From: Alicyclobacillus tolerans | GTDB lineage: Bacteria > Bacillota > Bacilli > Alicyclobacillales > Alicyclobacillaceae | DNA: 64,000 nucleotides | Direction: 5' to 3' | Assembly: GCF_001447355.1 (NCBI RefSeq) | Contig: NZ_JXBW01000001.1 | Coordinates: 186,001 to 250,000 of the forward strand | Shown here: positions 1 through 64,000 of the stretch, in pieces | Layout: every line of letters begins with the position of its first letter | How positions within the stretch are numbered: the first letter of the stretch is position 1 | Program-made: the position numbers and the translations under genes | Notes under the pieces: generated by a model | Seen by the model: the letters and a program-made list of their open reading frames with translations, nothing else | Told to the model about the DNA's origin: nothing | Databases searched by the model: none

Positions 1-1105
1 CTTTATCATCGGGCAAGGATAAGACTGCACACACCCGCCCTGTTTGCCCTGCCTGGCGACGTTCGACGAACCTGCGCACAAACGCCGCGTTCACGGCATG
101 AATCGCGCCATCCACGACGACGGTCGGCGATTCCTGCACGATATGCAAACGCCCCGGAAGAATTAAATCGCTGAGATCGACAGCAATAGGCATATGGGTA
201 TGTCGATCACCTTGATGACTCGCTCGATGTGAAATGGCTTTGGCCGCCGCAACAAGTGAGAGACCGACGTTGTCCGGGTAGGATAGCAAACGCTCGTCAA
301 TTCGAGCCGAGTGCACATGGCCTTGATACGACGCCCGAACTAGATATGTACCCGAATGTTCGGCAGGCATCACATCTACCTGAAACGTATCATTCATGTA
401 CGCAAAATCCCCAACGCGCCCAATGTAAGGCCGCATCACCGCCATTGCGCGGGGCGCTTGCTGACTGCTCACCGCCCATGACACATCTTCTGTAAGAATG
501 CCCATTTTCGCGATCACGACGTCTTCCCATGTCGGCCCCAGTCGATCCAAATGTTCTGGAAAGATAGGCGTGATCACAACCCCTTGATGGACAATTCGAT
601 TGACATCGTCGTGGCGTGCACCGCGCCCAAGTTCGAACAGATTAAAGTCGGTTTGTTGCTCCTTAAACCAAAGAGCTGCCATGGCGGCGACGATACCAAC
701 AGGCCCTATGTATTGATCCGGCGGAACCGGAAGCCTATCGACCACATGCCGTACCCTGTCCGCCATACGGACGAAGTCCGGCTCCGGAATCATCTCACCA
801 TTTACGCGGATTCGTTCCAGAAAGTCAACCAGGTGGGGACTCGTAAAAAGCCCAACTCGATATCCTAAACGCTCCAGTATCGCAGCCGTAAGAATGGCAT
901 GTGATCCCTTTCCTTTACTTCCGGTCACCGCAATATTGTATCCGTATCGGTCCGGCCGGCCTAACGCATCCAAGATCCGGCCTGTCCATTCCGGATGCCG
1001 AACATCGCGATCCAAGCCAATGTGCCTTTCCTTTGGAAGGCGGCCATACGACGCAAACACAAAACGAATTGCATTTGTCACCTGTGCTGCCCATGACGAC
1101 GCCAA
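1..1105 (-). CDS. FolC-like Mur ligase family protein (3' end cut by window edge)
   Basis: This gene reads off the left edge of the window, so the C-terminus is missing; 368 residues are visible. I translated it by hand from the minus strand. The N-terminal part carries an ATP-binding P-loop of the Mur ligase type (GSKGKGSH, about residue 50), followed by text typical of folylpolyglutamate/dihydrofolate synthases (LFTSPHLVDFLERIRVNG). Near the edge it reads VVVDGAIHAVNA, the counterpart of the FolC DGAHNP motif but with the Asn-Pro altered. The likely start is TTG at 1105, with GAGAGGGG about 7 nt upstream; GTG at 1081 is an alternative. It lies downstream of leuD, beyond a terminator-like hairpin. 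By family it would add glutamate to folates or ligate another amino acid to an acid substrate. The degenerate DGAHNP motif makes true FolC activity uncertain. Confidence 0.75.
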   Translation of the reverse strand, partial: MASSWAAQVTNAIRFVFASYGRLPKERHIGLDRDVRHPEWTGRILDALGRPDRYGYNIAVTGSKGKGSHAILTAAILERLGYRVGLFTSPHLVDFLERIRVNGEMIPEPDFVRMADRVRHVVDRLPVPPDQYIGPVGIVAAMAALWFKEQQTDFNLFELGRGARHDDVNRIVHQGVVITPIFPEHLDRLGPTWEDVVIAKMGILTEDVSWAVSSQQAPRAMAVMRPYIGRVGDFAYMNDTFQVDVMPAEHSGTYLVRASYQGHVHSARIDERLLSYPDNVGLSLVAAAKAISHRASHQGDRHTHMPIAVDLSDLILPGRLHIVQESPTVVVDGAIHAVNAAFVRRFVERRQAGQTGRVCAVLSLPDDK

Positions 1106-1155
1106 GACAATGCCCCTCTCTCTTGTCGCTAGTGTATCACGGGGATCTACACGCG

Positions 1156-1188
1156 AAAATACCACCCTCGTCTCGCGAAGGTGGTATT
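1156..1188 (-). terminator. Hairpin terminator of the ilv-leu cluster
   Basis: A perfect 9-bp inverted repeat (AATACCACC at 1158-1166, GGTGGTATT at 1180-1188) lies just after leuD. On the minus strand it is followed by TTTT. It probably ends most leu transcripts before the FolC-like gene. Confidence 0.6.
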
Positions 1189-1214
1189 CCGTCTCGGCCC
1201 TGCTCGCCGGTTTC

Positions 1215-1820
1215 TCAGTACACAAATTGATACGCCTTGCGGTTCGCTTCATACGCACGAATGTCGGCCTCATACTGCAGCGTCAGACCGATGTCGTCCA
1301 AACCGTTCAACAACATGTAGCGCTTGTGTGCATCCACTTCGAACACAATTCTGTGCCCACAGTCCGTTTCAATGACCTGCGCTTCCAGATCAACTGTCGC
1401 CCGTTCCCACTGTCCTTTGGCATGCGTCTCCGCCAATTCCTTGCGGACGTCAGTGGGAATGACAATCGGCAAAACCCCGTTTTTAAAGCAGTTGTTAAAA
1501 AAGATATCCGCAAACGACGGTGCAATCACGACACGAAACCCATAGTCGGCGAGTGCCCAAACGGCATGCTCACGTGATGAACCACAGCCAAAGTTCTCAT
1601 CAGCTAACAAGATGGTGGCTCCTTGGGCACGAGCTGTGTTCAACTCGAAGTTCGCGTTCGGCGTTCCATCCGCTTGATAACGCCAGTCATAAAACAAAAA
1701 TTCGCCAAAACCATCGCGTTCGATCCGCTTTAAAAACTGCTTAGGAATGATTTGATCTGTATCGACGTTCAGTCGATTCATACAAACCACTTTACCTTCG
1801 TGCTTAACCAAAGGCTCCAT
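1215..1820 (-). CDS. leuD: 3-isopropylmalate dehydratase small subunit
   Basis: At 201 aa this is the usual length for LeuD, the swivelling small subunit of isopropylmalate isomerase (2-isopropylmalate to 3-isopropylmalate, leucine pathway). Family text is clear throughout: [20 protein letters not shown] near the N-terminus and [15 protein letters not shown] around residue 75-90, the substrate-recognition loop region. The ATG start overlaps the leuC stop by one base (TGATG), implying translational coupling and equal production of the two subunits. It is the last gene of the branched-chain cluster before a terminator. Confidence 0.96.
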
Positions 1821-3235
1821 CAGGCCGTAACCCCTTCCGATTGAAACGTGCGCACATCGACGAAATGACCAGCAATCGCAGCGGCGGCAGCCATGGCGGG
1901 ACTAACCAAATGCGTTCTCGCTCCTCGCCCTTGTCGGCCTTCAAAGTTGCGGTTTGACGTGGAGGCAGAACGCTCGCCAGCCGGGATGATGTCCGGATTC
2001 ATGCCAAGGCACATGCTACAGCCCGGTTCGCGCCACTCAAAACCTGCAGCCAGAAAGATTTCATGCAACCCTTCTTCCTCCGCCTGCTGCTTGACTTGCT
2101 TGGACCCCGGTACGACCATCGCGTGCACGCCTTCGGCAACGTTGCGTCCTTTGACAATCGCAGCAGCGAGCCGCAAATCTTCGATCCGCGCGTTCGTACA
2201 AGAACCGATGAAAACATGCTGAATCGGTATCTCGGAAATTTTCGTACCAGGCTCCAACCCCATATATTCGAGAGCTTGTCGAATAGCCCGCGCTTCTGTC
2301 TCGGTCGCCGCGTCAGCAGGATCCGGAACCACGCCGTTCACACTACCGCCCATACCAGGATTCGTGCCCCACGTCACTTGCGGCTCAAGCGAATCGACGT
2401 CGAACTCGATATCGACATCAAATTGTGCGTCCGCGTCCGACACCAGCGACTTCCATTCGCTGACCGCAGCTTCCCAAGCCTCGCCACGTGGGGCATGCTG
2501 CCGGCCTTTGACGTACGCAATGGTCGTTTCATCAGGTGCCATCATGCCCGCACGTGCACCAAACTCAATCGACATATTGCAAATGGTCATCCGCTGCTCC
2601 ATGGACAACTGGGGAATCAGCGTTCCAGCGTACTCAACGACATATCCGGTCCCAAAGTTGACGCCATTTTTGGCGATGAGCCCAAGAATGACGTCTTTTG
2701 CGGTGATTCCCGGTTGAAGCGAACCGTTCAGGCGAATCCGCATCGTTTTCGGCCTATTTTGCCATAGACATTGCGTCGCAAGAACATGTTCCACCTCGCT
2801 CGTACCAATGCCGAAGGCCAATGCGCCAAACGCACCATGCGTCGACGTATGACTATCCCCACATACAATGGTCTTACCGGGCAAGGTCAATCCCAGCTCC
2901 GGACCGATGACATGTACAATACCCTGAAAGGGGCTGTCGAGGCCGGCGAGCGAAACGTTAAACTCACGGCAGTTCTCCATCAATGTCTCAATCTGCTTTT
3001 TTGCAATGGCATCGCGCACATCGGTTGGATTGACAGTCGGCACATTGTGATCCATCGTAGCGAACGTCTGTGCCGGTTGACGCACAGTGCGCTTTGCAAA
3101 GCGCAAACCTGCGAACGCCTGTGGCGATGTCACTTCATGCACAAGATGCAGGTCGATATAAAGAAGGGCCTGCCCGTCAGGAAGTTGTTTGACCACGTGT
3201 GCGTCCCATACTTTTTCAAATAGCGTTTTGCCCAT
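1820..3235 (-). CDS. leuC: 3-isopropylmalate dehydratase large subunit
   Basis: Aconitase-family LeuC of 471 aa, partner of LeuD in the second leucine-specific step. The [4Fe-4S] cluster ligands are visible in [12 protein letters not shown] (about residue 340) and [11 protein letters not shown] (about residue 405), and [16 protein letters not shown] is the N-terminal active-site region. I place the start at the ATG at 3235, the usual [16 protein letters not shown]-terminus, with AAGGAGG 10 nt upstream. A longer reading from 3259 would overlap leuB and lacks family support. It overlaps the leuD start by one base. Confidence 0.96.
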
Positions 3236-3236
3236 C

Positions 3237-4316
3237 TTATGCCAACCTCCTTCGAACATCGGCGCACACCAATTCGCTTATTTCCTTAGTTCCGACAAAC
3301 GCTTGGTTCGACCCTGCGAGATCGCGCGTGCGTACCCCTTGCTCAATGACAGCTAAGACCGCAGCTTCGATAGCATCGGCTGCTTGCGGATATCCTAGGG
3401 AGTGACGAAGCATCATCGCGACGGACAAAAATGTAGCCAATGGATTCGCGATACCCTGCCCTGCAATATCTGGGGCCGAACCGTGCACAGGTTCGTACAG
3501 GCCCGGGCCCTCGCCGCCGATGCTAGCAGATGGCAGCATGCCAATGGACCCTGTCAGAACCGCAGCCTCATCACTGAGAATGTCGCCAAACATATTTTCG
3601 GTGACGATCACGTCAAAACTGTTTGGCCGTGTTACCAGTTGCATCGCGGCATTATCGACAAGCACATGATCGACTGCCACATCGGGATATTCTGCACACA
3701 ACTCGTTAACCACCTCGCGCCACATGCGGCTGGACTCGAGGACGTTAGCCTTGTCTACGGAGGTCAACTTCTTTCTGCGACCTTGGGCCAAGCTAAACGC
3801 CTGTCGCACGACGCGCTCGATCTCGCCGCGGGTGTAGTACAACGTATCGACGACCGCTTGGCCTCCTTCGACACGGGCCTTTGGCTGTCCAAAATAAAGG
3901 CCTCCCGTCAGTTCTCGAACGATGATCATATCCACGCCTTCCAGCAACTCGGACTTCAAAGGAGACGCCAGCATTAAACCGGGCCATGTGCGAATGGGCC
4001 GGAGATTTGCGAACACGTTCAACCGTTTCCGTATGCCAAGCAAACCTGCTTCAGGACGTACGTCGCCCGGTAAGTTATCCCACTTCGGGCCACCCACGGC
4101 GCCAAGTAATACGGCATCCGCACGTAAACACTTCGCAACCGTCTCCTCGGGCAACGGCGTGCCGGTTTCTTCGTAAGCGCAGCCGCCGATGAGCCCTTCG
4201 TCAAGTTCCCACTGTACCCCTAACGCAGCGGCAACATCGACAAGCAGTTGCCTCGCCTCGGCTGTCACTTCTCGGCCGATGCCGTCGCCAGGTAAAATAA
4301 CAATTCGTTTCGTCAT
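3237..4316 (-). CDS. leuB: 3-isopropylmalate dehydrogenase
   Basis: LeuB of 359 aa, which oxidatively decarboxylates 3-isopropylmalate using NAD+ (leucine pathway, cytosol). It starts [17 protein letters not shown], the family N-terminus, with AAGGAC 10 nt upstream of the ATG at 4316. Other family segments are [20 protein letters not shown] (metal and cofactor site) and [19 protein letters not shown] near residue 280. It lies one base from leuC and is separated from ilvC by a 116-bp gap that holds a terminator-like hairpin and a possible promoter. In many Bacillales leuA sits in exactly this gap; here it is missing. Confidence 0.96.
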
Positions 4317-4334
4317 ACTAAACACAGTCCTTAT

Positions 4335-4365
4335 TTCCAAGATGAGATGACGTAAGAGTCAGACT
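4335..4365 (-). promoter_or_regulatory. Possible weak promoter before leuB
   Basis: On the minus strand just after the 4394-4426 hairpin there is TTGAAA, a 17-nt spacer and TAGTCT. The -35 is good and the -10 poor (3 of 6). GAAATTC occurs twice across the spacer as a short direct repeat. If active it would let leuBCD be transcribed independently of ilvDBNC. Position is approximate. Confidence 0.3.
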
Positions 4366-4393
4366 AGAATTTCGCTCTACGAATTTCAAAGTG

Positions 4394-4426
4394 AAAATCA
4401 GGGAAGCCGGCCAACAGCTCCCCTGA
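4394..4426 (-). terminator. Terminator or attenuator between ilvC and leuB
   Basis: A 10-bp stem with one G-U pair (4398-4407 with 4417-4426) is followed on the minus strand by TTTT. It could partly end transcription after ilvC and so lower leuBCD expression relative to ilv genes. Confidence 0.55.
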
Positions 4427-4432
4427 CAGTCC

Positions 4433-5479
<1,047 letters not shown>

Positions 5480-5522
5480 TCATGTTGACTTTTGAATGGC
5501 CCTTCAGTGGATGAGACAGCGT

Positions 5523-5549
5523 GCCGACAGGCTCCCACAGCCCGTCGGC
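5523..5549 (-). other. Intergenic stem-loop between ilvN and ilvC
   Basis: GCCGAC (5523-5528) pairs with GTCGGC (5544-5549), and an inner GGCT/AGCC pair extends the stem. There is no T-run, so an RNA processing or stabilising stem within the operon is more likely than a terminator. Confidence 0.45.
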
Positions 5550-5556
5550 CGCCTTG

Positions 5557-6087
5557 TTAAATGGGAAGTACCTGGCTTTCATTAAGCCGTCTCAGTTCGC
5601 TCACAGCACTAGCTTCTCGAGGCAGCGCCGTCAATCCCGTTCGCGCCAGTTCGCGAATGCCATACGGGCGCAACAAACTGATCAATGCCTCAATTTTCTC
5701 CGCGTCGCCTGTGACTTGGACGGTTACCGTGTCCCTGCCAACGTCGACGATGCTCGCCCGGAACGGATCGATAAGCGACGTGATGGTAGCTCGTTGCGCA
5801 ATCGGACTGTTGACCTGTATCAACGCTAACTCCCTCGACACCATCGGCGCCTCGGTTAAATCGGTTACCTTCAAAACATCAATCTGCTTATGCAACTGCT
5901 TCATGACCTGCTCGAGCGCCGCTTCGTCCATCTCGTTCATCACCAAGGTCATGCGGGAGACGTCAGGACTCTCCGTGATGCACACCGTGAGGCTCTGAAT
6001 GTTGAATCCTTTGCGCATGAACAAGGCTGTGATGCGATTCAATACGCCCGGTTTGTTATGCACGAGTACAGATAGTACCGGTGTCAT
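5557..6087 (-). CDS. ilvN: Acetolactate synthase small (regulatory) subunit
   Basis: A 176-aa ACT-domain regulatory subunit of acetohydroxyacid synthase, which activates IlvB and confers feedback inhibition by valine. It begins [20 protein letters not shown], a classic ACT start, followed by FNIQSLTV and a second domain ending near [15 protein letters not shown]. The ATG at 6087 overlaps the ilvB stop as ATGA, so translation is probably coupled. A longer reading from 6168 would run inside ilvB and has no family match. Confidence 0.95.
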
Positions 6088-7835
6088 GGCTTCACCCCCA
6101 CCATTTGATGAATTCCGGTGCCAGGTGCCACCATCGGGAACACGTTCTCTCGCGGCTCGACCACACATTCGAGAAACCCAGGTCCAGAAGCCGCTAAAAA
6201 CGCTGCTAGAGCATCAGTTAAAGCGTCGTCCTCCTGCACGCGCGTGGCAGGGATGCGATACGCCTCGGCCAACTTGATAAAATCAGGTTGCCATTCGAGC
6301 AGCGATGCCGAGTATCGTTCGCCATGGAACAATTCCTGCCATTGGCGGACCATACCAAGTGCGCCATTGTTAACTATTACAACTTTAATTGGCAGTTCCA
6401 TCTCGCCGATGACAGCCAATTCCTGCTGAGTCATCTGGAAGCCCGCATCGCCCAGAATAGCGACGACTTGTTGCTCTGGCTTGCCGAAATACGCACCAAT
6501 TGCCGCGGGTAAACCAAACCCCATCGTGCCCAGGCCTCCAGACGTCACCCAGCGATCCGGTACTTCAAACGGGAAGAACTGCGCTGTCCACATCTGGTGT
6601 TGGCCTACATCTGTGATCACAACCGCGTTACCTGCGGTTAGCCGCGCAATTTCGGCGATCAGGCGCTGGGGTTTAATACCGGTACCTTCCTGCACATACC
6701 AGTAGGGAAACTGTTCCTTGGTCGCGAGCAATTCGTTCATCCATGCATCCGCGTGGGGCGACTCCACATCCGCAGCCAACATCATGAGCAACGCTTCTCG
6801 CACATCTCCGACGACGGGAATCTGCGTGCTGACGTTCTTGCCGATTTCCGCCGGATCGATATCGACGTGCGCGACCGTGGCATGGGGAGCAAAAAACTCG
6901 AGTTTGCCTGTCAAGCGGTCGTCAAAGCGAGCCCCCAAATTAATTAAAAAGTCTGTTTCATGTAACGCCTTGTTGGCCGCCGCACTGCCGTGCATGCCGC
7001 CCATTCCAAGAAAAAGTGGGTGGCTCGCCGGGAATCCGCCTAATCCCAGCAAAGTGTGGACAACAGGAAGTCGGTGCCGCTCGGCGAAAGCCACAAGTTC
7101 TGCACTCGCGCCCGCGTGCAAAATTCCTGCACCGGCAAGGATTACTGGCTTCTTGGCACGCGACAACCCAGACATCAACTTGCGAATTTGAAGCTGATGC
7201 GGGACGACCGTCGGCTGATAACCCGGTAGTTGCGGCGGATCGTCGTATGAGAACAGTGCAGTCTCCCCAGCTACATCCTTCGGAATATCGATTAAAACCG
7301 GCCCTTTTCGTCCTGAGTTCGCAATGTGAAACGCCTCTTTGAAGACTTTGGGGATTTCCGATGCATGCCGAATTTGATAGTTGTGTTTAGTGATGGGTGT
7401 GCTGATGCCGATGATGGATGTCTCCTGAAAAGCATCTGTACCAATCACCGTCTTCGCCACTTGTCCCGTGATCGCCACGATGGGGATACTGTCCATCATC
7501 GCGTCAGCCAGACCTGTGACGAGATTGGTTGCCCCAGGCCCTGAGGTCGCGATCACGACACCCGGCCGACCAGTTACGCGTGCGTATCCTTCCGCTGCAT
7601 GAATGGCACCCTGCTCGTGCCGCGTCAGCACGTGGCGAATGCCACACTCGAACAACGCGTCGTAAAGAGGCAGAACGGCGCCACCCGGGTAGCCAAAAAT
7701 GACGTCCACGCGCTCTCGTCGCAAGGCCTCTACGACCATGTCAGCCCCCTTCAACAACATCGCGCCATCCGTCCTGTGATTCGCCTCTCCCATCGGACGC
7801 TTCATTTCATCCGCAGGCTTTGACATACCTGGCAT
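6084..7835 (-). CDS. ilvB: Acetolactate synthase large (catalytic) subunit
   Basis: A 583-aa thiamine diphosphate enzyme condensing pyruvate with pyruvate or 2-oxobutyrate, the first common step to valine, leucine and isoleucine. Visible elements are [14 protein letters not shown], the active-site glutamate region [18 protein letters not shown], and the ThDP/Mg2+ motif beginning [12 protein letters not shown] and ending in [13 protein letters not shown] (about residue 435-475). The ATG at 7835 follows GAGAGGAGG with 7 nt spacing. The first 25 residues are a variable extension. It is coupled to ilvN by a 4-base overlap. Confidence 0.96.
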
Positions 7836-7883
7836 CGTTTTGCCTCCTCTCTTTGTATCGAAAAATAATAGTTGTCATCCTCT

Positions 7884-9551
7884 TCAGACTTTCAAAACTG
7901 CACCAGTGTTGGCGGAAGTGACAAGATGGGCATATCTCGCAAGATAGCCTGTCAGCCTTTCCTTCTCCGGTGGCTGATACGACTCCCTGCGCCGCTCCAA
8001 CTCTTCATTCGAGACATTGAGCTGAATGGAGCGGTTGGCCAGATCGATGACAATCTCGTCGCCATCCTCTACCAAAGCAATGGGTCCTCCCACCCCTGCC
8101 TCTGGCGAAATGTGACCTACGCAAATCCCCCGCGTCGCGCCGGAAAACCGCCCGTCCGTAATGAGTGCCACGTCGCGGCCCAATCCACGTCCGACAATAG
8201 ACGACGTAGGTGCGAGCATCTCAGGCATACCAGGTCCGCCTTTTGGCCCTTCGTAGCGAATGACCACCACGTGCCCGGGTTGTACGCGACCCTCATTGAT
8301 TCCAGCCAAGGCTTCATCTTGCGAATTGAAGACAATAGCCTTCCCGACAAAACGAGTGATGTCTGGATCGACCGCACCTACTTTGAGGACCGCTCCGTCC
8401 GGTGCTAAATTTCCGTAGAAAATGGAGAGTCCGCCCTCTTTGCTGTACGGGTCGCTCGCCGGGTGAATGACCTTCTCGTCGACAATGTGTGCATTCTGTA
8501 CCGATTCGTACAGCGTCTTCCCGGAAATGGTCAGACGATCTCGATGCACCGCATCGGTGTGTTCACACAGTTCGCGGATGATCGCCGATACACCACCAGC
8601 TCGATGGACGTCCTGCATACTGTACTCCGAGGCTGGGCTAATTTTCGCAAGGTATGGCACGCGCTTTGCAATTTCATTGATGTCGGCAAGGGAATAGTCG
8701 ATCCCTGCCTCGTGTGCAATCGCCATCAGGTGAAGTACTGTATTCGTGGACCCGCCCATCGCCATGTCAAGCGCGAACGCGTCGTCGATGGCTTCACGGG
8801 TGATGATATCGCGCGGACGGATATCTTCCTGAACCATGCGAATGAGGTGTTTTGCGGCTTCGTAGATCAATTCATGCCGCTCTTTCGATGTGGCAACAAG
8901 CGTCCCATTGCCGGGAAGTGATATGCCGAGCATCTCCATAATGCAGTTCATCGAATTCGCGGTGAACATTCCAGAGCACGATCCGCAGGTCGGACACGCA
9001 TTTTGCTCGAGATCCAGCAGTTCGCTCTCGGAAATGGCGCCGCTTTGATAGCGCCCGACCCCTTCAAACACGGAACTTAACGACAATGTTTGACCTGTTC
9101 GCGACTTGCCAGCTTCCATCGGCCCGCCTGAGACAAAGACGGCTGGAACGTTCGTGCGCACGGCGGCCATTAGCATGCCAGGCGTAATTTTGTCGCAGTT
9201 CGGAATATAAAAGACACCGTCAAACCAATGTGCATTAATCATCGTCTCTGCCGAGTCGGCAATCAGTTCGCGGCTTGCGAGGGAGTACCGCATACCAATG
9301 TGTCCCATGGCAATCCCATCGTCGACGCCAATGGTATTGAATTCAAATGGAATTCCGCCTGCCTGACGAATTGCGTCTTTGACCACTTCGGCGAATTCTT
9401 TTAAATGGACGTGACCCGGGACGATATCGACATAGGAGTTACAGACGCCAATAAACGGTTTGGGCAGATCCGCCGGACGAACTCCAGTTGCATACAGTAA
9501 ACTGCGGTGAGGCGCCCTATCGACGCCCTTTTTGATCATGTCGCTTCGCAT
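7884..9551 (-). CDS. ilvD: Dihydroxy-acid dehydratase
   Basis: IlvD of 555 aa dehydrates the dihydroxy acids to 2-keto acids for valine and isoleucine synthesis. Iron-sulphur cluster cysteines occur in NCDKITPGM (about residue 118) and [18 protein letters not shown] (about residue 188). The C-terminal [16 protein letters not shown] substrate-site segment is intact. The start ([19 protein letters not shown]) has AGGGAGTGG about 8 nt upstream. It leads the minus-strand ilv-leu cluster; ilvB starts 48 bp after its stop. Confidence 0.96.
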
Positions 9552-9592
9552 GATTTTGCCACTCCCTGCAATTCTATATCTAGCGAAATTTC

Positions 9593-9620
9593 ATTATATA
9601 CAAACTATTTTGTTTGGAAA
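9593..9620 (-). promoter_or_regulatory. Promoter of the ilvD operon with a small dyad
   Basis: A perfect TATAAT lies at 9593-9598 on the minus strand with a weak -35 (TTTCCA, 9615-9620, 16-nt spacer). The spacer contains a CAAAC/GTTTG inverted repeat around 9602-9615 that could be an operator. There is no room for a T-box leader here. Confidence 0.55.
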
Positions 9621-9657
9621 ATATCGCACCGCCGCAACGAAGAGCGGTGCGATATTT
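9619..9657 (-). terminator. Terminator after ilvE
   Basis: A perfect 14-bp stem (9619-9632 with 9644-9657) ends in TTTT on the minus strand. It lies 30 bp after the ilvE stop and separates ilvE transcription from the ilvD operon. Confidence 0.8.
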
Positions 9658-9686
9658 CTTTGCCGCAAACCAAACAAAGCCTGTGC

Positions 9687-10559
9687 TTAGATGCGGACGC
9701 CATCAGTCCGCACGATTTGGGTAAATGCCTCGTGAATTCGCTTCGTGATGGACCCCGGCGCCCCATTGCCAATGGTCCTGCGGTCGACGCTGATCACAGG
9801 GACAATCTCGGCAGCGGTGCCAGTCAAGAAGACTTCATCGGCAACGTAGACATCGTGCTGTGTGAACGGCTCCTGTTTGACAACATAGCCAAGTTCGCCG
9901 GCCAATTCGATAACAGCCTGTCGCGTAATGCCTTCCAGTGCCCCGAGATAAGCTGGAGGCGTCGTTAGCACGCCGTCGCGGACAACAAAAATGTTCTCCC
10001 CTGAGCCTTCGACCACATAGCCTTCGGAATTTAGCACAATCGCTTCACTGGCGCCGGCGTTTAACGCCTCCATCTTGATGAGAATGTTGTTGAGGTAGTT
10101 AAGAGATTTGATTTTCGGGTTGAGCGAATCACTACGGTTGCGGCGAGTAGCCGCAGTAACGGCATGAATGCCTTGTTCATACAAAGCTGCAGAAAACATG
10201 GCAAGTTGCTCAGCGATGATAAATACGCTCGCTCCGTGGCAGTTGGTGGGGCTTAAACCCAAATCTCCGCTCCCACGGGTAACTACCAGGCGAATGTACG
10301 CGGACGACAATTCATTTCGACGCAGCGTTTCACAAACGAGATCTGTCATCTCTTCCTGGGTATAAGGGATCTCGAGTGCAATGGACTTCGCCGAATCATA
10401 CAGCCGGCGAATATGTTGTTGTAATCGAAATACATTTCCGTCGTACGAACGAATGCCTTCAAAGATTCCATCTCCGTAAAGCAAGCCATGGTCAAATACG
10501 GAAACCTTGGCGTCGTCCCGGCTTACGAAAGCACCGTCCAGAAAAATTTGAGATCCCAA
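9687..10559 (-). CDS. ilvE: Branched-chain amino acid aminotransferase
   Basis: A fold-type IV PLP aminotransferase of about 290 aa that makes or degrades valine, leucine and isoleucine. SVFDHGLLYGDGIFEGIRSY near residue 20-40 and the PLP-lysine region NPKIKSLNYLNNILIKMEAL near residue 155 are typical of the family, as is EVFLTGTAAEIVPV. I prefer the TTG at 10559 (8 nt after GAGGGG); a TTG at 10565 sits too near that site. It is transcribed from its own promoter through a 130-nt structured leader and ends at a strong terminator before ilvD. Confidence 0.93.
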   Translation of the reverse strand: MGSQIFLDGAFVSRDDAKVSVFDHGLLYGDGIFEGIRSYDGNVFRLQQHIRRLYDSAKSIALEIPYTQEEMTDLVCETLRRNELSSAYIRLVVTRGSGDLGLSPTNCHGASVFIIAEQLAMFSAALYEQGIHAVTAATRRNRSDSLNPKIKSLNYLNNILIKMEALNAGASEAIVLNSEGYVVEGSGENIFVVRDGVLTTPPAYLGALEGITRQAVIELAGELGYVVKQEPFTQHDVYVADEVFLTGTAAEIVPVISVDRRTIGNGAPGSITKRIHEAFTQIVRTDGVRI

Positions 10560-10565
10560 GTACAA

Positions 10566-10695
10566 CGCCCCTCTTTCGCTGTTGTCAGCGATTTTCTATT
10601 TTGAATTGAATTTTCAAACAATATTCCGTCAAAACGCCGCTAACCTTGTGCTAATGAATTGAAATGCTTCGTTTTGACAAGAATCAGACGACTTG
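10566..10695 (-). promoter_or_regulatory. Structured 5' leader of ilvE
   Basis: Between the ilvE promoter and start the minus strand holds a 9-bp inverted repeat (CGTTTTGAC at 10670-10678 with GTCAAAACG at 10628-10636), a smaller TTTGAA/TTCAAA stem, and CGCTG/CAGCG next to the ribosome site. I see no T-box sequence and no leader peptide. The role is unknown; post-transcriptional control of ilvE is an inference. Confidence 0.4.
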
Positions 10696-10701
10696 CTGGT
10701 C

Positions 10702-10730
10702 ATTTTAGTACGGGTATGGAGCCCTGTCAA
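10702..10730 (-). promoter_or_regulatory. Sigma-A promoter of ilvE
   Basis: On the minus strand, consensus TTGACA (10725-10730), a 17-nt spacer and TAAAAT (10702-10707). It is one of the best vegetative promoters in the window. Confidence 0.8.
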
Positions 10731-10923
10731 TTAGGGGAGAGCCCGAGGAATGCGGTGAAACCGCTTGCAAACAGAGAATGGGCAACGTAAAAAGCCGCCA
10801 TATCAACGTTTCCGGGACTGGCTAAAAAATTCGCAGGGCAAGAAGATAACTCGCAACCGAACCCATATCATAGGCGGACCCATCACTCGATTTTCGTGCT
10901 TTCACTTGCCATAAGCCTGCCGA
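10731..10923. other. Unassigned intergenic region, possibly structured RNA
   Basis: About 190 bp between the hom terminator and the ilvE promoter with no convincing gene. It contains a GCGGT/ACCGC hairpin (10752-10756 with 10760-10764) enclosed by GCCC/GGGC. It resembles none of the riboswitch classes I can recall closely enough to name. Only a structure search could decide whether it encodes an RNA. Confidence 0.3.
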
Positions 10924-10929
10924 GCCCAT

Positions 10930-10960
10930 AACAAGGGCGGGCCCACTGCCCGCCCTTGTC
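10930..10960. terminator. Strong hairpin after hom
   Basis: A 12-bp stem, ACAAGGGCGGGC paired with GCCCGCCCTTGT around a 5-nt loop, lies about 10 bp after the hom stop. T-richness is greater on the plus-strand side (CCACTTTTCTTC), so it may work in both directions. Confidence 0.65.
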
Positions 10961-10969
10961 CACTTTTCT

Positions 10970-12259
10970 TCACTCTGCCACCGGCTCGACCGGCATCACA
11001 GCTTCAACTGCCAACTGCGGCGACCGAGATAGATGAACAGCAATTTCCCGAGCCAACCGCGAGGATATGTCGTGTGTAACAATCACGATTTCCGCGCGGT
11101 CTCCTTCGACTCGCTTCTGCAGCACTGTCTCCATGCTTGCACGGTATTCGCCAAACAAGTGAGCTACTTGCGCAAACACGCCAGGTTGATCCGCCGCGGT
11201 TAAACGGAAGTAATATTTGTAAACATCGTCCTCGCGCTCGACCACAGGCTTGCGCTCACCCGCAGAACCGTTCGGTGAACTGGCCAAAAAGCCGAGTTTT
11301 AAGTTACGGACAAGCGCAATGATATCACCGACAACCGCACTCGCGGTCGGCATCCGCCCAGCACCACGTCCAAAGAACATCAGATCGCCTGCCGCATCTC
11401 CGCGCACAAAAAGAGCGTTGTAGGCATCCGACACATGCGCCAGAGGATGGTTCTTCGGAATGAGCGTCGGGCGTACGGCTAACGTCAGTTCCCCATCGCG
11501 ATCGCGCCCGACAGCTAAAAGCTTGATGACATAACCCGCTTCGTCCGCATAGCGCACATCAGTTGCCGTAATGTGGCGAATGCCCTCCACGCGCACGTCA
11601 CTCAGATGAACTTGCGTATGGAAAGCAATGGAGGCGAGAATCACCAATTTACGTGCCGCATCGAGGCCGTCGACGTCACTTGAAGGGTCTGCCTCAGCAT
11701 AGCCCAAGTCCTGCGCCATCTGCAGAGCTTCGGCGAAATCGATGTGGCGCGTCGTCATTTGGGTTAAAATGAAGTTTGTGGTGCCGTTGATAATCCCTTT
11801 TAAATCCGTAACTTCGTTGGCCGTCAGGTTTTCCTTCAGCGGCCCGACGAGTGGAATGGCGCCACCGACCGCAGCCTCAAAGAGCACGCTAACGCCATTT
11901 GCAGCCGCAGTCTGCAGAATTTCAGGTCCGTGCAAGGCGATGAGATCCTTGTTGGCCGTCACGACGTGTTTCCCCCGCGACAAGGCCTCCAGAATATACG
12001 TCTTTGCCGGTTCGATCCCGCCAATGGTCTCCACGACAATTTGAATGTCATCGTCGGCCAGAATATCCTCCGGCGAAGTGGTCAACTGTTCGTCGATGAA
12101 AGAAACGCCGCGATCTTTTTGCGTGTCGCGCACGAGAATGGTTTTCACGACCGGCCGCAGACCCGTCATATCGGCAACTCTATCTGCACGGCGCCGCACA
12201 AGCGAAACGACGCCTGCACCAACCGTCCCACATCCCAACAATCCGATTTGAATTTGCAT
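10970..12259 (-). CDS. hom: Homoserine dehydrogenase
   Basis: A 429-aa NAD(P)-dependent homoserine dehydrogenase (aspartate semialdehyde to homoserine; threonine, methionine and isoleucine supply). The N-terminal nucleotide fold starts IGLLGCGTVGAGVV. The substrate domain has VTANKDLIA and GIINGTTNFILTQM, and the YAEADPSSDVDGLDAARK catalytic segment is complete. Residues 350-429 form a C-terminal ACT domain (YYFRLTAADQPGVFAQVA), which usually mediates feedback by threonine. The ATG at 12259 follows GGAGG by 9 nt. No thrC or thrB lies next to it, so it is a single-gene unit. Confidence 0.95.
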   Translation of the reverse strand: MQIQIGLLGCGTVGAGVVSLVRRRADRVADMTGLRPVVKTILVRDTQKDRGVSFIDEQLTTSPEDILADDDIQIVVETIGGIEPAKTYILEALSRGKHVVTANKDLIALHGPEILQTAAANGVSVLFEAAVGGAIPLVGPLKENLTANEVTDLKGIINGTTNFILTQMTTRHIDFAEALQMAQDLGYAEADPSSDVDGLDAARKLVILASIAFHTQVHLSDVRVEGIRHITATDVRYADEAGYVIKLLAVGRDRDGELTLAVRPTLIPKNHPLAHVSDAYNALFVRGDAAGDLMFFGRGAGRMPTASAVVGDIIALVRNLKLGFLASSPNGSAGERKPVVEREDDVYKYYFRLTAADQPGVFAQVAHLFGEYRASMETVLQKRVEGDRAEIVIVTHDISSRLAREIAVHLSRSPQLAVEAVMPVEPVAE

Positions 12260-12298
12260 CTCCTATGTCCTCCCCGACTCCTGCCACAACAATCGCTC

Positions 12299-12347
12299 CG
12301 GTTGCGGCTGACAATGCCTAAAGCAACATACAAACAGCCGCGAAACC
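12299..12347 (-). promoter_or_regulatory. Hairpin in the hom leader
   Basis: GGTT(tc)GCGGCTG at 12335-12347 on the minus strand pairs with CAGCCGCAACC at 12300-12310, a 7-bp core extended by 4 bp after a bulge. It lies inside the roughly 100-nt hom leader. Function is not known. Confidence 0.4.
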
Positions 12348-12365
12348 GTCCAAACATTTTGCTTC

Positions 12366-12395
12366 TTTATACCCTCCGTCCACAAACACTGTCAA
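12366..12395 (-). promoter_or_regulatory. Sigma-A promoter of hom
   Basis: On the minus strand, TTGACA (12390-12395), an 18-nt spacer and TATAAA (12366-12371). The -35 overlaps the last codons of the upstream sugar kinase gene, showing hom is an independent unit. Confidence 0.75.
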
Positions 12396-13345
12396 GCAGG
12401 CAGATGTACCAAGATTTCGGGAAGGGTTGGCAGAGCATCCATCGCTCCTTGCTTTGTCGTCGTCAGCGCTCCTGCTACAGCCGCAAATGTCACAGCGTCG
12501 ACGAACAGTTCGTCGTCCCGTATCACCTGCGACAAAGCTTTGGCATTGCGCGTTACGCGATACAAAAGAGCTCCCAAAAATGCATCGCCAGCGGCTGTTG
12601 TGTCTACAGCGGCCACAGGTAAAGAAGGAATGCGGACGCGACCGCTGTCCGTGTCGACGATAGCTCCCTGCGGCCCGCAGGTCACCGCAAACCGAACAGC
12701 AGGAAACGCCGAGCGAAGCTGATTCATGCCCGCATCCACGTTATCCTCACCCGTGAGAAAAAGCACTTCATCATCGGAGATTTTCACGAGGTCTGCCGCT
12801 GCTATCGCCGTTTGTATGCGCGATCGCGCTTCTTCTAAATCTCTCCACAGCGGCGGCCGCAGGTTTGGGTCAAACGAGATGACACAGCCAGCCGCCTTCG
12901 CCAGTTCAATGGCGGCAAAAGTCGCATCATGCGAGGGATTGTCCGTGAGAGAAAGGGAACCAAAATGAAAGACGCGAGCCTGCTCAAACCAGGTGGGATT
13001 CAACTCGCTGGCCTGTAGCTGTGTGTCTGCACCGGGACTGCGCTCAAAGGTAAATGACCGTTCTCCGTCCGCTGCGAGCTGCACAAATGCCAGGGTCGTG
13101 CGGGCGGGATCGCGCAGAAGCGACGTGGTATCGATGCCAAACGCCTGCACAGAGCGTTCCAGATAATCACCGAACGGATCCCTGCCCACCTTAGCTATGA
13201 GTTGTCCGGTACCTCCCAAGCGACAAACGGTCGCCAAAACATTGGCAGGTGCCCCTCCAGCCGATCCAACCATCTGAGGCGCACCCTCCGCCACTAGCGA
13301 TACACGAAAGTCGATCAACAATTCGCCTAATGCCAGTACGTCCAA
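12392..13345 (-). CDS. PfkB-family carbohydrate kinase (fructokinase-like)
   Basis: A ribokinase/PfkB-fold kinase of about 317 aa. The start reads DVLALGELLIDF, the sugar-binding glycine region is GGAPANVLATVCRLGG, and the C-terminal signature DTTAAGDAFLGALLYRV (about residue 250) carries the catalytic Asp and anion-hole Gly-Ala-Gly. This pattern is closest to fructokinases. The start is uncertain: TTG at 13345 with AAGGAGG 12 nt upstream fits the family N-terminus, while GTG at 13375 would add ten residues. It closes a sugar-import operon, so it likely phosphorylates the imported sugar or its hydrolysis product. Confidence 0.88.
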   Translation of the reverse strand: MDVLALGELLIDFRVSLVAEGAPQMVGSAGGAPANVLATVCRLGGTGQLIAKVGRDPFGDYLERSVQAFGIDTTSLLRDPARTTLAFVQLAADGERSFTFERSPGADTQLQASELNPTWFEQARVFHFGSLSLTDNPSHDATFAAIELAKAAGCVISFDPNLRPPLWRDLEEARSRIQTAIAAADLVKISDDEVLFLTGEDNVDAGMNQLRSAFPAVRFAVTCGPQGAIVDTDSGRVRIPSLPVAAVDTTAAGDAFLGALLYRVTRNAKALSQVIRDDELFVDAVTFAAVAGALTTTKQGAMDALPTLPEILVHLPA

Positions 13346-13390
13346 TCGCTTATCGTTCCTCCTTGCGCCGCTCACCTGCTGATTCGGACA

Positions 13391-14221
13391 CTACCCTTTC
13401 ACAGCACCCTGCGTCAAACCAGAAACAATCCATTTCCGGAAGATAATAACGAGCAATACAATAGGGACGATGGAAACGACCGATCCGGCGAAAATCGTTC
13501 CGTAGGGAACCGTGTACTGCCCACTAAACAGCGCGATGCCCACTGGAATGGTCCGCATCGTATTCGATGGATTGAATACGAGGGCCATGAAAAACTCCGT
13601 CCAACAGGCGACGAACGTAAAGACTGCAGCTGTGAACAACCCTGGCGTTGTAAGCGGCAAGAAAATCCGCCAAAAGGCCGTGAAGACGGACGAACCGTCG
13701 ATCTTGGCCGCTTCAAACAGCGCACCTGGAACTTGCAAAAAGTAATTTCGCAAAATCCAGATTGCAAACGGCAAATTAAACGCTGTGTACGGGATGATCA
13801 GCGCTTGATAGCTGTCCAACCAACCGACATCTCGCAGAAGCATGTATAGAGGTGTAATGACAACCAACGGTGGAAAGACCGAGATAATCAACAAAAAAAT
13901 CAACATTGGCCGCTTGCCTTTCACGGGTAAGCGCGCGATCGCAAATCCAGCCATCGAACTAAAGGCCAATACGATGAATGTCGAGATGACAGCGACAATT
14001 ACGCTGTTTAAGATATACCGGCCAAAATGAAACTGGCCAAACGCCTCAGCATAGTGTTGAAAAGTCCAGTGCTTCGGAAAATATGCCGGCGGATACGAAC
14101 TAATGTCGGTATTGGGTTCGAACGATGAAACAAACATCCAATAAAAGGGCAGGAGAATCGCAATCAAAAATGCAATGAGTACCACGTAACCAAGGATTCG
14201 CTTCGACAATGGCTTGGTCAT
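13391..14221 (-). CDS. Sugar ABC transporter permease (MalG type)
   Basis: A 276-aa integral membrane permease of the carbohydrate uptake-1 family with about six membrane segments. The first is near residue 12-32 (GYVVLIAFLIAILLPFYWMFV). The cytoplasmic EAA loop, where the ATPase docks, reads EAAKIDGSSVFTAFWRIFLP near residue 185. The ATG at 14221 overlaps the stop of the partner permease as ATGA, so the two are coupled. It forms a heterodimer with the 14218-15159 product. No ATPase gene is present in the cluster. Confidence 0.92.
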   Translation of the reverse strand: MTKPLSKRILGYVVLIAFLIAILLPFYWMFVSSFEPNTDISSYPPAYFPKHWTFQHYAEAFGQFHFGRYILNSVIVAVISTFIVLAFSSMAGFAIARLPVKGKRPMLIFLLIISVFPPLVVITPLYMLLRDVGWLDSYQALIIPYTAFNLPFAIWILRNYFLQVPGALFEAAKIDGSSVFTAFWRIFLPLTTPGLFTAAVFTFVACWTEFFMALVFNPSNTMRTIPVGIALFSGQYTVPYGTIFAGSVVSIVPIVLLVIIFRKWIVSGLTQGAVKG

Positions 14222-15159
14222 TGTGCTTCCTCCCCTACCATGCCGCGGAACGCAGACAAGAAGATCAAGCAAGCGCCGAGAATGAGAATGACTGTACTAA
14301 TAGCTACCGCAGCGCCTAGGCCAAAGTGTAGATTGGTAAACAAGGTTTCTTCACCGAGCATCGCGAGCGATGTCGTTGTCGTACCTGGCCCACCTTGCGT
14401 TAGGACGAACGGCAGATCGAAGATACCGAATGCCTGCAGGATGCGGAACAAACCAGCGAGTGCTATGCTGCCGCGCAACTGTGGAAATGTGACATTCCAA
14501 AACGACTGCCAAGCGTTTGCTCCATCAATTAAAGCCGCTTCGTAGTAATCCTTCGGGATCATTTGTAGGCCACTTAAAAGGATGATAACCACAAACGGCG
14601 TTGTCTTCCAAATATCAGCAATCATAAGTGAAACAACAGCAGTGAACGGTTGTCCAAGCCAATTAACCTGCGTATGAATGATGTGCAGTCCCTGTAGAAT
14701 TGCGTTTAAGACACCATAGACACCGTTATAGATGTAGCCCCACATCTGAGCCGAAATCACCGTAATTAAAGCCCAAGGTATCAGCATGACAATAATCGAG
14801 ATGCTCTTCAGCCGTTCGACGTTTTGAATCGCCAAGGCGATGAGCAGACCGAAAAACAGCTCCACGGCAACCGTAATCACCGAGTAGTAAATCGTGAAAC
14901 CTACGCTGTGCCAGAATAGTGGCGCGGAATATACATCCTTGTAATTCTGCAATCCCGTAAACGTGAACTGGAAGCCGTTTGTCGTCAACTGGATGTTGTT
15001 AAAACTCATGAATAATGAATATATGATTGGGAAAATCGTAACAGCCAGTATGACAATGCCAGCAGGCGTCAGCAACCCCCATCCGGCACGAACATCTGTA
15101 CGCTGTAAAATCCCGCTGCGCCGCTCCTTCTTACCTGTACTCGCGGCTTCCATGGCCAT
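14218..15159 (-). CDS. Sugar ABC transporter permease (MalF/UgpA type)
   Basis: A 313-aa permease with about six membrane helices, first near residue 27-50, and a clear EAA loop (EAALIDGANAWQSFWNVTFP, near residue 205). It pairs with the MalG-type permease it overlaps by 4 bp. The ATG at 15159 has GGGAGG 9 nt upstream; the TTG three codons earlier is too close to that site. A stem-loop separates it from the binding-protein gene, a common way to keep the binding protein in excess. Confidence 0.92.
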   Translation of the reverse strand: MAMEAASTGKKERRSGILQRTDVRAGWGLLTPAGIVILAVTIFPIIYSLFMSFNNIQLTTNGFQFTFTGLQNYKDVYSAPLFWHSVGFTIYYSVITVAVELFFGLLIALAIQNVERLKSISIIVMLIPWALITVISAQMWGYIYNGVYGVLNAILQGLHIIHTQVNWLGQPFTAVVSLMIADIWKTTPFVVIILLSGLQMIPKDYYEAALIDGANAWQSFWNVTFPQLRGSIALAGLFRILQAFGIFDLPFVLTQGGPGTTTTSLAMLGEETLFTNLHFGLGAAVAISTVILILGACLIFLSAFRGMVGEEAQ

Positions 15160-15196
15160 CCTTGTCAACCTCCCTAACTCATGGTGAGAGCGGGAT

Positions 15197-15221
15197 GGGC
15201 TCCAAGGGTTACTCGGAGCCC
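15197..15221 (-). other. Stem-loop between binding-protein and permease genes
   Basis: GGGCTCC (15197-15203) pairs with GGAGCCC (15215-15221). There is no T-run. It probably stabilises the upstream mRNA or partly stops transcription, giving more binding protein than permease. Confidence 0.5.
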
Positions 15222-15230
15222 CTTACCGCA

Positions 15231-16610
15231 TTAAAGTCCACCCGAACCAGACCCTGATTGCGCGCTGTTAATTTGCGAATTCGCGTTCTTCAGAGCCGTG
15301 CTGACGCTGACGCTACCGGCCAGAGCCTCGTTAACATTGTCGTAAATCGCCTTCGAAACACTCGGATACTGCGGCGTTTGCGACGGACGCGATACAAACT
15401 TCACCTTCGGCAACAGGGCGAAGACGGGACTGTATTTCTTCAAAGTAGGACTGTTCGCCACTGCCTTGATGGTCGGCATCTCCGAATTGGCCGCAAGGAT
15501 TTCCTGTGCTTGCGGACTCGTCATCCAGTCGATAAATTGCAGCGCGGCAGCGAGATCTTTGGTGTGCGGATTAAGGTACAAATCCCATCCACCGACTGTG
15601 CTATAGCCACTGCTCCCGTGCCCAGCGAACGTAGGCAGCGCCGTAACCCCAACCTTGCCAACAACTTTCGAACTCGCCGGGTTTTGCGAATCGGACCATG
15701 CGTAGGACCAATTGCGCAAGAAGACGGCCTGTCCTTGCGTGAAGACGTTCTCAGACTGTGGTTCTTGGAAGGTATCGACGGTCTTCGGCGTGACACCCGA
15801 CGTGATCAAGCTCCGCATGAAACTCAATGCTTTATTGGCAGCGGGCGTATTTAAGGATGCCTTGCCGTTAGTCAACACGCTGCCACCTGCATCGGCAAGG
15901 TACTCGTCGAAGTCGCAGGTCAATCCTTCGTAATCCGCGCCTTGCCAAACAAAACCGTACTTTGCTCCACCCTTCTTGACAATCGTTGCTGCCTCGGACT
16001 TAACCTGTTCCCAAGTCGTTGGCACGGGCAAGTGGTACTTTTGGAGCAAATCCTTTCGGTAGTACAAGAACGCTGTATCAGCGAACAACGGTGCCGCATA
16101 GACCTTGCCGTTGTAGGTCGCCCCTTGAACCAAACCGTTGGAGAAGCGGTTCCAGAACGACTTTGGCAAGTAATCACTCAATGGGGCCGCGAGTTGTGCA
16201 TGAGCAAACTGTGCAGGCCAGATCACGTCACCCATGTAGACGTCTGGCGTCGATGACCCACCGCTGATGGTCGCCGTCAGATCAGCGCGGTTGGTGTCCG
16301 TACTCGACGGCTGTACCTGCATCGTCACCTTGATTTTTGGATACTTTTTCTCAAATGCAGCAACCAATTGTTTAGCGACAGGACCTGTCGTAAACGACTC
16401 TGCCCAAACAATGGAGCCTGAAGCGTGGCTATAATTGACCAGATGTGTCGGTGCTACGACGTTTGTTGAAACGGTGTTTTGTTTTGGTGCAATGGCTGCA
16501 GAACCGTTGGCCGTATTCCCGGATTGTGTTTGGCCGCATCCGGCCAACAGTGCCGTAGTCGTCGAAGCAATGGCTACGACGGCTGTCCAATTTCTTGTAC
16601 GCGCTTTCAT
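15231..16610 (-). CDS. Sugar ABC transporter substrate-binding lipoprotein
   Basis: A 459-aa family 1 extracellular binding protein. The mature start is set by a lipoprotein signal peptide, MKARTRNWTAVVAIASTTTA followed by the lipobox LLAGC (Cys near residue 25). Later segments such as YGKVYAAPLFADTAFLYYRKDLL are the usual hinge-region text (starting near residue 155). The start at 16610 has AAGGGGG upstream; a longer reading to 16739 would run into the regulator gene. It should sit on the outer face of the membrane and deliver sugar to the two permeases. The substrate is not evident; the neighbouring fructokinase-like gene suggests a fructose-containing or related sugar. Confidence 0.92.
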   Translation of the reverse strand: MKARTRNWTAVVAIASTTTALLAGCGQTQSGNTANGSAAIAPKQNTVSTNVVAPTHLVNYSHASGSIVWAESFTTGPVAKQLVAAFEKKYPKIKVTMQVQPSSTDTNRADLTATISGGSSTPDVYMGDVIWPAQFAHAQLAAPLSDYLPKSFWNRFSNGLVQGATYNGKVYAAPLFADTAFLYYRKDLLQKYHLPVPTTWEQVKSEAATIVKKGGAKYGFVWQGADYEGLTCDFDEYLADAGGSVLTNGKASLNTPAANKALSFMRSLITSGVTPKTVDTFQEPQSENVFTQGQAVFLRNWSYAWSDSQNPASSKVVGKVGVTALPTFAGHGSSGYSTVGGWDLYLNPHTKDLAAALQFIDWMTSPQAQEILAANSEMPTIKAVANSPTLKKYSPVFALLPKVKFVSRPSQTPQYPSVSKAIYDNVNEALAGSVSVSTALKNANSQINSAQSGSGSGGL

Positions 16611-16630
16611 TTGTCTTTTGCCCCCTTGTA

Positions 16631-17656
16631 TCATGATCCTAGTGCACGAACGGATTCTCGTTCCACCAATCGGTGCGGTAGCAGATAGTCCCCTATTTCG
16701 GACGGTGACGGTTCTCTCCCGACGGCTCTTACCAACCAACTGACCGCAGCCTCGCCAATCTCGGCAAACGGTTGCGCCACCGTGGTTAACCTCGGTGTAA
16801 TCATGCGAGCGAGAGGAAGGTCATCGAAACCGACGACAGAGATATCCTCGGGCACGTGTAAACCGTTGTCATTTAAGCAACGAATGGCCCCTAGCGCCAT
16901 TTCATCCGAGGCGGTACAGAGCGCCGTCATATGGAAGTTCGGCTGCTTTTCTAGTAGTCGTTGCATCGCCTGGTATCCGTCGTCAAATCGGTACTGACCA
17001 TACTCCACGAGTTCCTCGTTATACTCAATTCCAAAATGGCGAAGCCCTTTGCGATACCCTTCCAAACGAAGTTCGCCCGTCTTATCGTCCCACTGCCTGC
17101 CAGCGATCATTCCAATCCTCTGGTGTCCGCGCGTAACTAGGTAGGCCACAACATCAAACATTGCGCGCACTTCGTCGATCCGAAACGAAGGTAAGGGTGT
17201 TCGCGCCTCACTCTGCGTGAGTGTCAACACAACCGGGATGCCAACGCGCTGCAGTATTGGATCGTAATCCTCGGTGACCAGTTTGCTGGTAAAAATAATC
17301 CCGGAAACCTGATAGCCGCCGAGGATGGAGAAGCCGTCCAGCGCTCGTTCACGCGAATGCTCGGAATCGTACAACAGAACCTTCATCCCGTTCTGTTGAC
17401 TGGCTCGGTCGATACCCTTGTACAGTTCGTTAAAAAAGAAATCCGTGATGCCGGGAACAATGAGACCGAGTGTATCGCTGCGTTTCGCGGACAAGCCTCG
17501 CGCGATGGCACTTGGCTGATAAGCCATGCGCTCCATGGCTGCGCGAACCCTCTCCATGGTCTCGGGATCAACCATGTCTGGTTTGTTCAAGACCCGCGAA
17601 ACTGTGGCGGTTGAAACACCCGCAGCCTTCGCAACGTCACGAATGGTCGCTCGCAA
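16631..17656 (-). CDS. LacI-family transcriptional regulator
   Basis: A 341-aa repressor with an N-terminal helix-turn-helix (TIRDVAKAAGVSTATVSRVL, residues 3-22) and a hinge helix. A periplasmic-binding-like effector domain follows (GLIVPGITDFFFNELYKG to VVGFDDLPLARMITPRLTTV). It starts at TTG 17656 with AAAGGAGG 9 nt upstream. It is the first gene of the sugar operon; its stop is 20 bp before the binding-protein gene. A second LacI-type operator half-site between promoter and gene suggests autoregulation, with the sugar or sugar phosphate as inducer. Confidence 0.93.
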   Translation of the reverse strand: MRATIRDVAKAAGVSTATVSRVLNKPDMVDPETMERVRAAMERMAYQPSAIARGLSAKRSDTLGLIVPGITDFFFNELYKGIDRASQQNGMKVLLYDSEHSRERALDGFSILGGYQVSGIIFTSKLVTEDYDPILQRVGIPVVLTLTQSEARTPLPSFRIDEVRAMFDVVAYLVTRGHQRIGMIAGRQWDDKTGELRLEGYRKGLRHFGIEYNEELVEYGQYRFDDGYQAMQRLLEKQPNFHMTALCTASDEMALGAIRCLNDNGLHVPEDISVVGFDDLPLARMITPRLTTVAQPFAEIGEAAVSWLVRAVGREPSPSEIGDYLLPHRLVERESVRALGS

Positions 17657-17684
17657 GCGTACTCACCTCCTTTGCAATTGTTTC

Positions 17685-17698
17685 ATAAAACGGTTTCA
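17685..17698 (-). promoter_or_regulatory. LacI-type operator-like site
   Basis: On the minus strand TGAAACCGTTTTAT carries a perfect left half of the LacI/GalR family operator (TGAAACCG) and a degenerate right half. It sits between the -10 and the start codon of the regulator gene, a place where bound repressor would block transcription. Confidence 0.45.
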
Positions 17699-17715
17699 AA
17701 AAATGTGACAGCCAA

Positions 17716-17744
17716 ATCATAGCCAAGGAACCCCTTGATGTCAA
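17716..17744 (-). promoter_or_regulatory. Sigma-A promoter of the sugar operon
   Basis: On the minus strand, TTGACA (17739-17744), a 17-nt spacer and TATGAT (17716-17721). Overlap with the cre site places it under carbon control. Confidence 0.8.
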
Positions 17745-17752
17745 CGCTTTCA
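17739..17752 (-). promoter_or_regulatory. cre site (CcpA-type)
   Basis: TGAAAGCGTTGACA on the minus strand matches the cre consensus TGWAANCGNTNWCA at all fixed positions. It includes the -35 hexamer of the sugar operon, so bound CcpA would exclude RNA polymerase. Confidence 0.75.
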
Positions 17753-17775
17753 TTACTATTTTGCATAGACGATTA

Positions 17776-17794
17776 TGGTTTATGTAACAAACCA
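17776..17794. promoter_or_regulatory. Dyad upstream of the XRE regulator
   Basis: TGGTTT (17776-17781) and AAACCA (17789-17794) form a 6-bp inverted repeat with a 7-nt spacer, about 75 bp before the XRE regulator start. It is a candidate operator for that regulator; no known consensus was matched. Confidence 0.35.
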
Positions 17795-17870
17795 ATATAG
17801 AAAATGAAATTGCGCAGATTGTGATGATACAGGTAAGATGAAAATATATTTTCGAACGAGGCGGTCGGAG

Positions 17871-18962
17871 ATGAAATATCCCAATCGAGTTCAACAATTG
17901 CGACAAAGCACCGGATTATCTCGTGCTGAAGTGGCGCAACAAGTTGGCATTACACCACAGGCTTTGGGGCTTATCGAACAAGGTCGCGTGAGTCCATTGA
18001 CGCACGTTGCACTGGGGCTCGCCCAGGCGTTAGGAACGACTGTTGAATCACTTTTTCAGCAACCGGAGGCCGAACAATCGACATGGCGTCTATTTGCTCC
18101 GGACCTCGACCCTGCTCGTGTGCCCGACAGAATCCGCGCCGTCGTCGGACATGTGAGCGGCCAGCCCATTGTCCGTTCCCTGCAGCATGCGGCATTTGGC
18201 ACGCCAGCATGCGCCATGGCCGCGCCAACGTCCATCCAGAAGGCTCGCGTCGAATGGCTTGGCGACCCGGCGCAAAGCTTCACTACCCTCTTCGTATCCG
18301 GATGCGACCCGGCGCTATCGCTGGTCTGTGGGTGGATGAACAAGCAATCGTCCACCTGCCAAGCCGTGCATTTTCACGCAACCAATCGCCAGTCATTGGC
18401 GGAACTTGCTGCCGGTGTGACACATATTGCGGCTATACATGGGACGCTGGAAGACTTGTCAGGGCTATTGAAACAGTGCGAAGAACCGGTGGTTGCAATC
18501 GAACTTGCCCGGGCGTGTATGGGCTGGATCGTCCCCCACGGGAACCCAAAGCGCTGGGTTGTGAGCAGAGATTTTGGCGACGGGGAGATCCGCATCGTCA
18601 ATCGCCCGATAGGGGCCGGTGCACGACTGCTTATCGACACAGAACTAGCCCGTCAAAGCCTAAACCCCAAGCAAGTGACGGGATACGATCGCGAGGTGGC
18701 CGATCACTGGCAGGTCGCGCAAGCAGTCCCACTGGGCGCAGCGGACGTGGGTGTCGCCCACGAATGTGTATGCACTCTACATCATGTATCGTTTATCCCC
18801 ATCCGCAACGAAATCACGATGCTCTTCATCCCTCGTTCATATCTACGGCATCCGGCCGTCCAAAGTCTATGCGAGGTGTTGCAGTCGGACCGATTTCGCT
18901 CCGATTTGGGCGCTGCTGGGCCATACGACGTGGAACATACAGGTCAACTTTTTGTCAATTGA
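17871..18962 (+). CDS. XRE-type regulator with PBP-like ligand domain
   Basis: A 363-aa protein with an N-terminal Cro/CI helix-turn-helix (VQQLRQSTGLSRAEVAQQVG, then QALGLIEQGRVSP; residues 5-45). A long C-terminal domain (about 75-360) resembles the periplasmic-binding-like domain used by molybdate-linked regulators. Examples are GCDPALSLVCGWMN and the ending TLHHVSFIPIRNEITMLFIP. I start it at ATG 17871 (GAGGCGG upstream); 17838 is possible. It lies directly before a tungstate/molybdate-type binding protein and permease on the same strand. The simplest reading is a regulator that senses the oxyanion or the cofactor and controls that transporter. Confidence 0.85.
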   Translation: MKYPNRVQQLRQSTGLSRAEVAQQVGITPQALGLIEQGRVSPLTHVALGLAQALGTTVESLFQQPEAEQSTWRLFAPDLDPARVPDRIRAVVGHVSGQPIVRSLQHAAFGTPACAMAAPTSIQKARVEWLGDPAQSFTTLFVSGCDPALSLVCGWMNKQSSTCQAVHFHATNRQSLAELAAGVTHIAAIHGTLEDLSGLLKQCEEPVVAIELARACMGWIVPHGNPKRWVVSRDFGDGEIRIVNRPIGAGARLLIDTELARQSLNPKQVTGYDREVADHWQVAQAVPLGAADVGVAHECVCTLHHVSFIPIRNEITMLFIPRSYLRHPAVQSLCEVLQSDRFRSDLGAAGPYDVEHTGQLFVN

Positions 18963-19002
18963 TATATGAAGCCTATCAAACTTCTTAAAGGAAGTGAGTG
19001 AT

Positions 19003-20034
19003 TTGTCTATGACTCAAATCAAATGCCGCACATCGATCACATCCCTTATCGGGGCTCTACTTATTTCCAGCATGGTAACGGGGTGCACAACACCCTCTCA
19101 CGAAACCAACACAGCTTCCGCCAGTGTCACGCACCAAACACCCTTGTCAGTGCTGTATGCAGGCTCCATGACACATGTGATCGAGAACGAGATTCGCCCG
19201 GCTGCCAACGCGGCACTACATATCGATTTCCAAGGTGAAGGCGCTGGCTCTGCTGAGTTGGCTCACATGATCACAGCTAAAGTCGCCAATCCCGACGTAT
19301 TTATCAGCGCCTCCCCAAGCGTGGACACCAACGATTTAATGGGACCTTCGAACGGCAATGCGATCCGCTGGTATCTCACACTTGCTTCTGATCAATTGGT
19401 TATCGCATATGCGCCGCATAGCCGATTCCGATCCGAACTGCAAGCGGCTGCGCAAAATAAGATTCCGTGGTATAAGGTGCTTGCAACGCCAGGCTTACGC
19501 CTTGGCCGCACTGACCCTAACCTCGATCCGAAGGGTGCCGATACCATTTTAATGATGAAGCTGGCGGAAAAACTTTACCACCAGCCGCACCTTGAACAAA
19601 CATTGCTCGGAAGCGACGAAAACCCAAAAGAAGTTTACCCCGAGGAAGATTTGATTGCGCAGTTGACCAGCGGACAAATGGACGCCGTGATCGCGTATAA
19701 ACACGAGGCCATTGAGTGGCATGTCCCATACATCACACTGCCAAACGCCATCAATTTGGGCGATCCAGCGGATGCCAAAACCTACGCACAGGTGTCGTGG
19801 CAGCCGACACACGGCAAGCCCGTGGTCGGTGCACCGATTCTATTTACCATCACGGTTCCCGAACGAGCTCCCCATGCGTCGGCAGCGGTGGCCTTTGTCC
19901 GTTATATGGTTGGTGGCCAAGGGCACACAATGCTCATGCGCGATGGATTTACGGCGACCAAAATTGAAGTCGGCGGAGATGAAACAGCCGTGCCGCACAG
20001 CCTTTCGTCGACGATTCAGGGGAAGATTTCGTGA
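19003..20034 (+). CDS. wtpA: Tungstate/molybdate-type substrate-binding lipoprotein
   Basis: A 343-aa extracellular binding protein with a lipoprotein signal (TSLIGALLISSMVTGC, Cys near residue 28). The mature region starts LSVLYAGSMTHVIENEI and reads QGEGAGSAELAHMI and then GRTDPNLDPKGADTILMMKL near residue 165. The last segment is the hallmark of WtpA/ModA-like tungstate and molybdate binders. The preferred start is TTG 19003, about 8 nt after AAAGGAAG; ATG 19009 is an alternative. The permease gene overlaps its stop by 4 bp (GTGA). The exact oxyanion cannot be told from sequence alone. Confidence 0.85.
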   Translation: MSMTQIKCRTSITSLIGALLISSMVTGCTTPSHETNTASASVTHQTPLSVLYAGSMTHVIENEIRPAANAALHIDFQGEGAGSAELAHMITAKVANPDVFISASPSVDTNDLMGPSNGNAIRWYLTLASDQLVIAYAPHSRFRSELQAAAQNKIPWYKVLATPGLRLGRTDPNLDPKGADTILMMKLAEKLYHQPHLEQTLLGSDENPKEVYPEEDLIAQLTSGQMDAVIAYKHEAIEWHVPYITLPNAINLGDPADAKTYAQVSWQPTHGKPVVGAPILFTITVPERAPHASAAVAFVRYMVGGQGHTMLMRDGFTATKIEVGGDETAVPHSLSSTIQGKIS

Positions 20035-20846
20035 AGTTAACCGGACTGCGCCTCACTTTGCTCATTGTTTTCGCAATCGTACCGATTCTTTACACGCTGC
20101 TACCCATGGCGCACCTGTTTGTCGGCACATCTCCAGCTTCCATGTGGAGATCTTGGATGGATCCCGAGCTGCTTGCCGCCGTCGCGACGTCGCTTCTCGG
20201 CGCGATGACGGCAACGGCTCTGTCTTTGGGCTTCGGTTTACCTGCAGCCTTTTTGATCGCGATCGCTCGATTTCCTGGAAAGTGGTTGCTTGAATCGTTT
20301 CTCTTGCTACCACTCGTCCTGCCACCCATTGTTGGCGGCGTTGCATTAGTCGACCTGTTTGGGCCTTATGCCTGGATTGGTCAATGGGCGGCTATGCGTG
20401 GTGTGATGTTGACAAATTCGCTTTGGGGAATCGTGCTGGCGCAATGGTATATCACCGGGCCATTCCTGATTGTCACTGCGGAGGCAGGATTTCGTGTGGT
20501 ACCGAGTGAGCTTCGCGAAGCGGCGATATTGGATGGAGCAGACCTATTTACACAATTTTGGAGATTGTATGTTCCTTTAGCAGGAAAGGCGATTTTAGCG
20601 GGAACCGCATTGACGTTCGCCAGGGCAGTGGGGGAGTTTGGCGCTACCATGTTAATGGCATACCATCCGTACAGCCTGCCGGTCGACATATGGGTGCAAT
20701 TTACCACGAATGGCGTCTCCGGCATGATTCCGATTGCCTGTGGAGCCATCCTGATGATGGTCGTTGGCCTTGTTATCGGACGGTGGATCATGCGAGTGCG
20801 GCAGAGTCATCAGCGAGAGACGTCCTCATCTGCGTCACCTTGGTGA
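20031..20846 (+). CDS. Molybdate/tungstate-type ABC permease
   Basis: A 271-aa ModB/WtpB-type permease with about five to six membrane segments. The EAA loop, LREAAILDGADLFTQFWRLY (about residue 162-182), contacts the ATPase. The GTG start overlaps the binding-protein stop, so the pair is coupled. The next plus-strand gene (hmp) is unrelated, so no ModC/WtpC ATPase is encoded here. The import complex must borrow an ATPase encoded elsewhere. Confidence 0.9.
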   Translation: MKLTGLRLTLLIVFAIVPILYTLLPMAHLFVGTSPASMWRSWMDPELLAAVATSLLGAMTATALSLGFGLPAAFLIAIARFPGKWLLESFLLLPLVLPPIVGGVALVDLFGPYAWIGQWAAMRGVMLTNSLWGIVLAQWYITGPFLIVTAEAGFRVVPSELREAAILDGADLFTQFWRLYVPLAGKAILAGTALTFARAVGEFGATMLMAYHPYSLPVDIWVQFTTNGVSGMIPIACGAILMMVVGLVIGRWIMRVRQSHQRETSSSASPW

Positions 20847-21132
20847 AGTGAGCAGACGCCAAACCGATACATCCCTGATGGCATGAGCCGAAAGCAGGTG
20901 TGCATTTCAGATTCGGCGTGTTTGCTGTCACGCAGTTGATGACAAATCACACACCAAATCATGTCATCTCGCAGTGACCAATCCTCATTGTGCACGATAG
21001 GCGCCCCCCAAAAGATTGGTGTAGACCTACGATATCACAGCGGGGGTGCAGAATCTGACGAAAGCTGTCGAAGTCGTGAAAATCTCCTGACGGCTTGGCG
21101 AATAGCCCCTCAATTTGTCGAATGAAATCCAT
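20810..21132 (-). pseudogene. Cys-rich small protein gene with a frameshift at a G6 run
   Basis: Two minus-strand reading frames join into one 107-residue protein if one base is added at the homopolymer at 21004-21009 (six G on the minus strand). The first part begins MDFIRQIEGLFAKPSGDFHD at 21132, 14 bp after the nsrR stop. The second reads APIVHNEDWSLRDDMIWCVI and ends with CSLHQGD. The second half has CxxCH and further Cys and His residues that could bind zinc. I recognise no family. It may be a real frameshift, a sequencing error, slippage-dependent, or an independent 61-aa gene from GTG 20995. Its end overlaps the permease gene by 37 bp on the opposite strand. Confidence 0.45.
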
Positions 21133-21145
21133 TGTGGATTGCGTT

Positions 21146-21592
21146 TCAAGAGGTTCTGTTCTTAGCGAAAAGCACCCGCAACAGCACCGGATCGCCCACA
21201 ACATCAGCTAAGGTATATTCGTCCAACACAGCTAAAAATGCCTCCATCGCCTTCTGTAAAACGCGTTTCAGTCTGCAGGTCGGATTCAAAATACATATTC
21301 CGGCCTCAGCTTGAAAACACTCGACAACGTGCAGGTTTTCTTCCATTTGGCGGACCACATCCCCGATGCGAATTTCAGTCGCAGGTTTGGCGAGCCGAAA
21401 CCCACCGTTGCGGCCGCGAATGGTCTGAATGTAACCAAGTTGACCAAGCCTGTGCACGGCCTTGGTCAAATGATTGCGCGATATCCCGTACACTTTCGCG
21501 ATTTCATCGATATTCGCAAGTTCTTCTGATGGAAGGGAGGCTGCATACATGAGTGTTCGCAACGAATAATCCGTAAACAACGTCAAGTTCAC
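21146..21592 (-). CDS. nsrR: Rrf2-family NO-sensing repressor
   Basis: A 148-aa Rrf2 regulator with an N-terminal winged helix-turn-helix (LANIDEIAKVYGISRNHLTK, residues 26-45) and RGRNGGFRLAKP wing. Three cysteines occur in ECFQAEAGICILNPTC (about residues 92-107), the [Fe-S] ligands characteristic of NsrR. In its family the cluster reacts with nitric oxide and releases DNA. The start is GTG at 21592 with GGGGAT about 7 nt upstream. It is divergent from hmp, the usual NsrR target, with an NsrR-like box between them. Confidence 0.93.
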   Translation of the reverse strand: MNLTLFTDYSLRTLMYAASLPSEELANIDEIAKVYGISRNHLTKAVHRLGQLGYIQTIRGRNGGFRLAKPATEIRIGDVVRQMEENLHVVECFQAEAGICILNPTCRLKRVLQKAMEAFLAVLDEYTLADVVGDPVLLRVLFAKNRTS

Positions 21593-21628
21593 GTTTTAGA
21601 TCCCCTTTCGTCATACATCCGTCAAACA

Positions 21629-21651
21629 AAGATGCATTTTATATATATTTT
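21629..21651 (+). promoter_or_regulatory. NsrR-like operator between nsrR and hmp
   Basis: The left half AAGATGCATTT matches the NsrR half-site exactly; the right half is an AT-rich degenerate arm. It lies over the expected -35 of hmp, so bound NsrR would block it. Confidence 0.6.
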
Positions 21652-21668
21652 TTAATGTCCCAAGCTCT

Positions 21669-21674
21669 TATAAT
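21669..21674 (+). promoter_or_regulatory. -10 element of hmp
   Basis: TATAAT lies 37 bp before the hmp ATG. The -35 is weak (TATTTT/TTTTTA) and is covered by the NsrR-like box. Confidence 0.6.
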
Positions 21675-21710
21675 GACATCGTCAGAGAGAACGACATGGG
21701 AGGAATCAGA

Positions 21711-22925
21711 ATGCTGAGCACAGAGACGAAGTCCATTATCCTTTCAACCGTGCCCGTTTTAGAACAACATGGCGAGGCCATTACTGGCCGATTCTATCAT
21801 ATTCTGTTCAGCGAACATCCAGAGCTACTCAACTTGTTTAACCAAACGAACCAGCGTCAAGGGAAGCAACAGACTGCACTTGCCAATGCCGTGTACGCCG
21901 CGGCAGCGCATATCGACAACCTTTCCGTCATTCTTCCAGTCGTTCAACGGATTTCGGAAAAACACAGAGCGCTTGGTGTCACGCCTGATCAATATCCCAT
22001 CGTCGGCGAAACCCTGTTAAAAGCTATCAAGGACGTTTTAGGCGATGCGGCAACGCCAGAGATTATGGACGCCTGGGCACAGGCGTACGGTGCGATTGCC
22101 GACGTATTCATCTCGGTGGAACAAGAACTCTACCGCGAAGCGGCCGAACAACCAGGCGGATGGCGTGGATTCCGCGAGTTCATCGTGCGCGACAAGGTCA
22201 AAGAAAGCGAGGCCATTACGTCGTTTTATCTTGAACCCGCCGACGGCAAAGCCATAGCCAGCTATGTCCCTGGTCAATATTTGACCTTCCTCGTGCAGGT
22301 GCCTGGGCAACAATACCTGCAACGACGTCATTATAGCCTGTCCGATGCGCCTGGCAAACCGTATTATCGGATCAGCGTGAAGCGGGAAGCTGGAATAAAC
22401 GGCCTGCCGGATGGCATCGTGTCGACCTATTTGCATGATACGGTGCAAGCCGGTGACAAATTACAGGTGAGCGCCCCTGCAGGCGATTTCAAATTGGATA
22501 CGACAAACAATAAACCTATCGTACTGCTAAGCGGCGGCGTAGGCATGACACCGCTCATCAGCATGGCACAGACCCTGGCAGAACGCGGTGACACCCGCCC
22601 CATCGTCTATATCCACTCCGCCATCGAAGGCAGCGTGCACGCATTCGATCAGCAGTTACGCGAACTGGCCAAACAGCCAAACTTCTCTTACCACGTGGTG
22701 TATGAACGGCCACAAGGGGAAGACGAGCGGCATCCACACTTCGCCAAGTCTGGATTTGTCGATCGCGATTTGATCGAACGGCTGGCACCAGCAGATGCAA
22801 CATTCTACTTTTGCGGACCGACCCCATACATGCGCGCCGTCTACAAGACTTTGCATGCAATGGGCATTGAAGAAGAGCGCATTCGCTTCGAATTCTTCGG
22901 GCCTACGTCGCAATTGCTCGACTGA
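21711..22925 (+). CDS. hmp: Flavohaemoprotein (nitric oxide dioxygenase)
   Basis: A 404-aa Hmp that oxidises nitric oxide to nitrate with O2 and NAD(P)H in the cytosol. Domains in order: globin (about 1-140) and FAD-binding domain (about 150-260; YLQRRHYSLSDAPGKPYYRI). The NAD(P)-binding domain (about 270-404; LLSGGVGMTPLISMAQTL) comes last, ending in YFCGPTPYM and FEFFGP. The ATG at 21711 has GGGAGG 7 nt upstream; a GTG/ATG further upstream is not needed. Divergent from nsrR and followed by a strong terminator, it is a single-gene NO-inducible unit. Confidence 0.96.
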   Translation: MLSTETKSIILSTVPVLEQHGEAITGRFYHILFSEHPELLNLFNQTNQRQGKQQTALANAVYAAAAHIDNLSVILPVVQRISEKHRALGVTPDQYPIVGETLLKAIKDVLGDAATPEIMDAWAQAYGAIADVFISVEQELYREAAEQPGGWRGFREFIVRDKVKESEAITSFYLEPADGKAIASYVPGQYLTFLVQVPGQQYLQRRHYSLSDAPGKPYYRISVKREAGINGLPDGIVSTYLHDTVQAGDKLQVSAPAGDFKLDTTNNKPIVLLSGGVGMTPLISMAQTLAERGDTRPIVYIHSAIEGSVHAFDQQLRELAKQPNFSYHVVYERPQGEDERHPHFAKSGFVDRDLIERLAPADATFYFCGPTPYMRAVYKTLHAMGIEEERIRFEFFGPTSQLLD

Positions 22926-22946
22926 CCGCGTAACGATAACCACTGC

Positions 22947-22975
22947 AACGCCCCGGCTGAACCAGTCGGGGCGTT
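22947..22975. terminator. Bidirectional terminator between hmp and sleL 3' part
   Basis: A perfect 9-bp stem, AACGCCCCG (22947-22955) with CGGGGCGTT (22967-22975), between two convergent genes. Confidence 0.7.
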
Positions 22976-22986
22976 CTCACTGTAAA

Positions 22987-23408
22987 TTAAAATTTGCGAA
23001 TCGTGTATCCATCTTTGAGTAAGTACCAAAGCTGAGGGAATTCGTTGCCAAGCACCCACACAGAGACACCACGCAACTGGTATTCGTCCACCAACGCTAG
23101 CTTAATGGCGGCGCTCTGGGCGTCGTCGAACCACACGCGATGCTGCACGCCGGCAACCATGTATTCAAAATACGGCGAGGCTGATTTTACATCCCAGATG
23201 ATAGGTGCCTTCTCCGCGATAGCCAAATTCTGGGCAGTATTGTTCGACACGCCACTGGCCCGAGTACGCCCTTTCTCATACGGCAATGGCCAATCATACC
23301 CATAAAGGGACATGCCCATAAGAATCTTTCCCGGCTCGATCACGCTGGTCGCGTAGTCCAATACCGCCCTTACCTGATCGATTGGAGCGATGGCCATCGG
23401 TGGTCCGC
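22987..23408 (-). CDS. sleL: C-terminal segment of interrupted SleL/YaaH-type cortex-lytic enzyme
   Basis: This segment encodes the last third of a GH18 spore peptidoglycan N-acetylglucosaminidase: GPPMAIAPIDQVRAVLDYAT, then ILMGMSLYGYDWPLPY and the ending DEYQLRGVSVWVLGNEFPQL. It has no start of its own that makes sense as a gene. The in-frame codons upstream to 23430 come from element DNA. Its missing N-terminal two-thirds lies at 32041-32926, about 8.65 kb away on the same strand. Joining them at the shared 18-bp core gives 1,290 nt in frame. The segment would be expressed only after excision of the intervening element. Confidence 0.88.
23391..23408. repeat. Left attachment core of the intervening element
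   Basis: TGGCCATCGGTGGTCCGC matches the right copy at 32041-32058 at 17 of 18 bases (T or C at position 11). On the sleL side it sits within a 12-bp perfect palindrome, CGATGGCCATCG. The mismatch is silent: both versions encode Gly-Pro-Pro-Met-Ala. Confidence 0.8.
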
Positions 23409-23460
23409 TTGCCATCATCCAACTACACATCCTCTGATCTGTGGTATCGATGAGTCTCTG

Positions 23461-24987
23461 TTAGACTGCGGAAAACGTATAGCAAATAGAGACGGAGATG
23501 TCTGGGCGAAACGACGTCAGTCTCACCTCTTGCACCAGTGCGGCTAAAATGCGCCTCTGGACAGACGTATATTCCGATTCGTACGGTCGAACAGTCAGCC
23601 ACGACAAAATCAAGTCGCCGAGCGATGCCTCCTGCTGATGGTTGTCGCTTCCTTCTGATACAGCCTCTAATGAGGCCAACCGCTCTCGCAGGGGGCCGTT
23701 AAGATGATCAAATTGTTCGAGTGAGAGAGCGCCACTTGCATACGCAGCAAATAGCTTCTCAAATTGCGCGACAAGGCGTGATCGTTCAACCTCTGTCACC
23801 TGTCGATAAAGCGGTCTATCCGCAATCAGGCGATCCTTTAGAGGCAAATACGTCAACACATCTTCCCTGACCCGCTGGATAACGGCCTGTTCCAGATCGT
23901 CCGCGCGCACATACGGAGCATTACAGGCCGACCGCCCGTACTCCGCCTGACGGGCACAGCGATAGTAGAGCGTATGGCGCCCGTTCTCTTTTGTCACGAG
24001 CCGTCCACCGCAGACACAACGCGCCAAACCCACGAGCAGGTGCACACTGCCGACGCGCCCGCGGTGTAAACGACGCTCCTCTAAGCAATGTGCGACCGCC
24101 GCAAACGTCTCGCGATCGATAATGGCTGGATGCGCTTCGAACACGCGGACGATCTCGGCTTCATCCCGCACCCAGTCGCTTCGGCGTTCGACAACGCCAA
24201 ACTGGCCGCGTCGAAAGCGCATACGCTTCGTTCGGCGGCCATACACGATCTCGCCGCAATAAACCGGATTCTGCAAGATACGGGCAATCCGGCGTTGGCT
24301 CCATAGTTTCCCATTTGGCGTCGCGATGCCTTGCCGATTGAGTCGTTCCGCGATTGCTCGGCAGCCTACGCCAGCTCGATACATCGCGAAGATCTGACGG
24401 ATAATCGGCGCTTCTTCATCGTCGACTTCAAGCCTTTGCGTCTCGCGGTTTAGGCGATAGCCGTCAGGTGGCCGACCATTCCATCTGCCACTGCGAGCCT
24501 TTTGCATCGCGCCGAGCCGCACGCGAACGGATGTCTTTTCTGATTCTGCCTGAGCGAGAGCACTGTGAATGGTAAACACAAACTCAGCGCGATCGCGATC
24601 GCTGTCGAAGTTTTCCTCAATAGATAGAACCCGCACCCCACAGGCAATTAATAAACGCAACATGGTTAAGGCGTCCACAGTATCGCGTGCAAAGCGAGAG
24701 ATACCCTTACACAATAAGACGTCAAAGCGGCCGAGCTTGGCATCGTCCAGCAGCCGCAACACCGCTGGGCGCTTTACCATACTCAGCCCCGTAATGCCTT
24801 CGTCGACATACACAAGCTCGTCTGGGGCCAACCATATCTCGTCTGCATCACTCGCCCGTAAGCGCGCATATTCACGTGCATATGCGATCTGATGTTCGAG
24901 TGAATCGCCGTGTACCTGCGATTCGTCGGAAACGCGGGCGTAGATGGCGCAGACGCGAGTCGTACGATGGTCGGATCTCAGCGTCAT
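23461..24987 (-). CDS. Large serine recombinase (SpoIVCA-like)
   Basis: A 508-aa site-specific recombinase. The N-terminal catalytic domain has the nucleophile region VCAIYARVSDESQVHGDSLE (Ser near residue 18) and the arginine-rich ISRFARDTVDALTM helix. It is followed by a recombinase domain (GRPPDGYRLN, NRQGIATPNGKLWSQRRIAR) and a zinc ribbon (CVCGGRL to CARQAEYGRSAC, about residue 325-365). A charged helical region follows. The length matches SpoIVCA. I start it at ATG 24987, with GGGAGA 7 nt upstream; the frame stays open to 25128 after a run of seven C. It ends 53 bp from the left att core and most likely integrates and excises this element. Confidence 0.93.
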   Translation of the reverse strand: MTLRSDHRTTRVCAIYARVSDESQVHGDSLEHQIAYAREYARLRASDADEIWLAPDELVYVDEGITGLSMVKRPAVLRLLDDAKLGRFDVLLCKGISRFARDTVDALTMLRLLIACGVRVLSIEENFDSDRDRAEFVFTIHSALAQAESEKTSVRVRLGAMQKARSGRWNGRPPDGYRLNRETQRLEVDDEEAPIIRQIFAMYRAGVGCRAIAERLNRQGIATPNGKLWSQRRIARILQNPVYCGEIVYGRRTKRMRFRRGQFGVVERRSDWVRDEAEIVRVFEAHPAIIDRETFAAVAHCLEERRLHRGRVGSVHLLVGLARCVCGGRLVTKENGRHTLYYRCARQAEYGRSACNAPYVRADDLEQAVIQRVREDVLTYLPLKDRLIADRPLYRQVTEVERSRLVAQFEKLFAAYASGALSLEQFDHLNGPLRERLASLEAVSEGSDNHQQEASLGDLILSWLTVRPYESEYTSVQRRILAALVQEVRLTSFRPDISVSICYTFSAV

Positions 24988-25138
24988 GGACGGTTCTCCC
25001 TGTTCGACATCCCTGAACTTAGTACTGACCGCATCAACTCCACGAGTCGATCCGCGACCGCCGCGGGATCCACCGTGCCAAACTGGACGCTCGATATTTT
25101 GACGAGTTTTCGCTTTCGCAATCGGCATCCCCCCCGCC

Positions 25139-25180
25139 TAACCGTATGCAATAACCGCCCGTCCGTTTGCCCCATGTCAA
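25139..25180 (-). promoter_or_regulatory. Candidate promoter of the recombinase
   Basis: On the minus strand a GCATACGGTTA stretch (25139-25149) resembles mother-cell sigma-E/sigma-K -10 elements, with AC about 16 nt upstream. A TTGACA occurs at 25175-25180 without a good vegetative -10. Either reading is tentative. Confidence 0.25.
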
Positions 25181-25294
25181 CGACTATCGCAAAAAGTTTC
25201 GAAACCTGGGTGCATTTAAGTTTGTTTCAAGGATGATTGGGTAGAATGAGGAAGTGTACAAGATTATTTACGATGTGATGGGCAGGTGCGAAGG

Positions 25295-25411
25295 ATGTTC
25301 GGAACAATTGCGGCCATCGTCCTCATCACGGCCGGCATGATTACCTTCAATCGTTATGTGAAGAAACAAACCGAGCGACTGGAAGAAAAAATTCAGTCGA
25401 TGAAGGCTTGA
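25295..25411 (+). CDS. 38-aa single-pass membrane peptide
   Basis: A small gene: MFGTIAAIVLITAGMITFNR followed by a charged tail rich in Lys and Glu. One hydrophobic helix (residues 3-18) and a short amphipathic tail are visible. AGGTG lies 7 nt before the ATG at 25295, and a strong terminator follows 30 bp after the stop. It faces away from the recombinase inside the element. I recognise no family. A role as excision factor is not supported, because those are usually soluble DNA-binding proteins. Confidence 0.6.
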   Translation: MFGTIAAIVLITAGMITFNRYVKKQTERLEEKIQSMKA

Positions 25412-25440
25412 TACGGTTACTCCTCTCTCCTTCTTTGCTT

Positions 25441-25474
25441 AAAAGGCCGCAGGAGCACTTCTCCTACGGCCTTT
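25441..25474. terminator. Bidirectional terminator inside the element
   Basis: AAAGGCCGCAGGAG pairs with CTCCTACGGCCTTT around a 5-nt loop (one mismatch). It lies between the convergent small peptide gene and the permease gene and has T/A runs on both sides. Confidence 0.8.
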
Positions 25475-25498
25475 CTCGCTGTATGATGCGGCTCGCAC

Positions 25499-26986
25499 TT
25501 AGTCCAAATCGAAATCGACGTCTTGCAACGGGATGAGCTTTGTCCGTTTGATCCATTTGTAGCCGAACCACAAGGCCAAAAATAACGGAATTCCGATGTA
25601 TGTCGCGATGACCCCGGTCCAATCGACTTTGCCACCCGTAAAGGCGCTGATATCTTGCCCAACGATGACAATTGCGCACAATACGGTCGCCAGCATAGGG
25701 CCAAACGGATACCATTTCGCCCGGTACGCAAGCCTGTTTAAGTCACGTCCCTGTGCGAGATAAGCCTTGCGGAACCGGTAGTGGCTAACGGCCACCCCGA
25801 GCCAGGCAAGAAAACCAGTCAAACTGGCCGCGTTCATCATCCACGTATAAACGGCACCGTTGCCGACAAATGACGACAGAAATGCAACGAATCCAATGAC
25901 CGTGTTGACATAGAGCGCGTTCATCGGCACGCCGCGTCGGTTGACTCGCGCAAACACGCGTGGGGCTTTCCCCTCACAGGCAAGTGCCCAAAGCATGCGG
26001 CTCGACGCGTACAACGAGGAATTCCCCGCCGACAGCACGGCTGTCAAAATCACGGCATTCATGACAGCTGCTGCAAGTGCAAACCCAGCTCGCCGGAAGA
26101 CGAGTGTAAATGGACTGATCGCGACGTTGTTGACGCTTGCGTTCAACAAGTTCGGATCCGTATACGGAATAAGCATGCCAATGAGGAAGATGGCTAAGAC
26201 ATAAAACAACAAAATGCGCCAGAATACTTGACGAATGGCTCGCGGCACGGCCCGCTCCGGATGCTCGCTTTCCCCTGCCGCCAAACCAACCAATTCCGTC
26301 CCCTGAAAGGCAAATCCAGCGACCATCACGGTGCCAAGGAACCCAAGCCAACCACCGTGAAAGGGCGTCCCGCCCGTCATGAACGTGTGCCAACCAACCG
26401 GATGTCCGCCCAAGATGCCAAAAATCATAGCTAGACCAATGATAATAAAAACGATAATCGTCAAAACCTTAATTCCCGCAAACCAGTACTCGCCTTCCCC
26501 GTACCCTCGCACAGAGACGACGTTTAGCAGAAACAATACGGCGAGGAATACGGCACTCCAAACCGCGGAAGGCGTGTGCGGAAACCAATACTTCATTACG
26601 ATGGCGCCCGCCGACAACTCGGCCGGCAACGTAACGGTCCATGTATACCAATAATTCCAACCCAGTGCGAAACCAAACGCCGGATCGACAAACCGCGTAG
26701 CATACTGCTCAAACGAGCCTGCAATTGGCATGAATGTGGCCATCTCACCGAGACTGGTCATGATGAAGTAGACCATGATGCCGACAATGATATATGCCAA
26801 CAGCGCGCCGCCGGGCCCCGCCGTGGAAATGGACGATCCGCTCGCCACGAAAAGCCCTGTGCCGATAGCCCCACCCAGGGCAATCATCGATAGATGGCGG
26901 GAGCGAAGTTCACGGTGCAACCCGACCTCCGCATGTTTGCGCACAGGTTGCTCTGAAAAGGGTGTACTCGCTGGCCTCTGACTCAC
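25499..26986 (-). CDS. APC-family amino-acid permease
   Basis: A 495-aa amino acid-polyamine-organocation transporter with about 12 membrane segments. The family start is plain: LHRELRSRHLSMIALGGAIG followed by TGLFVASG in helix 1 near residue 25-50. GSFEQYATRFVDPAFGFALG and FQGTELVGLAAGESEHPERA (helix 6 region) follow. It resembles the basic or aromatic amino-acid branch (LysP/RocE-like); the substrate cannot be fixed. The GTG at 26986 has AAAGGAGC 7-8 nt upstream; a longer frame to 27034 lacks support. It is cargo of the intervening element. Confidence 0.9.
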   Translation of the reverse strand: MSQRPASTPFSEQPVRKHAEVGLHRELRSRHLSMIALGGAIGTGLFVASGSSISTAGPGGALLAYIIVGIMVYFIMTSLGEMATFMPIAGSFEQYATRFVDPAFGFALGWNYWYTWTVTLPAELSAGAIVMKYWFPHTPSAVWSAVFLAVLFLLNVVSVRGYGEGEYWFAGIKVLTIIVFIIIGLAMIFGILGGHPVGWHTFMTGGTPFHGGWLGFLGTVMVAGFAFQGTELVGLAAGESEHPERAVPRAIRQVFWRILLFYVLAIFLIGMLIPYTDPNLLNASVNNVAISPFTLVFRRAGFALAAAVMNAVILTAVLSAGNSSLYASSRMLWALACEGKAPRVFARVNRRGVPMNALYVNTVIGFVAFLSSFVGNGAVYTWMMNAASLTGFLAWLGVAVSHYRFRKAYLAQGRDLNRLAYRAKWYPFGPMLATVLCAIVIVGQDISAFTGGKVDWTGVIATYIGIPLFLALWFGYKWIKRTKLIPLQDVDFDLD

Positions 26987-27156
26987 CTTGTTAGCTCCTT
27001 TCTTGTCCCGAAAATCATCGTATAGCGTGTACATATAAATCGCAATGAGAAATGCTTTCCTTCGCTAAAGAAATAGTGAAATAAAGTGCAAAGACATAAT
27101 CAAATGCAGCTTGGAGAACCTCAAAATAAGCGATGTTTGTAAAGGAGAGGAACTCC

Positions 27157-27702
27157 ATGAAAAGGTTTGCTGCCTATCTATCGACGTCGGCCCTACTGTT
27201 TACACTGTGGGCTCCAGTCAGTGCCAACGCAGCCGTAACCGGATCAAGCCACAAAGGGGATATCGAGTTTCGCGTCGGGTCCTCCACCTCGACGGTCATT
27301 GCAGGTGCCCGCGTGATCGTCATCAACCACGACGGGAACATCGTCGCCACAGGCCTGACCAATGCCCAAGGCACGTGGGACGCGCAGGTACCCCCGTACA
27401 AGGCCAATTGGAACAAAAAGTTTGACGCCAAAGGCGTCGTCAACGCCATCGTCATTGCGGACGGTTTTAATGAACAAGCCGTGTATATCATCCCCATCAC
27501 CGAACACACAGTTCAACCCGTCATTCTGCAGCCGATACAGGCCAATCGGCGCAACGCGCCTTCGGCGTCCCTCGGCAACTTTAGTACACACGATCTGCGG
27601 CGCTACATTGACCGCTATGCGTCTGAACTGAAACTGAAGCGGCAGGCACCGATTCCTGGCGATCCGGAGTACGCGCCATGGAGTCCTCAGCAACAGCAGT
27701 AA
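27157..27702 (+). CDS. Secreted protein with carboxypeptidase-regulatory-like fold
   Basis: A 181-aa protein with a Sec signal peptide (MKRFAAYLSTSALLFTLWAP, cleavage after SANA near residue 26). A domain of about 90 residues follows that resembles carboxypeptidase regulatory-like beta-sandwiches (FRVGSSTSTVIAGARVIVIN, then ATGLTNAQGTWDAQVPPYKA). A proline- and glutamine-rich tail ends it. The ATG at 27157 has AGGAGAGG upstream. The SpoIID-domain gene starts 13 bp later, so they form an operon and probably act together at the cell envelope. Exact function is not known. Confidence 0.75.
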   Translation: MKRFAAYLSTSALLFTLWAPVSANAAVTGSSHKGDIEFRVGSSTSTVIAGARVIVINHDGNIVATGLTNAQGTWDAQVPPYKANWNKKFDAKGVVNAIVIADGFNEQAVYIIPITEHTVQPVILQPIQANRRNAPSASLGNFSTHDLRRYIDRYASELKLKRQAPIPGDPEYAPWSPQQQQ

Positions 27703-27715
27703 GGAGTGGCTGCTC

Positions 27716-28327
27716 ATGCGAACCTTTCGTTTTTTGCAACTGACACTTGCGTCGGCGGCCCTTGCGTTCGCGTTCGAGCAAGCGCCGGTGGTAAGTGCCC
27801 AGACGATTTATAACACGCCGTATCCTTCGGTCATACGGGTTGCCATCCGCGCCAATAACAACCCGACCAGCCCCATTCTGTACGTGCAGACTGTCGGCTT
27901 TGAAGAGTACTGCGAAGACGTGTTGCCAAACGAGTGGATGCCCAGTTGGAACGCCGAGGCTCTTAAGGCTGGGGCAATTGCGGTGAAGATGTTCGCATGG
28001 TACTGGACGCTCCACCCCACAACCGAAGGCGGATTTACATACGACGTGGACAACACCACAAACTTTCAGACCTTCAAATACCTAAGCGGCCAAGTCGCCA
28101 CGGATTTGGCGGTTCAAGAGACGTGGAACATGGTATTTGTGCCAAGCGACGGGTCTATTAAGCCGCTCGACTTCCGGGCTGGCACACCAGATGGCAGCAA
28201 CACGGGATACGTGGGAACCTTCATTATGTCACAATGGGGATCGCAATACTGGGCGCAAACCGCAAAGCTTCCTTTCACGACGATCCTCAGCCTCTTTTAC
28301 CCCGGGTATCAACTGCGATTTGTATAA
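27716..28327 (+). CDS. Secreted SpoIID/LytB-domain protein
   Basis: A 203-aa protein with a signal peptide (residues 1-28) and a SpoIID-type domain. The core motif, GFEEYCEDVLPNEWMPSWNA followed by EALKAGAIAVKMFAWYW, is at about residue 60-98. QWGSQYWAQ near the C-terminus is the family's closing segment. SpoIID relatives are lytic transglycosylases or peptidoglycan-remodelling proteins; the Glu in LPNE is the usual catalytic residue. It is paired with the upstream secreted protein. Its presence in an element that cuts a spore gene is suggestive, but a spore role is not shown. Confidence 0.82.
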   Translation: MRTFRFLQLTLASAALAFAFEQAPVVSAQTIYNTPYPSVIRVAIRANNNPTSPILYVQTVGFEEYCEDVLPNEWMPSWNAEALKAGAIAVKMFAWYWTLHPTTEGGFTYDVDNTTNFQTFKYLSGQVATDLAVQETWNMVFVPSDGSIKPLDFRAGTPDGSNTGYVGTFIMSQWGSQYWAQTAKLPFTTILSLFYPGYQLRFV

Positions 28328-28342
28328 CACCACTGTATCAGA

Positions 28343-28372
28343 GGGTCGAGCCCAAGTAGCTCGGCCCCTTTT
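28343..28372 (+). terminator. Terminator of the SpoIID operon
   Basis: GGGTCGAGC (28343-28351) pairs with GCTCGGCCC (28359-28367), one G-U pair, followed by TTTT. Confidence 0.75.
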
Positions 28373-28459
28373 GTGAAACATTCTCCTGCTTCCACTGCGA
28401 TCTTTCCCCCTTTGCTGCGTCTAATCAGATGTGAAGAGATTGCGAGGTGCCATGGTCTC

Positions 28460-28978
28460 ATGGAACGTTACCGATCGTCTGTCCGCGAAGAAGTCTCGAG
28501 ATTATACGAGCGCTATGCGGACGATGTCTATCGCTATGCGAGATTGACTCTGGGCACCGAAGACGATGCTTACGACGTGGTGCAGGAGACTTTTTTACGG
28601 GCTATTCGCGGTTGGCCAAGATTTCGCAGGGAAGCAAGTGAGCGTACATGGCTGCTACAAATCGCGCGCAATGTCATGTATGACAAGTTTCGTAGACGTC
28701 GCTCCGAACAAAGGGTGAAGCAGTTTGCACAAATCCATCAAACCCAGTGGCAAGATGCCATCGATCACTCCCTTGTGATCGAAAGCGCCATCGGGAAGCT
28801 GCGCGAATCTTACCGCCAAGTCGTCATTCTACGTCATGTTGAAGGCCTTAATGTAGAAGAAACCGCACAAGTACTGGGGTGGAGCGAGAACAAGGTGCGT
28901 TCGACTACGCATCGTGCACTTGCCAAACTGCGAGACCTGCTCACTGATGATGAGGAAACGGGGGTTTGGGACAGATGA
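28460..28978 (+). CDS. ECF-type RNA polymerase sigma factor
   Basis: A 172-aa sigma-70 family member with region 2 (LYERYADDVYRYARLTLGTE, then DVVQETFLRAIRGW, about residues 15-60) and region 4 (VEGLNVEETAQVLGWSENKV, about residues 130-160). There are no regions 1 or 3, as in extracytoplasmic-function sigma factors. The start is ATG 28460 (AGGTG upstream), though the frame opens earlier at 28373. Its stop overlaps the next start as ATGA, the usual coupling to an anti-sigma factor. Target promoters are unknown; no convincing autoregulated ECF promoter was found. Confidence 0.88.
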   Translation: MERYRSSVREEVSRLYERYADDVYRYARLTLGTEDDAYDVVQETFLRAIRGWPRFRREASERTWLLQIARNVMYDKFRRRRSEQRVKQFAQIHQTQWQDAIDHSLVIESAIGKLRESYRQVVILRHVEGLNVEETAQVLGWSENKVRSTTHRALAKLRDLLTDDEETGVWDR

Positions 28979-30084
28979 GCCATTGGCACAGCATCGAGAA
29001 GGAGCTCGAAAAAATGAAATCGGTTCGCATGTCAAAAGAACAGCGGGATGGCATCTGGCAGAATATCGTGGCCAATTTGGACAGCGTGCCAAAGCGCAAC
29101 ACGGTAAGCGCCCGCAGTGTATGGGCATCAGTGGGGGGGGTTACCGCTGCAATCGCGCTCGTCGTAGGTGGCTATGCTTCCGTGCACAAAGGATCACCCG
29201 GCCCACGTACGGCGGTTGAGGCGCCAGTCCAAGCCGGCTCGGCGAATGGTTCGCCCGCCATTCTGTATCAATTACACAACTATACAGCACAAGCCAATCG
29301 AGCGACAGTTCCCTTTTACGAAGACGGTCACATTGTCCAGGAACGAATGCCGATACAGAAAAGTTTGGCAATCGCCAAGGAACATAGTCCATGGCGAACC
29401 GATCCGGTCCTGTCTGCCCAAGCGTATACAGCCAATCTCTTACCTGCAGGTTTTGCTCATGCAGCTTGGAGCACCACGAACCATCACACGTTGACCACGA
29501 CCAAAAACGGCGTCATCGCGACATACCAATTGTTAAGTAGGAACGATGCTGGCTCTCCGCCAACAGCGAACGTGCAACTTTCCATCACAGGTGAAGGACA
29601 TGCATTGTACTATCAAATTCATCTTTTTGAATTACAACATAGGTACGTATGGGATATCGCGCAAATTGTCCGTACGCCGGCCCCACCGCTTCCGCTACCC
29701 GCAGGCATCAAATCGCTGTCAGTGACCACAGGCCTAGCGGGAATCGGGTACGTACCGAACCAGTTCGACAAAGTTGCACATCAGATAACAGCGTGGCTAG
29801 AGACGGCGACACGCACGTCGTATCAGCTACCGCCCGCGCCCGCTAACCTGATCTTCAACGTGAATGTCGCACCGGATACCCTGTATCTAACCGCATCCGA
29901 CGGCACACAGATTTCTATCACACCAGCCTATACGATCGTAAGACGAGACGAAAAGTATGAAGTGCTGACACAGCCCGACACCCTCGAATACAAGACGCCG
30001 ACAGAAGTGGCGTATCTACATTGTCCAGCTTTATACAAGTGGCTTGACGATCACGCCTGGAAAGCATCGTTTCACCTGTCGTGA
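28975..30084 (+). CDS. Putative membrane anti-sigma factor
   Basis: A 369-aa protein with a 45-residue cytoplasmic N-terminus, one membrane segment (VWASVGGVTAAIALVVGGYA, about residue 44-63) and a large extracellular domain of about 300 residues. Translational coupling (ATGA) to the sigma gene and the topology point to a regulator that sequesters that sigma factor. It lacks the HxxxCxxC zinc motif of ZAS-type anti-sigma factors. A run of eight G at 29133-29140 lies in the codons of the membrane segment, so replication slippage would truncate the protein before its outer domain. The sensed signal is unknown. Confidence 0.72.
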   Translation: MSHWHSIEKELEKMKSVRMSKEQRDGIWQNIVANLDSVPKRNTVSARSVWASVGGVTAAIALVVGGYASVHKGSPGPRTAVEAPVQAGSANGSPAILYQLHNYTAQANRATVPFYEDGHIVQERMPIQKSLAIAKEHSPWRTDPVLSAQAYTANLLPAGFAHAAWSTTNHHTLTTTKNGVIATYQLLSRNDAGSPPTANVQLSITGEGHALYYQIHLFELQHRYVWDIAQIVRTPAPPLPLPAGIKSLSVTTGLAGIGYVPNQFDKVAHQITAWLETATRTSYQLPPAPANLIFNVNVAPDTLYLTASDGTQISITPAYTIVRRDEKYEVLTQPDTLEYKTPTEVAYLHCPALYKWLDDHAWKASFHLS

Positions 30085-30234
30085 AACCCTGTTTGTGCGC
30101 CAGTGTTTATCTTCATTTCCTCCACATGGTTTCCGTGTTGCTTGCGCCATGTTGTCACATCAGCCAAGCAACACGAGCCTTGCGGGTTCCATCCTTCTGG
30201 CTTCTGTGCATGTTGAACAATATGCATCGATGAG

Positions 30235-30256
30235 TACAACCTTCACTACGGTTGTA
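30235..30256. terminator. Hairpin between the anti-sigma and arsB genes
   Basis: TACAACC (30235-30241) pairs with GGTTGTA (30250-30256) between convergent genes. There is no clear T-run. The rest of 30085-30286 shows nothing else I can support. Confidence 0.45.
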
Positions 30257-30286
30257 ATCAGTACACTGTGACAAGGTCCCCAAACT

Positions 30287-31591
30287 TTAATGCACGGCTA
30301 GCAGCCAAACATACAAACCAGAGAGTGTGATAAACAGTGTTGGAAGCGTGAGCACAATACCTGTTTTGAAGTATTGACCCCAACCGATGCGCACCCCTTT
30401 TTGCGCCAAGACGTGTAACCAAAGTAATGTGGCAAGTGAGCCAATGGGTGTGATTTTGGGTCCTAAATCACACCCAATAACATTGGCGTAGACCATCGCT
30501 TCACGCATAAGACCCGTTGCGGCGGCGGAGTGAATCGCAAGTGCACCCACCATCACGGTCGGTAAATTGTTCATAATGCTCGACAGGATGGCTGCAACAA
30601 AACCTGTGAACAGCGTCCCGGCGTAAAGCCCACCGTGCATCGACCACTGCATGAGACTGCCGAGCAATGTGGTCAGTCCCGCGTTGCGAAGTCCGTATAC
30701 GACGACATACATACCTATCGAAAACACAACGATGGACCAAGGTGCACTGCGAATCGTCGACCACGGTGCGACGGTCTTGGTTCTCGCTCCGGCGATGAGA
30801 AACACCAGCGCAACCGCCAAGGTAACGAAGCTGACAGGGATATGAAACAACTCAGTCAGAACGTAACCGACAAGCAAGACAGCGAGGATGATCCAGGAAG
30901 CCAAAAACATACCTTTGTGTCGAATGGCACTTGCCGCCTCTGGCAAATCACTTGGGCGATAGGCATTGGGAATGTCCTTACGAAAGAAGAGATATAACAT
31001 CAAGAAGCTGGCGACAAACGCAAACAAGTCAGGGACAATCATGTGTAAGGCATAGCTGATAAAACCGACGCCAAAGTAATCGGCGGACACGATGTTGACA
31101 AGGTTACTCACGATGAACGGCAGTGACGTGGTATCGGCAATAAATCCACTTGCCAGTACAAACGGTAGCATCTTCCTCACGTCAAATTTCAACAGCTTCA
31201 CTTTTTCTAGTACGATGGGTGTCAAAATGAGCGCAGCTCCATCATTGGCGAAGAAGGCTGAGACGATGGCCCCGAGTGTAATGACATACAAAAAAACTTT
31301 TCTCCCGTCCCCTTTGGCGACATGTGCCATTTTGAGCGCGGCCCACTCGAAAAAACCGATTTTGTCTAAGATTATCGAGTTCATGATGATGCCTACGAAT
31401 GCCAAGGTCGCATCCCAAACAATTTTCGTCACCGACCATACATCTGCGACATGCACAACATGAAGCAGCAGTGCGAGCACCGCACCGCCTATGGCGCTCC
31501 ATCCGATGGACAACCCCTTGGGTTGCCATATGACAAACACCAACGTCAAAACAAACACCGCCAGTGCGAACCATGCCGCAGGCGCTATCAT
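30287..31591 (-). CDS. arsB: ArsB-type arsenite efflux pump
   Basis: A 434-aa, roughly 12-helix transporter of the ArsB/NhaD ion-transporter superfamily that expels arsenite or antimonite. Family segments: GIIMNSIILDKIGFFEWAAL (about residue 67-86), SAFFANDGAALILTPIVLEK, SLPFIVSNLVNIVSADYFGV and CDLGPKITPIGSLATLLWLH near residue 380-400. The ATG overlaps the last codon of a broken arsR as ATGA. arsC is not present next to it. It is cargo of the intervening element, as ars genes are in the B. subtilis skin element. Confidence 0.93.
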   Translation of the reverse strand: MIAPAAWFALAVFVLTLVFVIWQPKGLSIGWSAIGGAVLALLLHVVHVADVWSVTKIVWDATLAFVGIIMNSIILDKIGFFEWAALKMAHVAKGDGRKVFLYVITLGAIVSAFFANDGAALILTPIVLEKVKLLKFDVRKMLPFVLASGFIADTTSLPFIVSNLVNIVSADYFGVGFISYALHMIVPDLFAFVASFLMLYLFFRKDIPNAYRPSDLPEAASAIRHKGMFLASWIILAVLLVGYVLTELFHIPVSFVTLAVALVFLIAGARTKTVAPWSTIRSAPWSIVVFSIGMYVVVYGLRNAGLTTLLGSLMQWSMHGGLYAGTLFTGFVAAILSSIMNNLPTVMVGALAIHSAAATGLMREAMVYANVIGCDLGPKITPIGSLATLLWLHVLAQKGVRIGWGQYFKTGIVLTLPTLFITLSGLYVWLLAVH

Positions 31592-31923
31592 GTGGCCACA
31601 CCCTCACACTCGATTTGCAAATCTTCTCTATGTACCAATTTGTTCTCGTCCCTCAGATTCATCAACTCGTTCAGTGATATACCCACTTCCTGAAGGCGAA
31701 TCGTGTTTCATGCATAGAAAACCCACATACCTTTTCGAGTTTCCTTCACCAGCCCCACGGCCTTCAGTCGGCTCATATGTTTTGACACAGCCGGCTGCTA
31801 GATGCCAAACAGTGGAACCAATTCACATACACACCAGTCGCGGATGTTTAACAGGGCAATAATTCGAAGACGCGTGGGATCCGCCAAGGCCTTCAACGTG
31901 CTCGCGAGTTTTTCCAAATCCAA
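31588..31923 (-). pseudogene. arsR: arsR pseudogene with two in-frame stops
   Basis: Read straight through, this frame of about 111 residues is a complete ArsR repressor. It runs from a TTG at 31923 with GAGGTG 7 nt upstream to a TGA that overlaps arsB. The sequence LKALADPTRLRIIALL and the metal-site motif WCVCEL are intact. Two stops break it: TAG (31798-31800) within the recognition-helix region, FGI then QPAVSKHMSRLK, and TGA (31708-31710) after GMWVFYA. No base is gained or lost. Point mutation of sense codons is the likeliest cause, leaving arsB without its own repressor. Confidence 0.85.
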
Positions 31924-31944
31924 TTCCGATCACCTCAACACATC

Positions 31945-31960
31945 ATAACCACATCGTTAT
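31945..31960 (-). promoter_or_regulatory. arsRB promoter and ArsR-type operator
   Basis: ATAAC (31945-31949) and GTTAT (31956-31960) form an inverted repeat with a 6-nt spacer, a typical ArsR operator layout. It overlaps a minus-strand promoter, TTGATC, 18 nt, TATGAT, upstream of the broken arsR. Confidence 0.5.
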
Positions 31961-32020
31961 CAATCGATCAAACGACGCACGTCCGTTACCCCTTCGGTCA
32001 GTACCGTACACGCATGCAGT

Positions 32021-32926
32021 CTAAACATGTAGCATCTTGTTGGCCATCGGCGGTCCGCCGACCCATCCCCACTCATACGTCATCAGCATGACAAAGTCGA
32101 CTTCCTGCCCCAACGTCCGATAATCGAACGCACCCATCCAAGGCTGATTCGGGTTGTCGGCCGTCTTTGGTCCCATCGCAATGGATATGCTTAGGTTCCG
32201 ACTGCGCAAAGATTTGCCCAACTCGCGAATAAACTCATTGTACAGTGGCCGGTCCGATGGACCCATATGTTCGAAGTCGACGTTCACACCCGCATATCCT
32301 TTGCTTGTGCAGATCGATAAAGCTTGGTCGATCACGGTCTGACGTAAGGAGCGGTTGGCCAGGATGGAATGTGCTAGTTGCGTGTTGAAGTTGTTGCCAT
32401 CGAAGTTCGTGATCGTGACAAGTGGGCGAATGTTGTATCGTTTTGCCGAGGCGAGCACGATGTCGTCCTTTGGAGCTTCAAAATGGCCATCAGCGCGAAC
32501 CTGATAAGAGAATGTACAAACATAGGTCAGGTCTGAGACATCGCCTAAGATTTCCTCGTCGCTCTGCTCGCCAGTCGGCACGATGTACCCGTTTACTCCA
32601 ATCGTTTTTCGCGTCGTGCGCCGCACAGGCAGATATATTTGCGACCCTACCGAAAGTGCGGACCCACTCACATAGCCGGTCCAACTCGCGAAGACCGCAG
32701 GCGAAATACCGAAACGCTGCGCAATAGATTCCGGTGTATCACCTGATTGAATGGTGTAAGCTTGAACAGCAAGCGGATCTCCCTTCGGAATCAACAGAGC
32801 TAGACCCGGTACGATTTCGGTGCGCGAAGGCAGTTCGTTGTAACGCAAGATGTCGCGCACCGATACACCATAGGTGGCGGCAATCTGCCTGAGCGTCTCT
32901 CCAGAACGGACGCGATGAATTCGCAT
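32021..32926 (-). CDS. sleL: N-terminal segment of interrupted SleL/YaaH-type cortex-lytic enzyme
   Basis: Two LysM peptidoglycan-binding domains (residues 2-47, HRVRSGETLRQIAATYGVSV; and 52-99, YTIQSGDTPESIAQRFGISP) precede a GH18 barrel (from about 108). The catalytic acid is in GVNVDFEHMGPSDRPLYNEF (about residue 227-246). The barrel stops abruptly after MTYEWGWVGGPPMA, where five foreign codons and a stop follow. The remaining barrel is encoded at 22987-23390. The ATG at 32926 follows GGGAGG by 7 nt. SleL enzymes cut cortex fragments during germination and are made in the mother cell. The split form should be inactive. Confidence 0.9.
   Translation of the reverse strand: MRIHRVRSGETLRQIAATYGVSVRDILRYNELPSRTEIVPGLALLIPKGDPLAVQAYTIQSGDTPESIAQRFGISPAVFASWTGYVSGSALSVGSQIYLPVRRTTRKTIGVNGYIVPTGEQSDEEILGDVSDLTYVCTFSYQVRADGHFEAPKDDIVLASAKRYNIRPLVTITNFDGNNFNTQLAHSILANRSLRQTVIDQALSICTSKGYAGVNVDFEHMGPSDRPLYNEFIRELGKSLRSRNLSISIAMGPKTADNPNQPWMGAFDYRTLGQEVDFVMLMTYEWGWVGGPPMANKMLHV
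32041..32058. repeat. Right attachment core of the intervening element
   Basis: TGGCCATCGGCGGTCCGC, the partner of 23391-23408. On the gene side CGGCGG-A-CCGCCG forms a perfect dyad. Crossover anywhere in the core restores the sleL frame. Confidence 0.8.
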
Positions 32927-33006
32927 GGTATAGCCTCCCTGATGCAAAACAGTCACTCCAGCCTATGCTGGGGGCTGGCTTCATGCGCATCTGGGGTGGC
33001 TAAACT

Positions 33007-34476
33007 TTACGCAGAAGTGGTTGAAGCGTTCTTCACAAAAATATCGGCATTGCCATCAGAGTAAACCAACGTCCAATTCGGGTTATTCGAAAGATAAACA
33101 GTCAAAGCATAGCCTGGAGGCAACAAAGCCGACTGAAAATTGTACTTGGCAAGCAATTGTGGAGCGTCCCACGCTAAATTTTGCAAATCCATATAGTCTG
33201 CAAATACGCTGCTACGCAAAAAGATATCAGTGCGCCCGTCAACGAATGTCGGGACGCCGCGATATATTAAATATCCCCCATAGTCGTACGCGTTTAACAA
33301 CGGTCTTGGAATGTGGTGTTGAATGAGGTAGTTGACGGCCGCAACAGGATAAGCCCCAGGATCCATATGCGATGCCACCGTCCCTTTCACGGAAGGCATT
33401 TTCAATCCGAATTCGGCTACTTCAGCTAACAGCGCAATGAAACAAACGTAGCGGAAAAATCTCGACGGCGCAGTGAGCACCCGCGCCCAATCGTATGTGG
33501 CAAACCCAATCAAAGGTGCTCCCGCAATCGCCAGATAGGGCATGAAACGTTGGTAGACAAGTGTGAGTGCAAAACATCCACCAAAGTAGAGGATGTACTT
33601 TAGCGGAATCTCCCGACGACGGGCAATGACGATCACAAGCACACCTGCAAGAAACGGAATGACGCCATATTTGTAATACGAGCTATGAAAGTTTGGCGAA
33701 TGCCATTCGTTAATCGAACTGGTCATCAGGGTGTTATTTGACAACAGGGCATAGGTAAATTCGTGATAACCATTGGGATTGAGCAATCCAAAACCGACGG
33801 ATACTACTGCCGTGACAAGTAACCACAGACGGGTTCTGTTCGACAACTCATGCCTCTCTAAGCGACCAATGGTCGGCACAAATGAAACGACCACTTCAAA
33901 TATCAACATCAGGATACCAATCGAGACCGACGCATGAGCGTTGGCCCAAATCAGAATCAACAAGGGAACGAGCACGAGAAACCAAACGCGGCCGGATCGG
34001 ACGCGCTCTAGAATAAGCAAAAACACAGCAAACATCGTGTAGGATACGAGTTGCGGACGTACCACCCAGAAGGCAATGCCAGCTGCCACCGCGATGATGG
34101 CGGCGATCGCAGCGAAGACGCGGTTGCCTTGTGACAACGTTGAGACCAGACGATAAACGACCAACACGGTGACCGTGTGCAAAAACACGACCAGTCCCCA
34201 CACACCGGCAAATCCCAGGTGATTGGCAAGCCACGCAAGCACAACCTCAAACAGCCATTCTTGCGTCACCCAGGGTTGTCCATGCATGGACCACGAAAAC
34301 GGATCCGTCGTCGGAATCTTGTGATGCGTTAAGATATAATCGCCTGTGGCGAGGTGCCAAGGCGTGTCTGGATCTGACAGCGGAAGGGCCGCGTGTACGG
34401 CAAAGTACAGAAGCCATCCGAGTAATATGACGTATTCTAGCCGAGCCCACGGCCTTGGTCGCTTCACTTCGATCAC
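33007..34476 (-). CDS. Polytopic membrane protein of unknown function
   Basis: A 489-aa protein with about ten to twelve hydrophobic helices and a soluble C-terminal region of about 120 residues. The N-terminal loop, SDPDTPWHLATGDYIL followed by TTDPFSWSMHGQPWVTQEWL, is acidic and aromatic, as in GT-C glycosyltransferases of the membrane (PMT-like). No signature allows a firm call. The C-terminal part reads NAYDYGGYLIYRGVPTFVDG. It starts at GTG 34476 after GAGGTGAGG, 11 bp from the upstream membrane gene, so the two are probably co-transcribed. A role in envelope polysaccharide or glycoprotein assembly is only a guess. Confidence 0.7.
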   Translation of the reverse strand: MIEVKRPRPWARLEYVILLGWLLYFAVHAALPLSDPDTPWHLATGDYILTHHKIPTTDPFSWSMHGQPWVTQEWLFEVVLAWLANHLGFAGVWGLVVFLHTVTVLVVYRLVSTLSQGNRVFAAIAAIIAVAAGIAFWVVRPQLVSYTMFAVFLLILERVRSGRVWFLVLVPLLILIWANAHASVSIGILMLIFEVVVSFVPTIGRLERHELSNRTRLWLLVTAVVSVGFGLLNPNGYHEFTYALLSNNTLMTSSINEWHSPNFHSSYYKYGVIPFLAGVLVIVIARRREIPLKYILYFGGCFALTLVYQRFMPYLAIAGAPLIGFATYDWARVLTAPSRFFRYVCFIALLAEVAEFGLKMPSVKGTVASHMDPGAYPVAAVNYLIQHHIPRPLLNAYDYGGYLIYRGVPTFVDGRTDIFLRSSVFADYMDLQNLAWDAPQLLAKYNFQSALLPPGYALTVYLSNNPNWTLVYSDGNADIFVKNASTTSA

Positions 34477-34487
34477 GCTGCCTCACC

Positions 34488-35360
34488 TCATATGTGCTTG
34501 CGCGTTCGCATGTCGAGATACATGACGGAAATCGCTACATAGACAAACGGCGTTGTCAACAAGGAAACGAGCAGCGATACGAGCAAGGCTCCCCCGCTCG
34601 AAGGAAACAATAGGTCGCCAAAGAGCGTCAAAACGCCTTGGGCGATGGAACAAATCACAAACAGCAGGACAAAAAAGCCAAGCAAACGCCACAAGTCCCC
34701 GCGGGCAATTCTAAAACAGCGGCGAATCGCTCGAAAGAAGCCGACGCCCTCCTCCGCCACCACGACGGGCAAAAACAAGGCGTGTAAGAAAAACCACAGG
34801 CTGGCGATCATATACGCCAGACTACCTAATACGGTTACCACATACGCCAGTGCCTCGGAAATACCTGCAACGACAGAAGCCAAGAGACTGACGGCGAACG
34901 TCCAGATGCCGCTACCGACGACATATAGGATGATTGTCATGACAATCGTCAGGATGACGAGCGGCAATCTGCGAAAGGCATCGTTACCTGCATCCGCCGT
35001 CGGCACATCGACACCTCGTGCAATCATGCCAACGACGACACGGCTCACCATCGCAAGCATGAGCGGGAAGACAAGGAGCACGTAGACAAGCGTCAACAAT
35101 GGGATCCACGTCGCATACGCCGCCGGGATGGCATGAAGCATTTGCCCAATGGTGCGAGCGGACTGCAGGCGCGACACCCAATTCGATGAGTCTGTCATAC
35201 TCGCACTGCTCAAAAAGCGAAGTTGCACATAGGCGTTTAAGATTTGGAATGGTAGTAAGATAAGCGCAGAAGCCGCCATCATCGTGCGAAACCGGCGGCG
35301 ATAGACCGCGAGCGACACCTGGAACACATCGCGGAGTGTAAACGATGTATGAGAAGGCAA
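34488..35360 (-). CDS. Membrane protein of unknown function
   Basis: A 290-aa protein with about six hydrophobic segments, starting SHTSFTLRDVFQVSLAVYRR and FRTMMAASALILLPFQILNA. The arrangement (a short cytosolic start with FxxxxxVYRRRF, then glycine- and alanine-rich helices) resembles the membrane domain found with glycerophosphodiester phosphodiesterases and related uncharacterised proteins. TTG 35360 lies 6 nt after AGGAGG and is the best start; the frame stays open to 35402. It sits between an ABC exporter and another unknown membrane protein on the same strand. Confidence 0.65.
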   Translation of the reverse strand: MPSHTSFTLRDVFQVSLAVYRRRFRTMMAASALILLPFQILNAYVQLRFLSSASMTDSSNWVSRLQSARTIGQMLHAIPAAYATWIPLLTLVYVLLVFPLMLAMVSRVVVGMIARGVDVPTADAGNDAFRRLPLVILTIVMTIILYVVGSGIWTFAVSLLASVVAGISEALAYVVTVLGSLAYMIASLWFFLHALFLPVVVAEEGVGFFRAIRRCFRIARGDLWRLLGFFVLLFVICSIAQGVLTLFGDLLFPSSGGALLVSLLVSLLTTPFVYVAISVMYLDMRTRKHI

Positions 35361-35466
35361 ACCGATTCCTCCTGCGAGGTTGTGGAATCGCAACCGGCGC
35401 AAACCCTGGAAGCGTCCCTATCATCATAGCACACCAAGGGAAGCCCGCGCGCCAACGAAACCATGA

Positions 35467-37260
35467 TCACACGGACATACTCGATTCAATACCACTTTCC
35501 GCGTGCAGCCGCGCATAAAAGCCCCCTTGCCCCAACAGCGCCTCGTGTGTCCCCATCTCGACGATCCGCCCTTGCTCAAGCACGATAATGGCATCTGCAT
35601 GCCGAATCGTCGACAATCGATGCGCGATGACAAGCGTTGTCCGCCCTTCTGTCACAGCTGCCAATCCGCGTTGCACGAGTCTCTCCGTCTGACTGTCGAG
35701 GCTTGCTGTCGCCTCATCCAAGATCAAAATACGCGGGTTTAAAGCGACGATGCGCGCGAACGAGACGAGTTGCCGCTCGCCCATCGACAGGTTGCTTCCT
35801 TTACCGTACAAAAACGTGTCATAGCCATCTGGCAACCGCTCAATCACGCTATCTGCACCGACCGCCTTCGCCGCCCGCTCAACGTCTTCGTCGCCAAGCT
35901 CTGGCCGAAACAGGCGAATGTTGTCCCGCACCGTACCGGTGAACAGACTCACATCCTGCTGCACAATGCCAACAATCGCGTGTAAGTCGCGCTGCCGCAT
36001 GGACGCAATCGGCACACCGTCAATTTCAATGGTACCTGCCTGCGGTTCGTAAAAGCGCGTAAGCAGACTCATCAGCGAGCTTTTCCCGGCTCCAGTAGCA
36101 CCGACAACGCCAATCAACTGCCCGGGTTCGACGACAAACGAGATGTCACGCAGCACAGGGCTCTCCGGCTGATACCCAAATGTAACGTCCCGAAACTCGA
36201 CTCGACCCAACACCCGTTTTGGATCCACGACAACAGGGTCTTCAGCATCGACAATCTCAGGCTCGATGCGCAAGACTTGCCCGATTCTCTCTGCCGCCAC
36301 CAACGCCGATTGCAAGGTGTTCCATTGCTGCGTCATGGCATTAATGGGCTGAAAAAACTGCTGGATGTAGCGGATAAAAGCGTACAGCGTACCGAACGCA
36401 ATCGCCCGATGCAAGACGGCTTCGCCGCCAATGAAGACAACGGCGCTCACAGCCACATTTCCGAGCAACTCAAACGTGCGATTAAACCACACCGATGTCG
36501 TGTACTCGCGCACATTTGCATCGCGGTGCTGTTCATCCAACTGCAAAAATGCCCGTCGCTGGCGTGCCTCCTGGTGGAAAATCTGCGTGATCCGCATGCC
36601 CGCCAAATTCTCCGCCAAAAATGCGATCATCGCCGATAAGAGCGATCGCGTCTTCTGATAGCGCCTGCGCAATCTGCCGCGAAATGAAATCGCAACGGCA
36701 AAGATGATGGGGATTAACACCATCGAGTAAAGCGCAATCCTGGCATTCAGGCGAAACATCGCGAACAGAATCATCAAGATGGACAGCCCATCGCGAATCA
36801 AGCTTAAAAAGAAGTTCGTAAAAAACTGACTGACAGTCTCGGTATCACTCGACACGTTGGTAACCAATGTGCCAATCGCCCGCGAGTCAAAAAAGCGCAT
36901 CGCTTGACGTTCAATATGCTGAAACAGCGATAGCCGGATGTTTTGAATGACGCTTTGACCCGCCCGCTGTAAAAGCGTGACCTGAAAATAGTTTGCCGCA
37001 ACTCCGGCGATCACGACGCCAATGTACACAAGTGCAATGATCAATAATGCATGTCCATTCGGATGCGCGGTCGCAATATCGCTGTCGATGGCGACCTTTA
37101 CGAGATACGGCTGTAACACGCTCGACGCGTTAAACACAATGACCAACGCGATGACGAGAACGAATTGCCACAGATAAGGTCTTGCAAACGGTAGAAGACG
37201 GCGAAGAGATTTAACGCCGGGCTTCTGTTTTTGCGTAGGCTTGATGGCACGCTCGTTCAT
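35467..37260 (-). CDS. ABC exporter half-transporter, canonical-site subunit (YheH/BmrD-like)
   Basis: A 597-aa fusion of a six-helix exporter domain (about 1-340) and an ATPase domain. Walker A is GATGAGKSSL (about residue 394), the signature is LSMGERQ instead of LSGGQ, and Walker B is LILDEATASLD with the catalytic Glu present. The partner encoded just upstream has the reverse pattern, so the two form a heterodimer with one degenerate and one active site, as in BmrCD/YheIH multidrug exporters. The start overlaps the partner stop by 4 bp (ATGA). Substrate is unknown. Confidence 0.92.
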   Translation of the reverse strand: MNERAIKPTQKQKPGVKSLRRLLPFARPYLWQFVLVIALVIVFNASSVLQPYLVKVAIDSDIATAHPNGHALLIIALVYIGVVIAGVAANYFQVTLLQRAGQSVIQNIRLSLFQHIERQAMRFFDSRAIGTLVTNVSSDTETVSQFFTNFFLSLIRDGLSILMILFAMFRLNARIALYSMVLIPIIFAVAISFRGRLRRRYQKTRSLLSAMIAFLAENLAGMRITQIFHQEARQRRAFLQLDEQHRDANVREYTTSVWFNRTFELLGNVAVSAVVFIGGEAVLHRAIAFGTLYAFIRYIQQFFQPINAMTQQWNTLQSALVAAERIGQVLRIEPEIVDAEDPVVVDPKRVLGRVEFRDVTFGYQPESPVLRDISFVVEPGQLIGVVGATGAGKSSLMSLLTRFYEPQAGTIEIDGVPIASMRQRDLHAIVGIVQQDVSLFTGTVRDNIRLFRPELGDEDVERAAKAVGADSVIERLPDGYDTFLYGKGSNLSMGERQLVSFARIVALNPRILILDEATASLDSQTERLVQRGLAAVTEGRTTLVIAHRLSTIRHADAIIVLEQGRIVEMGTHEALLGQGGFYARLHAESGIESSMSV

Positions 37261-39002
37261 GTGTCGATCACCTCCCCCTCTGCCTGCAACGCGTACGTCT
37301 GCGCATAAATCCCGCCGCGCTGAAGCAGTTCTTCATGCGTACCCTGCTCGGCAATCCTGCCTTCCTCCAGCACGATGATCCAGTCTGCAGTGCGCACGGC
37401 CGAAAGGCGGTGAGCAATGATGAGCGTCGTCCGGTTTTGGCGAACCTCTTGTAAAGCGCGAAGGATCCGCTTTTCCGTCTCCATGTCGACCGCGGACAAG
37501 CTATCGTCGAGAATCAGGATGGGGGCGTCCTTCAGCCATGCACGCGCGATCGCAGTGCGCTGGCGCTGCCCTCCTGACAATGTGACGCCGCGCTCCCCAA
37601 TGATGGTGTCGAAGCCGTCTGGAAAACGAACGATGTCATCGTAAATGCACGCCGCCCGAGCCGCACGCTCGATCTCGCTTTCCAATGCATCCGACCGCCC
37701 GAACGAGATGTTATCGCGAATCGTCGTTGAAAACAGGAATCCGTCCTGGGGCACATACGCGATGGCCTCGCGCAATTGTTGCAATCGCAGTTCGCGTATA
37801 TCACAGCCGTCGAGGAACACGGAATGGGCAGGTGGATCAAACATCCGCGGCAACAAGTTGACAAGCGTCGTCTTGCCGCTGCCCGTACGTCCCACAATGC
37901 CAAGCGTCTGCCCTGGTTTCAAATGCACGTGAATGTCGCGCAAAACGGGTTCATCACCGTCAGGGTAGCTGAAATGAGCGAGATCGATCCGAATGTCACC
38001 TCGGATGGTTGGGAGTTCCGCAGGGTGCTCAGGATCCGCAATTGCCGGCCGTTCATCGAGAAGTACCTGCAGGCGGGTCAACGATGCAAAAGCCCGTTGA
38101 AAATTGTTAATCACCTGCCCAATTTGTTGCAACGGCACGACCAATTGACCTAAGTACAAAGTGAAAGCCACGAAAGCTCCGAGTTGGATGGCATGTGTCA
38201 CCGCGAGCCAACCGCCATAAAGCAGTGCAATACCGAATGCAATTGAGCTCGCCGTCGGAATGACCGCCTGGAACAGCGCAGTCTTGCGGACCAAGGATAT
38301 CTGTTCAGCGACGATGTCGCTGACGCGAGCGTGAAAACGGCTTGCCTCTATCGGTTCGTTGGCTGTCGCCTTGACCAGACGGATCGAGGAAAAACTCTCT
38401 TCGGCGAATTCCGACATGGCAGACAGCGCTTCTTGTACGCGGCGCGACGATACCCTGACCTGGGGGCCAATCCAGACGATGAAAAAAGGAATTGCAACGA
38501 GTGGGATCATGCTGGCCAGCGTCAGTTTCCAACTGACGGTGGTGAACGTCATGATAAGCGTGGCGGTCATCAGGAAGATCGAGTTCGTCAAAATGTTGAA
38601 GCCACCGGATAGCGCCTCCCGGACCTGACGGACGTCGTTCATGGCGTGATTGAGGAGATCGCCAATGCTTCGCTTTCTGAAATATTCGGTCGACAGGAGT
38701 TCCCAATGCTCAAATAAGCGCAAACGCAAGAGGTATTCAAAACCGCGTGCCGCGCGCCCGTTTTGTGCCTGTCCGATGCCGTAAAAAAGGACATAGACCG
38801 AACCGACGATGAATAACAGCGCGGCGTACACCAAAATGCCGCGGCCGCTCAACCGATGCTTGGCAAGTGCATCGGTGAAGCGGCCGAGAATATTCGGAAA
38901 TTGGACAAAAATAAATTCGGACACAATAATGGACAATGTCGATCCGATATAACCCCATTTATGGCGTAACAAGTAATCTCGTAAAAGGGATTGGGGGCTC
39001 AT
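37257..39002 (-). CDS. ABC exporter half-transporter, degenerate-site subunit (YheI/BmrC-like)
   Basis: A 581-aa exporter half-transporter: membrane domain (about 1-315), then an ATPase domain with GRTGSGKTTL (Walker A) and LSGGQRQRTAIARAW (signature). Walker B is LILDDSLSAVD, in which the catalytic Glu is replaced by Asp. That change marks the non-canonical half of heterodimeric exporters. The ATG at 39002 (MSPQSLLRDYLL) has AAGGTGG upstream. It is translationally coupled to the downstream partner and lies 45 bp from the antiporter gene's stop, so all three may be co-transcribed. Confidence 0.92.
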   Translation of the reverse strand: MSPQSLLRDYLLRHKWGYIGSTLSIIVSEFIFVQFPNILGRFTDALAKHRLSGRGILVYAALLFIVGSVYVLFYGIGQAQNGRAARGFEYLLRLRLFEHWELLSTEYFRKRSIGDLLNHAMNDVRQVREALSGGFNILTNSIFLMTATLIMTFTTVSWKLTLASMIPLVAIPFFIVWIGPQVRVSSRRVQEALSAMSEFAEESFSSIRLVKATANEPIEASRFHARVSDIVAEQISLVRKTALFQAVIPTASSIAFGIALLYGGWLAVTHAIQLGAFVAFTLYLGQLVVPLQQIGQVINNFQRAFASLTRLQVLLDERPAIADPEHPAELPTIRGDIRIDLAHFSYPDGDEPVLRDIHVHLKPGQTLGIVGRTGSGKTTLVNLLPRMFDPPAHSVFLDGCDIRELRLQQLREAIAYVPQDGFLFSTTIRDNISFGRSDALESEIERAARAACIYDDIVRFPDGFDTIIGERGVTLSGGQRQRTAIARAWLKDAPILILDDSLSAVDMETEKRILRALQEVRQNRTTLIIAHRLSAVRTADWIIVLEEGRIAEQGTHEELLQRGGIYAQTYALQAEGEVIDT

Positions 39003-39047
39003 GGCAACCACCTTCCATTGCAAACACGTCAACTCTCTTACCTTAAC

Positions 39048-40601
39048 TCAGTGCCCGACTGGCAGGCAAGCGGCCACGACCCAATATCCGAACGCACACA
39101 CCACTGCCGTTACAGCGGCGCTTTTTAGTTTGTAATTGGCGTATTGCATGACAGGCAATTTCATCACGGTCGCCATCGCGATCGTGTTGTCGCTCAGAGG
39201 TGACGCAAAGCCGCCGAAAGTGCCGCTGGCAAACACGGCACCAGCGACGAGCGGCAAACTCTCTGCACCGCCAGCCACCAGCGAAAAAGCGAGGGGCATC
39301 AGCATGCCCCAGGTGCCAAACGAACTGCCCAGCACATAGGAGATGGCGCAGCCAAACAGAAACAAGGCGGGAACAATAAGATGCGCCGGAACATAGCGGA
39401 CAATCTCCCGCTGGCAAAACGCAGAAAAGCCGAGATCGGCAGCGACCGCGGAGACTGCCCAGATCAGAACAAGAAGCACAATCACAGGCATCATCTCGTT
39501 ACCCCCTTGCAAAAAGCCGATCATCAGCCGCTGCAAGGGCAGTCGCCGAACGGTGTAGAGGACGAACATCGCGACAACGGTGATCACCAAAGCTTCCAGC
39601 ATTGCGCGTGCTGCATTAGCTTTTGCGAAGGCCGTGAGGACAGACACGCCCGGAGCGCGGCCCGATAGGTACGTAAAGACGACGGTTGCGCCGAGCAGGA
39701 GCGCGAGGGGCAGGATGAGGTTCAGTTGACTTGGACGGGCACGTTCCGCCAAGACTTCGACCGGATCCGGTACAGACTCCTCTGGTGCATGCGCCTTGGT
39801 CCGACGCAGTGGGCGCTGTACCGCCGCATCCGCCGGCATTCCGATGGCTCCTGTCTCGACGGCAAATGCCGCTCGTCGGCTCACGGCTGCACCTGCCCAT
39901 GGAGAAGCGTTGCGCACGGCGTCGGTGGGCGGCCGATTTGTGTGCATCTTCGTACGCGAATGCCGGAAAAAGGTCAAACCGAATCCCACAGCGAGCATCG
40001 CCCATGCAAACAAGTTGAACGGTATGCTCAGAAGAAACAAGCGGTACGGCGAAGCCGTCGCGGCAGCGTGATCGCTCGATGTGTGCATGAGACCTACCAT
40101 GTATGCGACAAATGCGGTGCCAAGTGGTACCAGCGCGCATAAAGGCGTCGAGGTGACGTCGATCGCGAAGGCCACTCGCTCCGGACGGACGCCGAAACGC
40201 TGAAAGGCGCGACTGACAATCGGTGCGATCGTCATGATGCGAAAATCAGGTGCCATGAATGTGAACAAGCTTGAAAGCCATGTGAAAGCAAAGGCGCCGC
40301 GCGGCGAACGAATGCGTTGCTCCATCCAATTCGCAAACCCTTGTACACCGCCACTTACCCGCAATAACCCGACAAAGGAGCCGAATAAATAGAGAAACAA
40401 CATCAGACTAACATTGCCTGGAACAGCCATCTCGTTGCCCAAGTAAGTAAGCGCGGATGAAAGCCCGGCAACCGGTTGTGGATGCATCATGTAGGCCCCA
40501 GTGAATAGCCCTAGGGCCAATCCCAAAATGACCTGTTTAGTCAAGAGTGCGATTGGAATCACGACCAAAAACGGAATCAGTGATAAGACAGAACCGTGCA
40601 T
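39048..40601 (-). CDS. NhaC-family Na+/H+ antiporter-like protein
   Basis: A 517-aa membrane protein with about eleven to twelve helices. SLIPFLVVIPIALLTKQVIL and VSLMLFLYLFGSFVGLLRVS at the start, then FTFMAPDFRIMTIAPIVSRA and SYVLGSSFGTWGMLMPLAFS, resemble the NhaC/ion-transporter superfamily. A long cytosolic linker (about residues 200-275) is rich in Arg, Ala and Pro. The ATG at 40601 follows GGGGG by 12 nt. Exchange of Na+, or of an organic anion such as malate or lactate, is possible within this family; I cannot tell which. Confidence 0.75.
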   Translation of the reverse strand: MHGSVLSLIPFLVVIPIALLTKQVILGLALGLFTGAYMMHPQPVAGLSSALTYLGNEMAVPGNVSLMLFLYLFGSFVGLLRVSGGVQGFANWMEQRIRSPRGAFAFTWLSSLFTFMAPDFRIMTIAPIVSRAFQRFGVRPERVAFAIDVTSTPLCALVPLGTAFVAYMVGLMHTSSDHAAATASPYRLFLLSIPFNLFAWAMLAVGFGLTFFRHSRTKMHTNRPPTDAVRNASPWAGAAVSRRAAFAVETGAIGMPADAAVQRPLRRTKAHAPEESVPDPVEVLAERARPSQLNLILPLALLLGATVVFTYLSGRAPGVSVLTAFAKANAARAMLEALVITVVAMFVLYTVRRLPLQRLMIGFLQGGNEMMPVIVLLVLIWAVSAVAADLGFSAFCQREIVRYVPAHLIVPALFLFGCAISYVLGSSFGTWGMLMPLAFSLVAGGAESLPLVAGAVFASGTFGGFASPLSDNTIAMATVMKLPVMQYANYKLKSAAVTAVVCAFGYWVVAACLPVGH

Positions 40602-40773
40602 TGTTGGACAACTCCCCCTTGGCACTTCCAGCTTTAACGTGCACAAGGACAAGCAGTCTCATGCGAGAATGAGGTGTGATTCGATGCGGCACGCATGTGG
40701 AATACTGAAGACGGAGTGAACGAAGTGACCGTTTGTGATGCGAAGGGAACAGGCCACAAAGGGGGGCATTAAA

Positions 40774-41241
40774 ATGGCATGGCCCCTGTCGCTGGACATT
40801 GTGGAAGTGGCAAGCGTTTTGTCGTCCGTCGGTACACTTGCCATTGCGGTGACGTCATGGTACCAGATTCACCGCGCGAACCAGGAGACATTTTACCCCA
40901 TCGTTGCGATCGACGACATCGGACAAACATCCTGTGGAGTATGGGAAATTGCCATGAAAAATTACGGGACTGGGCCTGCGCTAGAACTTAAACTTGCCAT
41001 TCAGAGCGACGACGGGTGTACGGCAATTCCGCCCATCGTCAGCGGCAATCGCGTTACGGGGCTTCATTTGGCGCCCAATGAGCAAAAAACCATACAAATT
41101 TCGATGGACGAAAGTCGTCTAGAGCATCGCGCAAACCCATCCAGGAAGCGAGAAGCACTTCGCATCTCATACCGCTGCATACGGGGACGTAGGCATGAGT
41201 TGTTCACCGAGTTGCCAGAAGAACTTGAGTCAAATCTATAA
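40774..41241 (+). CDS. Hypothetical protein with N-terminal membrane helix
   Basis: A 155-aa protein. One hydrophobic segment (VEVASVLSSVGTLAIAVTSW, residues 8-27) is followed by a soluble domain that looks mostly beta (WEIAMKNYGTGPALELKLAI, then IVSGNRVTGLHLAPNEQKTI). Small membrane-anchored proteins of this form are common in Firmicutes and have no known role. AAAGGGGGG lies about 8 nt before the ATG. It is the only plus-strand gene between 33 and 49.7 kb and is convergent with an oligopeptide-binding gene. Confidence 0.7.
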   Translation: MAWPLSLDIVEVASVLSSVGTLAIAVTSWYQIHRANQETFYPIVAIDDIGQTSCGVWEIAMKNYGTGPALELKLAIQSDDGCTAIPPIVSGNRVTGLHLAPNEQKTIQISMDESRLEHRANPSRKREALRISYRCIRGRRHELFTELPEELESNL

Positions 41242-41246
41242 AGAAA

Positions 41247-41270
41247 GCGCAGGCCAGCATCGGCCTGCGC
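41247..41270. terminator. Bidirectional terminator
   Basis: GCGCAGGCC (41247-41255) pairs with GGCCTGCGC (41262-41270). The minus side is followed by TTTCTTT. It serves the convergent hypothetical gene and the downstream peptide-binding gene. Confidence 0.75.
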
Positions 41271-41286
41271 TGTTGTTGGATTCAAC

Positions 41287-43053
41287 TTATTTCGAGATCC
41301 AGATATAGTTGAGAAGCGGATATTCGGTCGTCGGGTTCATATACTGCGATGTCGCATTGTGTACATTGGGAGCCACAACGCCTAAGGAAGCAGCCGAGTT
41401 GTTCCATAGAACCGGGACCTGCTCAGACACATATTCCTCGTACTTGAAGAAGTTTTGTTGAGATTGAGCTGCGGACGCAGCCGGCTCATTCGTCTTCTTA
41501 ATCAATTGGTCAAGTGTCGGATTGTCGTATCCGAAGTTATCCAGGCCGCCTGGCTCAAACAGCTGTTCTCCAGACGGATACGATCCACCATACGTAATTC
41601 CAGTACCTGCAGCGGCAGCCCACTTACTGGGTTCCTTCGAATTGCTCATAATGCCAATTTCTTGAGCAAACTCCTCAGGCTTGAGATTGACAACAACACC
41701 GATCTGCTGCCAATCTTGCTGAATCAACTCTACCATTTGTGTCGTCGAAGGAGAACCAGATGGATACATGAGATCAAACTCAAGCTTTTGGCCGTTCTTC
41801 GTCATGACTCCATTCTGCAACGTCCAGCCATCAGACTCCAGCAGTTGTTTGGCCTTGCTCAAGCTGAATGGGAACAGCGGCTTTTGCAGCTTTGGATCCA
41901 AGAACACCGTTTTCGGAGTCGCCGGAATCGGTCCATACTGCGGCGGTGCATAACCGTGGTAAATCTCTTTGTCAATGGTGTTCTGGTCAATTGCATATTC
42001 AAGGGCTTGACGGACCTTCAAGTCTGAGAATGCCGAATACAAAGGTGACCCCTTCAACTGATTCAGTTCCACGAAGTAGTAGCCGAAGTTGTATCCTGGA
42101 ACGATACTGTCGCCAACTGACGTAAGGGCTTGCCGCGATCCCCACTGTGCCGGGTCCAAATAACCGAGGTTGATGGCACCTGTTTTCAGCGCAGAAAACT
42201 CCGCATCAGAGGACGCTTCATACTGGAAAATCACCTTATCGAGCGTGCTCTTGTGCCCACCGAACGTCGGGTTCGGTACGAGTACCCAAGCCTGACTGCT
42301 CTTTGCACTTTGCAACTTGAATGGACCATCTACGACCTTAAAGAATGTCGGATTGGTAGCTTCCTTGCCCAGGTACGTAATCTCTTGATTCATATTGGAA
42401 GGATACTTATTCCACGCGTGCTCTGGGAGAGGCGTCAACTGACCAATGCCATTGTAAATGAACCATTGCTGGTTCACTGGCTTTTTCAACGTGATGGTGA
42501 CTGTGTACTTACCCGTAGCGACGACACTCTTCACGTTGTCAGGTACGCCACCCGAACCCGCATTATAATTCGGCCAAGGCGCCGGAGCCTTCGGATTGTC
42601 GGTTGCCTTAATCAGATTGTAGTCCCACACGACATCCTGCGCTGTGACGGGTTGCCCATCGGACCATTTCCAATTCTGTTTAAGTTGAATCGTGAACACT
42701 GTACCGGTCGCGTTATACGTGATTTTATTAGCAAAGCTGTCCGCGTAGTCAATCCCATACTGATTATTAATGTATATGACGCCCGGATACATTTGCATAA
42801 ATAGCTGTGCGTTGTAGACGCTCGCGTTTTGTGAGTTTTCAATCGGCAAATACCATGTGATGTTCGTGGCAGGTGGCAACGCGTATACAAGTGTACCGCC
42901 TTTTTGCGGAGCTACCGTAGCTGCGGCCCCGACCGAAGTTGCTTTGTTTGCCGAATTGCTGTTTTGCGCCGGCGCGGACGCACAACCGGCCACAACTCCG
43001 GCAGCCAAGACTGCGGACATTCCAAATGCGCCTGCAAGGTGACGCTTTTTCAT
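41287..43053 (-). CDS. Oligopeptide-binding lipoprotein, second copy
   Basis: A 588-aa family 5 extracellular binding protein. Lipoprotein signal MKKRHLAGAFGMSAVLAAGV with lipobox VVAGC (Cys near residue 24), then NWKWSDGQPVTAQDVVWDYN (the family signature, about residue 125-145) and ALEYAIDQNTI. It is a close paralogue of the 45469-47244 product, with long identical stretches (for example NPTFGGHKSTLDK and GGSYPSGEQLFEPGGLDNFG). A strong terminator after oppB and its own promoter make it a separate transcript. It probably supplies the same permease with a different peptide range. Confidence 0.93.
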   Translation of the reverse strand: MKKRHLAGAFGMSAVLAAGVVAGCASAPAQNSNSANKATSVGAAATVAPQKGGTLVYALPPATNITWYLPIENSQNASVYNAQLFMQMYPGVIYINNQYGIDYADSFANKITYNATGTVFTIQLKQNWKWSDGQPVTAQDVVWDYNLIKATDNPKAPAPWPNYNAGSGGVPDNVKSVVATGKYTVTITLKKPVNQQWFIYNGIGQLTPLPEHAWNKYPSNMNQEITYLGKEATNPTFFKVVDGPFKLQSAKSSQAWVLVPNPTFGGHKSTLDKVIFQYEASSDAEFSALKTGAINLGYLDPAQWGSRQALTSVGDSIVPGYNFGYYFVELNQLKGSPLYSAFSDLKVRQALEYAIDQNTIDKEIYHGYAPPQYGPIPATPKTVFLDPKLQKPLFPFSLSKAKQLLESDGWTLQNGVMTKNGQKLEFDLMYPSGSPSTTQMVELIQQDWQQIGVVVNLKPEEFAQEIGIMSNSKEPSKWAAAAGTGITYGGSYPSGEQLFEPGGLDNFGYDNPTLDQLIKKTNEPAASAAQSQQNFFKYEEYVSEQVPVLWNNSAASLGVVAPNVHNATSQYMNPTTEYPLLNYIWISK

Positions 43054-43205
43054 TTCTTGCTACCCCCTTGATGTTTCTGTACGAACGATACAAACCTTTA
43101 ATAGTGACTGAATTGGCGGTTTGTCCTCTCGCACCCCACCTTTTGATCCAGCGCCACGTCTGCACTGAACCATCCGAATTAACTGATTATTTGTTGTATA
43201 GTGAA

Positions 43206-43234
43206 ATGATACGTATGTTTGATAAGTTTGTAAA
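43206..43234 (-). promoter_or_regulatory. Promoter of the second oligopeptide-binding gene
   Basis: On the minus strand, TTTACA (43229-43234), 17 nt and TATCAT (43206-43211). The rest of 43054-43400 is a leader of about 150 nt and a region upstream of the promoter that holds the shared 14-bp motif. Confidence 0.65.
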
Positions 43235-43337
43235 GATATTCACACGCCGTTTCAAACCGTCAAACAGGCTGATATATACGCTAAAAATCCTGATTTCGCG
43301 CGGATTTCAGGGGGAACGGGAAGTGGGAAACGCATTT

Positions 43338-43351
43338 TAAGAATTCTCTTA
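43338..43351. promoter_or_regulatory. Shared motif TAAGAATTCTCTTA, copy 1
   Basis: An imperfect palindrome (TAAGA, 4-nt spacer, TCTTA) about 104 bp upstream of the -35 of the second binding-protein gene. An identical copy lies upstream of oppD. Confidence 0.5.
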
Positions 43352-43400
43352 CAAAGTCGGGTACTGTGGTTGTCTGGAAGGAAATATAACAAATTAACTC

Positions 43401-43442
43401 AAAAAAGCGGCGAATGGACATGATATTCTCTGTCCATTCGCC
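43401..43442 (-). terminator. Terminator of the main opp operon
   Basis: A perfect 12-bp stem (43409-43420 with 43431-43442) followed by TTTTTT on the minus strand, about 30 bp after the oppB stop. Confidence 0.88.
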
Positions 43443-43472
43443 AGACATTTCACTTGTGTTGTTAGGATGTAC

Positions 43473-44432
43473 TTACAAGTTATCAAAGCTGATGCGCGGA
43501 TCGACGAGACTATACAAGATGTCTGCCAACAGGTTTCCGACAATTGTGAGTACCCCAAGGAACATGGTCACACCAAGCAGTACAGGATAGTCGAGCGTGC
43601 CCGTGGCATTCCAGTACAACAACCCCATCCCTGGATAGTTGAAAATCTCTTCGATGAAGAGTGCGCCAGCGAACAACCCCGGGAACGACAGACCAAACAG
43701 CGTAATCTGCGGCAAGATGGAATTTCGCAACACATGTCGGAACATCACTTGCGATTCGCGCAATCCCTTGGCCCGTGCGGTACGGACATAATCGAGAAGA
43801 AGCGTTTCGCGAACAGAGGAACGCATATAACGCGAGTAGCCTGCCAAGGTGATTAATGTCAAGGTTGCCGCCGGCAGTACGAGGTGGTGAAGCCAGTCCG
43901 CAAATCCTGGATTCTGATCCTGTGGATTCACCACTCCGCCTGAAGGGAACCAGTGCAAATCAATGGCAAAGAAGATGACGAGCAAAATACCCAGCCAGAA
44001 AGACGGCATCGAATAGAAGAAGTAATTGAGAACCGAAACGATGTGATCGACAATCGAGTTCTCAAAATACGCCTGAATCGTTCCGATGGCCATCGCAAAC
44101 AGCTGTGCGAAGACGGTTGAAATCAACACTAACGACAGCGTGGTTGGCAAAGCGTGCACAATCAGTGAGGTGACCGGTTCACTGTAGTTGTACGAATAGC
44201 CCAAATTCCCGCGAACGAGATTGCCAAGCCAGATTAAGTACTGCATATAAAGCGGTTTGTTCAAACCAAGCGATGCGGACAGTGCGGCCGCGCGCTGCGC
44301 CGTATAGTGCTGGCCAAGCATAATGCGCACCGGGTTGCCTGGTACGATGTGAAGCAGAATAAACGAGATAATGGAGATGCCAAGCAACGCTGGAATTGCC
44401 TCCATAATACGGCGAACAATATAACTGAGCAA
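43473..44432 (-). CDS. oppB: Oligopeptide ABC permease (OppB/DppB type)
   Basis: A 319-aa permease with about six helices. MLSYIVRRIMEAIPALLGIS and LLHIVPGNPVRIMLG are the standard N-terminus. The ATPase-contact loop RTARAKGLRESQVMFRHVLR is near residue 218-237. It ends VDPRISFDNL, as OppB proteins do. It is the last gene of the operon, before a strong terminator. A stem-loop of 8 bp separates it from oppC. Confidence 0.93.
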   Translation of the reverse strand: MLSYIVRRIMEAIPALLGISIISFILLHIVPGNPVRIMLGQHYTAQRAAALSASLGLNKPLYMQYLIWLGNLVRGNLGYSYNYSEPVTSLIVHALPTTLSLVLISTVFAQLFAMAIGTIQAYFENSIVDHIVSVLNYFFYSMPSFWLGILLVIFFAIDLHWFPSGGVVNPQDQNPGFADWLHHLVLPAATLTLITLAGYSRYMRSSVRETLLLDYVRTARAKGLRESQVMFRHVLRNSILPQITLFGLSFPGLFAGALFIEEIFNYPGMGLLYWNATGTLDYPVLLGVTMFLGVLTIVGNLLADILYSLVDPRISFDNL

Positions 44433-44456
44433 CGCGATTCACCTCGATTCATCGAA

Positions 44457-44487
44457 CCTGGCCGCGCGGTAATCGCTTGGCCAGGTC
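44457..44487 (-). other. Stem-loop between oppC and oppB
   Basis: ACCTGGCC pairs with GGCCAGGT across a 15-nt loop. There is no T-run. It is probably an mRNA processing or stability element. Confidence 0.4.
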
Positions 44488-44497
44488 AAATTGACGT

Positions 44498-45385
44498 TCA
44501 ATCCGTACGCGTGTCCAGTGCGTGACGGAGGCCATCGCCGACAAAGTTGACACAAAGTTCCGCAATCAAAATCAGTATCCCAGGTGGATACGTGAGCCAC
44601 CAAGCATTCTGGAAGATGTAGTTCATCGAAGCGGACAAATCGGCACCCCAGTTCGGAGCCGGTGGTGGCAAACCTAGTCCCAAGAACGATAGACCTGCAA
44701 TGTTGAGAATCGAGTCAGCAACCGCAAATGTTGTTGTAACCAAAACCGTGCCGATAAAGTTGGGCACAAGGTACTTCAACATTAAGCGCCAGGTGCGCAC
44801 ACCTGAGAGTAAAGCTGCTTCGACATACGTTTCATTTTTAATCTTGAGCACTTCGCCGCGGACGATACGGCTGACCCCGAGCCAACTGGTCGCCGCCAGG
44901 ACGAAAATCATCAGGCCGACATTCGGTTTAAACGTCGCGTTCAAAAAGAGCAGAATAAAGATACTTGGGATTGACAACAAGATGTCGACGATACGCATGA
45001 GCACCATGTCAACCCAACCACCGACAAGTCCACTGACCATCCCGTATAGGGTACCAAATGCCATCGCGACAAACGCCGACAAGAAGCCGACTTCGAGCGA
45101 TGCCTGTCCGCCAACCATCATGCGTGCAAGCACATCGTGTCCGGCGTCATCCGTACCCAGTGGGTGAGCCCAACTTGGCGGCTGTAACAGGGCTGTGAAG
45201 TCGCCATGTAGCGGATCCACATGATAAATCATCGGCCCAATGAACGAGAATGCGAACAACAGCACGATGCCAATGAGGCCAATCGCGCTCATCGGATAGC
45301 GCCAGAACCGCTTCCATGTACGCCACCGATTTGACTGCGCCTTCGGTGTAACAGTGGCTTTGTTCACCTCGGTTTGTGTTACCAC
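44498..45385 (-). CDS. oppC: Oligopeptide ABC permease (OppC/DppC type)
   Basis: A 295-aa permease. A cytosolic start is followed by the first helix near residue 33-53, then the OppC hallmark HPLGTDDAGHDVLARMMVGG (about residue 95-114). The ATPase-contact loop ETYVEAALLSGVRTWRLMLK is near residue 187-206, and the final helix is followed by DGLRHALDTRTD. It pairs with OppB. In this operon it follows the binding-protein gene, and the order C then B is the reverse of the usual one. Confidence 0.93.
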   Translation of the reverse strand: MVTQTEVNKATVTPKAQSNRWRTWKRFWRYPMSAIGLIGIVLLFAFSFIGPMIYHVDPLHGDFTALLQPPSWAHPLGTDDAGHDVLARMMVGGQASLEVGFLSAFVAMAFGTLYGMVSGLVGGWVDMVLMRIVDILLSIPSIFILLFLNATFKPNVGLMIFVLAATSWLGVSRIVRGEVLKIKNETYVEAALLSGVRTWRLMLKYLVPNFIGTVLVTTTFAVADSILNIAGLSFLGLGLPPPAPNWGADLSASMNYIFQNAWWLTYPPGILILIAELCVNFVGDGLRHALDTRTD

Positions 45386-45408
45386 GGCTGCCCCTCCTTC
45401 CTCATCCA

Positions 45409-45433
45409 GCGATCCGCATCATGTGCGGATCGC
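45409..45433 (-). other. Stem-loop after the first oligopeptide-binding gene
   Basis: A perfect 10-bp stem, GCGATCCGCA (45409-45418) with TGCGGATCGC (45424-45433). It has no T-run. It lies between the binding-protein gene and oppC and may keep binding-protein mRNA in excess. Confidence 0.55.
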
Positions 45434-45468
45434 CATCGTCATTTTGCGTCTTGACACCGACGCGATAA

Positions 45469-47244
45469 TCACTTGGACATCCAAATATAGTTAAAGAGAG
45501 GATACTCGGTCGTCGGGTTGGGATATTCAGGCGGCGCATTATGAACGTTCGGAGCTGCCACCGAGAGGCTCGCCACGGCGTTGTTCCACAACACCGGTAC
45601 CTGCTTCGAGACGTACTCTTCATAAGCAAAGAACGCCTGCTGCGACGCTGCCTGCGAAGCCGAAGGTTCGGTCGTCTTGGCAATCAGCTTATCGAGCGTC
45701 GGATCATTGTATCCGAAGTTGTCGAGGCCACCTGGCTCAAACAACTGTTCACCGGATGGGTACGATCCGCCATAGGTGATGCCGGTACCGGCCGCTGCTG
45801 CCCACTTGCCAGGTTGACTGCTGTTGTTCATGATGCCAAATTCCTCGGCCAGTTGTACAGGCTTCAATGTAACCACTACGCCAATTTGCTTCCAATCTTG
45901 TTGGATGAGCTCCATCATCTGCGTCGTGGACTCTCCACCCGTCGGATACATCAGCTCAAACTTCAGTTGCTGGCCGTTCTTCGTCATGACGCCGTTTTGC
46001 ATCTTCCAACCGTCGGATTCGAGCAACTGCTTGGCCTTGTTCAAATTGAACGGGAACAATGGCTTAGCTAGTTTCGGATCCAAGAAAACCGTCTTTGGCG
46101 TCGCTGGAATTGGGCCGTACTGTGCCGGAGCATACCCATGGTAAATCTCATTGTTGATGGTATTTTGATCAATTGCGTACTCCAGGGCTTGACGCACCTT
46201 TACATCGCTGAACGCAGCATACATCGGTGATCCTTTTTGCTGGTTCAACTCGATGAAGTAATACCCGAAGTTATACGCAGGTGTAATCACGTCGCCTGCA
46301 GAAGTCAGGGCATCCTTCGAGCCGTATTGCGAAAGATCCAAGTACCCCAGGTTGACGTTACCTGTTTTTAAGGCGGAGAACTCCGCGTCTGAAGAAGCCT
46401 CATACTGGAAAATCAGCTTATCAAGCGTACTCTTATGTCCGCCAAAGGTCGGATTCGGCACGAGTGTCCATGATTGACTGCTCTTCGCACTTACAAGCTT
46501 GAACGGTCCATCCACAACCGTGAAAAATGAAGGATTCGTGGCCTCTCTGCCCAAGTATGCAATCTCTTGGTTCATGTCGTTCGGGTACTTGTTCCACGCA
46601 TGTTCCGGCAGAGCCGTCAACTGCCCAATACCATTGTAGATGAACCACTGCTGGTTCACGGGCTTATTGAGCGTAATGGTCACAGTGTAAGGATTCGTCG
46701 CCACAACACTCTTCACGTTGGCCGGAACCCCGCCCGATCCGGCGTTGTAATTGGGCCATGGCGCTGGCGCGTTTTTGCTATCCGTCGCCTTGATCAAGTT
46801 GTAGTCCCACACAACGTCATTAGCAGTCACCGGTTTACCATCAGACCATTTCCAGTTCTTTTTCAAGGAAATGGTGTACACAGTTCCCGCAGGATTGTAC
46901 GTGATCTTATCCGCAAAGCTGTTGTTATAGTCGACTTGGTACTGATTATTGATGTAGATCACGTTCGGATACATCTGCGTAACGAGTTGAGCATTATAGA
47001 TGCTCGCGTTACCCGCATTTTCGATGGGTAAATACCACGTGATGTTGGTCGACGGCGGCAATGCGACAACCAGAGTTCCACCTTTTTGAATCGTGGCAGG
47101 TCCCGTTGTCGTATTGCCTGCGCCGTTCCCGGTTGCTGGGGCAACCGGGGACGAATTGTTGGCGGCCGCGCCGCACCCTGTTAGGGTAGCAACAGACAGC
47201 GCAGTCGATAAAGCAAGTAATGCAGCAACGTTTTGTTTCTTCAC
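45469..47244 (-). CDS. oppA: Oligopeptide-binding lipoprotein, first copy
   Basis: A 591-aa family 5 binding protein. The start is GTG 47244 (VKKQNVAALLALSTALSVAT with lipobox TLTGC; Cys near residue 24), 7 nt after GGGGGAA. The family signature NWKWSDGKPVTANDVVWDYN is near residue 130-150. It is very similar over its whole length to the 41287-43053 product, which points to a local gene duplication. It captures peptides outside the cell and passes them to OppBC, powered by OppDF. Confidence 0.93.
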   Translation of the reverse strand: MKKQNVAALLALSTALSVATLTGCGAAANNSSPVAPATGNGAGNTTTGPATIQKGGTLVVALPPSTNITWYLPIENAGNASIYNAQLVTQMYPNVIYINNQYQVDYNNSFADKITYNPAGTVYTISLKKNWKWSDGKPVTANDVVWDYNLIKATDSKNAPAPWPNYNAGSGGVPANVKSVVATNPYTVTITLNKPVNQQWFIYNGIGQLTALPEHAWNKYPNDMNQEIAYLGREATNPSFFTVVDGPFKLVSAKSSQSWTLVPNPTFGGHKSTLDKLIFQYEASSDAEFSALKTGNVNLGYLDLSQYGSKDALTSAGDVITPAYNFGYYFIELNQQKGSPMYAAFSDVKVRQALEYAIDQNTINNEIYHGYAPAQYGPIPATPKTVFLDPKLAKPLFPFNLNKAKQLLESDGWKMQNGVMTKNGQQLKFELMYPTGGESTTQMMELIQQDWKQIGVVVTLKPVQLAEEFGIMNNSSQPGKWAAAAGTGITYGGSYPSGEQLFEPGGLDNFGYNDPTLDKLIAKTTEPSASQAASQQAFFAYEEYVSKQVPVLWNNAVASLSVAAPNVHNAPPEYPNPTTEYPLFNYIWMSK

Positions 47245-47340
47245 TGAAGTTCCCCCTCTGATGTCAAACCCTCGCCGCATTAGGATCCCGAAGTCCGAGC
47301 CTGTTCATGCACTGGCACTGGCAAGCGCGCAAGCCATGCC

Positions 47341-48309
47341 TCAACCATGCAAATGACAAGCCACCCAGTGCTCGGGATGAACCATCACGGGCTTAGGCAT
47401 CTGCGAGCGACACACATCCATCGCGCGCGGACAGCGTGTGTGGAAGGGGCAACCAGTTGGCGGGTTCGCTGGACTTGGAACATCCCCTTGCAAAATGATG
47501 CGCTCGCGTCGTTTCACGCGCCGCGGCTCTGGGGCAGCCGACAGCAGCGCCTGCGTATACGGGTGCAGCGGATCAGCGTAAAGCGAAGATTTCGGTCCGT
47601 TTTCAACCATGTGACCGAGATACATCACCCCGACGCGATCGCTGATATGCCGTACGACCGCTAGGTTGTGCGAAATAAAGAGATATGCAAGATTAAATTC
47701 GTGCTTCAAGTCCATAAGCAGATTCAATATCTGCGACTGAATCGAGACGTCGAGAGCTGAAACAGCCTCGTCCGCGACGATGAGCTTGGGGTTCAAAGCA
47801 AGTGCGCGAGCGATCCCGATACGCTGGCGCTGGCCACCCGAAAACTCGTGTGGAAAGCGCGTGATGTCCGTGCGCCGTAAGCCAACCGTGTCAAGGAGTT
47901 GCGCGGCGCGTTCAAATGCGTCGTCACGCGACAGTACCTTATTGACAACAAGCGGCTCCGCAATGCTTTCCCCTACACTCATCTTCGGGTTCAGCGAAGC
48001 ATACGGATCCTGAAAGACCATTTGCGCATGCCGACGACTCTCGCGCAGCGCCGCGCCCTTGGCGTGGGTAATATCCTTGCCGTCAATCAAAATCTTGCCA
48101 TCGGTTGGCGTCGTCAGCCGCATGATCATGCGCCCTGTCGTCGACTTTCCGCAACCGGATTCACCGACGATCCCGAGCGTTTCACCAGGCTTGACGTCAA
48201 AAGAGACCCCATCTACCGCTCGCACATGACCGATGGTGCGCTTAAAAACGCCTGAACGGATAGGAAAGTACTTTTTTAAATCTTTCACTTCCAACACATA
48301 CTGGCTCAT
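47341..48309 (-). CDS. oppF: Oligopeptide ABC ATPase (OppF type)
   Basis: A 322-aa ATPase. Walker [13 protein letters not shown] (about residue 48), signature EFSGGQRQRIGIARAL and Walker B LIVADEAVSALD. The C-terminal oligopeptide-transporter domain has cysteines in NPPTGCPFHTRCPRAMDVC (about residue 282-300), which in relatives bind an iron-sulphur cluster. It lies 17 bp after oppD, so the two ATPases are made together and form a heterodimer under OppBC. Confidence 0.94.
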   Translation of the reverse strand: MSQYVLEVKDLKKYFPIRSGVFKRTIGHVRAVDGVSFDVKPGETLGIVGESGCGKSTTGRMIMRLTTPTDGKILIDGKDITHAKGAALRESRRHAQMVFQDPYASLNPKMSVGESIAEPLVVNKVLSRDDAFERAAQLLDTVGLRRTDITRFPHEFSGGQRQRIGIARALALNPKLIVADEAVSALDVSIQSQILNLLMDLKHEFNLAYLFISHNLAVVRHISDRVGVMYLGHMVENGPKSSLYADPLHPYTQALLSAAPEPRRVKRRERIILQGDVPSPANPPTGCPFHTRCPRAMDVCRSQMPKPVMVHPEHWVACHLHG

Positions 48310-48325
48310 CGTACCCCTCCTTTCT

Positions 48326-49294
48326 TCATGAAACGAGATCGCAACGAACCAGATGGCCCGGTGCTACTTCACGCAGCTCTGGCGCTTTTTCAAAGCAAGA
48401 TGGCTGCGCCAATGGACAGCGCTCCGCAAAACGACAACCTTTCGGGAAGTTCGCTGCGCTTGGAACGGTGCCCGGAATGGAGTAAAGAACGTCTTTGTCC
48501 TCTTCGAGCGACGGAATGGAATCCATCAGCGCTCGTGTGTACGGATGCTTCGGCTGTTCGAACACCGTATCGGCGTCGACACTCTCGACCACCTGACCAG
48601 CGTACATGACGACGACATGATCCGCCATGTCGGCGACGACGCCGAGATCGTGAGTAATCATGATGATGGCCGTGCCAGTCTCATCGCGCATCTTCTTCAT
48701 GAGCTCCAGAACCTGCGCTTGAATGGTCACGTCGAGCGCCGTTGTCGGCTCGTCCGCAATCAGCAGCTTGGGCTCGCAGATCATAGCCATCGCAATCATC
48801 ACGCGCTGGCGCAGACCGCCTGACAACTGGTGTGGAAACTCGTGAATAATTTCATTGGCGCGCGGCACACCGACAAATTTCAGCATTTCGACAGCCTTGT
48901 CCAAAGCCTGGCGCTTGTTCATGCCGCGGTGGCGGATCAAAATCTCGCTGATCTGCGTTCCAATCGTCAGAACGGGATTAAGTGCCGTCATGGGTTCTTG
49001 GAAGATCATCGAAATCTCACTGCCACGCATGTCGGCCATCTCGCGATCACTCAGTTTCAGGAGGTCTTTCCCATCAAACAAGATCTCACCGTTAACAATC
49101 TTGCCGCGTGGCTTTGGCACAAGGCGCATGATGGACAGTGATGTCATGCTCTTGCCGCAGCCTGACTCGCCGACGATGCACACAATCTGCCCCTTTTGGA
49201 CGTCGATGTCGATTCCGTCGACGGCGCGCACCTCTGCGTGTTTGCTTACGAAATACGTCTTTAAATCGCGAATCGCGAGGAGCGGTTCCGCCAT
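48326..49294 (-). CDS. oppD: Oligopeptide ABC ATPase (OppD type)
   Basis: A 322-aa ATPase, first gene of the opp operon. Walker [21 protein letters not shown] (about residue 38), signature [14 protein letters not shown] and Walker [13 protein letters not shown], followed by the C-terminal domain with cysteines in [17 protein letters not shown] start it at the ATG at 49294 ([15 protein letters not shown]), 9 nt after GGGAGG. The promoter is about 130 bp upstream. Confidence 0.94.
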
Positions 49295-49420
49295 TGTCAT
49301 GCCCCTCCCATCTCTCGGTTTCGGCAATGTCATGTCAAGTTTCGGAGTCTGTATTAAGAAATATCATAATTGCATGTCAGATTCCGAAAAATTGATAGAA
49401 GATTCGTTGGTATAGCGCAA

Positions 49421-49449
49421 ATTTTAGCTGCGGCACAAGGGCTTGTAAA
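49421..49449 (-). promoter_or_regulatory. Promoter of the opp operon
   Basis: On the minus strand, TTTACA (49444-49449), 17 nt and TAAAAT (49421-49426). It uses the same -35 as the second binding-protein gene. Confidence 0.65.
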
Positions 49450-49540
49450 GGCGAGTGAAATCCACGCGATTCACGATTTTCCAGCGAATATGGACAAAAA
49501 TCGCGCGTTGACGCCCTTTTTGCACAGGTACAAAGGAAGC

Positions 49541-49554
49541 TAAGAATTCTCTTA
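49541..49554. promoter_or_regulatory. Shared motif TAAGAATTCTCTTA, copy 2
   Basis: Identical to 43338-43351 and about 92 bp upstream of the opp operon -35. Both copies lie at a similar distance and could bind one regulator. The rest of 49450-49700 shows nothing further I can support. Confidence 0.5.
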
Positions 49555-49710
49555 TTTTCACACGCCACGGCAGTAAATCTTACATATCGTGACCATACCA
49601 ACCAGGATGCGTCATTCCATCCCTCCCTTGCTTCGAGCGTCCTTCAAGCTGAGCGTGTACAATAACAATGGACGACCATCGCCCGCTTGTGGTGACAGGA
49701 GGGTACACAT

Positions 49711-50400
49711 ATGCGCATTTTATTGGTGGAAGATGAAGCGCGGCTCGCCTCCGCGCTCAAACAATTGCTCAAAGAAAATCAGTACGCCGTCGATACTGTG
49801 CACGATGGCGATTCCGGATACGACTTGGCACTTACAGACAGCTACGACATCGTCATCCTCGACATCATGCTACCCAAGATGAGCGGCATCGACATTCTCC
49901 GGGGCATGCGCGAGAACGGGGTGCAGACCCCTGTGTTGCTTCTCACCGCCAAAGACACGGTCGAAGACCGAGTCACTGGTCTGGACGCGGGTGCTGATGA
50001 CTATCTTGTCAAACCATTTGACAACAAAGAATTGCTCGCCCGCGTGCGCGCACTGTCGCGCCGTACAGGGCAATTCAGCGGCTCTGACGCCATCGAAGCT
50101 GGTCCGTTTCGCCTTGATTTTAGCACCCGTACTGTAACGCGCAACGGGGAAGCGTTGGCGCTGACGGCTAAGGAGTTCCAACTGCTCGAACTGTTCATGC
50201 GGAATCAAAACAAAGTGCTGTCCAAAGAGATCATTCTCGACCGCGTATGGGGACCTGATGCCGATGTGATTGGCAATGCCGTGGAAAACTACGTCCATTT
50301 CCTGCGCAAAAAGATCGACGAACCAGGTAAACCATCGCACATTGCCACCGTTCGCGGTGTCGGCTATCTATTTCAACCCGATGCTTCCGAAGCGCGCTGA
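49711..50400 (+). CDS. Two-component response regulator (OmpR type)
   Basis: A 229-aa regulator. The receiver domain (1-115) has acidic residues EDE near residue 8-10, the phospho-acceptor in DIVILDIMLPKMSG (Asp51-52) and the conserved Lys in YLVKPF. A winged-helix DNA-binding domain follows (EAGPFRLDFSTRTVTRNGEA to FLRKKIDEPGKPSHIATVRG). The ATG has AGGAGG 8 nt upstream. The sensor kinase follows after 30 bp, so they form a cognate pair. The signal and targets are unknown; it is divergent from the opp operon. Confidence 0.93.
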   Translation: MRILLVEDEARLASALKQLLKENQYAVDTVHDGDSGYDLALTDSYDIVILDIMLPKMSGIDILRGMRENGVQTPVLLLTAKDTVEDRVTGLDAGADDYLVKPFDNKELLARVRALSRRTGQFSGSDAIEAGPFRLDFSTRTVTRNGEALALTAKEFQLLELFMRNQNKVLSKEIILDRVWGPDADVIGNAVENYVHFLRKKIDEPGKPSHIATVRGVGYLFQPDASEAR

Positions 50401-50430
50401 TGATTGCCCCGCCGAGAAAGGAAGTGCCCT

Positions 50431-51738
50431 TTGTTTAGGCGACTTAGTCTTCGTTTGACGATGCTCTCCGTCGTGCTTTTGGTTGTACTCTATACCATCA
50501 CGTCGGTCGCCGTATACACGACCATTCGTAGCTTCGTCATGCGCAGCGTCGATTTTGGCCTGCGCGAAGCCGCCTACCGCGTGATGAACACAGCCGTACT
50601 TACAGGTATTCCGAGCTTCGGATCCACAGGTTCACCGCAAATCTACTTCTTACTTGTCGAGAACGGAAGTTTTAGCACGATACCAGATGCGTCACTCGCC
50701 GCTCATGTCAAAGCGCGGCTTGATACCGTAAAAAATGATCAAGAATTTCTCAACTACACATTTGCGGGCGAGCACTATCGCATCTTTTATGTTCAATTGC
50801 CGACTTCGGGAGGCGGCTCCCCCTATTTGGCAACGCTACTCGATGATTCGCAAACCGTTCATGTGTTGAGTGAGTTGCAATCGGTGATTATTCTCGTCGG
50901 CGCGTTCGGCATGCTCGGGGCCGCGCTTGTCGGATTTATTTTGTCGGATCGCATGTTGCAGCCGATTCGCCGCGCCTGGCAGCGACAGTTGGAGTTCGTC
51001 GCCGACGCGTCGCACGAACTGCGCACGCCGCTCGCCGTCATTCAATCGAATTTAGGTATCGTGATGGAACACACAGATCAATCGGTGGAGGAGAATTTGG
51101 AGTGGCTGAACAACGCGCATGGCGAGGCGAGACGACTGGCCAAACTGGTACAGGATTTGCTCACCCTCGCCCGCTCCGACTCCGAGCGCATGCCCATCGA
51201 CCGCAAGCCGCTTGACCTGCGTGACCTGTTGCTGCACATTCAGGATCTCTACGAAACCATTGCCGATATGAAAGGCATTCATCTAACTGTCCGAGCCAAT
51301 GAACCGCTTGTTATACTCGGCGATCGCGATCGACTCCATCAGTTGCTGGTCATTTTGTTGGACAATGCGGTCAAGTTTACCGATGAGGGTGGCGAGATCG
51401 AGTTGGCGGCAACGCGCAGCCGCAACCATGTGACGCTTTCTGTCCGCGACACGGGATTAGGCATTGCGAAGGAGCACTTGGATCGCGTGTTTGACCGCTT
51501 CTTTACCGTCGATCCGTCGCGATCGCGCGAGCAGTCGAGCAAAGGCACTGGGCTTGGGCTATCCATTGCCAGGTGGGTCGCTGAAGCGCACGGCGGGCGC
51601 ATCGGTATCTGGAGCGACGGCCTCGGCAAGGGGACGACGGTGCGCGTCGAGTTGCCCTTTCATCCGAAGCGAACGACCGCACTCAGCGTGGGTGATCCGC
51701 AAGAGCCGTCTAACAACGGACGCAAACGCCCTGTGTAG
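50431..51738 (+). CDS. Sensor histidine kinase
   Basis: A 435-aa membrane kinase. Helix 1 near residue 8-28 (LSVVLLVVLYTITSVAVYTT), an extracytoplasmic sensing region of about 110 residues and helix 2 near residue 150-175 come first. Then DHp domain VADASHELRTPLAVIQSNLG (phospho-His), HATPase N box QLLVILLDNAVKFTDEGGEI and the GTGLGLSIARW nucleotide lid. The TTG at 50431 is 6-7 nt after AAAGGAAG; a TTG at 50404 is less well placed. Its 3' end overlaps the convergent acyltransferase gene by 29 bp. Confidence 0.9.
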   Translation: MFRRLSLRLTMLSVVLLVVLYTITSVAVYTTIRSFVMRSVDFGLREAAYRVMNTAVLTGIPSFGSTGSPQIYFLLVENGSFSTIPDASLAAHVKARLDTVKNDQEFLNYTFAGEHYRIFYVQLPTSGGGSPYLATLLDDSQTVHVLSELQSVIILVGAFGMLGAALVGFILSDRMLQPIRRAWQRQLEFVADASHELRTPLAVIQSNLGIVMEHTDQSVEENLEWLNNAHGEARRLAKLVQDLLTLARSDSERMPIDRKPLDLRDLLLHIQDLYETIADMKGIHLTVRANEPLVILGDRDRLHQLLVILLDNAVKFTDEGGEIELAATRSRNHVTLSVRDTGLGIAKEHLDRVFDRFFTVDPSRSREQSSKGTGLGLSIARWVAEAHGGRIGIWSDGLGKGTTVRVELPFHPKRTTALSVGDPQEPSNNGRKRPV

Positions 51739-52486
51739 TCCAATATGAACCGAGAAAGTCGACCAACGACCGCTTGGCTTTGGCGCTGTCAAACGGTCGT
51801 TGCAGCCTTTCTTCTAGCGTGCTGGCGGTCTCGGGTTGGACGTCGATGGCGGCGCCCGCGTACCCATAGAAGCGATTGATAGCGGAAATGGCTGCGCCGA
51901 TGTCGAGATCGATCGCGATGCAAGCATGGGCGAGAACGTATCCGGGATGGCGAGACGTTGTGCCGGCTAACCCCCCGCGCCACGCCTGTGCAGTGCCAAC
52001 GATTTTCTTACCATCGACTTGGACGTTGTAGCCACCATCGCAATAGCTTCCTGGGACCTCACCTGTCGAGGCGGATAGCCCAAGATGGATAAACCAGTCG
52101 ATCAGTGGTTGGCAGAGCAACCTGTAATATGCATCCGTGGTGGCTTTCTCGTGCTGCCGCGGAAAGATGATCGACATGTTGAGCATGCCGCTGCCATGCG
52201 GCACTGCGGTGCCGCCCGTCGACCGGACGAAAATGGGCCAGCCTTCGTCCGCCATGGCGTTCATCGCGAATTCCCCGTTTGCACCTGCGACGTCCCGTCG
52301 GCTGACGACCAGTCCTTGCACAGGCGCATGCCGCCATACACGCACAGTGGGGCGACGCGCACCTTGCGCGACTTGTTTAGCAATTTCGTCATCATACAGA
52401 ATATTGTTCAGTGGATGCAAAGCGAATTCGTCCGTCACTATGTCTAGTTCGGTCGGCAGCAATACTCGCCAGTCCGTGATGCTCAT
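51710..52486 (-). CDS. LipL/LipM-like octanoyl or lipoyl transferase
   Basis: A 258-aa member of the biotin/lipoate protein ligase fold family. RSTGGTAVPHGSGMLNMSII (about residue 88-107) is the acyl-binding stretch. GSYCDGGYNVQVDGKKIVGT (about residue 143-162) has a Cys where LipL/LipM use a nucleophile and a Lys that holds the acyl group. These proteins transfer octanoate or lipoate to lipoyl domains such as GcvH or E2 subunits. The ATG at 52486 has GGGGAG upstream. It starts 4 bp after a sensor kinase stop, an unusual operon partner. Confidence 0.8.
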   Translation of the reverse strand: MSITDWRVLLPTELDIVTDEFALHPLNNILYDDEIAKQVAQGARRPTVRVWRHAPVQGLVVSRRDVAGANGEFAMNAMADEGWPIFVRSTGGTAVPHGSGMLNMSIIFPRQHEKATTDAYYRLLCQPLIDWFIHLGLSASTGEVPGSYCDGGYNVQVDGKKIVGTAQAWRGGLAGTTSRHPGYVLAHACIAIDLDIGAAISAINRFYGYAGAAIDVQPETASTLEERLQRPFDSAKAKRSLVDFLGSYWTTQGVCVRC

Positions 52487-52490
52487 GATG

Positions 52491-53951
52491 TCACTCCCCG
52501 CTCTTCTCTCCATCGATGTGCATGGTGCGCAAAGTCGGCAATAAAATCATGACGGTAGTCCCGCGGCCTTCACGACTGCGAACATAAATTTTCCCTTGAT
52601 AAGCCTCTATTAACTGCTTGCTGATGGCAAGCCCCAAGCCTGAGCCCTTGCCCGTCGCCCGTGCCGCATCGCCGCGATAAAACCGTTCAAAGATGTGCGG
52701 GAGCACATCTGCGGGTATCCCTTCGCCGTCGTCGCTGACCGATATCCGCACCATCGGGCCTTCCTCGCGGGCAGCAAGTTCAAGCCAGCCCCCTTCCTTC
52801 GTATGGCGCATCGCGTTGTCGATAAGGCCGACTAGCACCTGACGAAGCCTGTCCTGCTCGATAGCAACCCGAGTCCCTGGCGTCAAATGGACGTGTGCTT
52901 CGATGTCCAAATCCGGGCGTAAAACCGACGCATCTTCGCCCAACCGGACAAACAGTTCCTCTAGACCACGTTGATCCAGGCCCTCGGTTACAGGCGGCAA
53001 TTTCTGCTCCTCGAGACGCGACATCGTCAGAAGTTGGTCGACCAACTTCTGAAGCCTTTCCACCTCAAGGACAATGTTGCGTACGGCTGGCTCCCAAACG
53101 CGCGCGTTCTGATGTCCCCAACGGCGTAGCAGATTTGCGTGTCCAGCTACAATCGCCAAAGGCGTCCGCAATTCGTGCGACGCATCTGCCATGAATCTGC
53201 GCTGCTCTTCGACTGCGTCATCGATGCGGTCCAACAACTGATTGAGCGACTGTTGCAGCGACGCAAGTTCTGGTGGCAGTCGGTCAAACCGAAGGCGGCC
53301 AGCGCGCCGCCACTCGACTTGTTGTATCCCAGCCATCAGGCGTTGCAGCGGTTGAAATCCCCTGCGCAACAATACGTACATACCACTGGCAAACAAGCCG
53401 ATCACAGCCACATCCATGATGACAAACACGCTTAACATGTGAAAGGTGTCCTGGCGCAAAGGGTCCGTCAGGCTATAAATCGCCAGCACACCGCTGGCGC
53501 CATTTTCAAAATGAACGCCTTCGGTCAGCGCGATCACGCGGTGAAATCCGCTGGCGTCGCGCCACTTATACGGGTAACTCCATTCTGGCTTGGAGAAGTC
53601 CTGTCCCTGTGGCTGAGCAGGCACGCGGTTGACAATTTGTTGTACGATGTCACTACTAAAAACCGGACTGTTGATTTGGAACAAGACGTTGCCCTCGTTA
53701 TCCGTCAGACGGATCACCGAGTCTGTCACGGCGACATATCGATCCCAACTCGTCGTCACCGTTTGTTGTGCCAACTGGTCGACGCCTTGGCCAAGTAACG
53801 TCGCCATCTCAAGCTCCATTACGCGCTTGTACGAGTTTAAGCTGGCCGCCGAGAACGCCGTCATAAAGACGGTAGTAAAGACAATAAAGACAACAGCGCA
53901 CCAACATGTGCTCCAACGCAGCAAAGACGCCTGTGTACTACGGCGACTCAT
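52491..53951 (-). CDS. Sensor histidine kinase
   Basis: A 486-aa membrane kinase. Helix 1 at about residue 12-35, an outer loop of about 115 residues, and helix 2 at about 150-175 (SVFVIMDVAVIGLFASGMYV). A HAMP-like linker follows, then DHp domain FMADASHELRTPLAIVAGHA (phospho-His near residue 250) and HATPase with VGLIDNAMRHTKEGG and GKGSGLGLAISKQL. I begin it at ATG 53951 (MSRRSTQASLLRWS), 13 bp inside the 3' end of the response-regulator gene, so the pair is coupled. Longer readings lie within the regulator gene. Confidence 0.9.
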   Translation of the reverse strand: MSRRSTQASLLRWSTCWCAVVFIVFTTVFMTAFSAASLNSYKRVMELEMATLLGQGVDQLAQQTVTTSWDRYVAVTDSVIRLTDNEGNVLFQINSPVFSSDIVQQIVNRVPAQPQGQDFSKPEWSYPYKWRDASGFHRVIALTEGVHFENGASGVLAIYSLTDPLRQDTFHMLSVFVIMDVAVIGLFASGMYVLLRRGFQPLQRLMAGIQQVEWRRAGRLRFDRLPPELASLQQSLNQLLDRIDDAVEEQRRFMADASHELRTPLAIVAGHANLLRRWGHQNARVWEPAVRNIVLEVERLQKLVDQLLTMSRLEEQKLPPVTEGLDQRGLEELFVRLGEDASVLRPDLDIEAHVHLTPGTRVAIEQDRLRQVLVGLIDNAMRHTKEGGWLELAAREEGPMVRISVSDDGEGIPADVLPHIFERFYRGDAARATGKGSGLGLAISKQLIEAYQGKIYVRSREGRGTTVMILLPTLRTMHIDGEKSGE

Positions 53952-54609
53952 CATGCACCTCAAGCCGATAGCCTTGGCCACGCACGGTTTTAATGTACTT
54001 TCGCTCCGGGTCCAGTTTTTGACGCAGATAACCAATATACACGTCGACGACATTCGTATCCCCCGGTGTGTGGAATCCCCACACACGTTCCAGCAAATCG
54101 TTGCGCGAACACGTTTGATTGACATGCCGCAAAAGGTAGACTAACAAATCGTACTCGCGCGCCGTCAAGTCGACGTCCTGCCCGCGGTACACAACGCGAT
54201 GAAGGTCCATTTGTACGGTGGTTTCGCCAAACCGAAACGTCGTGGATGACGCCTCATGTCGCCTCCGCAAGGCACGCATGCGTGCCCACAATTCTTCAAT
54301 TGCAAACGGCTTCACAAGATAGTCGTCGGCGCCAGCGTTAAGCCCGTCGACACGATCCGCCACCGAGCCACGAGCGGTCAACATAATCAAAGGGACATTC
54401 GAAAACATGCGAACAGCTTGGCACAATTCGATTCCGTTCATGCCAGGCAACATGATATCGACAAGCAATAGGTCATAAGGATGCTCGCGCGCGAGCGCAA
54501 GCCCTGACTCCCCATCCGGTGCAACATCAACTGCCACACCTTGCAACTCTAGTTCCAACGTCAAAAATTCGATTAATCCGGGCTCATCTTCGACTAACAG
54601 CACGCGCAT
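53938..54609 (-). CDS. Two-component response regulator (OmpR type)
   Basis: A 223-aa regulator: receiver domain with EDE near residue 7-9, DLLLVDIMLPGMNG (phospho-Asp near residue 50) and DYLVKPFAIEELWARMRALR; then a winged helix (VDLTAREYDLLVYLLRHVNQ to GYLRQKLDPERKYIKTVRGQ). ATG 54609 is better placed after GGTGA than the TTG at 54615. It is encoded just before its sensor kinase and an acyltransferase gene, in one minus-strand operon. Confidence 0.92.
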   Translation of the reverse strand: MRVLLVEDEPGLIEFLTLELELQGVAVDVAPDGESGLALAREHPYDLLLVDIMLPGMNGIELCQAVRMFSNVPLIMLTARGSVADRVDGLNAGADDYLVKPFAIEELWARMRALRRRHEASSTTFRFGETTVQMDLHRVVYRGQDVDLTAREYDLLVYLLRHVNQTCSRNDLLERVWGFHTPGDTNVVDVYIGYLRQKLDPERKYIKTVRGQGYRLEVHDESP

Positions 54610-54629
54610 TGCCAATCACCCACTTCATC

Positions 54630-55556
54630 TTACCGCAATTCGCGACCCGGTGCTTCTGACCGTGCGGCGAGCCACGAAACAAAGGCCTGTGCTGCTTGCG
54701 GCATCGTTGTGTGCTTGCGTACGACGAGTGTGACGGTACGCGCACCGAGATCGACATCGATGAGATTGACCGTACACAATCTCTTTGCTTGCACGTCCTC
54801 CGCAACGGCCGGCCATGGCACGATGGCTAGTCCCATCCCCGCCTGTACAAAGCGGCTCATCGCTTCCAAACTGTCGGTCTCCATAAGCGGTAAAGCCGGA
54901 TCCGCAACACCCATGCGCGTAAACGTATCATGAACCAACTGCCGTAAACCAGACTCTGGATGCATCACGGCCATCGGTTGCTGAGCGAGATCGCCCAATG
55001 TACAAGCGCATCCAGCAAGTGGGTGGCCAGACGGCGCCACGACGACCAACGCGTCTCGCCAAAGCGGCGTCATCACGAAATCGTCGCTACTCGCAGGCGG
55101 CGTCGTGACGATGGCGGCATCGACCGTTCGCGCTTGCAACCGCTCCATGGTCAATTTGGACGATCCGGTGACAACCTGAAAGCGTACACGCGGATGTTGC
55201 TCCGCATATTGCGCGAGAATAGAAGGCAACCGATATAAAGTGGGTGACAGCCCAGCGCCAATGCGAATAAGACCTGCGCTCGGATCGGCAAACTCGCGTA
55301 GCTCTTCCTGTAAGCGCACTTCAAGTGTCTGCAGCTCCGAAGCAAACGCATATACGCGTTCACCTGCGCCAGTGAGAGTCAACCGTTTGCCAGAGCGATC
55401 GAATAACGGTGCCCCAAGTCGCCGTTCCAACTGCTGCAACTGACGCGTTACCGTCGGCTGTGTGGTATGTAACACACGCGCTGCGTCAGACAACGTCTGA
55501 TGCTCGACAACGGCAAGCAAGGTTCGATATAAAACATCCAATGTTTCATCACCCAT
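54630..55556 (-). CDS. LysR-family transcriptional regulator
   Basis: A 308-aa LysR-type regulator. The N-terminal winged helix-turn-helix (AVVEHQTLSDAARVLHTTQP then TVTRQLQQLERRLGAPLFDR, residues 15-55) is followed by a two-lobed effector domain (IRIGAGLSPTLYRLPSILAQ to GMGLAIVPWPAVAEDVQAKR). The start at 55556 is about 100 bp from purA, which is divergent. The effector is not evident. Because LysR proteins often act on the neighbouring divergent gene, control of purA is possible but would be unusual. Confidence 0.9.
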   Translation of the reverse strand: MGDETLDVLYRTLLAVVEHQTLSDAARVLHTTQPTVTRQLQQLERRLGAPLFDRSGKRLTLTGAGERVYAFASELQTLEVRLQEELREFADPSAGLIRIGAGLSPTLYRLPSILAQYAEQHPRVRFQVVTGSSKLTMERLQARTVDAAIVTTPPASSDDFVMTPLWRDALVVVAPSGHPLAGCACTLGDLAQQPMAVMHPESGLRQLVHDTFTRMGVADPALPLMETDSLEAMSRFVQAGMGLAIVPWPAVAEDVQAKRLCTVNLIDVDLGARTVTLVVRKHTTMPQAAQAFVSWLAARSEAPGRELR

Positions 55557-55591
55557 ACATAAATCGTATCAAAACAATACACATCATTCAT

Positions 55592-55620
55592 TTTACACAT
55601 ATCCAAAAGAGACGTACACT
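55592..55620 (+). promoter_or_regulatory. Promoter of purA
   Basis: TTTACA (55592-55597), 17 nt and TACACT (55615-55620), 35 bp before the purA ATG. Confidence 0.7.
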
Positions 55621-55654
55621 GAAGCATGTGAAAGCGATTCGAGGAGGTCATCCG

Positions 55655-56914
55655 ATGTTTCACGCGGTGGTTGGAGCACAGTACGGCGACGAAGGCAAGG
55701 GCAAAATGGTCGACTATTTGGCTGAGTCCGCAGACATCGTTGTTCGCTATCAAGGCGGCGGCAATGCCGGTCATACAATCGTTAATGAGCACGGAAAGTT
55801 TGCATTGCACCTGGTGCCCTCAGGCATCTTTCACAAACATACGATCTCGGTGCTCGGGGCGGGTGTCGTTCTCCACCCAGGGCAATTGGTGCAAGAACTT
55901 GCGACCTTGCAGGACGCGGGGATTGACACCAGCCGCTTTATGATTTCCGAACGCGCCCACATGGTTCTGCCCTATCATCTGTGGCAAGACAGATGGGAAG
56001 AAGAACAGCGCGCTAAGAAGGTCGGTACAACACTGCAAGGGATCGGCCCAGCCTACCAAGACAAAGTCGGTCGCTTTGGCCTGCAGATAGGAGAACTCCG
56101 CGACGTGGAGCGCCTCCGCGAACGCCTACAAGCTGCATACCAAGCCAAGTTAGCGCGCATCCCCGCACTCGCAAACTACGGGACGTGGGACGATGTATGG
56201 TCTACCTTGATGGAAGCACGCAATCAGCTACTGCCCTTTATTGCGGATACGACACCGCTGTTGTACGAAGCTTACAAGCAAGACAAACATGTGGTGTTTG
56301 AAGGACAGCTTGGCATCATGCGCGATCTCGATTGGGGGGTCTACCCGTTTGTCACCTCGTCCAATCCCATAGCCGGTGGCATTGGCGCAGGTGCCGGTGT
56401 ACCGCCAACTGCTATTCGTAGAATCACCGGTATATCCAAGGCGTACACGACTGCAGTCGGCGAAGGCCCGTTCCCGACGCAATTGCACGACGAATACGGT
56501 CGATATTTGCAGGACAAAGGTCATGAGTATGGAGCTACGACGGGCCGCCCTCGCGCCTGCGGCTGGCTCGACATCCCATCACTGCGATACGGCGCTTGGG
56601 TCAATGGCTATACGGAACTCGCCTTAATGAAGCTGGATGTCCTGTCGGGCCTGGATGAAGTTCGCGTCGGAATCGCCTATGACAAAGGTGGATCGCGTTA
56701 TGAATGGCCCTTGCCCGCTTATGACATGGAACACGTCACGCCAGTCTACGAGTCCCTACCGGGCTGGCATGAGGATATATCCACTTGCCGCCACTTTGAC
56801 GAGTTGCCGGCGAACGCCCGAGCGTTTGTGGAGCAAATTGAGAACTGGGTCGGTGTTCCCATCCGCTACATCAGCGTCGGACCGGACCGGGCACAGACCA
56901 TCGTGCGAAACTAA
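55655..56914 (+). CDS. purA: Adenylosuccinate synthetase
   Basis: A 419-aa PurA, which uses GTP to join IMP and aspartate, the first step from IMP to AMP. The start MFHAVVGAQYGDEGKGKMVD has the P-loop-like GDEGKGK and catalytic Asp; GGGNAGHTIV holds the catalytic His. TSSNPIAGGIGAGAGVPPTA and GATTGRPRACGW follow, and SVGPDRAQTIV ends the protein. The ATG at 55655 lies 7 nt after GAGGAGG; the longer open frame from 55409 runs inside the LysR gene. Length is slightly below the usual 427-430. Confidence 0.95.
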   Translation: MFHAVVGAQYGDEGKGKMVDYLAESADIVVRYQGGGNAGHTIVNEHGKFALHLVPSGIFHKHTISVLGAGVVLHPGQLVQELATLQDAGIDTSRFMISERAHMVLPYHLWQDRWEEEQRAKKVGTTLQGIGPAYQDKVGRFGLQIGELRDVERLRERLQAAYQAKLARIPALANYGTWDDVWSTLMEARNQLLPFIADTTPLLYEAYKQDKHVVFEGQLGIMRDLDWGVYPFVTSSNPIAGGIGAGAGVPPTAIRRITGISKAYTTAVGEGPFPTQLHDEYGRYLQDKGHEYGATTGRPRACGWLDIPSLRYGAWVNGYTELALMKLDVLSGLDEVRVGIAYDKGGSRYEWPLPAYDMEHVTPVYESLPGWHEDISTCRHFDELPANARAFVEQIENWVGVPIRYISVGPDRAQTIVRN

Positions 56915-56941
56915 TCCGCCTCACTGCAAAAACGAACTCTG

Positions 56942-56962
56942 GGCCAGCCTACTGGGCTGGCC
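56942..56962 (+). terminator. Hairpin after purA
   Basis: GGCCAGCC (56942-56949) pairs with GGCTGGCC (56955-56962), 28 bp after the purA stop. The T-run is poor. Confidence 0.5.
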
Positions 56963-57004
56963 TTGAAGCGTTTCCATGGGAGTGGCAATTGCCCCGAAAT
57001 TCTC

Positions 57005-57034
57005 TTGCAAATTCCTCAAAACTCAGGCTATATA
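57005..57034 (+). promoter_or_regulatory. Promoter of the metalloprotease gene
   Basis: TTGCAA (57005-57010), 18 nt and TATATA (57029-57034), 40 bp before the start codon. Confidence 0.5.
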
Positions 57035-57073
57035 TTTAGTAGATCTGCTCATATCACGAGAGGGTTGGACAAC

Positions 57074-58492
57074 ATGAGAAAGCGTATTCATAGGGCGTTT
57101 TGGCCTACTTTTGCGGCTGGCATCGCCCTCGCCGGCACCACCTTCGGTTCTTGGTCAAATTCCCCCACGTTTTCAGCATTCCGAATCCATCACAGACCTG
57201 CGAGTGTAGGTGCGGCCAATTTGGCGGACAGCGGCCAGAACGCTCCAAGCCATACGGCGGATCCGTCACGCATTTCCTATGCTTATTCGCCTGTACCTGC
57301 CGACTCCAGCATGGTGCGGTTCGAAGCCTACGGCAGCGGCGTCACAAACGGAGACATTCAGCGCGCCGAGGCCATCCTTAGTCGCGTCCACTCCGTCAGT
57401 CGCATCAGCAACTTTCTCGGTCTGCGCATGCATAAACCGGCGACGGTCTATCTAGTCAACAACGCGTCTTCGTACGCAAAACTATTGCAACAAATTGGTG
57501 TATCGCAGGGCGATGCCAGTAGCCTCTCTCAGGATTCGAACGGTTTTACCTTACGTAGCACGGTGATTATCCCGCTGTTTCAGAATACAAGTGATTACGA
57601 TCTCGCCAATACGTTGACACATGAACTGACTCATGTGACCATCAATCAGAACATCTCGTATCTGCCGAGTTGGATGAATGAGGGCATGGCCGTCTATATG
57701 GGATTTAACGGCCAAAAGGCGATTGAGCCGCAGGCAGAATTCGAGGGTGACGAGCGCGAATACGCCGAGGATATACTCGACGTTGTGCAATCCGGATCTC
57801 TTGTGCCCTTATCCAACGACGAAGCAGCCATTTTGTCAGGATCCGAGACCTATGATTACGAACTTCAAGACTGGCTCGCCATCTGTGACCTGATCTCGAA
57901 GTTCGGGATATCCTCGATTGCAAAACTGGCCAACAACCTGACACACGAAAATCCGGATCAGGCATTTCAGTCTGCATTCGGAGAGACAGTTCCGTCCTTT
58001 AACGCCAGCTTCACAAAGCAGCTTCAAGCTGCGGTCAGGGCGAAGACAAAGGGCGCATCGTTAAATGTGACCATTCCTCCGGGATTTCACGGTACTCTTC
58101 AGTTTTTGTCACCCAATCGTGCCAAGTACGACGCTTTGAGTGCATCCCCAGGAAACTACAATATTAAATGGAACGTGAATGGAGGCCTCGCAAGCGTTCT
58201 GCCTACCGCGACGCCACTCAAGAATGCGCAGTCAGCGGATCCATCTTCCGCGTACCTGTGGCTGACATCGTCACATAAATTGGTTTATCAAAATAAGACC
58301 GTGGCGGACTGCGGATTTCGGTTTGACTACCAGTTTGGTTTATATGCGTTTGAAAACGCTTGGATAGACTTTACCAATGGTCAAGTTGCATATGTGAATC
58401 AACCGTCGCTCTTCGGTGTCACGATTCAGGATGTAACGGAAATCGCACCATCCGACCCACTTTTGCCTATTCTGCGTGCGGAATGGGCTTGA
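57074..58492 (+). CDS. Secreted zinc metalloprotease (peptidase MA-like)
   Basis: A 472-aa exported protein. A signal peptide (FWPTFAAGIALAGTTFGSWS, residues 8-27) is followed by a linker, then a gluzincin protease domain. The zinc motif HELTH (TLTHELTHVTINQNISYLPS) is near residue 180. The downstream WMNEGMAVYMG, whose Glu is the likely third zinc ligand, fits the MA-like family. The last 150 residues are beta-rich (VTIPPGFHGTLQFLSPNRAK) with no family I recognise. ATG 57074 is chosen because the signal peptide starts there. Substrate unknown. Confidence 0.8.
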   Translation: MRKRIHRAFWPTFAAGIALAGTTFGSWSNSPTFSAFRIHHRPASVGAANLADSGQNAPSHTADPSRISYAYSPVPADSSMVRFEAYGSGVTNGDIQRAEAILSRVHSVSRISNFLGLRMHKPATVYLVNNASSYAKLLQQIGVSQGDASSLSQDSNGFTLRSTVIIPLFQNTSDYDLANTLTHELTHVTINQNISYLPSWMNEGMAVYMGFNGQKAIEPQAEFEGDEREYAEDILDVVQSGSLVPLSNDEAAILSGSETYDYELQDWLAICDLISKFGISSIAKLANNLTHENPDQAFQSAFGETVPSFNASFTKQLQAAVRAKTKGASLNVTIPPGFHGTLQFLSPNRAKYDALSASPGNYNIKWNVNGGLASVLPTATPLKNAQSADPSSAYLWLTSSHKLVYQNKTVADCGFRFDYQFGLYAFENAWIDFTNGQVAYVNQPSLFGVTIQDVTEIAPSDPLLPILRAEWA

Positions 58493-58611
58493 ACCATCTG
58501 ATTCCTAACCGGTGAACGGGGACTGAACCCTCGAGGCTCAGCCTCCGTCGCCTTTCGGATAACCCCAACCTTAACCACACCACCCATATTCGCTCCAAGG
58601 CACCCTACTTT

Positions 58612-58661
58612 TTACCTACACCTTTACAAAGTCTTCACAATCCGCATATGCCATCTTCACA
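58612..58661 (+). promoter_or_regulatory. PhoP-box array upstream of the phosphate transporter
   Basis: TTTACC (58612), TTTACA (58623), TTCACA (58634) and TTCACA (58656) sit on an exact 11-bp period; the slot at 58645 is degenerate (CATATG). This spacing and consensus (TTHACA every 11 bp) are those of Firmicute PhoP boxes. The array lies about 120 bp before the start of a Pho84-like transporter. The remaining sequence of 58493-58780 shows nothing else clear. Confidence 0.7.
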
Positions 58662-58780
58662 ATTGAGGCGTAACATTCACTTCGGAATACATCGACCACA
58701 ATCGAAATGGTGCAAACTGTATCAGTGTTCATCGAAACATTGACAACCAAGACTCACTTATAAGCAAAGGAGCGACCACT

Positions 58781-60169
58781 GTGTCCGTCAATTCCAGCGT
58801 TCTAGAGGCTTTTGACGAAAGCAAGCTCAATTCATTTCATTGGAAAACCATTTTGACGGCAGGAATGGGCTTTTTCACTGATGCTTACGACCTGTTTATC
58901 ATCGGGACGGTTACCGCTATTTTGACACCAATGTGGCACCTGACCACGACGCAGTTGTCGATACTCAATAGTACTTCCTTGGCAGCTGCAGCACTCGGAG
59001 CCTTGTTTTTCGGCAAGCTGATGGATTTGCTTGGTCGTAAGGCAATGTACGGAATCGAAGTCGCCATGCTGGCCGTGGGCGCCATTTTATCCGCATGTGC
59101 ACCGTCCTTCATCTGGCTCGTCATTTTTCGATTCATTGTTGGCCTTGGCGTAGGTGGTGACTACCCAACCAGTTCGGTGATTATGACTGAGTATGCGAAT
59201 CGAAAAAACCGTGGATTTTTGGTGACGATGGTATTTGCGATGCAGGGTCTTGGGCTTTTAGCGGGACCTTTAGTCGCTTCCCTTTTGCTGTCACTCGGCA
59301 TTCCACATGCCGTTGCCTGGAGGCTGATGCTGGGACTCGGTGCAATCCCCGCCGCATCCGTCATCTATTTGCGTCGGAAAATGCCTGAGACGCCGCGCTA
59401 TCTACTCGCCGTCAAACAGGACGCCAGCCAAGCCGCTAACGTCGCATCACACCTGACAGGCCAGCGTGTCGCCGGCGGATCTTGGAATGGTACGGTTGCA
59501 AAGCAAAGTATGTGGAGTCGCAAACATGTCATTCGACTGATTGGCACGGCAGGCAGTTGGTTTTTAATCGACGTCGCATTTTACGGCAACAGCGTCTCAT
59601 CGCAACTCATTTTGAAAGCTTTGCTCCCACACGCAGCTCTGGTGACGACAACCCTTGTGGCAACAGCTATTTTCCTTGTCGCAGCGGTTCCTGGTTATTT
59701 CGTGGCCGCCGGTCTCATGGATAAAATCGGTCGCAAAACGATTCAAAGTGTCGGTTTCGTCGTGATGGCCTGTGCGTATGCGGCAATTTTCTTCGTACCG
59801 ACCATCGCGAAGTTGCCCATTGTGTTCCTGATTGTCTACGCGATTAGTTACTTTTTTATCGAATTCGGACCGAACACCACGACATTCCTCGTTCCGTCGG
59901 AAGTATTCCCGACCAATTTGCGCGGAACGGCGCATGGCATGTCTGCGGCGGGTGGCAAAATTGGAGCCTTTCTCGGTGCATTCGTCCTGCCTGGTATTCT
60001 CAAAGCGTCAGGGCTCAATGTCACGATGGGCATGCTGGCAGGCGTGGCTTTGTTGGGAGCCGTACTGACGATGGTGGCCGTACCCGAAATGAAACAGCGT
60101 TCACTCGAAGACAACGAAGAGATACACCACTCAGCAACCTCGACATCACCGCGGCACAGTGTGAGCTAA
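58781..60169 (+). CDS. MFS transporter of the phosphate:H+ symporter type
   Basis: A 462-aa major facilitator protein with 12 helices. ILTAGMGFFTDAYDLFIIGT (about residue 27-46) is the fingerprint of the Pho84/PHS phosphate:proton symporter group. FIVGLGVGGDYPTSSVIMTE (about residue 118-137) and EFGPNTTTFLVPSEVFPTNL (about residue 363-382) are also typical. The GTG start has AAAGGAG 8 nt upstream. A PhoP-box array upstream indicates induction by phosphate starvation, which supports phosphate as substrate. Some relatives carry aromatic acids, so substrate is still an inference. Confidence 0.85.
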   Translation: MSVNSSVLEAFDESKLNSFHWKTILTAGMGFFTDAYDLFIIGTVTAILTPMWHLTTTQLSILNSTSLAAAALGALFFGKLMDLLGRKAMYGIEVAMLAVGAILSACAPSFIWLVIFRFIVGLGVGGDYPTSSVIMTEYANRKNRGFLVTMVFAMQGLGLLAGPLVASLLLSLGIPHAVAWRLMLGLGAIPAASVIYLRRKMPETPRYLLAVKQDASQAANVASHLTGQRVAGGSWNGTVAKQSMWSRKHVIRLIGTAGSWFLIDVAFYGNSVSSQLILKALLPHAALVTTTLVATAIFLVAAVPGYFVAAGLMDKIGRKTIQSVGFVVMACAYAAIFFVPTIAKLPIVFLIVYAISYFFIEFGPNTTTFLVPSEVFPTNLRGTAHGMSAAGGKIGAFLGAFVLPGILKASGLNVTMGMLAGVALLGAVLTMVAVPEMKQRSLEDNEEIHHSATSTSPRHSVS

Positions 60170-60231
60170 CGACGAGATCGTTTCACCATGTAAAGACAAG
60201 GTGCATCGGATTTTGATGGAGGGATTGTACG

Positions 60232-60582
60232 TTGAATTCGAGGGCGAAGGATACGGTACAAGGCACGGCGTGGGACGGACTGGCGGTTTTATGCGAACGA
60301 CAGCGATTGCGCATTGTCGAGGCGTTATCAAACGGCGAACGCTGTGCAGCAGAATTAAGCGCCACCTTAGGTATCCGCCAGAACACACTGTCACATCACA
60401 TCAAGGTGCTACGCGACTACGAGTTGATCCGCGTTCGCCGCGATCCGGATGACCAACGATGGCTGTACTACAGCATCAACGACGCGAAGCTGAGACAGCT
60501 GGGGCACACCTTAATGCGCTTGGCGGACAACGCAAGGTCGGCGGAAGAGACAGTTGAGCGACCAAAGGCAGCGACAACATAA
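60232..60582 (+). CDS. ArsR-family transcriptional regulator
   Basis: A 116-aa winged-helix protein with AVLCERQRLRIVEALSNGER followed by CAAELSATLGIRQNTLSHHI (recognition helix near residue 48-60) and the wing RRDPDDQRWLYYSIN. A single Cys occurs in ERCAAEL near the usual metal-site position; ArsR sensors usually have a pair (CVC), so metal sensing is unsure. TTG 60232 lies 8 nt after GGAGGG. It follows the phosphate transporter gene by 62 bp and precedes a strong terminator. Because arsenate enters through phosphate carriers, the pairing is of interest. Confidence 0.82.
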   Translation: MNSRAKDTVQGTAWDGLAVLCERQRLRIVEALSNGERCAAELSATLGIRQNTLSHHIKVLRDYELIRVRRDPDDQRWLYYSINDAKLRQLGHTLMRLADNARSAEETVERPKAATT

Positions 60583-60594
60583 TCCATTCAAAGT

Positions 60595-60629
60595 AAAGGC
60601 CTTGGCGAACCAATCGCCAAGGCCTTTTT
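60595..60629. terminator. Bidirectional terminator
   Basis: A perfect 14-bp stem (60595-60608 with 60614-60627) followed by TTTTT on the plus strand, between convergent genes. Confidence 0.9.
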
Positions 60630-60632
60630 ATA

Positions 60633-60656
60633 GGTGCCGTCGATAACGACGGCACC
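60633..60656. terminator. Second hairpin after gap
   Basis: A perfect 10-bp stem, GGTGCCGTCG (60633-60642) with CGACGGCACC (60647-60656), 24 bp after the gap stop. With the previous hairpin it should end gap transcription firmly. Confidence 0.65.
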
Positions 60657-60679
60657 GACAGGTCATGTCTGAAATTGGC

Positions 60680-62739
<2,060 letters not shown>

Positions 62740-62790
62740 AGCGCTTCTCCTCAACATGCCGCCCATGGTTCACGGGTCGGTACGTCACCG

Positions 62791-62826
62791 GGACATCTTC
62801 AGTCCCTGCGATCCAAATATCGTCCC
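62791..62826 (-). promoter_or_regulatory. CggR operator
   Basis: On the minus strand two direct repeats, GGGACGATATTTGGAT (62811-62826) and GGGACTGAAGATGTCC (62791-62806), 20 bp apart. The second fits GGGAC-N6-TGTCC exactly; the first is degenerate in its right half. This is the layout of the B. subtilis CggR operator, located downstream of the promoter. Confidence 0.8.
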
Positions 62827-62835
62827 ATCACTTGT

Positions 62836-62864
62836 AGTGTAGCGTCTTTGCCAAGGTTGCGCAA
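62836..62864 (-). promoter_or_regulatory. Promoter of cggR-gap
   Basis: On the minus strand, TTGCGC (62859-62864), 17 nt and TACACT (62836-62841). Transcripts would start next to the CggR operator. Confidence 0.6.
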
Positions 62865-62882
62865 TGCCTACCAAATCGCCAT

Positions 62883-63848
62883 TCATATCTTCCGCAACTG
62901 CACCTCTTGTACCTGATGTCCCTCTCCTTTATGTAAGATTAACTGCGCACGAGGTTTGGTGGGCAGTATGTTTTCCCGTAAATTTTTTGCATTGATCTCT
63001 TCCCAGATACGCGAGGCCGTCGCTTCAGCTTCCACATCGGTCAGCGATGCATAACGGTGAAAATACGACTCTGGATTGCGAAACGCAGTTTGTCTTAATG
63101 TGAAAAAGCGCGTGATGTACCATTCGCGGATTAGGTTCTCAGGCGCATCGACATAGATGGAGAAGTCGAAGAAGTCGGACACAAAGATGTTCATTGGCCT
63201 CTGCGCATGGCTGGCGGCCGACGTCTGCAGGACATTGAGCCCCTCTAAAATGACGATATCAGGTTGACGAACTACGATTTTTTCGGTCGGGACGATGTCG
63301 TAGGCAAGATGTGAATACACTGGAGCCTCGACAATTGGTTTTCCAGACTTAACATCCGCCAAAAATTGAATAAGCCGCCGCGTGTTGTAGCTCTCCGGAA
63401 ATCCTTTGCGGTGCATGATACCGCGGCGCTCCAATTCGGCATTTGGAAACAGAAACCCGTCTGTCGTAACGAGATCCACCTTCGGATGATTAGGCCAGCG
63501 CGACAAGAGCGCTTGCACGATGCGAGCAGTGGTGCTTTTGCCGACGGCAACACTTCCCGCAATCCCGATGATATAAGGGACCTTCGTTCCGGTATGGCCG
63601 AGGAACTTGTGGGTCGCTTCGTACAGGCTTTGTGTCGCACCCACGTACAGGTTTAATAGCCTTGATAAAGGAAGATAAATGTCCTCGACTTCAGCGAGTG
63701 ACACGCGTTCGTTGATTCCATGCAGGCGCGCCAAATCTTCCTCCTGCAACAAAAGCGGCGTGGAAGCGCGCAATTGTCGCCACTCCTCACGCGAAAACGA
63801 GATAAAAGGACTAAAGCGATTCGCCTTGGAGACCCGTTCTTGTCCCAT
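62883..63848 (-). CDS. coaA: Pantothenate kinase (type I)
   Basis: A 321-aa CoaA, ATP-dependent phosphorylation of pantothenate, the first step of coenzyme A synthesis. The P-loop [15 protein letters not shown] is near residue 95-109, followed by [20 protein letters not shown] and [33 protein letters not shown] (about residue 200) and [20 protein letters not shown] complete the family pattern. The ATG at 63848 has GGAGG 7 nt upstream; the longer frame to 63950 runs through a hairpin. Type I enzymes are feedback-inhibited by CoA. Confidence 0.95.
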
Positions 63849-63883
63849 GATTCGCCTCCGATATGTGCCGCTTACCATGTTGA

Positions 63884-63905
63884 AGCCCGGCCAAAGAGCC
63901 GGGCT
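63884..63905 (-). other. Hairpin in the coaA leader
   Basis: AGCCCGGC (63884-63891) pairs with GCCGGGCT (63898-63905), 36 bp before the coaA start. It may instead end the gene entering from the right edge. T-runs are poor on both strands. Confidence 0.4.
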
Positions 63906-64000
63906 AGTGCAAAGTATACATGGTTTGATCGTTAAACAGAAGGGAGACATTCGCCGCTACCTACACTTAGGCGAGAAACTTGTACTGTGCGGCTACCAAG

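Follow-up and report, generated by a model that had tools for sequence, protein, structure and literature searches.

How can Alicyclobacillus tolerans make a SleL/YaaH cortex-lytic enzyme from a gene that lies in two pieces? The stretch of DNA analysed here, referred to as the window, covers 64,000 nt of contig NZ_JXBW01000001.1 (positions 186,001-250,000). SleL/YaaH proteins have a role in sporulation, and yaaH of Bacillus subtilis is spore-specific. The first-pass annotation had proposed that two distant fragments are the halves of one such gene, and this held: the N-half (886 nt) and the C-half (22987-23390, 404 nt) add up to 1,290 nt in a single open frame of 429 aa, residues 2-428 of which align with the solved SleL/YaaH structures 4s3k and 4s3j (E ~1e-80). 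Either half alone fell below the NCBIfam cut-offs. A CATAGG box and a Shine-Dalgarno sequence are located upstream of the N-half. The in-frame splitting of sleL/yaaH by an 8,650-bp element (Table 1) is a genuine observation; its recurrence at the same codons in many related bacteria, with both halves under selection, suggests that the gene is rejoined by excision of the element, probably when spores form.

Table 1. Coordinates of the features of the split sleL locus within the window
Feature	Position	Strand	Remarks
sleL N-half: two LysM + catalytic part of GH18	32041..32926	-	Pfam LysM, Glyco_hydro_18 positions 71-182
sleL C-half incl. own core copy	22987..23408	-	Glyco_hydro_18 positions 209-316
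attL core GCGGACCGCCGATGGCCA	32041..32058	-	most likely crossover CC 32053-32052
attR core GCGGACCACCGATGGCCA	23391..23408	-	most likely crossover CC 23403-23402
Intervening element (8,650 bp from one most likely crossover to the other)	23404..32053	.	attP dyad centre
Large serine recombinase (LSR), likely 508 aa	23461..24987	-	Pfam Resolvase, Recombinase, Zn_ribbon_recom
Small ORF of ~45 aa with an uncertain start codon (at its longest 24984-25175)	24984..25121	-	overlaps LSR start by ATGA
Conserved promoter-like leader GGCAAACGGACGGGCGGTTATTGCATACGG	25142..25171	-	general form GCAAGTGGACAA-N10-CATA
Cargo: amino acid permease	25499..27034	-	Pfam AA_permease 5.7e-147
Cargo: 189-aa protein, signal-like N-terminus by eye	27133..27702	+	weak CarboxypepD_reg, below cut-off
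Cargo: SpoIID/LytB-domain protein	27716..28327	+	Pfam SpoIID 5.6e-11; NCBIfam SpoIID_LytB below cut-off
Cargo: ECF-type sigma factor	28373..28978	+	Sigma70_r2, Sigma70_r4_2
Cargo: 372-aa protein overlapping sigma gene	28966..30084	+	no Pfam match
Cargo: arsenite efflux pump ArsB	30287..31591	-	NCBIfam PRK15445 4.4e-196

The two junctions do share a core, as had been claimed: the 18-mer GCGGACC[G/A]CCGATGGCCA is present at 32058-32041 and 23408-23391, and a pattern search of the organism's own 2.81-Mb assembly returned these two sites only, i.e. attL and attR of the integrated form. In the attP rebuilt from the element ends, the dyad match was 0.57 at the core centre and 0.17-0.37 at other centres. 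Because this attP is dyad-symmetric about CC, the crossover is most likely to fall at the CC of GGACC, which gives the element its length of 8,650 bp. Covariation between the two attP arms within genomes was not above expectation (permutation p = 0.11). The glycine codon within the core is GGA in 16/16 N-halves and 15/16 C-halves, compared with 5 of the 21 intact genes; the wobble base of the C-half core deviates in G021 (GGT) and G019 (GGC).

The splitting of sleL is unusually recurrent. At base level, an identical interruption (same Gly-Pro codons, same core) was read in 17 genomes belonging to the family of the window genome or to a sister family. Joining at the core produces an open in-frame ORF in all 16 fully analysed split genomes, and the 17th (G061) has an identical junction type; with the split point and the in-frame halves recurring in 16/16 genomes, a chance origin is excluded. 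Among the 41 family genomes, the LSR family was present in 16 of the 17 with a split gene and in 1 of the 24 others (the genomes entering these Fisher tests are not independent). G022 carries the LSR though its sleL is intact, while G019 is devoid of this LSR family. G005 contains only short LSR copies of 428 and 407 aa, at distances of 4.7 and 3.3 kb to the core, and both of its sleL halves are intact. Two more LSR lineages, distantly related, also split sleL; the Aneurinibacillus-family lineage does so at the same codons with the centre shifted by 3 bp, and the lineage of G009 at another site.

The LSR tree and the sleL tree are congruent only in part, and intact and split genes are interleaved in the latter, therefore several independent insertions appear more likely than a single one. 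A scan of 199 genomes drawn evenly from the phylum gave 21 with a match at E <= 1e-36, a short frame being found only in the window's own genome. Several candidates were rejected: a short frame in G139 is probably a frameshift, as its N- and C-parts are adjacent and GGPP is contiguous; G017:C2 is a truncated extra copy; and an apparent interruption near EWG in L083 and L087 (Clostridia/Oscillospiraceae MAGs) was not counted, no N-half being found in these genomes.

The recombinase expected just inside one edge of the element was found at the C-side edge, its gene ending 54 bp from the core. The likely start is 24987, yielding a protein of 508 aa whose gene would overlap the small upstream ORF; it was adopted in place of 25128, the start of the longest ORF (555 aa). 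The dN/dS of the LSR was 0.09-0.13 in five pairs. A similar small ORF precedes 17 of the 18 LSR copies examined, and its product, which has no match in NCBIfam or among PHROGs, is a candidate recombination directionality factor. The leader of the LSR operon has an invariant spacing and ends in CATA, a putative -10 box of the sigma E/K type; a SpoIIID site in this leader is not claimed. Searches for free phage relatives of the LSR returned only 5 IMG/VR loci (23-31% identity), and its 707 matching phage records all lie below 60% identity; neither result is informative on origin.

Is the element, then, a prophage? PHROGs were applied to its eight larger proteins (from ~190 aa upwards) and the small ORF; of the larger proteins, the LSR (as integrase) and the sigma factor alone were matched, i.e. 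no phage structural or replication genes were detected, and Pfam agrees for seven. The 372-aa protein might be an anti-sigma factor, a guess from its position only. The whole element, cargo included, is common to G000, G003 and G011. The element of G029 differs in containing a phage-type regulator. In places, elements are found in tandem.

The tandem arrangement would also fit an ordinary mobile island inserted into a dispensable gene, in which case sleL would be dead and its paralogues would do the work. Such a backup is conceivable, as the window genome has three further GH18 genes besides the split sleL, and G014, in which the search yielded nothing closer than a paralogue of 39% identity, indicates that sleL can be lost. 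However, both halves are under strong purifying selection. Their dN/dS is 0.03-0.09 in close split pairs, and that of the window C-half is 0.03 against G003 as well as G011. The median C-half/N-half dN ratio was 0.81 in 120 split pairs versus 0.80 in 105 intact pairs (p = 0.87, the pairs not being independent), so there is no relaxation of the C-half relative to intact genes. The sleL dS between G011 and both G000 and G003 reaches ~1.0-1.2, and as these three share the element, the gene must have remained interrupted and under selection throughout that divergence. All 16 joined ORFs are free of stops and frameshifts, apart from an altered far C-terminal end of the C-half in G016, and the wobble base of the att core is kept. 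A dead sleL is, in our judgement, quite unlikely.

Purifying selection on the C-half would likewise be expected if the halves were translated separately and assembled into a working enzyme with no DNA rearrangement. In several genomes the core does have an in-frame ATG a few codons before it, and one such ATG of the C-half in the window genome has a Shine-Dalgarno score of 5/6. On the other hand, by this crude score 29 of the 34 C-half start candidates reach 1-3 of 6 and the N-half starts 3-5; in 13 of the 16 genomes the C-half score is at most 3/6, two of these 13 having no candidate whatsoever. The in-frame stop precedes the core by 0 codons in G041 and by 2 in G025; no start codon lies in the interval, and the only Met comes after the core. 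In the relatives the halves do not behave as separate conserved genes: they are always in frame and meet at the att core, and in 2/16 genomes the open frame before the core offers the C-half no start codon. As separate translation also leaves the near-fixed GGA, the attP symmetry and the LSR association unexplained, we consider it highly improbable.

It is a different question when the gene would be rejoined. Excision might take place outside sporulation, sporadically or under stress, in a cycle resembling active lysogeny, with rejoined cells a minority. Beyond the LSR and the sigma factor, the window element is devoid of phage-type genes, which would suit such a cycle, and the mixed state of G019, a MAG with the rejoined junction on one contig and the split C-half on another (identical over 120 nt, running from the core CC to where the contig stops), would follow just as well from sporadic excision or from strains being mixed. 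Nevertheless, the gene family is spore-specific, the LSR leader ends in the presumed sigma E/K form, and sporadic rejoining would not obviously yield selection as strong as that on intact genes. We regard it as unlikely.

Based on the sequence comparisons, we find it quite probable that this is a skin-like element, excised by the LSR so that the mother cell makes SleL, with the germ line keeping the element. The skin-like architecture envisaged by the first-pass annotation is confirmed and agrees with the recurrence at one codon, the purifying selection, the association of LSR and split, the symmetric attP and the core wobble base. The co-occurrence of rejoined and split contigs in the G019 bin is also in its favour. 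That the element is excisable is strongly supported by these data; the excision itself, its timing and its cell type we infer. The LSR would recombine the two GGACC-centred att sites in a direction presumably set by the small ORF, the element would leave as a circle and sleL would be rejoined in frame. Vegetative cells and the forespore (the germ line) would retain the element, and the mother cell, under a putative sigma E/K type control that switches excision on in sporulation, would excise it, make the cortex-lytic enzyme for the spore and then be discarded, as with skin in sigK. The att sites, the LSR and the small ORF are compact enough for direct testing in Escherichia coli.

Other intervening elements are known. 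The skin element interrupts sigK of B. subtilis and C. difficile (PMC13141910, PMC10747680). Like skin, the present element has an LSR near one edge, a short core and a predicted in-frame rejoining of a mother-cell gene; unlike skin, it targets a cortex-lytic enzyme instead of a sigma factor, is 8.65 kb long with no recognised phage structural genes, and occupies the same site in many species. The gin element in gerE of B. cereus ATCC 10987 (PMC5595907) is also a non-phage element with site-specific recombination in a sporulation gene, but it has three recombinase genes, as opposed to one LSR and a small overlapping ORF, and another target. SPbeta in spsM, vfbin in spoVFB, vrin in spoVR (PMC4191935) and yin in yabG (PMC10747680) interrupt sporulation genes too, but other ones, and are prophage-like. 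A term search of PMC4191935 and PMC10747680 found no mention of sleL or yaaH. Prophage MMB025 of A. acidoterrestris (PMC13141910) shares with our element the genus, a sporulation gene as target and a recombinase gene adjoining the site; it is, however, a 105-kb phage in sigK whose integrase is 27% identical to the window LSR. The first-pass annotation knew of no report of an intervening element in a cortex-lytic enzyme gene, and we found none in our searches of open-licence PMC papers. The kind of system is already known; the target gene is new.

A broader proposal, which we hold to be evenly poised between right and wrong, is that sleL constitutes a recurrent site of programmed excision that is stable in evolution. 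Three or more LSR lineages, only distantly related to one another, would have independently made production of the cortex hydrolase depend on rejoining in the mother cell, and the hosts would use a protected site for exchangeable stress-resistance cargo that is lost only by a doomed cell. The 17 genomes cut at one codon, together with recombinases that converged on these codons despite their distant relationship, constitute a natural replicate set, which bears on why intervening elements persist in sporulation genes. If mother-cell excision is true, a germination/cortex-lytic enzyme would be added to the few genes known to be reassembled through DNA excision, in acid-loving spore formers.

In A. 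tolerans the two halves of the sleL/yaaH gene lie where the first-pass annotation had placed them (see the table below), separated by 8,650 bp of intervening DNA, and joining them yields a product of 429 aa. Residues 2-428 of this product align to SleL/YaaH structures, in agreement with the proposed identity of the enzyme. The core shared by both junctions, GCGGACC[G/A]CCGATGGCCA, occurs in exactly two copies in the assembly. A large serine recombinase (LSR) had been reported just inside one edge of the element; it was indeed located there, with its end 54 bp from the C-side core, and it contains Resolvase, Recombinase and Zn-ribbon domains.

Coordinates of the sleL halves and of an LSR-family gene in a genome with intact sleL
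Feature	Sequence	Position	Strand
sleL N-half	window	32041-32926	-
sleL C-half	window	22987-23390	-
LSR-family gene, genome with intact sleL	G022:C219	18834-20390	

The joined SleL protein was used as a query against 61 genomes (our own and 60 relatives). Among the matches listed, the N- and C-parts abut at one identical point in at least 16 genomes, including our own, and the locus most like that of the window genome is found in G003 (taken as A. hesperidum DSM 12489). The junctions of the fifteen other split genomes were fetched and read alongside our own: the joined frame is open in all 16, giving products of 426-445 aa, with the exception of G018 (495 aa, with a longer N-part). The parts are from ~3.7 to 41 kb apart when both are on one contig; in G031 and G021 they are found on separate contigs. 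G041 represents a different family of the same order as the window genome. Scanning of 41 family genomes with a C-half profile added one split genome, G061, with the same junctions.

The halves meet at GG[A/T]CC in all 16 split genomes. The core glycine codon is GGA in 16/16 N-halves and 15/16 C-halves versus 5 of 21 intact genes (Fisher p = 1.6e-6 and 3.1e-5, respectively, uncorrected for shared ancestry); one of these intact genes is a second sleL of G001, whose other copy is split. The rebuilt attP, i.e. the joined element ends, shows a dyad centred on the CC of GGACC (0.57 of positions match versus 0.17-0.37 at the other centres tried), with consensus arms TGTAGT on the left and roughly ACTACA on the right; arm-to-arm covariation within genomes was not beyond chance (p = 0.11). 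Inner att-like sites were detected directly after extra LSR copies, scoring 36.2 and 22.9 in G001 and 39.1 in G007 (best random scores: 19.8 for left and 17.1 for right arms), while the G005 site (17.7) is within noise. Such sites behind additional recombinase genes indicate tandem integration of elements.

The LSR profile matched 17 of the 41 family genomes (E <= 1e-100). The recombinase is present in 16 of 17 split genomes, the exception being the metagenome bin G019, versus 1 of 24 others (Fisher 2.7e-9), a set which takes in G009 (split at another site), G008 (contig ending within the gene), G014 (paralogue only) and G064 (no match, 72% complete). The sole family genome combining this LSR family with an intact sleL is G022. 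In 13 of the 17 cases read at base level (the 16 and G061), the LSR end lies <=60 nt from the C-side core or overlaps it. In G041 it is located at the N-side core in inverted orientation. The three exceptions have the LSR deeper inside the element: G005 carries short copies at 3.3 and 4.7 kb, while the distance is 6.4 kb in G025 and ~25 kb in G021.

An ORF of 41-85 aa, recognized by a motif chosen by eye (the G025 version is divergent), directly precedes 17 of 18 LSR copies, all except G005b, and in 8/17 the two reading frames share an ATGA at the LSR start; we propose it as a candidate recombination directionality factor. It is preceded by the leader GCAAGTGGACAA-N10-CATA, of which at least 8 of 12 letters are matched at exact spacing in 16/17 copies (6 in G018), compared with 5 of 1,489 random CATA sites, the consensus being derived from the same copies. 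We propose that the leader is a putative promoter of the mother-cell type. A CATAGG box is located ~40 nt before the sleL start in 9 of 16 split genes and in 3 of the 6 intact genes listed. B. subtilis yaaH is expressed in the mother cell, and CATA is the form of a sigma E/K -10 box. In several genomes (L049 of G031, L054 of G041, L044 of G007b) an inverted repeat, e.g. CATATCCAT...ATGGATATG, spans the small-ORF ribosome site. Judged by eye, both of its sides appear to change, so that an operator function or an RNA hairpin is conceivable.

The same Gly-Gly-Pro codons are interrupted in Aneurinibacillus and relatives (G106, G146, G156 and G166; loci L149, L150, L151 and L152/L153), with junctions in frame across the 20 codons read per side. 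There the LSR lies beside the C-half and is 26-28% identical to that of the window, and the attP dyad reaches 0.67 with its centre displaced by 3 bp. An apparent split was found in 6/11 genomes of this family, 3/11 being without a match at the threshold; G199 and G200 resemble these splits by search only. In G106 a CarD-like gene adjoins the recombinase. In G009 (L055, L063), sleL is split at SLYG^YDW, residue ~326, by ~118 kb, the flanks are in frame and a different LSR (25% identical) is situated by the N edge; this is a second, independent sleL interruption. Another insertion point is perhaps represented by L078 (G026), where a serine recombinase (28% identity) follows, on the opposite strand, directly after a shortened sleL C-terminus, past residue ~411. 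In two Clostridia/Oscillospiraceae metagenome contigs (L083, L087) sleL is apparently cut near EWG, with a similar GTGTGCTA-CAA sequence upstream; L083 carries a recombinase, and the N-half was found for neither.

The window element carries ArsB, amino acid permease, SpoIID-domain and ECF sigma genes, and among ten proteins examined from six further elements are a heavy-metal P-type ATPase, a Na/H exchanger, Mqo and a glyoxalase. The G029 element encodes a phage-type regulator. Permease, SpoIID-like and 189-aa genes lie beside, not inside, the intact sleL of G002 and G013 (L056, L058), as does a permease gene in G010 (L057). Genes internal to the window element thus precede an intact sleL in these genomes, which suggests either cure by replacement or a rearrangement. 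In G019 a rejoined sleL is present on contig C101 and a split C-half on C324 (L155, L156), the latter close to ORFs that by eye resemble a repressor and ImmA; the contigs are identical over the 120 nt between the core CC and the point where C101 ends, and diverge from the base just before the CC. Such a picture would be expected of a mixed population, arising through either excision or the presence of two strains.

Sporulation genes recorded as interrupted include sigK and yabG (PMC10747680), spsM, spoVFB and spoVR (PMC4191935) and gerE (PMC5595907), and a sigK prophage is known in Alicyclobacillus (PMC13141910). Searches of open-licence papers yielded no sleL/yaaH interruption and no link of the gene to a prophage or recombinase, papers matching both sleL and recombinase being unrelated by title; the earlier statement that no such report exists for a cortex-lytic enzyme thus stands within this scope.

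In close split pairs (G000/G003, G006/G012, G004/G007, G003/G011; G000 is the window genome) the N-half has a dN/dS of 0.045-0.089 and the C-half one of 0.032-0.073; in the G000/G011 pair the values are 0.038 and 0.031, respectively. dN/dS was higher, up to 0.38, in more distant split pairs, where dS is large or saturated. For the LSR, values of 0.09-0.13 were obtained (five pairs). As a control, dN of the C-half was divided by that of the N-half, with a median of 0.81 in 120 pairs from 16 split genomes versus 0.80 in 105 pairs from 15 intact genomes (p = 0.87, pairs not being independent). The six cargo genes of the window element also occur in the corresponding interval of both G003 and G011, so the interruption predates the divergence of these genomes.
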